Below, one piece after another: positions 1-21,723 of a stretch of 21,723 nt of DNA. The first letter of the stretch is position 1, and the number at the start of each line of letters is the position of its first letter. The DNA is from a bacterium (GTDB lineage Bacteria > UBP15 > UBA6099 > JAJRTR01). The stretch is from the NCBI GenBank assembly GCA_024278215.1, contig JAJRTR010000154.1:1-21723 (forward strand). Reading direction: 5' to 3'. The position numbers and the translations under genes are program-made. The notes beneath the pieces were generated by a model. It was given only the letters and a program-made list of their open reading frames with translations. It was not told where the DNA came from and did no database searches.

Positions 1-24
1 CGAACATAATTTTGCAATTGGCTC
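1..24. repeat. Right-end fragment of the GAGCCAATTGC inverted-repeat element
   Basis: The first 24 bases match the last 24 bases of the full-length element at 636-819, including the terminal ATTTTGCAATTGGCTC. The left part lies outside the window. The base run after the end (TATC) is the same as at the copy ending at 11654. The remaining bases to 90 lie downstream of the acyltransferase stop and show nothing else recognisable. Confidence 0.85.
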
Positions 25-90
25 TATCGGATGTGCTTTTTCGCTTCTATCATTATTTCAATCCACAGATTCCGTGGGAAAAATGAAGGG

Positions 91-594
91 TTATTTTTTC
101 CTCGGTGAAATGAATGCGGCGGGCACACCTCCCACCACACTGAAAGGTTCGACATCCCTGGAAACAACGCTTCCGGCAGCGACGACCGCTCCTTCACCAA
201 TTCTTATTCCGGGAAGAAGGATCGCACCGGCGCCGATCCATACATTCCGTCCCACAATCACATCCCCCTCGATATGGGCATCAGCGAACTTGCACCCTGT
301 AACCCGCGTATCGTGATTCACTGTAAATATCATCACGCCGGGACCTATAGCGGTGTAATCTCCGATTTTTATCGACGAATTGTCGTGTGCGTACAGCACT
401 GCATTATGGTTGATGGAGACATTGTCGCCGATTTCGATATTCTCCGGTCTGGCGGTTACCAGGCCCGGATAAACAACTACATTCTTTCCTCTCCTTATTC
501 GTCTGAATTGTATGCGTGTATCAGCCTCTCTCAGCATCCTGTAGATGCGGCTCAGGAATCCTTCGGTATATTTGTTTAATAACAAACGATTCAT
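91..594 (-). CDS. Hexapeptide-repeat acyltransferase (maltose/galactoside O-acetyltransferase-like)
   Basis: The predicted 167-residue protein is a left-handed beta-helix acyltransferase, a family that usually moves an acetyl group from acetyl-CoA to a sugar hydroxyl. Residues 1-35 form a basic helical lead. From about residue 50 there are typical hexapeptide turns (IEIGDNVSI, IKIGDYTAIGPGV, VIVGRNVWIGAGAILLPG, IRIGEGAVVAAGSVV), ending in the family's VVGGVPA loop. His94 in NHD is the likely catalytic base. I chose the ATG at 594, preceded by AAGAG seven bases upstream. The frame stays open to 702, but that extension only translates the mobile element at 636-819 and is discarded. As a downstream member of the flippase/radical SAM strand it probably acetylates a glycan building block. 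The acceptor cannot be read from sequence. Confidence 0.9.
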   Translation of the reverse strand: MNRLLLNKYTEGFLSRIYRMLREADTRIQFRRIRRGKNVVVYPGLVTARPENIEIGDNVSINHNAVLYAHDNSSIKIGDYTAIGPGVMIFTVNHDTRVTGCKFADAHIEGDVIVGRNVWIGAGAILLPGIRIGEGAVVAAGSVVSRDVEPFSVVGGVPAAFISPRKK

Positions 595-635
595 AACGGT
601 ACTCTTAACTGATCTTGTGCGTTTTTCAATATTAT

Positions 636-819
636 GAGCCGATTGCAAAATTCTGATTCTGCTGCGGTCGGCTGCTATTGTCCATAGCTGCGTTGTCGGC
701 ACAAAATCGTCCTCGACGTACTCTACAAGTACGCCTGCGAGGATTTTACACCTCCGCCTTGCTCTGAATAATTTCGCTCGACCTCCCTAGCGCTACGAAC
801 ATAATTTTGCAATTGGCTC
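636..819. mobile_element. Non-coding inverted-repeat element (MITE-like), copy of 184 bp
   Basis: This is the longest of the complete copies. The ends are inverted repeats (GAGCCGATTGCAAAATT on the left, AATTTTGCAATTGGCTC on the right) and it is flanked by a TTAT direct repeat on both sides (632-635 and 820-823). Inside, a second inverted repeat centres on CGTACTCTACAAGTACG, with AAAATC and GATTTT arms around it, so the whole unit can fold into a long hairpin. It differs from the other copies by about six extra bases near its right end (CCTAGC in the stretch just before the terminal repeat). No transposase is encoded. It occupies most of the 318-base gap between the radical SAM gene and the acyltransferase. 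Confidence 0.85.
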
Positions 820-844
820 TTATGTGTAAATTTCGGGGATATGA

Positions 845-868
845 CCGGAATTTGCCCTTTAATTCCGG
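845..868 (-). terminator. Possible hairpin downstream of the radical SAM gene
   Basis: CCGGAATT and AATTCCGG form a perfect 8-bp stem with an 8-base loop, 45 bases after the radical SAM stop codon. There is no T-run after it on the minus strand, so a terminator role is a guess. Confidence 0.3.
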
Positions 869-912
869 ATCGTGTCCCCACAAAATTCTCACCTGGCAAA
901 ATGTTGCAATGT

Positions 913-1920
913 TCAGGATAAGATAACGTCTTTGACCATCGATTTGAAAAAAGAAAACGGACTGTACACAACCGGCTCGTCGTGCCACAGGAAAGAACAA
1001 TCGCGACACAGTGGAACTTCCCTGTACTTTTCCTCGATCAGTTTTCGGCGCATATCCTTCAATTCTTCCGAGTTCCATACTTCAAGTATCGATTGTTCTC
1101 TGAGATCACCGATGATAAACCTGGCATTGAGATCCGCGCAACAACCGACCACACGACCGTCCCATGATACACTCATTCCGGCCCACAGTTGAAAACATGG
1201 AAAATAGTGCGTGGTCACTCTTGAAAACTCGGGCTTCTCTCCGCTTATATTCTCGGCGGGGATCTGGTGGAAGCCGTCAAGCGGCAACCCTTTGAAAATA
1301 TCTTTGAATGATTGAGAAATATCCATATTCCAATCATCGTTTCCCGCAGTTCCGACTTCCCTGATAAACTGTATTCTGGTCCTGGGTTTCACCGTGCCCC
1401 TTTTTTGCTTTTCCGTGAGGAAACCTATTATATTCCCCAGTGTCTTTTCATATTTTGCGCCGATACGGTTAGCTTCGTATTCCGCCGCGTTTTCCCCGTC
1501 GAAACTGAAGCTTATCGAATCGAGCCCTGCATCGATCAGCTTTCCGGACAACTCACGGTTCAGGCGGGTTGCGTTTGTGTGCATATATGTGAAAAGTCTT
1601 TTGTCCGATGCATAAGCGATCATATCCACGAGCCCGGAGTGAAGCAGCGGCTCTCCGGCAAGGTAATGGTTAATGGAAATCACTCCTATAGCTGCCGCCT
1701 GATCAACTATCGACCGGTACAGACCCATATCCATAAATCCGGACTCGTTCTTGAAATCTCTTGAGCAAAATCTGCACCTCAAATTGCACTTATTCGTGGG
1801 TTCGAGGTTAATAGCCGATGGAGCAGGCGTAGAAACTATTTTTCTGTTCAACCACAGATATTTATATCTCCACACTTTGCATGCGTTGATCTTTCGTCTC
1901 AAAAAACCGATTTTGCCCAT
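913..1920 (-). CDS. Radical SAM protein with C-terminal SPASM-type cysteine cluster
   Basis: The predicted protein has 335 residues. Cys45, Cys49 and Cys52 (CNLRCRFC) form the CX3CX2C motif that binds the SAM-cleaving 4Fe-4S cluster. Residues of the (beta/alpha) barrel follow, including AGEP at 88-91, corresponding to the GGEP SAM-binding motif, and SFSFDG near 137-142. The C-terminal third has Cys242, Cys260-Cys261, Cys305 and Cys308 in a SPASM/twitch arrangement (WDGRVVGCC, then CRDC), so a second iron-sulfur site is likely. The start ATG at 1920 has AAGGA close upstream. It follows the flippase by 108 bases and has its own good promoter. SPASM enzymes act on peptides, sugars or cofactors. 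Here the flippase, glycosyltransferase and acyltransferase neighbours suggest a role in surface-glycan synthesis, but the substrate is unknown. Confidence 0.88.
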   Translation of the reverse strand: MGKIGFLRRKINACKVWRYKYLWLNRKIVSTPAPSAINLEPTNKCNLRCRFCSRDFKNESGFMDMGLYRSIVDQAAAIGVISINHYLAGEPLLHSGLVDMIAYASDKRLFTYMHTNATRLNRELSGKLIDAGLDSISFSFDGENAAEYEANRIGAKYEKTLGNIIGFLTEKQKRGTVKPRTRIQFIREVGTAGNDDWNMDISQSFKDIFKGLPLDGFHQIPAENISGEKPEFSRVTTHYFPCFQLWAGMSVSWDGRVVGCCADLNARFIIGDLREQSILEVWNSEELKDMRRKLIEEKYREVPLCRDCSFLWHDEPVVYSPFSFFKSMVKDVILS

Positions 1921-1981
1921 GTTTCCTTCAAACCGCCGTATAATGCTGCTCTTTTGTTTTCCAAGTTAAGTATTTTATACA

Positions 1982-2010
1982 ATTATAAACATTGATTTTT
2001 TATATAGCAA
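1982..2010 (-). promoter_or_regulatory. Predicted sigma-70-type promoter for the radical SAM gene
   Basis: On the minus strand TTGCTA (2010-2005) is followed by exactly 17 bases and then a perfect TATAAT (1987-1982), 62 bases before the ATG at 1920. The -35 matches consensus at 4 of 6 positions. This suggests that the radical SAM gene can be transcribed independently of the flippase. Confidence 0.55.
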
Positions 2011-2028
2011 AGGAAACCTGAGAATGAA

Positions 2029-3456
2029 TCAATTACCGTGTAACATATCGGAGAACTGCACGAAATCTTTTTTCGTTATTGTCCCGGAAATCACGAGCGC
2101 GCCCGCGAAAACCGCCGAGGCCGCCGGGATTCGGATAAGAAGATTATAATCGGCTGCAAATATCAGTGTGGCAAACATGCAGACGGCAGCTATCAACGGG
2201 CCGATGTTATTGAGGAGCAGCGGTTTTATATCGAATATTCTTTTGCAGGCCAGTAGTGTGGCCGTCGACATGACAATAATACTTATCAGCGAAGCGCAGG
2301 CGGCGCCGATATTACCTATACGCGGGATAAGTATCATATCCAGAACCAGATTCGTTATTATCGTTATAATTGAATACAAAAGAACGCTGTACTGCCTGTT
2401 GTATGAATACAGGGCGGATATATTGACTGAGTTGTAAAAAATGAAAGGGATGCAACAAGCCAGAACAACAAGAGTCGGGGCGGCCTCCGCATATTCAACG
2501 CCGGAAAAAAGAACGATCCATTCCCTGGCCGGAACAGCGGTGAATACCGTAATTGCCAGACCGATAATTCCCATATATTTGTATAACTCCGCCATTGCGG
2601 ATATAACCGGGGCATCCGATACCATAGAACGTCTTGAAAAATAAGGATATACGACTGAATTTACAGCCGTTGGTATGCCGATGAAAACAAAGGAGTACTT
2701 GAAGGCCACTGCGTACAGTCCGTTACCTTCCATGCTGTCTAGGTAGGGAATAATAATCTGGTCGATCCGGTTGTATATCTCCCAGATCACACTCATTGCC
2801 ATAAATGGAACCGCACGCTTCAGGATACTCTTCCACACTTTAATGTCAAACCCTATCCCGACGGAACTGTAATATTTTTTTGTCAGGTAGAATGCCACAG
2901 GCATAATGCTGAATACACCGAACAACTGGGTGGCGATAACTCCTTTAATCCTGTATCCGAGGAAGATGACAACGCCAAGGGCCGCAAGCATCGCCGCGCG
3001 GTTCATAAACTGCGTGATCGCCCTGAGCTCCAGTCGTTCCGTCGCCTGAAAAATAACAACATAAGATGTAAGGAGGGGACTGAGCAGTAATATGAGCGAC
3101 ATGAGGCGGAGAGCGGAACCCGCCTCCGGAGTGGGGACTGCAATGAAGCTGACGCCCCACAGAATCGCCGTCATTATCAAACCGGCTGTCGTTTTCAATC
3201 CCACTACCTGAGGCATCAATGTTTTTATTGTCGACCTGTCCCGGGCGATCTCTCTCACTATCAGGGTGCTTATGCCGAGGTCCACCACGGCAAGGAAAAG
3301 TCCTGCTGTTGAAACAGCGTATGAATACACTCCAAGTTCAGCTTTATTAAGATACCTGGAAACGATGACAAAATATATAATCATCAGAGCCTGCTGGAAC
3401 AGTTGTCCAAGCAGGGCATAACCTGTATTTTTCAAAAATTGAAATCGCTCGCTCAT
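2029..3456 (-). CDS. Wzx/MATE-like polysaccharide flippase
   Basis: The predicted 475-residue integral membrane protein is composed of about 12-14 hydrophobic helices separated by short basic loops. This is the pattern and length of the polysaccharide biosynthesis/export branch of the MOP flippase superfamily. Its likely role is to flip undecaprenyl-linked sugar units across the inner membrane. N-terminal features typical of the family are visible (NTGYALLGQLFQQ, then a helix ending SRYLNKAELGVYSYA, then GISTLIVREIARD). The ATG at 3456 is chosen because MSERFQFLKNTG begins family-like sequence. The frame stays open to 3648, but that extension translates the intergenic repeat. A second possible start at 3504 would add 16 residues (MLSCLHRIK...). 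It is transcribed divergently from the glycosyltransferase and precedes the radical SAM gene. Confidence in the class is high; the specific glycan is unknown. Confidence 0.88.
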   Translation of the reverse strand: MSERFQFLKNTGYALLGQLFQQALMIIYFVIVSRYLNKAELGVYSYAVSTAGLFLAVVDLGISTLIVREIARDRSTIKTLMPQVVGLKTTAGLIMTAILWGVSFIAVPTPEAGSALRLMSLILLLSPLLTSYVVIFQATERLELRAITQFMNRAAMLAALGVVIFLGYRIKGVIATQLFGVFSIMPVAFYLTKKYYSSVGIGFDIKVWKSILKRAVPFMAMSVIWEIYNRIDQIIIPYLDSMEGNGLYAVAFKYSFVFIGIPTAVNSVVYPYFSRRSMVSDAPVISAMAELYKYMGIIGLAITVFTAVPAREWIVLFSGVEYAEAAPTLVVLACCIPFIFYNSVNISALYSYNRQYSVLLYSIITIITNLVLDMILIPRIGNIGAACASLISIIVMSTATLLACKRIFDIKPLLLNNIGPLIAAVCMFATLIFAADYNLLIRIPAASAVFAGALVISGTITKKDFVQFSDMLHGN

Positions 3457-3575
3457 GCGCTGATCTGTTTCCTGTGTCTTTATCCTGTGAAGACAGGATA
3501 GCATCCACCGGTACACTTTGACAACAACAGGGACTTCGATAGTTCCGAAAACCGGCAAAGCCGGAACCAAACAGG

Positions 3576-3684
3576 CCGCATTTTCGTGCCCAAACAAATG
3601 CGGTTTGAGCACGGCACACGCACGGTCTACGGTTTGAGCACGGCACACAGAGTTTCATCGTTTCCAAGGTCTACCTTGGAAACG
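3576..3684. repeat. Hairpin repeat module, first copy (shared with 8485-8541)
   Basis: Bases 3585-3619 are identical to 8493-8527. The first hairpin is CCGCATTT (3576-3583) with AAATGCGG (3596-3603). A 29-bp unit beginning CGGTTTGAGCACGGCACAC is repeated in tandem (3601-3619 and 3630-3648). The module then runs via AGAGTTTCATCG into a near-perfect hairpin, CGTTTCCAAGGT (3659-3670), CT, ACCTTGGAAACG (3673-3684). It lies in the 475-base divergent gap between the flippase and the glycosyltransferase and codes for nothing convincing. Confidence 0.8.
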
Positions 3685-3763
3685 CCTGTAACTGGAAGCT
3701 CCAGCTTTCACCGATCTCTTTTCAGCATTTCTTTACCATCCTGCGTAGCATTTCATAAGATAC

Positions 3764-3795
3764 TAACCCGCATATTTCACCAATGCGGGCTAAAA
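3764..3795. repeat. 32-bp hairpin repeat, copy A
   Basis: This 32-bp unit is repeated exactly at 3881-3912 in the same orientation. It contains the inverted arms CCCGCAT and ATGCGGG around a 9-base loop. It is flanked by T-rich and A-rich bases, as in REP-like or terminator-like intergenic repeats. Confidence 0.85.
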
Positions 3796-3880
3796 CCAGT
3801 TGCTGCCACTCCTGCTTTACATAATTTTCATGCGGGATATAATTGAGGTCGTATCGCTCGTGTCAGATAACAATCGTTTT

Positions 3881-3912
3881 TAACCCGCATATTTCACCAA
3901 TGCGGGCTAAAA
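3881..3912. repeat. 32-bp hairpin repeat, copy B, just upstream of the glycosyltransferase
   Basis: This copy is identical to 3764-3795 and ends 19 bases before the glycosyltransferase ATG. In that position the hairpin would lie in the 5' leader of the transcript if the promoter is upstream. The 85 bases between copies A and B show no gene. Confidence 0.85.
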
Positions 3913-3931
3913 ATTCTTCAGGTTTATAATA

Positions 3932-4882
3932 ATGCGTACGTGTTCCATTCTAATACCGACTTATAACGGAAGAGACATCCTTGCCGAATGTCTGCCTTCA
4001 ATAGTGGAGCATGTCGAAAGCCGTGGTGCCGGAGATGAGATAATTGTCCTGGATAATGCAAGTACCGACGATACCTGTCGCTTTCTTAAAGATAATTTTC
4101 CGGAAGTGCGGATTCTGCGGTTGGATGAAAATAAGGCTATTTTCGCATTGAACGACGGAGCGCGTGCAGCGGAAAACGCCTATCTGTTTTTTCTGAATAA
4201 CGACATGCTGTTGAAACCCGGTTGTATTGACGCCCTGCTTTGCCCATTTGATGATGAATCAGTTTTCGCGGTAACGGGAAAGGTATTTCAATGGGACCGA
4301 ACAACAGTTCAGGCCGGTCGCAGGCGGCCCGTTGTCGGAAAAGGATATTTCTGGTATCTCGCGGCGGGAAGCGATGAGCCGGGTCTTACCCTTCATGCGC
4401 TTGGCGGACAGTCCATATACGACAGACATAAATTCCTCGAACTGGGCGGTATCGACCCACTTTTTTCCCCCTTTTATCATGAGGACCTCGACCTGTCATG
4501 GAGAGCGCTCAGACATGGATGGCGGATTATCTATACCCCCGCGGCGGAGATGGTGCATAAAGGTGCCGCTACTGCCGGGAAGATGTACACAAGACAACAG
4601 ATAAAAACTATTATGCAGAAAAATATGTTTCTTTTTATCTGGAAGAACCTTCACGACATGAAATTTACCATTGCACATATATTATGGCTCCTGCCCAGGC
4701 TGATACGTGAAACGGCAGCGGGAAACTTCTCATTCGCATCAGGACTCGCCGGCGCTGTCGGCCAGCTGCCTGAAGCAATGCAGGCCCGGAGAGCTGTGCG
4801 TCAATCGAAACTCTCGGATTCCGATGTATTAAAGATGTTCCCGGCTGCCAGTGAAACGCAGGTAGAGCCAATTGCAAAATGA
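3932..4882 (+). CDS. Family 2 glycosyltransferase (WbbL/rhamnosyltransferase-like)
   Basis: The predicted 316-residue GT-A enzyme transfers a sugar from a nucleotide-sugar donor. It starts with the beta-strand SILIPTYNG (5-13), then has the nucleotide-binding DNASTD (41-46), the metal-binding DXD-equivalent NND (89-91) in FFLNNDMLLKPG, and the acceptor-side FYHEDLDLSWR (181-191) with the presumed catalytic Asp185. His209 (MVHKG) is also typical. The N-terminal half is strongly GT2. The C-terminal 80 residues are helical and partly amphipathic, suggesting membrane association. The ATG at 3932 has AGGT nine bases upstream. The final six residues (VEPIAK) and the TGA are encoded by a decayed copy of the mobile element, so the original C-terminus has been replaced or trimmed. 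Sugar specificity cannot be read. Confidence 0.92.
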   Translation: MRTCSILIPTYNGRDILAECLPSIVEHVESRGAGDEIIVLDNASTDDTCRFLKDNFPEVRILRLDENKAIFALNDGARAAENAYLFFLNNDMLLKPGCIDALLCPFDDESVFAVTGKVFQWDRTTVQAGRRRPVVGKGYFWYLAAGSDEPGLTLHALGGQSIYDRHKFLELGGIDPLFSPFYHEDLDLSWRALRHGWRIIYTPAAEMVHKGAATAGKMYTRQQIKTIMQKNMFLFIWKNLHDMKFTIAHILWLLPRLIRETAAGNFSFASGLAGAVGQLPEAMQARRAVRQSKLSDSDVLKMFPAASETQVEPIAK

Positions 4883-4918
4883 TATTTGTAGCGAAATCAA
4901 ATGAAATTGTTCAGGGTT
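4865..4918. repeat. Decayed, inverted partial copy of the GAGCCAATTGC element
   Basis: The first 16 bases (GAGCCAATTGCAAAAT) are a perfect terminal repeat. The next 38 or so resemble the reverse complement of the right half of the complete copies (for example GTAGCGA and GAAATTGTTCAG are conserved) with many substitutions. Similarity fades after 4918 and no second end is seen. It overlaps the last 18 bases of the glycosyltransferase gene. The rest of the convergent gap up to 5099 shows nothing recognisable. Confidence 0.75.
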
Positions 4919-5099
4919 AGTCTGAACTTCCCAACGTAAAAACGCAATAAAGCCAGTGTTTATCGAGATATTTATATTTTCTTATGTGAGCGTACCGGGT
5001 ACGCGCAGTCGAATGCCGGGCAGGTCCAGCGTTCGTTGCCGCCGGCTGGTGGGGGCGGGCCATTTTGTAAAGTGTTTCGCTTGCGGAGAACTTGAGGGC

Positions 5100-6629
5100 C
5101 TAATATCTGACCCGATCACTTACATCAACGAAGTCGAACCTTTGTGTGCCTCCCCAGCCTTCGGGGAAATAATTCCTGTCGTCCAGCAATTCGAAATTCA
5201 TGTTGAAGTAATAATCAAATATAACGCGGAATGTGTTTACCGGAGTGATTCTATCGTAGAGGAGAGATTCGCCGCCGTCGGGCAGATAGTATGCGTTGAA
5301 TATCCGCATCCTCTCGCGAAACATCTCGTCGACTCCGACGTCGTGCGAGTTAAACAATGCAGGTTCCAGTTTCCTGCCTTCTTTTTCGAATTGCTGGAAC
5401 TTTGTAAGCGTTCCATGGTCGCCCTGCATTACAATTATCGGAGGTGTCTTGTATGCCGTAAAAATTTTATCCAGCATGATCTTCAGCTTGTCGTTTACAG
5501 AATTCAGGTCGCTGCAATAGCGCGGAGAACCCGGAACCCATCCATAATGGATGACATCTATGTGCGCGAACGCGAAGAAAGGTCTTTTCCCCTGCTCGAT
5601 TTTCGGAATATCCGTAGTGACGCAATCGGTTTGCTTGTTGCTGCTGAACTGCTCGAAATAGTCTGAGAATGGCAGCAGCATTGTCGATTTAAGAAAGACA
5701 AACCAGAATTCGAACGCGCCGGCGCATTTATTTGACACATCAAAATATCTGTTGCGGTTAGTCAGTTGAAAGATGGATGAAAAATGGATCGTTTTATAAC
5801 CCTGTGATTTGAGAACATCCTTGACTTTATTGTCTTCTATGACCGCGATAAGTTTTGATATTGCGCTTTTATCAAAGTCGCTTCTTTTTCTCAACGGATC
5901 GATAAATCCGTCGAGATATGTCATGTTCAAGGAAGACGAGAGCGACTCGGGGGTATACATATAGTTGGACGTGCTCTTTGTCGCGATATAGAAACCCTTG
6001 TTGCGGAGATAATCGGTGAAATCGCTTATATCGCAATGAAAAGTATCGTTAAGGGTGGTTTCGTTCGGGTAACCGTCGATAATCATATAGATGATGTCGT
6101 GCGGATTTGCCGGCGTTGCGGATTCGGCTTCGGTTTTTTCCGCCTGACTCGCTTTCCGTACCTTTGTGTTGACGCTCGATAGCTCCCGTCTGCTCTGATA
6201 GATATTCAACACGGTCATTACTATCAGGGCGGCAGAGATGAAGTTTAGTATTTTCGTGAAGTTTGTGAGGTCTTTTTTGATTCTGATTATCAGGAACGAG
6301 CCCCCGAAAATCAGAACTGTCCAGAGAGGGAAAAGATAACGGTTTTTCGAAAATATCGCGGATAAGTTTGTGTGGATGAATGCGTCATAAACATGTCCGT
6401 AAGAACAAAACAGCAAAATGAGCAGCGAAGTGAGCAGAGCCGCCTTCAGGATGTTTTTGAAAATGAATTGCAGGATATCCAATATTATAAGCGCGATCAC
6501 GACCATAGCAGCCGACAGAACAGCGACATTTTTTTCCGCGCCCGGCATCTCCGCAACATTAACCATGTATATCAGCAAAACGGGATAAACGGCGAATAAT
6601 ATCGGGTGGAACGGCAGTGTTTTTTTCAA
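5100..6629 (-). CDS. Membrane-anchored sulfatase / alkaline-phosphatase-fold protein
   Basis: The predicted 509-residue protein has five hydrophobic helices in its first 145 residues (about 8-26, 36-57, 60-79, 99-117, 125-143). A linker and an extracytoplasmic alkaline-phosphatase-fold domain (about 175-509) follow. Visible metal and active-site elements are Asp185 (IYMIIDGY), a Thr226 candidate nucleophile in SNYMYTPESLSSSLN, and Asp404-His405 in GDHG. The Cys/Ser of classical formylglycine sulfatases (CXPXR) is absent, so it is more likely a phosphotransferase or phosphodiesterase-type member. The start is a TTG: an AGGAG at 6643-6639 abuts the TTG at 6638 but is nine bases from the TTG at 6629, which I prefer. 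The 6638 alternative would overlap the upstream stop as TTGA. Translational coupling with the methyltransferase gene is likely. It is the last gene of a three-gene operon. It probably modifies a surface glycan or lipid in the periplasm. Confidence 0.82.
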   Translation of the reverse strand: MKKTLPFHPILFAVYPVLLIYMVNVAEMPGAEKNVAVLSAAMVVIALIILDILQFIFKNILKAALLTSLLILLFCSYGHVYDAFIHTNLSAIFSKNRYLFPLWTVLIFGGSFLIIRIKKDLTNFTKILNFISAALIVMTVLNIYQSRRELSSVNTKVRKASQAEKTEAESATPANPHDIIYMIIDGYPNETTLNDTFHCDISDFTDYLRNKGFYIATKSTSNYMYTPESLSSSLNMTYLDGFIDPLRKRSDFDKSAISKLIAVIEDNKVKDVLKSQGYKTIHFSSIFQLTNRNRYFDVSNKCAGAFEFWFVFLKSTMLLPFSDYFEQFSSNKQTDCVTTDIPKIEQGKRPFFAFAHIDVIHYGWVPGSPRYCSDLNSVNDKLKIMLDKIFTAYKTPPIIVMQGDHGTLTKFQQFEKEGRKLEPALFNSHDVGVDEMFRERMRIFNAYYLPDGGESLLYDRITPVNTFRVIFDYYFNMNFELLDDRNYFPEGWGGTQRFDFVDVSDRVRY

Positions 6630-6634
6630 TTGTT

Positions 6635-8014
6635 TCAACTCCTGCGACGATAGAGGTAAAGGACCCGCTCCGAATCTCGAAGTTTTTCCGATCCGGATAT
6701 TTTAAAATGCTTCTCGAAGGCTTTTTCAAACGCTTCACGTGTATAATCCGAAAAAATATCTTTTCTTGTCGCCAGTAATCTACGGACCTGCGAATCGCTC
6801 TTCGGTATATATTCAACAATGAGACTTCGGCAAATCCTGCTGAAGAAATCCGCGATTCGGGGAAACGGCACATTGTTTGAAACGGCGAGATGATGCAGCA
6901 GCGCGAGCGCCAGAACCACGTCGGCAGGTCCTCGCGCGATGAAGGAATCTCTTTCGCTGCCCGCCCAGCCGAGGCTCGGGCTGGGATTCGTCAGATCGAG
7001 CAACAGCGGCAGAATGTTGGACGTACCGTTTTTTTTGCAATGAAGATAATTACGTTCGACCGCCGCAGGGTCCGTGTCGCTCGATATGGTGTAGATACCT
7101 TTTTTACTCACGATACGGCTGAACTCGCCGGTGTTTGCGCCGAGGTCCCAGGCCGTTGCGGGCTTGATCTCGTCAAGGAATTCCGCCACGACCTGTTTCT
7201 TGCGCTCGAAAGCCTCAGGCGAATAGTTCGTGTCGCTGTAATAATCGGCCCATTCGGTGCCGCCGGGCTCCCATCGCAGTTTCTTCACAGTGGATTCAAG
7301 ATTGTCGATGAGTCCGAGCAATCCCATGCGGCTGACTCTGCCCCCGGACGGCTTGATAGCTTTGTCCGAATAATGTTTCCGGCTTCCGGCGTGAATGTGT
7401 ATGTTCGTCAGGAGCGAGAATTTAAAACGTGTGGAGAACGGGAGCAGTTTGCTTGCAAGGTCCAGGGGCACGCCGTCGATGTAAATGCGAAGAAGCTGGT
7501 TAAGGCGTACGTCCCTGTAGCTCATAAGTGCAAGGGGCGCGAGGAAGTGGCGGCAGAACTGTCCGTATGCCACCCATGGTTTGCCTTCCACGTATTTCTC
7601 GAATGAGAGCGTATCGATGAATACAGGTTTTCCGTTTATGAATTGCACATTGTACGCGCTGCTGTCCTTGAGAGTCATATCGTATTCGAGGGCGGTTTTC
7701 TGAATATCGAGCGTCATAAGCGCAGCGTCTTTCAACTGCGAAAAACACCACTCGTAGGGATACGACACGAACGGCACAATCTCCGGTTTGATGATTTTGT
7801 ATGAGGTCGATGGAACCGCGGGCGTGACGTCGACTTCCTCGTGCGGTATCAGAAATTTTTTGTTCGCGAGAGCGGCATACAGCCCGGAATCAATGAAAAG
7901 ATCGAAATCGTCCTGGAAAACGCGATTAACCTGTCTGTAAAGAACATTATTTCTGTAAAATATAAAACCGCTCGGGTCGCGAAATGAACTATCGTGCATC
8001 GACTCAGACTTCAT
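6635..8014 (-). CDS. NoeA-like protein: kinase-like N-domain fused to SAM methyltransferase
   Basis: The predicted 459-residue protein has two parts. The C-terminal part (about 265-459) is a class I SAM-dependent methyltransferase: motif I WDLGANTGEFS (289-299), acidic SSDTD (311-315), DLTNPSP (340-346), and VVLALALLHHL (366-376). The N-terminal part carries DSSAYN (117-122), then FINGKPVFID ending at Asp134. The spacing D-x4-N followed 12 residues later by Asp matches the catalytic loop and metal-binding Asp of protein-kinase/aminoglycoside-kinase folds. From memory the closest annotated relatives are nodulation protein NoeA-like methyltransferases. The ATG at 8014 overlaps the upstream small gene by 11 bases, and the stop lies five bases before the next start, so the three genes are one transcriptional and translational unit. 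Kinase activity is inferred, not shown. The substrate is probably a glycan. Confidence 0.82.
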   Translation of the reverse strand: MKSESMHDSSFRDPSGFIFYRNNVLYRQVNRVFQDDFDLFIDSGLYAALANKKFLIPHEEVDVTPAVPSTSYKIIKPEIVPFVSYPYEWCFSQLKDAALMTLDIQKTALEYDMTLKDSSAYNVQFINGKPVFIDTLSFEKYVEGKPWVAYGQFCRHFLAPLALMSYRDVRLNQLLRIYIDGVPLDLASKLLPFSTRFKFSLLTNIHIHAGSRKHYSDKAIKPSGGRVSRMGLLGLIDNLESTVKKLRWEPGGTEWADYYSDTNYSPEAFERKKQVVAEFLDEIKPATAWDLGANTGEFSRIVSKKGIYTISSDTDPAAVERNYLHCKKNGTSNILPLLLDLTNPSPSLGWAGSERDSFIARGPADVVLALALLHHLAVSNNVPFPRIADFFSRICRSLIVEYIPKSDSQVRRLLATRKDIFSDYTREAFEKAFEKHFKISGSEKLRDSERVLYLYRRRS

Positions 8015-8240
8015 TGTCGGGAGGGTCCTTTTTTCTGGAGAAAATCAGGGCCAACCGCTTTTTGAGTTTTCGCCAGTATATCTTCAGCGTCACCAGCACA
8101 CCGAGGAACGAAGCGATGGCGACCTGCAGGAAAAAACTGCCTGTGCCCATGTCGAGATAGGCGTGTGCCGGGCGTTCGAATATAAAACAGACTACACATG
8201 CGAAAGAAAGAACAATAAGCGTCATTCTGACACGATTCAT
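8004..8240 (-). CDS. Small signal-peptide-bearing membrane protein with YLDxGTGSxxxQ motif
   Basis: The predicted protein has 78 residues. Residues 1-27 look like a Sec signal peptide (basic start, hydrophobic core, cleavage after AHA at 25-27). The mature protein would begin YLDMGTGSFFLQ, run into one transmembrane helix (about 35-55), and end in a very basic tail (KIYWRKLKKRLALIFSRKK) that should stay in the cytoplasm. The ATG at 8240 has a strong AGGGG five bases upstream. It is the first gene of the overlapping operon with the NoeA-like and sulfatase-fold genes. I recall small proteins with a conserved AYLDPGTGS start next to such genes in other bacteria. No function is known to me. A scaffold or accessory role for the neighbouring enzymes is a guess. 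Confidence 0.8.
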   Translation of the reverse strand: MNRVRMTLIVLSFACVVCFIFERPAHAYLDMGTGSFFLQVAIASFLGVLVTLKIYWRKLKKRLALIFSRKKDPPDNEV

Positions 8241-8484
8241 AGCGGCCCCTCATATTGCTATGTCAAAAACTTAAAAATTGAATCGAAGTTGCCAGGTGCG
8301 TAATCCCAAAATGCTGATTGCGTGACCATGATTTTATAAATTAGTATTATAACTGAACTTTTTCGTTTTTGAAACCTGCGCCGAATTTTATCGGCAGGGG
8401 ACGGGGGCGGTATGTAAACGGGCACTGTTTCCCGGTTTTTATCATTGTACGTTATGTGCCGGGCCATGTGTATTACGCTGTGGG
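8241..8484. other. Gene-free stretch upstream of the small-protein operon
   Basis: These bases precede the operon start on the minus strand and are the AT-rich beginning of a 669-base gene-free region. Reading the minus strand I see several TATAAT-like runs but no convincing -35/-10 pair. The region 8485-8909 holds the repeats listed separately. The open frames here are unsupported. Confidence 0.5.
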
Positions 8485-8541
8485 CGCATTTGCGTGCCCA
8501 AACAAATGCGGTTTGAGCACGGCACACAGAGTTTCATTGTT
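8485..8541. repeat. Hairpin repeat module, second copy (shared with 3576-3684)
   Basis: Bases 8493-8527 are identical to 3585-3619. The hairpin arms here are CGCATTTG (8485-8492) and CAAATGCG (8503-8510). They have shifted by one base pair relative to the first copy yet still pair perfectly. The common tail AGAGTTTCAT follows. Confidence 0.8.
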
Positions 8542-8548
8542 CCCACAG

Positions 8549-8576
8549 TCATCGCACACACGTCATCGCACACACA
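8549..8576. repeat. Tandem 14-bp duplication
   Basis: The unit TCATCGCACACACG is followed directly by TCATCGCACACACA. It has two copies only, in non-coding DNA. Confidence 0.8.
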
Positions 8577-8599
8577 CTCGTCCACTCAGGTTTTTCATC

Positions 8600-8684
8600 G
8601 TTCCGGGGCGCTCCGACCCGGAACACAACGACTGAACGCTCCGCGTTCACCTCGGCATCTGCATAGCGACAACATGTTGTCGCT
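8600..8684. repeat. Cluster of three hairpins, ending in a 20-bp perfect palindrome
   Basis: Three inverted repeats follow each other: GTTCCGGG/CCCGGAAC (8600-8607, 8617-8624), TGAACGC/GCGTTCA (8633-8639, 8643-8649), and the perfect palindrome AGCGACAACATGTTGTCGCT (8665-8684). The lead-in TTTCATCG also precedes the hairpin at 3659-3684, so these modules recombine in different orders. Confidence 0.75.
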
Positions 8685-8781
8685 TACGCGCGATAAGGAG
8701 CCCAATGTATCTTGACTGAACGGTATTGACAATAATTCAGGATCGCGTCACCAGCGAATCCGAATCGTTACGGTTTAGAAC

Positions 8782-8906
8782 CAATACCGTTTACTTAGGG
8801 TCATGCCCAGCCACAGGCGGGACACCTGTGCTACTGTATCTCACAGCATCGCGGCAGTACGACAGGCGTCTCGCCTGTCGTAAAAAGCATTAAGCAAACG
8901 GTATTG
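8782..8906. mobile_element. 125-bp non-autonomous inverted-repeat element with 10-bp target duplication
   Basis: The terminal repeats are CAATACCGTTTACTTA on the left and the complement of TAAGCAAACGGTATTG on the right: 16 bp with one mismatch. The element is flanked by a perfect 10-bp direct repeat GGTTTAGAAC (8772-8781 and 8907-8916). A second inverted repeat lies inside it (8813-8835 with 8856-8878), related to the one at 18570-18633. It has no coding capacity. A solo copy of the last ten bases of the end (AACGGTATTG) also occurs at 8719-8728, perhaps a relic of another insertion. The right-hand target copy contains the last codon and stop of pepA. Confidence 0.8.
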
Positions 8907-8909
8907 GGT

Positions 8910-10415
8910 TTAGAACATATCCATCGCAAGAGTGGCGAGTGTTCTCACACCAACGCCTGTACCGCCTTTGATATAGTACCCCTGCGGCTTCTCCAGAAAA
9001 GCCGTGCCTGCAATATCCAGGTGGGCCCATTGCGTATCTTTGCCGATAAATTCTTTCAGGAAGAGAGCAGCGGTGGTTGCGCCGGCATTCCTGTCGCCGA
9101 CATTTTTCATATCCGCTATATCAGTTTTGACGGCATCAAAATATTCAGGATCGATGGGCAGGCGCCAGTACTTTTCGCCGGTCTTCGCGCCCGCATTTTT
9201 AATCTTTTCGACAAGCTTGTCGTCGTTCGAGAAGAGGCCCGTGCGGTATGTTCCAAGAGCAACGACACATGCGCCTGTAAGAGTTGCGAGGTCGATGATC
9301 GGGTTCAGCTCTTTCTTTGCCGACCATGCGAGCGCGTCCGCGAGGATGAGGCGGCCCTCGGCGTCTGTGTTCTTGATCTCGATAGTTTTCCCGTTGCTCG
9401 CGCGCACGATGTCACCGATACACTGCGCGCCGCCACCCGGCATGTTGTCCGTTGTGGCGATTACGCCGGTGACATTAACTTTCGGTGCGATGCGGCTGAT
9501 AGCGTCCATCGTGCCCAGCACGGCGGCGGCACCGGACATGTCGCTTTTCATTGTGTCCATGGCAGATGAGGGTTTCAGGGAGAGACCACCCGAGTCGAAA
9601 GTTATTCCTTTTCCGACAATGCCCATTGTCTTCTTCACTTTCGGTGCGCCCTTGTATTCAATGGTGATGAAGAAAGGATCGTTCCTGCTGCCTTTGTTTA
9701 CACCGAGGAAAGCCTCCATCTTCATTGCCCTGATCTCTTTTTTGTTGTAGATGCGCACAGAGAGATTCTTTCTTTTGCCGAGTTTGCGGGCGTGGCGGGC
9801 AAGCCCGGCAGCGTTCAGCACGTTGGGCGGTTCATTGATCAGGTCGCGCGCCATGTTGGCTGATTCGGCGAGTTCCTGCCCGAGTTTGAGACCTTTTCTG
9901 ATTGCCGCCGTTTTGCCTTTGTCAATTTCGCAAATGTATAGTTCGTTGATTTTTTCTGCTTCGTCATCCTTTTTTTTCGAGACATATTTGTCGAACTTGT
10001 AGAGTCCGAGCAGAGCGCCTTCCGCAATAGCAGCCGCTGTGTCGGCAGGATACAGTCCGCCCGTGCCTGCGCCGTGCATGATCGTGACTACAGACTTCGC
10101 CTTCATAGCACGCGCCTTACACAGCGACTTTGCAGTTGCGAGCCGTACACAATCGAGGTCGAACTCCTCCTGTTTTCCAAGGCCGACAATCACTACTCGA
10201 CCGGCACCGATTTTTCCGGTTCCGTCGACTACAGCAGTTGTCCCCTTTTTGCCGGTGAATTCCTTGTTCTTTATCACCTTTGCAATGGCGCCGCCCAGCG
10301 CTTTGTCCACAACGCCCGTGGCCCCGCCGGGCGTTTTCACTCCATCAAACAGGTTCACTATCAGCACATCACATTTGACATTCGTTATGTCCTGTGTTTT
10401 AACACTTAACTTCAT
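8910..10415 (-). CDS. pepA: Leucyl aminopeptidase, M17 family
   Basis: The predicted 501-residue cytosolic enzyme removes N-terminal amino acids from peptides with two metal ions and normally forms hexamers. The catalytic C-terminal domain is complete: GKGITFDSGGLSLKP (268-282), SDMSGAAAVLG (291-301) and the signature NTDAEGRL (349-356). Predicted metal ligands are Lys269, Asp274, Asp292, Asp351 and Glu353, with catalytic Lys281 and Arg355. Their spacing matches bovine lens aminopeptidase with a constant offset of 19. The N-terminal domain (1-180) is more divergent, as usual. The ATG at 10415 has AAGGAG upstream at good spacing. It follows the transporter gene by 85 bases on the same strand, possibly one operon. 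The stop codon lies inside the target duplication of the adjacent 125-bp element, so the insertion hit the extreme 3' end without damaging the protein. Confidence 0.96.
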   Translation of the reverse strand: MKLSVKTQDITNVKCDVLIVNLFDGVKTPGGATGVVDKALGGAIAKVIKNKEFTGKKGTTAVVDGTGKIGAGRVVIVGLGKQEEFDLDCVRLATAKSLCKARAMKAKSVVTIMHGAGTGGLYPADTAAAIAEGALLGLYKFDKYVSKKKDDEAEKINELYICEIDKGKTAAIRKGLKLGQELAESANMARDLINEPPNVLNAAGLARHARKLGKRKNLSVRIYNKKEIRAMKMEAFLGVNKGSRNDPFFITIEYKGAPKVKKTMGIVGKGITFDSGGLSLKPSSAMDTMKSDMSGAAAVLGTMDAISRIAPKVNVTGVIATTDNMPGGGAQCIGDIVRASNGKTIEIKNTDAEGRLILADALAWSAKKELNPIIDLATLTGACVVALGTYRTGLFSNDDKLVEKIKNAGAKTGEKYWRLPIDPEYFDAVKTDIADMKNVGDRNAGATTAALFLKEFIGKDTQWAHLDIAGTAFLEKPQGYYIKGGTGVGVRTLATLAMDMF

Positions 10416-10500
10416 GTCGGTTTCTCCTTCAATTGATAGTTATTCACCGGGCTTCAGCCACTGCACGAGAAACAGATCGCGCTTCACGACACGAAAACAA

Positions 10501-11385
10501 TCATGCCGTGCGGGCCGCATTGCCTGCGTGTTGCTCATTAGTACCGTCCCTCTCGCCGTTTTTTTCAGCGCCTGTCGTGATCAGGATAACTCCGACTATT
10601 ATAATTGCCGCGCCAACATACTGAATGGGATTCAGGACAACCTTCAAAAGGAAAATCTCCATTATCATCGGAACAATTATAAGTACCGAATTGACAGTTG
10701 GGACAATAACAATGCCTGTTCCGTGGAAAAAAGCGAGGTTCGTCATCAAGAAAGCACCATTGCCGATCATGAAGCCGATGAAGAACGGCAGTGAAAAAAC
10801 AATTTGCGCGAATGATTTGGTATTGTCGGCGCTGGCCATATCGAAAAATATCATCATCACGCCGAGGCAAGTGCCGGCAATGCCTGCGAAGACATAAGCC
10901 TGTCCCCGATTGAGCATTCTGGTGACAATGATCAGCCCGGCCGATATCACTGTCACCGCCGCAAGAACGATAAGAAGCATTCCCATTGTATACTCGGACG
11001 TGGCTTCACCGGATTTATTGAAATATTGAAAAAGTGCGGTGCCGGAGATAATCATCAGAACCGCGAACCACTCGCGGAGCCCCACCTTTTCTTTCAGGAC
11101 AAACATTGAAAACAGTGCCAGCCCGATGAGTCCGATCCCGTTGAGAGACGAAATCACTGAAGGATTCGGGGTCATCTTCATCGCCTGTGTGAAGAGGAAT
11201 CCGGCAGCGCCCGTCATGCAGACCCCAAGGAGCCAGATGGAAAAATCCTTCCTGTTTTCCGGTGCTGTTATCTTCCTGCCTGTTTTTAAAACATGCACCT
11301 TCATCTTCTGTATACCTTTGCCGACATTCATTGTCGTAGACGCAAGGCATCCAATAATTATTCCCGTCAGCAGACTCGGATCCAT
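10501..11385 (-). CDS. DMT-superfamily transporter (EamA/NIPA-like)
   Basis: The predicted 294-residue membrane protein has about nine or ten hydrophobic helices. They are arranged as two similar halves (helices near 5-22, 50-70, 75-97, 105-120, then from 133 on), as in drug/metabolite transporters. The first helix carries the Gly/Thr-rich stretch STTMNVGKGIQKM, which also resembles the N-terminus of NIPA-type magnesium transporters. The tail (GAEKNGERDGTNEQ) is hydrophilic. Start ATG at 11385 with AGGT about ten bases upstream. It is preceded by an extended -10 box and followed at 85 bases by pepA, so the pair may be cotranscribed. The substrate is unknown; a small metabolite or a cation is possible. 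Confidence 0.8.
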   Translation of the reverse strand: MDPSLLTGIIIGCLASTTMNVGKGIQKMKVHVLKTGRKITAPENRKDFSIWLLGVCMTGAAGFLFTQAMKMTPNPSVISSLNGIGLIGLALFSMFVLKEKVGLREWFAVLMIISGTALFQYFNKSGEATSEYTMGMLLIVLAAVTVISAGLIIVTRMLNRGQAYVFAGIAGTCLGVMMIFFDMASADNTKSFAQIVFSLPFFIGFMIGNGAFLMTNLAFFHGTGIVIVPTVNSVLIIVPMIMEIFLLKVVLNPIQYVGAAIIIVGVILITTGAEKNGERDGTNEQHAGNAARTA

Positions 11386-11447
11386 ATTTCAGTTACCTTT
11401 CATCATCCAATAACTTTCCGGTAGTCGCGCCGAAGCACCGGGTAGAT

Positions 11448-11456
11448 ATTATATCA
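11448..11456 (-). promoter_or_regulatory. Extended -10 promoter box for the DMT transporter gene
   Basis: On the minus strand TGATATAAT gives a perfect TATAAT with the TGn extension, 63 bases before the ATG. No good -35 is present at 17 bases, which an extended -10 can tolerate. The box sits between the gene and the mobile element at 11478-11654. Confidence 0.45.
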
Positions 11457-11477
11457 GAATAATTATTTATTACTATC

Positions 11478-11654
11478 GATCCAATTGCAAAATTCTGATT
11501 CTGCTACGGTCGGCTGCTATTGTCCATAGCTGCGTTGTCGGCATAAAATCGTCTCGACGTACTCTACAAGTACGCCTGCGAGGATTTTACACCTCCGCCT
11601 TGCTCTGAACAATTTCGCTCGACCTCGCTACGAACATAATTTTGCAATTGGCTC
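11478..11654. mobile_element. Non-coding inverted-repeat element (MITE-like), copy of 177 bp
   Basis: The same family as 636-819 and 20198-20375, in the same orientation on the plus strand. The left end reads GATCCAATTGCAAAATT and the right end AATTTTGCAATTGGCTC. It is flanked by a perfect TATC duplication (11474-11477 and 11655-11658). One base is missing in the internal GTCCTCG stretch. It occupies the divergent gap between the DMT transporter and murB, together with the promoter candidates listed. Confidence 0.88.
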
Positions 11655-11696
11655 TATCACATACGCAATTCGGCAGATATTTTACTAATTAGTTCT

Positions 11697-11723
11697 TTTA
11701 CATTTGTCAAAATAAATTATAAT
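11697..11723 (+). promoter_or_regulatory. Possible promoter for murB
   Basis: TTTACA (11697-11702) is followed by a perfect TATAAT (11718-11723), 31 bases before the murB ATG. The spacer is 15 bases, shorter than the preferred 17, so the -35 assignment is weak. The very AT-rich context supports a promoter. Confidence 0.4.
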
Positions 11724-11754
11724 CATTTATTGAATACAATCAGGGCTATCACTT

Positions 11755-12663
11755 ATGAGTTGGAAGAATGAACTGGCCGGAAGGGTGCGCGGACGTTTCC
11801 GCGAGGACGAACTCCTGTCCAGACACACAACATTCAGAATCGGTGGTCCCTGCGATGTGTTTTTCGAGCCGAAGGATGTGGACGATCTCGTAGAGGCCGT
11901 TAACTTTCTGCGAAACGGACGTGTTCCACATATCTTTGTCGGACAGGGCAGCAATCTCCTGTTTGCCGATTCAGGGTACAGGGGTTGCGTCATCAGGCTG
12001 GGAACGGGGCTGAGGAAGTCGAAGCTGAAAGGTGTCCGTGTGGAAGTCGGAGCAGGTGTGCTGCTGCATCCGCTCATAAGGGCGCTGGTCGAGAAAGAAA
12101 TGGGCGGTATGGAAAGTCTTGTCGGCATTCCGGGCACAATCGGAGGCGCGATATATATGAACGCGGGCGCATGGGGGCAGTCGGTTTCGGACAAACTCCA
12201 TTGGGTCGAAGTGATTGACGGCAGCGGCGAGATAAGGCGCGTGCAGAAGGAGAATATCATCTTTAAATACCGATGGAGCCTGTTTCAGGACCTGACCGAA
12301 TGGGTGATTATTTCAGCCGGTTTCGAGTTCGACCACGCGCCCGCCTCGCTTTTGAAGGATCGAATCGAAGAAGTGAACAGGAAAAGGAAGGGTGTGCAAC
12401 CATCGGATTATCCCGGCGCAGGCAGTTTTTTCAAGAACCCGAAGGGGAACTCGGCAGGAGCGCTCATAGACAGGGCGGGTCTCAAGGGTGAGCGTGTCGG
12501 CGGCGCTGTGGTGTCTGATATTCATGCCAACTTCATAGTTAATTGCGGCGGCGCAACCTGCTCGGATGTCTTAACACTTTCAGAAAAGATACAAAAGGAA
12601 GTAATGAAGAAATTTCGCATCAGGCTTGAGCCCGAGGTGCGTATTATCCCCCCCGGGAAATAA
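11755..12663 (+). CDS. murB: UDP-N-acetylenolpyruvoylglucosamine reductase
   Basis: The predicted 302-residue flavoenzyme reduces the enolpyruvyl group of UDP-GlcNAc-enolpyruvate with NADPH to give UDP-MurNAc, the second committed step of peptidoglycan synthesis, in the cytoplasm. FAD-binding motifs are HTTFRIGGP (24-32), GQGSNLL (63-69) and GIPGTIGGAIYMNAGAWG (124-141). The active site shows Arg173 (YRWS), Ser224 in PGAGSFFKNP, and Glu293 in LEPEVRI. The length near 300 residues suggests the short type II class. Start ATG at 11755 with AGGG nine bases upstream. Unlike many genomes it is not inside a division/cell-wall cluster; the next gene is an SPFH protein 116 bases downstream. It is good evidence that this organism makes peptidoglycan. 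Confidence 0.97.
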   Translation: MSWKNELAGRVRGRFREDELLSRHTTFRIGGPCDVFFEPKDVDDLVEAVNFLRNGRVPHIFVGQGSNLLFADSGYRGCVIRLGTGLRKSKLKGVRVEVGAGVLLHPLIRALVEKEMGGMESLVGIPGTIGGAIYMNAGAWGQSVSDKLHWVEVIDGSGEIRRVQKENIIFKYRWSLFQDLTEWVIISAGFEFDHAPASLLKDRIEEVNRKRKGVQPSDYPGAGSFFKNPKGNSAGALIDRAGLKGERVGGAVVSDIHANFIVNCGGATCSDVLTLSEKIQKEVMKKFRIRLEPEVRIIPPGK

Positions 12664-12779
12664 GTATTATCCGACAAAAATAGAAGGCTTTTCAACGATA
12701 ATTTATGTCGTTTTATTTGAAAATATTTAGTGCATTCCCGATGATAACGACTATAATAATTGCATATTGAGTTTTCATT

Positions 12780-14606
12780 ATGAGTGCCGACGAAGAAGAA
12801 CACAATTATCATTCCCGCGCTCCGCGAGAGGCAGCCGAGCAGAAAAAAACGATGGCTGTACTGACTGTTGTCAGTTCGCTTGCAGGTATTGTTTTTATTT
12901 ATCTCGGGCGCAGGTACCATACTCCCCTTCTTAACAGTGCAGGTGTTTTTTTCCTCTTTATTGCCGTTACGGAAATTCTCGTATACAGGCTGCTTGTGTT
13001 CAGAGTGCGATGCGAGGAAATTTCCGGCGGCGACGATTTGAATATAGGCGACGAATCGGAGTCAGGCGGCAGGGAGAACAGTAGCGCGCGGGCCTGGTGG
13101 AATATGCAATCCGGAGGTTTGCAGTCCGGAGTGCTGACCCAGACAGCTGTCGGTATAGTGCTGGCTTTCTATGCTTACTATTCGTTTAAAGCGCCTGCGG
13201 TGGCGGCTGCGGCTGCGGCAGGCAAAGAGGTCTATGGTTTCGGAGTCCTTTGTGTGGCGCTCGCGTTTGTGTGCCTTGTCATATCGAGATTACTGTCCGA
13301 GTACAGCGGGAAGGATTTTCCCGAAGCAGCCGGTCTCGAGCATCTTTTTAAACTCGCGATATGGCAGTTGATGGTCAGCGCGGCTCTTTTTATTCTTCAC
13401 GGGCTCGGGGTTCCGAACCTTGAGAAGACGGGCCACAGCATATTTCTGATTCTTTATCTGTTCCTCGCCGCCGAGATAATTATCAGGTCTGTCGCCGCAT
13501 GTTTCGCCGAGGAAAAACCCATTACCGACATCACGGTGCAGACCGATTACCTTGTGGTGCGGTTCCTCGTTTCCGGTGCCAACCCGATAAGCAGTATCGC
13601 AACGAATCTTGAGGAACAGTTCGGAGTGAACTTCAAGAGCAGTTGGGCGATCGACTTCATTCGCAGGGCCATCGGGCCGATTACATTTGCACTTGTGCTG
13701 CTTGCCTGGCTGTGGTCTTCACTTGTAATGGTCACGCTTTTCGAGGAGGGCATTCATCTCCGGTTCGGTCGGCCCGTGACGCGCGAAACACTGAAACCCG
13801 GACTGCACATTGTGATGCCGTGGCCGGTGGACAGGGTTCTGAAGGTGCCGGTGACACGCCTCAATGTGATGACGATCGGTTATGAAGAATCGAAACCCAA
13901 TGCCAGCCTGCTGTGGACGAAATCTCACGCGGCCCGGGAATACAGTCTGCTCGTCGGCAACGGACGTGACCTCGTAACGGTGAATGCCGAACTCGTATGG
14001 AAAATAAAAAACGCTTATGATTTTACATTTAATTGTCAGAATCCGGATGCGGTGTTAAAAGAAGTCGCATACCGAGTGCTGCTGCTCGAGACCATCGGCA
14101 AGGATCTCGACGGAATCCTGAGCGATAATGTTAAGGTTTTCGTTGAAAGGGTCAAGGGAGAGATACAGGAAGCCGCCGACGACAGCGGGCTGGGGATCGA
14201 GGTCGTCGCTTTCTATCTCAAAGGTCTTCACCCGCCCATCGAGGTCGCGCGCGACTACCAGGCGGTCGTCAGCTCGAAGATCGACAAGAAGAGAATGGTA
14301 ATAGAAGCGAACGCATACAAGCTCCAGTCGATCCCCATCGCCGAGTCCACAAGCGTGGAAAAAGTGAATACCGCGCTGTCATACAAATACTCACGCCTGT
14401 CCGACGCGGGAGGAGCGGCTGCAAAGTTCACCGCCTTATATTCCCAGTACCGGGTGGAGCCTGAACTGTACATGTTCAGAAGCAGGCTCGAGACACTCGA
14501 AGGAGTGCTCGGCGAGGGGCGTGTATATATAGTGGACGACAGGTTTATAGACAACAAAGAGCCGATAACGGTCGATTTCAGGCAGTTCTTTAAAAAGAGT
14601 TTTTAA
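12780..14606 (+). CDS. SPFH (HflK-like) protein with N-terminal six-helix membrane domain
   Basis: The predicted protein has 608 residues. The first 245 residues contain six hydrophobic helices (about 24-44, 49-73, 119-139, 150-170, 190-210, 220-240). A soluble stretch and a seventh helix (298-320) then lead into a band-7/SPFH domain. That domain begins FEEGIHLRFGRPV and has the HflK-like PGLHIVMPWPVDRVLKVPV (340-358). The rest (to about 500) is the SPFH alpha/beta part, and the C-terminal helix 490-570 is the oligomerisation region. Ordinary HflK has one helix, so the six-helix domain is an addition. Weak TGAG upstream of ATG 12780. A TATAAT at 12752-12757 may serve as -10 but has no matching -35. 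First gene of an operon with two more SPFH genes and a metal ATPase. SPFH proteins form membrane cages or microdomains. The partner protease FtsH is not in the window. Confidence 0.85.
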   Translation: MSADEEEHNYHSRAPREAAEQKKTMAVLTVVSSLAGIVFIYLGRRYHTPLLNSAGVFFLFIAVTEILVYRLLVFRVRCEEISGGDDLNIGDESESGGRENSSARAWWNMQSGGLQSGVLTQTAVGIVLAFYAYYSFKAPAVAAAAAAGKEVYGFGVLCVALAFVCLVISRLLSEYSGKDFPEAAGLEHLFKLAIWQLMVSAALFILHGLGVPNLEKTGHSIFLILYLFLAAEIIIRSVAACFAEEKPITDITVQTDYLVVRFLVSGANPISSIATNLEEQFGVNFKSSWAIDFIRRAIGPITFALVLLAWLWSSLVMVTLFEEGIHLRFGRPVTRETLKPGLHIVMPWPVDRVLKVPVTRLNVMTIGYEESKPNASLLWTKSHAAREYSLLVGNGRDLVTVNAELVWKIKNAYDFTFNCQNPDAVLKEVAYRVLLLETIGKDLDGILSDNVKVFVERVKGEIQEAADDSGLGIEVVAFYLKGLHPPIEVARDYQAVVSSKIDKKRMVIEANAYKLQSIPIAESTSVEKVNTALSYKYSRLSDAGGAAAKFTALYSQYRVEPELYMFRSRLETLEGVLGEGRVYIVDDRFIDNKEPITVDFRQFFKKSF

Positions 14607-14611
14607 GGCCC

Positions 14612-14617
14612 GGGAGG
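14612..14617 (+). promoter_or_regulatory. Ribosome binding site that fixes the HflC-like start
   Basis: GGGAGG at 14612-14617 is eight bases upstream of GTG 14626 but overlaps the earlier GTG at 14617. The downstream GTG is therefore the better start. Confidence 0.7.
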
Positions 14618-14625
14618 TGCCGGAA

Positions 14626-15513
14626 GTGGGAAGGTATATATTCAGGATCATCAGCGGTCTGGTAGTGGTGGGTGTGATCCTTTTCTACATGTTTACTTTA
14701 CAGGTGAGGGAAGGCCAATACGCAGTCGTAGCGCGGCTGGGCAAGCCGGTAAATGTTTATAAGGATGCCGGCCTGCACAGGAAGCTTCCATGGCCGTTCG
14801 AGAGATACGCGATTATCGACGGGCGCAGCAGGGTGTTCAATACCCGCCATACGGAGATGCTCACAAGAGACAAAAAGAATATCATACTGCTCAGCTATGC
14901 GATCTGGCGTGTCGAGAAACCCCTGGTATTTTTCCAGTCGATCGGAACCGTTGATTCTGCCGACACCAAGCTGGACGGCCTCATCACAAACGCGAAAATA
15001 AGCGTAATGGGCAAGAATGACCTAAGTGCTCTCGTGTCCACGAATAAGGACGATCTGCGGGTCGGCGAGATCGAGTCGGAAATACTCGATATGGTAGAAG
15101 AAGAAGCACTGACGAAATATGGTATCATAATCGAACAGATAGGATTCAAGCGACTGTCGCTGCCCGAGGACAATATAAAATACGTATTCGACCAGATGCG
15201 TGCGGAAAGAGCCCAGTATGCAGCGCGCTACAGGGCGGAAGGCGAACGCGAAGCATCGAAAATAAGGTCCGAGACAGACCTCGAAGTTTCGCGGATTCTG
15301 GCCGACGCCAACGAGAAAGCCGCCCGAATAAAGGGCGAGGCGGAAGCGCAGGCGGCGAAAATATACGCCGACGCCCACAAGATCGACCCCGAGTTCTACA
15401 GGTTCACGAGATCTATGGAATCGCTAAAGAGCCTGCTCAGCAGCCAGACGACCGTTATACTCGGCACGGACGCCGAGCCGTTTAATTACCTGAAAAGCAA
15501 ATCACCGAAATGA
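14626..15513 (+). CDS. SPFH protein, HflC-like
   Basis: The predicted protein has 295 residues with one N-terminal helix (about 5-25), so an inner-membrane protein with a large domain outside the cytoplasm if it follows HflC. The SPFH domain starts VREGQYAVVARLGKPV and contains KLPWPFERYAIIDGR. A long charged coiled coil follows (RAERAQYAARYRAEGEREASKI to AKIYADA), then the family's FYRFTRSMESLKSLL and VILGTDAEPFNYL. This is the classic HflC order. The GTG start is placed at 14626 by its ribosome binding site, three codons inside the longest frame. It begins 19 bases after the previous gene and ends 19 bases before the next. In E. coli HflK and HflC form a cage around FtsH. Here the partner is likely the other SPFH proteins of the operon. 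Confidence 0.9.
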   Translation: MGRYIFRIISGLVVVGVILFYMFTLQVREGQYAVVARLGKPVNVYKDAGLHRKLPWPFERYAIIDGRSRVFNTRHTEMLTRDKKNIILLSYAIWRVEKPLVFFQSIGTVDSADTKLDGLITNAKISVMGKNDLSALVSTNKDDLRVGEIESEILDMVEEEALTKYGIIIEQIGFKRLSLPEDNIKYVFDQMRAERAQYAARYRAEGEREASKIRSETDLEVSRILADANEKAARIKGEAEAQAAKIYADAHKIDPEFYRFTRSMESLKSLLSSQTTVILGTDAEPFNYLKSKSPK

Positions 15514-15522
15514 TTATAGGCC

Positions 15523-15526
15523 GGAG
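15523..15526 (+). promoter_or_regulatory. Ribosome binding site for the third SPFH gene
   Basis: GGAG is six bases before ATG 15533. This chooses the ATG over the TTG one codon upstream at 15530. Confidence 0.65.
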
Positions 15527-15532
15527 TAATTG

Positions 15533-16576
15533 ATGCCTGAAACAGACAATATACAACAGGGTGAACCGGCGCAAGAAAAGTCGAGCGCGGTAATGAGCGC
15601 TCTCGATTCCGGTTTCACGTATGCACGGTGGGGAATAGTGCTGCTTGTTATTGTGTACCTGTTTTCAGGTGTAACGGTTATCGAAACTGATGAAGTCGGG
15701 ATGGTCCTGCGTTTCGGACGGCTCGTCGGATCGGTTCCGGCAACACAGATCAGACACCCCGGCCCTGTTTTCATGTTCCCTAAACCCATCGACGAACTCG
15801 TCCGTGTAAAAGTAAAAAAAGTTATGGAACTTAAGATAACGGATTTGTACAGACCCGAATACATCAACCAGGTACAGGGCGCGGACAGGATGCCGTTCAA
15901 CGATACCATCGACCCGGAAAACGAAGGCTATTGCCTCACGGGCGATCACAATGTCGTGCAGACACTGATAACCGTCAAATACCAGATCACCGATCCGATA
16001 GCTTATGTTTTCGGCAATCAGGCGCCCGCGGATACTATCAGGGACACCGTGCTGGCGGCCATGGTCAGGTCGACAGGCGAGGAAAAAGTCGACAGCATAA
16101 TAACAGTCGGCAAAAAACAGTTGCTGTTAACCGTTCAACGCCGTGCGCAGAAAAGGCTCGACGACATTCATGCCGGAGTGACGATACAGTCGTTCGAGTT
16201 CAATGAACTGATGCCGGCGCGGCAGGTTCTCAAAGAGTTTAAAGCAGTGCAGAACGCATACATCGAAAGGGAAACAAAGATAAAGGAAGCGAGCAGCTAT
16301 AAGGAAGAAAAGATTCCCGGCGCGGAAGCGTCGGCGGGAATGACGGTTCGCGAGGCGGAGGCATACGCCGCCGATGTGCTGGCAGGCGCGAGGGGCGACG
16401 CGAGCGCGTTTGAAAACATGCTGGTCGAGTACCATCGCGACCCCGAAGTTGTGCGCGAACGTCTCTATCGCGAAGCCGTCGACGATTCGATGTCGTGGCT
16501 TGCGGATGTTACCATCGTTCCTGTCGATCCGAAATCACGGAAGCAGGGCGCAAATATTATACTGCCCGGAAAATGA
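15533..16576 (+). CDS. SPFH protein, HflK-like
   Basis: The predicted protein has 347 residues with a short soluble lead and one helix (about 32-51). The SPFH domain begins VIETDEVGMVLRFGRLVG and has HPGPVFMFPKPIDELVRVKV (75-94). NVVQTLITVKYQITDP (140-155) is the HflK-like strand pair. The C-terminal part has the coiled coil AYIERETKIKEASSYKEEKIPGAEASA and the HflK signature AEAYAADVLAGARGDASAFENMLVEYHRDPEVVRERLY (275-312). Together with the HflC-like protein it gives a complete K/C pair. The last bases overlap the ATPase start as ATGA, so translation of the two is coupled. This ties the metal pump to the SPFH assembly in amount and probably in place. Confidence 0.9.
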   Translation: MPETDNIQQGEPAQEKSSAVMSALDSGFTYARWGIVLLVIVYLFSGVTVIETDEVGMVLRFGRLVGSVPATQIRHPGPVFMFPKPIDELVRVKVKKVMELKITDLYRPEYINQVQGADRMPFNDTIDPENEGYCLTGDHNVVQTLITVKYQITDPIAYVFGNQAPADTIRDTVLAAMVRSTGEEKVDSIITVGKKQLLLTVQRRAQKRLDDIHAGVTIQSFEFNELMPARQVLKEFKAVQNAYIERETKIKEASSYKEEKIPGAEASAGMTVREAEAYAADVLAGARGDASAFENMLVEYHRDPEVVRERLYREAVDDSMSWLADVTIVPVDPKSRKQGANIILPGK

Positions 16577-18537
16577 CCGGGATAGCTCCAGGCACAGAAG
16601 TTCGTGCCATGCCTGAACAGAAAATAAAAATGAGCATAAACGCAACAGCAGTAAGTGATACAATAATGGAATCGGCGCGAACTGCGATGTCGCGCGCCGA
16701 GCGCATACGAATCGGCGCGCGGCTCTCCACATCCATAGCCGGCGCGGGCCTGCTGATTGTCGGCATGATCTATTCCCGTATGCAGCCCGGCCAGCCTGCT
16801 GTCGGTGCCCTGCTGTCGGCTCTGGCGTCAATCGTCGTCGGCATTCCCGTCATGGCAATGGCTCTCAAAGGATTCGTTTCAAAAAAACAGGAATACTATA
16901 CCGAGCAACTTATTTCACTTGCGATACTCGCTTCGATGGCGAGAGGCGAGTATGTCACGGCAACTCTTGTTCCTCTTTTTATGGCGATAGGACATTTCCT
17001 TGAAGAGCGAAGTATACTCGGCGCGCGCCTCGCCATAGAAAAAATAAAAGAGCTAAACGCGAGAAAAGCAAATCTGCTCGAAGGCGAAACCGAACGCCGT
17101 GTAAAACCAGAAGACCTTAAATCCGGTGATCTTATTATCGTGCGTCCCGGCGAGGTGCTCCCCGTGGACGGAACGGTTGTCGAGGGGTGGTCGTCGGTCG
17201 ACCAGGCCCCTGTTACCGGCGAATCCGTATATGAGGAAGTGGCGCCGGGCAGCAAAGTTTTCGCGGGCACGATCAATCTCAACGGTCTTCTCAGAGTGAC
17301 GGTTACAGGCGTGGGCGCAGACACGGCGCTCGGGCGCGTAATAGATATTCTCAAGCAGGCGGAATCGTCGAAAGCGCCCGTCACCAGGCTTATCGAACGA
17401 TACGCTTCTTTCTACCTTCCTTTTGTCATATCTTTTGCCGCGGTTGTGCTTTTCCTTACTATGGACACAACCCGCGCTATCACTGTTCTTGTGGTCGCAT
17501 GTCCCTGTGCTTTTGTGCTTGCAAGCCCTGCGGCGATGGTGGCCGCTCTCGCCGTAGCTTCGCGCATTAAAGTGCTCATAAAAAACACCGGCTTCCTCGA
17601 AAAACTCAGCGACATTGATACTCTCGTTCTCGATAAAACAGGCACAATAACGCTCGGAAGATTAAAAGTTTCAAAACTTTTTCCGGCAAACGGAATTGAT
17701 GAAAACGAACTGCTTGCAAGGGCCGCCTGCGCGGGATACGGTTCGCGGCACCCTGTCTCCGTGTCGATATTCGAGGAGGCTGCCGGGCTGGAGATCAAGT
17801 TGGCTAAACCGGAAAAAGTTACCGAAGAACCAGGCAAAGGCACTATTGTCGCAGTAAACGGAGATGAACTTCGACTGGGCCGCCTTTCATGGATAAAAGA
17901 ATATGCGTACGACTGCAAACAGTGCAATGAACCGGGCGGCACGGTGACATATCTTGCAATGAATGGGAAATACCTGGGCGCGGTGCAGCTAGAAGACCGG
18001 CCACGTCCCGAAGCGAAACAGGCTATTGAACAGTTGAGAAAACTCGGTGTAAGTAGAACACTTCTTGTTACCGGCGATAAAAAATCCGTGGCGGAAAAAA
18101 TATCCGACGAACTCGGTTTCGACACATGTATAGCAGAAGCGCTGCCGGAAGATAAGCTGACAATTATACAGAACGAACGTGCAAAAGGCGCGAAAATCAT
18201 GATGCTTGGTGACGGCGTGAACGATGCCCCTGCGCTTGCAGGTGCAGATGTAGGTGTCGCCCTCTGCGCAATGGTCAACGATGTCGCCATCGGCAGTTCC
18301 GACATTGCCATAATGACAGACAACCTGCTTCGCGTGCCGCAGATAATCAGGCTCTCTCATGCCGTGCGCTCGATTATAAATCAAAATGTTCTATTCGGGG
18401 CGGGCTTCAGTGTCGCCATGCTCACGCTTGCGTCGATGGGCCTGATAAGTCCCGTTCTCGGCGCGATCCTCCACAACGGTGGCGCGATATTCGTCGTCTT
18501 CAACAGCGCACGCCTCCTCAAAACTGACATTAAATGA
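16573..18537 (+). CDS. P1B-type heavy-metal translocating ATPase without HMA domain
   Basis: The predicted 654-residue pump exports or distributes a metal ion across the inner membrane using ATP. Visible motifs are the actuator TGES (215-218), the transmembrane metal site CPC (310-312), the phosphorylated Asp354 in DKTGT, the nucleotide-binding HP (393-394), and GDGVND (546-551). The first 45 residues lack a CXXC or HMA domain. In the last helices the sequence is LHNGGAIFVVFNSARLL. Zn/Cd pumps such as ZntA have an acidic DxG at this place, so the metal is uncertain. An extra CKQC (448-451) lies in the ATP-binding domain. The start is taken at ATG 16573, overlapping the upstream stop as ATGA. 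Starts at 16609 and 16630 are possible but have no better ribosome site. Last gene of the SPFH operon. Confidence 0.93.
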   Translation: MTGIAPGTEVRAMPEQKIKMSINATAVSDTIMESARTAMSRAERIRIGARLSTSIAGAGLLIVGMIYSRMQPGQPAVGALLSALASIVVGIPVMAMALKGFVSKKQEYYTEQLISLAILASMARGEYVTATLVPLFMAIGHFLEERSILGARLAIEKIKELNARKANLLEGETERRVKPEDLKSGDLIIVRPGEVLPVDGTVVEGWSSVDQAPVTGESVYEEVAPGSKVFAGTINLNGLLRVTVTGVGADTALGRVIDILKQAESSKAPVTRLIERYASFYLPFVISFAAVVLFLTMDTTRAITVLVVACPCAFVLASPAAMVAALAVASRIKVLIKNTGFLEKLSDIDTLVLDKTGTITLGRLKVSKLFPANGIDENELLARAACAGYGSRHPVSVSIFEEAAGLEIKLAKPEKVTEEPGKGTIVAVNGDELRLGRLSWIKEYAYDCKQCNEPGGTVTYLAMNGKYLGAVQLEDRPRPEAKQAIEQLRKLGVSRTLLVTGDKKSVAEKISDELGFDTCIAEALPEDKLTIIQNERAKGAKIMMLGDGVNDAPALAGADVGVALCAMVNDVAIGSSDIAIMTDNLLRVPQIIRLSHAVRSIINQNVLFGAGFSVAMLTLASMGLISPVLGAILHNGGAIFVVFNSARLLKTDIK

Positions 18538-18569
18538 GGTGAACAGGGGATATGCGAAATACAATTATG

Positions 18570-18633
18570 ACAGGCGGGACGCCTGTGCTACTTTATAAAA
18601 ACATCTTTTCAGTAGCATAGGCGTCTCGCCTGT
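18570..18633. repeat. 23-bp imperfect inverted repeat between convergent genes (possible bidirectional terminator)
   Basis: ACAGGCGGGACGCCTGTG... at 18570-18592 pairs with 18611-18633 with two mismatches around an 18-base loop. The same core occurs as the inner repeat of the 125-bp element (8813-8878). It sits between the stops of the ATPase (plus) and the M3-like peptidase (minus), where a stem of this strength could stop transcription from both sides. No clear U-run follows. Confidence 0.7.
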
Positions 18634-18695
18634 GTGACTCTGCCCGTCGTTGTTGCAAATGTTGTGTTGTAATAAGTTAGAAAATGCCGGTCAAA

Positions 18696-20165
18696 TCAGC
18701 CTGTGTAGTCGGCTATAATGAAATCGAAAGTTAGAGATTCATAGCCCAGCGCTGAGGAAATGGCCTCGGCTTTGAATTTCTGGCCCTGTGCCCACATCTG
18801 TAGCAGCAGACTGCCGGCATCCGGTTTGTCGAACCAGTCGAGATCGTGTTTTTCTATCATCTTTGTCCTTATCTGCCGCTCGAGCATCCATGCCCTCAGG
18901 TAGCGCGCGCAGTAGAAGTGGTTGTCGACATCGGAAATATAAAAAGCCGGATCATATTGAACCGAAGTGGCGTTTGTCAGCGTTTTCGCATATATGGCGG
19001 CGCAGTCTTCAACTTTGTGATTACCACCGTGAAGTTCCATCTCATATTGGAGTTTACCCGAGTAGCGGCGGAGCATGTACAGCTCGAAAAACTTCATGAA
19101 CCGCAGGTAATCGTCAGTGTCGACGATACCGAGTCTGCGCTCGAGCCATAACGGGTTTACGATGAGGTTCTCGAGTGTCGAAGCGTGCGCCTCGGTGACG
19201 GAGTTGTCGCCGAGATAACGCGCGGCGATGGGCAGGGCGGCGTTCGTGTGGGCATAGTGGAGAGTGTGGCCGAGTTCGTGGAGGAAGCTGCTGTAGTCGT
19301 CTACGCCGCCGTGCGGCATGATGACGAGATAGACCTTGTCCGGCACACGCACAGGACAGCAGAAAGCGCGTGGTGATTTGCGTTCGCGCTTTTCGACATC
19401 GAGAATGATATGCGGGTGGTCTTGTGCCTGTATGCCCATGTTGCTCATTGTCGACCATGCGGCATCGATAAGTTTTTCCGCCGGGAACATCGGGTCGAAC
19501 AGGTCGGCGCGCCTCATGTATGAAAGATCGTATTGTGCGAGTTCTTCGACTGGAATATTGAGGAAGGTTTCGCTATAGTGCGCCAGTTCCTTTTTATAAT
19601 AATCTTCGGTGGCGTCAAGCAGCTTGTCGGTTTCATGTCTTAGTGTGGACAATGAAATGCCTTCGATATTCTCAAAGAAATCGTTGTAGTTTTTATAGCC
19701 GTAGCTGCAAGCCATGTCGTGTGTAAACTGCATTATGTTAACGCTCATGGGGTTGAGTTGCTCGATCTGCACGCGGCGCCTGAGTTCTTCGAGTTGGCCG
19801 CGGGTTTTGTGTTTCGATTCATTAGCTATGATGATCGGCAATTGCCTGAAGGGAACCTGCTGGTCGTTGATGTCTACAGTCGCTTCGAGTTCCCTGGTGA
19901 TCACATCGTCTGTGTAGCGTTTCGTGTTTTTGTCGATCATCATGCAGAGCAGGAAGGACATGTATTCGCCTTTTTCGACGGGGTCGATATCCGAACTTTT
20001 CATTTCCGCCACGGTCTCCGAGGAGATAAGCTTATCCATTTTATCGAAGATAGCCGAGAAATTCGCCTCGTTCTTAAGACCGGCCCCCACCTCATAAGCC
20101 TCCCGCTCCAAATCCTGTATGAACGTCTCAAGCTCCTGTAATTTCTTCATTTCGCCGCTACCCAT
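18696..20165 (-). CDS. M3-like zinc metallopeptidase (oligoendopeptidase family)
   Basis: The predicted 489-residue, probably cytoplasmic, zinc peptidase has HELGH at 296-300 (His296, catalytic Glu297, His300) in SSFLHELGHTLHYAH. The third ligand is probably Glu325 in DNSVTEAHAS, the usual M3 spacing of about 25 residues. The surrounding helices are thimet-oligopeptidase-like and no signal peptide is seen. It is shorter than typical M3 members (about 560-700). The start at ATG 20165 (MGSGEMKK) is set by GGAGG at 20179-20175, nine bases upstream. Other starts are 20150, 20183 and 20189. The frame stays open to 20333, but that part translates the mobile element. It presumably breaks down peptides. 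It could also be an M32-like enzyme, but the overall pattern favours M3. Confidence 0.85.
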   Translation of the reverse strand: MGSGEMKKLQELETFIQDLEREAYEVGAGLKNEANFSAIFDKMDKLISSETVAEMKSSDIDPVEKGEYMSFLLCMMIDKNTKRYTDDVITRELEATVDINDQQVPFRQLPIIIANESKHKTRGQLEELRRRVQIEQLNPMSVNIMQFTHDMACSYGYKNYNDFFENIEGISLSTLRHETDKLLDATEDYYKKELAHYSETFLNIPVEELAQYDLSYMRRADLFDPMFPAEKLIDAAWSTMSNMGIQAQDHPHIILDVEKRERKSPRAFCCPVRVPDKVYLVIMPHGGVDDYSSFLHELGHTLHYAHTNAALPIAARYLGDNSVTEAHASTLENLIVNPLWLERRLGIVDTDDYLRFMKFFELYMLRRYSGKLQYEMELHGGNHKVEDCAAIYAKTLTNATSVQYDPAFYISDVDNHFYCARYLRAWMLERQIRTKMIEKHDLDWFDKPDAGSLLLQMWAQGQKFKAEAISSALGYESLTFDFIIADYTG

Positions 20166-20174
20166 GTCTGATGT

Positions 20175-20179
20175 CCTCC
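20175..20179 (-). promoter_or_regulatory. Ribosome binding site for the M3-like peptidase
   Basis: GGAGG on the minus strand, nine bases before ATG 20165. It argues against the longer in-frame starts inside the mobile element. Confidence 0.65.
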
Positions 20180-20197
20180 GCATTATCATTGTTCTAT

Positions 20198-20375
20198 GAG
20201 CCAATTGCAAAATTCTGATTCTGCTGCGGTCGGCTGCTATTGTCGATAGCTGCGTTGTCGGCGCAAAATCGTCCTCGACGTACTCTACAAGTACGCCTGC
20301 GAAGATTTTACACCTCCGCCTTGCTCTGAACAATTTCGCTCGACCTCGCTATGAACATAATTTTGCAATTGGATC
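20198..20375. mobile_element. Non-coding inverted-repeat element (MITE-like), copy of 178 bp
   Basis: Third complete copy, nearly identical to 11478-11654 and 636-819 and in the same plus-strand orientation. The left end is GAGCCAATTGCAAAATT and the right end is AATTTTGCAATTGGATC. Only TAT is shared by the two flanks. It lies 32 bases upstream of the peptidase start, in the 422-base divergent gap. The remainder (20376-20508) has no gene; 20447-20460 shares the string CCGCATATTTC with the 32-bp repeat at 3764. Confidence 0.88.
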
Positions 20376-20508
20376 TATTATAAACACTTTTGCGCCAGAA
20401 AATAAATGACACACGAATTGATTCTATCAGGGATTTGATGAATATTCCGCATATTTCGCCGAGGCGACCAGGAAAGAGATACCGTAGTATGCTTGATGGA
20501 ATGCGCCC

Positions 20509-20537
20509 TAAACAAAAATGGAAACATCTGTTAAAAT
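20509..20537 (+). promoter_or_regulatory. Predicted promoter for the secreted protein gene
   Basis: TAAACA (20509-20514), exactly 17 bases, then TAAAAT (20532-20537) preceded by TGT, a TGn extension. Matches to consensus are 4/6 and 5/6. The ATG is 50 bases downstream. Confidence 0.4.
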
Positions 20538-20587
20538 CACAATAGAGGTAACAAAGAGTCGCACACGACAGCGACAGGGGGCAGTAT

Positions 20588-21538
20588 ATGAAAAAGTTTA
20601 TTCTGTTATTTATCATTTTAATACTTGCGGCGGCGGCGACGGATGCGCGCACAAGAATGGGGGGCGGGAAAGAAGGCGGGACCGAGCTTCCCGAAGATGC
20701 GCACCGGGTCGAGATGTCGCCGGAGAACCCTGGCGGCGTGGAAGCTATGTGGGACAGAGCATCGCTCGTTGTCAGGGCCGGGGTGGCGGAGATAAGAGAA
20801 GTCGAAACGGACGATGTGAAAACTGAAGGTAGCAGTCGCAGGACAAATGTCCGAAAGCGTATGGAAGCTGTGCTTGATGTTACAGAAGTATACAAGGGTG
20901 GTTTTTCGGGCGACGATATAATAGTCGATTATTTCAGGTCTATTGTCGAGGAAGACCCGAAGCCGCTGGATTATGAGGAAGGCGAGGATGTTGTCCTGTT
21001 CCTGTCGCCGACAGGCGAGCCTTCGAGATACAGAACAATCAGTTCGGCGACAGGCAAGGTTGCGTACACTCCTGAGATCGACGGCAGGCTCAGGGCGATG
21101 CAGAAAGAAACAAACCCTGAAAGAGCTGATGTGAAGAAGAAGAAAGAAGGTAAATTGACAGTAAACATCATGCCGGGATCAAGCAGTGTGCGAGTCGGCG
21201 AACCGTTATTCGTGACGGTTCTTGTGATGAATAACTCAGAGAAATATGTGAGAATAGACGGTTCGTTCGAGCCCCTGAGGTGCATCGAGATAATAGGTCC
21301 CGACGGGAAGAAAGCGACTGCGTTGCGTCACAGGGATGCCGCGGTCGCGCCATACCTGATCACGCTCAGGCCGAATCATTTTGTCGGAGCGAGGATCGAC
21401 ATTACCAGAAATTACAATGTATCAAAACCGGGAATATATCAGTTTCGCGCTGTAACAAAGCCCCGTAGTACAACCTCATCGGCGGTCGGCGAAGCGATAC
21501 GCTCAAAGCTGGTTTCGATTGTCGTCAATGAGAAATGA
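20588..21538 (+). CDS. Secreted protein of unknown function
   Basis: The predicted protein has 316 residues. Residues 1-20 are a clear Sec signal peptide (MKKF, hydrophobic core, AAAATDA) with cleavage after Ala20. The next part (about 55-165) is a beta-rich domain with the pattern VVRAGVAEI ... AVLDVTEVYKGGFSGDDIIVDYF ... GEDVVLFLSP, as seen in many uncharacterised exported proteins in which a motif of the type VY-KG-x-DDI precedes a short segment ending in VVLFL. A lysine-rich linker (KKKKEG at 183-188) leads to a C-terminal Ig-like beta domain (189-316) with the typical VRVGEPLFVTVLVMNNSEKY. The ATG at 20588 has GGGGG seven bases upstream. I do not recognise a named family. The last 36 bases overlap the convergent endonuclease gene. 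Confidence 0.75.
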   Translation: MKKFILLFIILILAAAATDARTRMGGGKEGGTELPEDAHRVEMSPENPGGVEAMWDRASLVVRAGVAEIREVETDDVKTEGSSRRTNVRKRMEAVLDVTEVYKGGFSGDDIIVDYFRSIVEEDPKPLDYEEGEDVVLFLSPTGEPSRYRTISSATGKVAYTPEIDGRLRAMQKETNPERADVKKKKEGKLTVNIMPGSSSVRVGEPLFVTVLVMNNSEKYVRIDGSFEPLRCIEIIGPDGKKATALRHRDAAVAPYLITLRPNHFVGARIDITRNYNVSKPGIYQFRAVTKPRSTTSSAVGEAIRSKLVSIVVNEK

Positions 21539-21723
21539 TTGCAGGGGGCAGTTGCCGCAATCGGGTTTCCTGCCGCAATATGCCGCGCCGACACCCACTA
21601 TCAGCGCGTGATATTCGTTGTACAGCCGGACATCCCCGGGCAGTCGTGCCGAGAAGAAAATACGCATTGTTTCATAGTCGGTGTCTTCGTCAAACAAACC
21701 GTGCCTTGATCCGAGGCGCCTCG
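21503..21723 (-). CDS. Endonuclease III-like (HhH-GPD) DNA repair protein, C-terminal part
   Basis: The gene continues past the window edge; only the last 72 or so codons are here. RRLG at the edge corresponds to the family's helix after the HhH region, and YNEYHALIVGVGAAYC is the typical segment just before the iron-sulfur loop. The family loop has four cysteines (C-x6-C-x2-C-x5-C). Here I see CGRKPDCGNCPLQSFL, so the first spacing is five instead of six and the fourth cysteine is replaced by Leu. The tail (IDDNRNQL) is read from DNA inside the convergent secreted-protein gene. It could be a 4Fe-4S-lacking branch of the family, or a gene with a changed end. The catalytic Lys/Asp are outside the window. 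Confidence 0.78.
   Translation of the reverse strand, partial: RRLGSRHGLFDEDTDYETMRIFFSARLPGDVRLYNEYHALIVGVGAAYCGRKPDCGNCPLQSFLIDDNRNQL

Follow-up and report, generated by a model that had tools for sequence, protein, structure and literature searches.

The locus

The window, the whole stretch of DNA analysed here, comprises 21,723 nucleotides of contig JAJRTR010000154.1 (assembly GCA_024278215.1). Positions 8240-5100 on the reverse strand hold three overlapping genes for a mini-protein, a kinase-like/methyltransferase fusion and a protein of the alkaline phosphatase (AlkP) fold. The window genome contains one match each to genes 1, 2 and 3. The cassette and the glycan genes on one flank are laid out as follows:

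8004..8240, reverse strand: gene 1, 78-aa single-pass mini-protein with a signal peptide to AHA, YLDMGTGS, one transmembrane (TM) segment and a basic tail
6635..8014, reverse strand: gene 2, 459 aa, NoeA-like kinase-like/methyltransferase fusion, cytosolic
7349..7993, reverse strand: kinase-like half of gene 2, residues about 8-222, with R27, D117-x4-N122 and D134
6638..7264, reverse strand: class I methyltransferase half of gene 2, residues 251-459, with H374-H375 at 6890-6895 and R450 at 6665-6667
5100..6638, reverse strand: gene 3, NoeB-like 5-TM AlkP-superfamily protein, 512 aa from the first TTG
6141..6608, reverse strand: five-TM-helix region of gene 3, residues 11-166, model helices 11-26, 35-60, 63-88, 102-119 and 125-166
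5103..6107, reverse strand: periplasmic AlkP-fold domain of gene 3, residues 178-512, with D188, T229 (5952-5954), H359, H364 and D407-H408 (5415-5420)
3932..4882, forward strand: GT2 glycosyltransferase, convergent with the cassette
2029..3648, reverse strand: Wzx-like polysaccharide flippase, same flank as GT2
91-702, reverse strand: hexapeptide transferase, same flank as GT2

There is an 11-base overlap between genes 1 and 2, and the gene 2 stop shares 4 bases (TTGA) with the first TTG of gene 3. A second TTG at 6629 lies 5 nt past that stop, with AGGAG 9 nt upstream, and yields the N-terminus LKKTLPFHP. Because of the upstream AGGAG, and because only this start fits the family consensus MKKxxxxHP, it is probably the true start of gene 3, giving 509 aa. 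A preliminary description of this DNA had proposed a three-gene cassette with an 11-base overlap and an abutting TTG start, and the open reading frames agree with it on both points. It had also placed the cassette next to glycan genes, as the glycosyltransferase, flippase and hexapeptide transferase on the same contig stretch confirm. This flank further encodes a radical SAM/SPASM protein, and the opposite flank carries a leucyl aminopeptidase, an EamA transporter and murB. No nodulation genes were seen in the window.

Relationship to noeA and noeB

The genes noeA and noeB have been known as host-range nodulation genes since 1995, and their biochemical function is unsettled. A nodulation-deficient strain, M162, is reported to have a truncated noeA (PMC4053727). 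Gene 2 shares 35% identity with Sinorhizobium NoeA over 98% of its length (tblastn). On pSymA of S. meliloti, the nod-box n5 operon has the order nodL, a 71-aa ORF (ORF71), noeA and noeB; ORF71, which overlaps noeA, encodes a mini-protein of the HAYLDPGTGS type. Profiles from which rhizobial and Novosphingobium sequences had been left out matched all three S. meliloti genes (small ORF, E 4.6e-18; NoeA, 1.6e-135; NoeB, 5.6e-20), so the window trio is homologous gene by gene to the known nodulation trio. The corresponding trio of Novosphingobium was matched by the same profiles. We regard the assignment of the window cassette to the NoeA/NoeB type as close to certain. The linkage of AYLDPGTGS-type, NoeA-like and sulfatase-like genes that the preliminary description put forward thus exists as the same trio from candidate phyla to S. 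meliloti. By sequence, the window holds a further copy of a widespread, known bacterial cassette. The mini-protein gene is a small addition to the nodL-noeA-noeB operon as the literature consulted counts it.

The NoeA family was classed as kinase-methyltransferases in a 2022 bioinformatic survey of kinases (PMC9758233). The survey reported that the surroundings of Lani_1194, a NoeA homologue, are conserved and that NoeB has an AlkP fold; two conserved neighbours of the NoeA family occurred in 65% and 38% of 816 neighbourhoods. Since a conserved neighbourhood was already reported there, the system is not new; of the earlier characterization as conserved but uncharacterised, the conservation stands and the neighbourhood had been described before (PMC9758233). 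No biochemistry of the NoeA/NoeB cassette was found in the literature consulted for it.

Conservation across bacteria

A scan of 84,980 genomes recovered at least 576 relatives, and the best 80 of these at least 576 loci were taken, which tilts the sample towards close relatives. Flanks were counted at the 83 loci whose upstream sequence exceeded 500 bases, including plasmid, viral-collection and window loci. The mini-protein gene was part of a contiguous cassette at every one of these loci with enough flank (83/83) and lay directly before NoeA in 79/83. The remaining four show either the order mini-protein, NoeB, NoeA (L021, L022) or NoeA followed by the mini-protein (L009, L057). NoeB is adjacent downstream of NoeA at 48/78 loci (about 60%), and half of the NoeA-NoeB junctions (25/50) have a 4-nt NTGA overlap. 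Given the mini-protein gene in 83/83 cassettes and NoeB adjoining NoeA in 48/78, the arrangement is not due to chance, and the random neighbourhoods that would have spoken against the preliminary description are excluded. These numerous relatives in many phyla, with the mini-protein gene as a constant part of the cassette, extend the published account (PMC9758233).

Fourteen Chloroflexota loci have no adjacent NoeB and share either a common housekeeping neighbourhood (topA, dprA, manC, rimM, greA) or a common downstream gene. In six such genomes that were searched, strong NoeB homologues are encoded elsewhere (E 1e-135 to 1e-156). Anaerolineales cassettes are set among housekeeping genes. The tree of 57 NoeA proteins spans 16 named groups, mostly phyla, which are mixed in places. 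Horizontal movement of the cassette is likely but not proven, because the groups are mixed and few inner branches are well supported.

Outside the housekeeping group, the leading families among 123 neighbour proteins were methyltransferases (7), sugar epimerases/dehydratases (5), GT2 (4), GT87 (4) and GT1/GT4 (3). Among 110 control proteins taken from elsewhere in these genomes, none of these families reached two members. Compared with this small control, genes for glycosyltransferases and sugar epimerases are modestly commoner by the cassette.

The mini-protein

Homologues of the mini-protein in 89 of the searched loci share the core Y-[LI]-D-P-G-T-G-S-x3-Q, followed by a TM segment, a W and a basic tail, with Y28 and Q39 invariant. 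The motif AxA precedes the Y in 52/88 mini-proteins, which fits a signal peptidase leaving Y as the mature N-terminus. Mini-proteins without a signal peptide start with MYLDPG or MHFAPLPYLDPG. The 16 residues past the TM segment carry a mean net charge of +3.3, and K or R never occurs within the motif; a topology with the N-terminus out and the C-terminus in would fit. Whole genomes encode the mini-protein about once, beside NoeA, and it is absent from four order-mates of the window genome, all of which have no NoeA. The YLDPGTGS motif was not mentioned in the literature searched, a tblastn search of plasmids with short mini-proteins gave no match, and neither gene 1 nor gene 3 of the window could be assigned to a useful family in Pfam, NCBIfam or PHROGs.

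Several other readings of the small gene were considered. Its conservation rules out a spurious ORF, and an apparent fusion to a longer ORF was an over-extended start in the case examined (L072). The succession of motif, TM segment and basic tail recalls a C-terminal sorting signal of the sortase type. This is disfavoured, since removal of the signal peptide leaves nothing ahead of the motif and since the Q and W within and after the TM segment are conserved.

A related MYIDPNTGG mini-protein precedes a PF01663 phosphodiesterase homologue in 6/6 Anaerolineales genomes examined. In both of its homes, the next gene encodes a product without an apparent TM segment, and for this reason a membrane anchor would be the simplest shared role of the mini-proteins.

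The kinase-like/methyltransferase protein

For the product of gene 2 (KINASE-METHYLTRANSFERASE), the AlphaFold model is confident, with a pLDDT of 90.3, and no TM segment or signal peptide was seen. The residues R27, D117-x4-N122 and D134 are invariant in 29/29 sequences, including NoeA and that of Novosphingobium. The N-terminal half is best described as kinase-like, based on this motif, the order of elements in the model and the published model of Lani_1194, whose kinase assignment agrees with the motif of gene 2 (PMC9758233). Pfam has no family for this half, a sequence search of solved structures found no kinase for it, and hhalign, at the level of sequence, gave no match to the WbdD kinase (probability 0.3%). 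A fold search with the whole NoeA-like model returned a list filled by methyltransferases. The fusion named in the preliminary description is therefore upheld, with the methyltransferase in a confident model and the kinase-like half by motif, element order and published model.

Matches of the methyltransferase half to ChlM, NodS, MePCE, BCDIN3D and WbdD tie at Z 17-18, so the fold alone picks no substrate. Individual residues are more telling. WbdD depends on each of H132, H133 and R203 to methylate the phosphate in vitro (PMC3482155). Using the WbdD sequence from E. coli HS, hhalign (94-96%) placed H132-H133 on H374-H375, and both global hhalign and MAFFT placed R203 on R450. All three residues are invariant in 52/52 NoeA-like sequences, and three other methyltransferases from the neighbourhoods, a control of n=3 only, do not have the H-H-R set. 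WbdD Y16 has no clear counterpart in NoeA-like proteins. On balance we lean towards methyl-phosphate chemistry for gene 2. Of the glycan capping or decoration suggested earlier, the WbdD-equivalent residues and the invariant kinase motif lend support to a phosphorylation step with methylation after it; the lipid-linked glycan substrate, and a phosphate group transferred or removed in the periplasm, are inferred.

The substrate could instead be a small amphipathic signal or lipid and not a polymer, an idea already put forward for NoeA with Nod factors, with the methyl perhaps placed on a sugar hydroxyl or other group and NoeB acting on an unrelated phosphate. The position of noeA and noeB behind nodL and their description as Nod-factor-modifying or host-range genes (PMC9758233, PMC9048898) would suit such a substrate, as would the tie with NodS, a Nod-factor methyltransferase, and the many genomes in which NoeB is unlinked. 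However, most carriers of the cassette are free-living bacteria of many phyla without Nod factor, and H374, H375 and R450 fit the phosphate-methylating set of WbdD. Mutants of noeA and noeB in a 1995 nodulation paper reportedly had unchanged Nod factors, which, if so, would point to a surface glycan or lipid as the substrate more than to Nod factor. We consider a small substrate rather unlikely, though worth keeping in view.

The NoeB-like protein

In the model of gene 3 (pLDDT 88.7), five TM helices are followed by an AlkP domain. Its closest folds are those of YejM/PbgA and EptC, tied at the top, and of LtaP, MCR-1 and S1 sulfatases. Across the NoeB-like family, D188, T229, H359, H364 and D407 are near-invariant, and H408 is replaced by Glu in 9/44 proteins. 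The nucleophile column holds Thr in 41/44 and Ser in 3/44 members, with Cys in none. The earlier label of a sulfatase-fold protein is correct for the AlkP fold, seen in a confident model, but the active site has Thr in place of the Cys or Ser of formylglycine sulfatases.

A true sulfatase that removes glycan sulfate, with unrelated neighbours, might be suspected from the Pfam Sulfatase match in 33/44 members and from the S1 sulfatases that are the best PDB matches of the family profile. Yet the nucleophile column has 41 Thr, 3 Ser and no Cys, which precludes formylglycine in most members, and the Thr in 41/44 departs from the C/S-x-P-S-R signature of type I sulfatases with its Cys or Ser nucleophile. 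Five TM helices joined to an AlkP domain are the layout of the EptA/LtaS type and the linkage to NoeA is conserved, so that a sulfatase is barely credible. By analogy with EptA and LtaS, the gene 3 product should form a phospho-Thr intermediate and catalyse phosphodiester transfer or hydrolysis.

The YejM/PbgA match raises the further question of whether NoeB is a non-catalytic sensor of that kind in a system of protein modification or regulation, in which NoeA would be a protein kinase/methyltransferase and the mini-protein its membrane receptor or substrate. YLDPGTGS lies outside the membrane and hardly varies, which would be expected of a recognition site, and the Glu at H408 in 9/44 proteins would suit a sensor. 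In contrast, the essentially invariant D188, T229, H359, H364 and D407 are expected of a working enzyme, the methyltransferase residues fit a carbohydrate-phosphate enzyme, and glycan genes are more frequent among the neighbours than among controls. Protein regulation thus seems improbable.

A putative role in envelope glycan modification

We tentatively suggest that the cassette modifies an envelope glycan. The mini-protein would act as an N-out/C-in anchor that tethers the cytosolic NoeA-like enzyme to the inner membrane. The target of the kinase half might be a hydroxyl on a glycan or glycolipid that is membrane-linked, probably through a polyprenyl or lipid. The methyltransferase half would then add a methyl to the new phosphate, as WbdD does in capping the O9a antigen. 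Once the glycan has been exported, the NoeB-like protein may act on it, or on a related glycan, in the periplasm by transferring or cleaving a group that contains phosphate. Taken whole, from the anchor and the methyl-phosphate product to this order of steps and the periplasmic end, the proposal is plausible but falls a little short of probable. The glycan context is modest, with Anaerolineales cassettes among housekeeping genes, NoeB is often unlinked, the kinase half is undetectable by sequence, Y16 has no clear counterpart, the methyltransferase fold is no closer to WbdD than to NodS and ChlM, the control for the H-H-R set is small and H408 is Glu in 9/44 NoeB-like proteins, all of which count against envelope-glycan modification.

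A more elaborate, quite unlikely version is a two-compartment system. In the cytosol, the tethered kinase-methyltransferase would build methyl-phosphate onto a carrier linked to the membrane; from there the NoeB-type Thr enzyme would move it to a periplasmic glycan via a covalent intermediate. YLDPGTGS mini-proteins might then be general adaptors tethering cytosolic phosphate-handling enzymes, an idea hinted at by their second home beside a PF01663 phosphodiesterase. If the NoeA-like enzyme puts methyl-phosphate on a membrane-linked glycan, the question of noeA and noeB function becomes directly testable, and the answer would cover the cassette in many phyla.

Comparison with known systems

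The S. meliloti nod-box n5 operon has the same three genes in the same order, with the small ORF overlapping noeA. It differs from the window in the presence of nodL and a nodulation context; NoeA is about 35% identical and NoeB is detectable by profile only. Compared by description, the NoeA-family kinase-methyltransferase of Legionella Lani_1193-1194-1195 likewise has two conserved neighbours, one of them of the AlkP fold (PMC9758233). Lani_1193 is presumably the mini-protein, although the text of that survey holds no description of it. EptA/EptC/LtaS-type phosphotransferases and YejM/PbgA share five TM helices, an AlkP domain, a Thr nucleophile and conserved Asp/His ligands with gene 3, but only about 10% identity. 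WbdD, the methyl-phosphate chain terminator of E. coli O9/O9a, also joins a kinase and a class I methyltransferase in one protein. It has the order methyltransferase-kinase-coiled coil, whereas gene 2 begins with the kinase-like half and ends with the methyltransferase, without a C-terminal coiled coil. The WbdD locus has neither a mini-protein nor an AlkP partner, while the window cassette has both.

Variants of the cassette were found among the loci gathered for comparison. NoeA is followed by two NoeB-like genes in tandem in three of them (L043, L047 and L070). In locus L116 (G013:C13, around 219472-219810), NoeA is preceded by a tandem of two different mini-proteins, as the small membrane proteins of the cassette are called, the first of the MYIDPNAGG type and the second of the MNFSPLPYLDPGSGS type. 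Three contigs from a viral collection (L093, L094 and L095) carry NoeA and the mini-protein together with NoeB-like genes, and their DNA may be viral or mis-sorted cellular sequence.

Mini-proteins of the MYIDPNTGG type directly precede a homologue of the PF01663 phosphodiesterases in six Anaerolineales genomes (L099:4887-6872 and L106-L111). NoeA is missing from these loci, and a sulfotransferase gene comes next after the pair in L099.

Elsewhere in the window, at 12780-18537 (+ strand), a run of three SPFH/Band 7 genes leads straight into a gene for a P-type ATPase. The run opens with a gene encoding an HflK-like protein of 608 aa with a long N-terminal extension.

The published descriptions found for the S. 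meliloti operon name only nodL, noeA and noeB. The 71-aa ORF between nodL and noeA (L010:5748-5963), left unnamed there, belongs to the mini-protein family.
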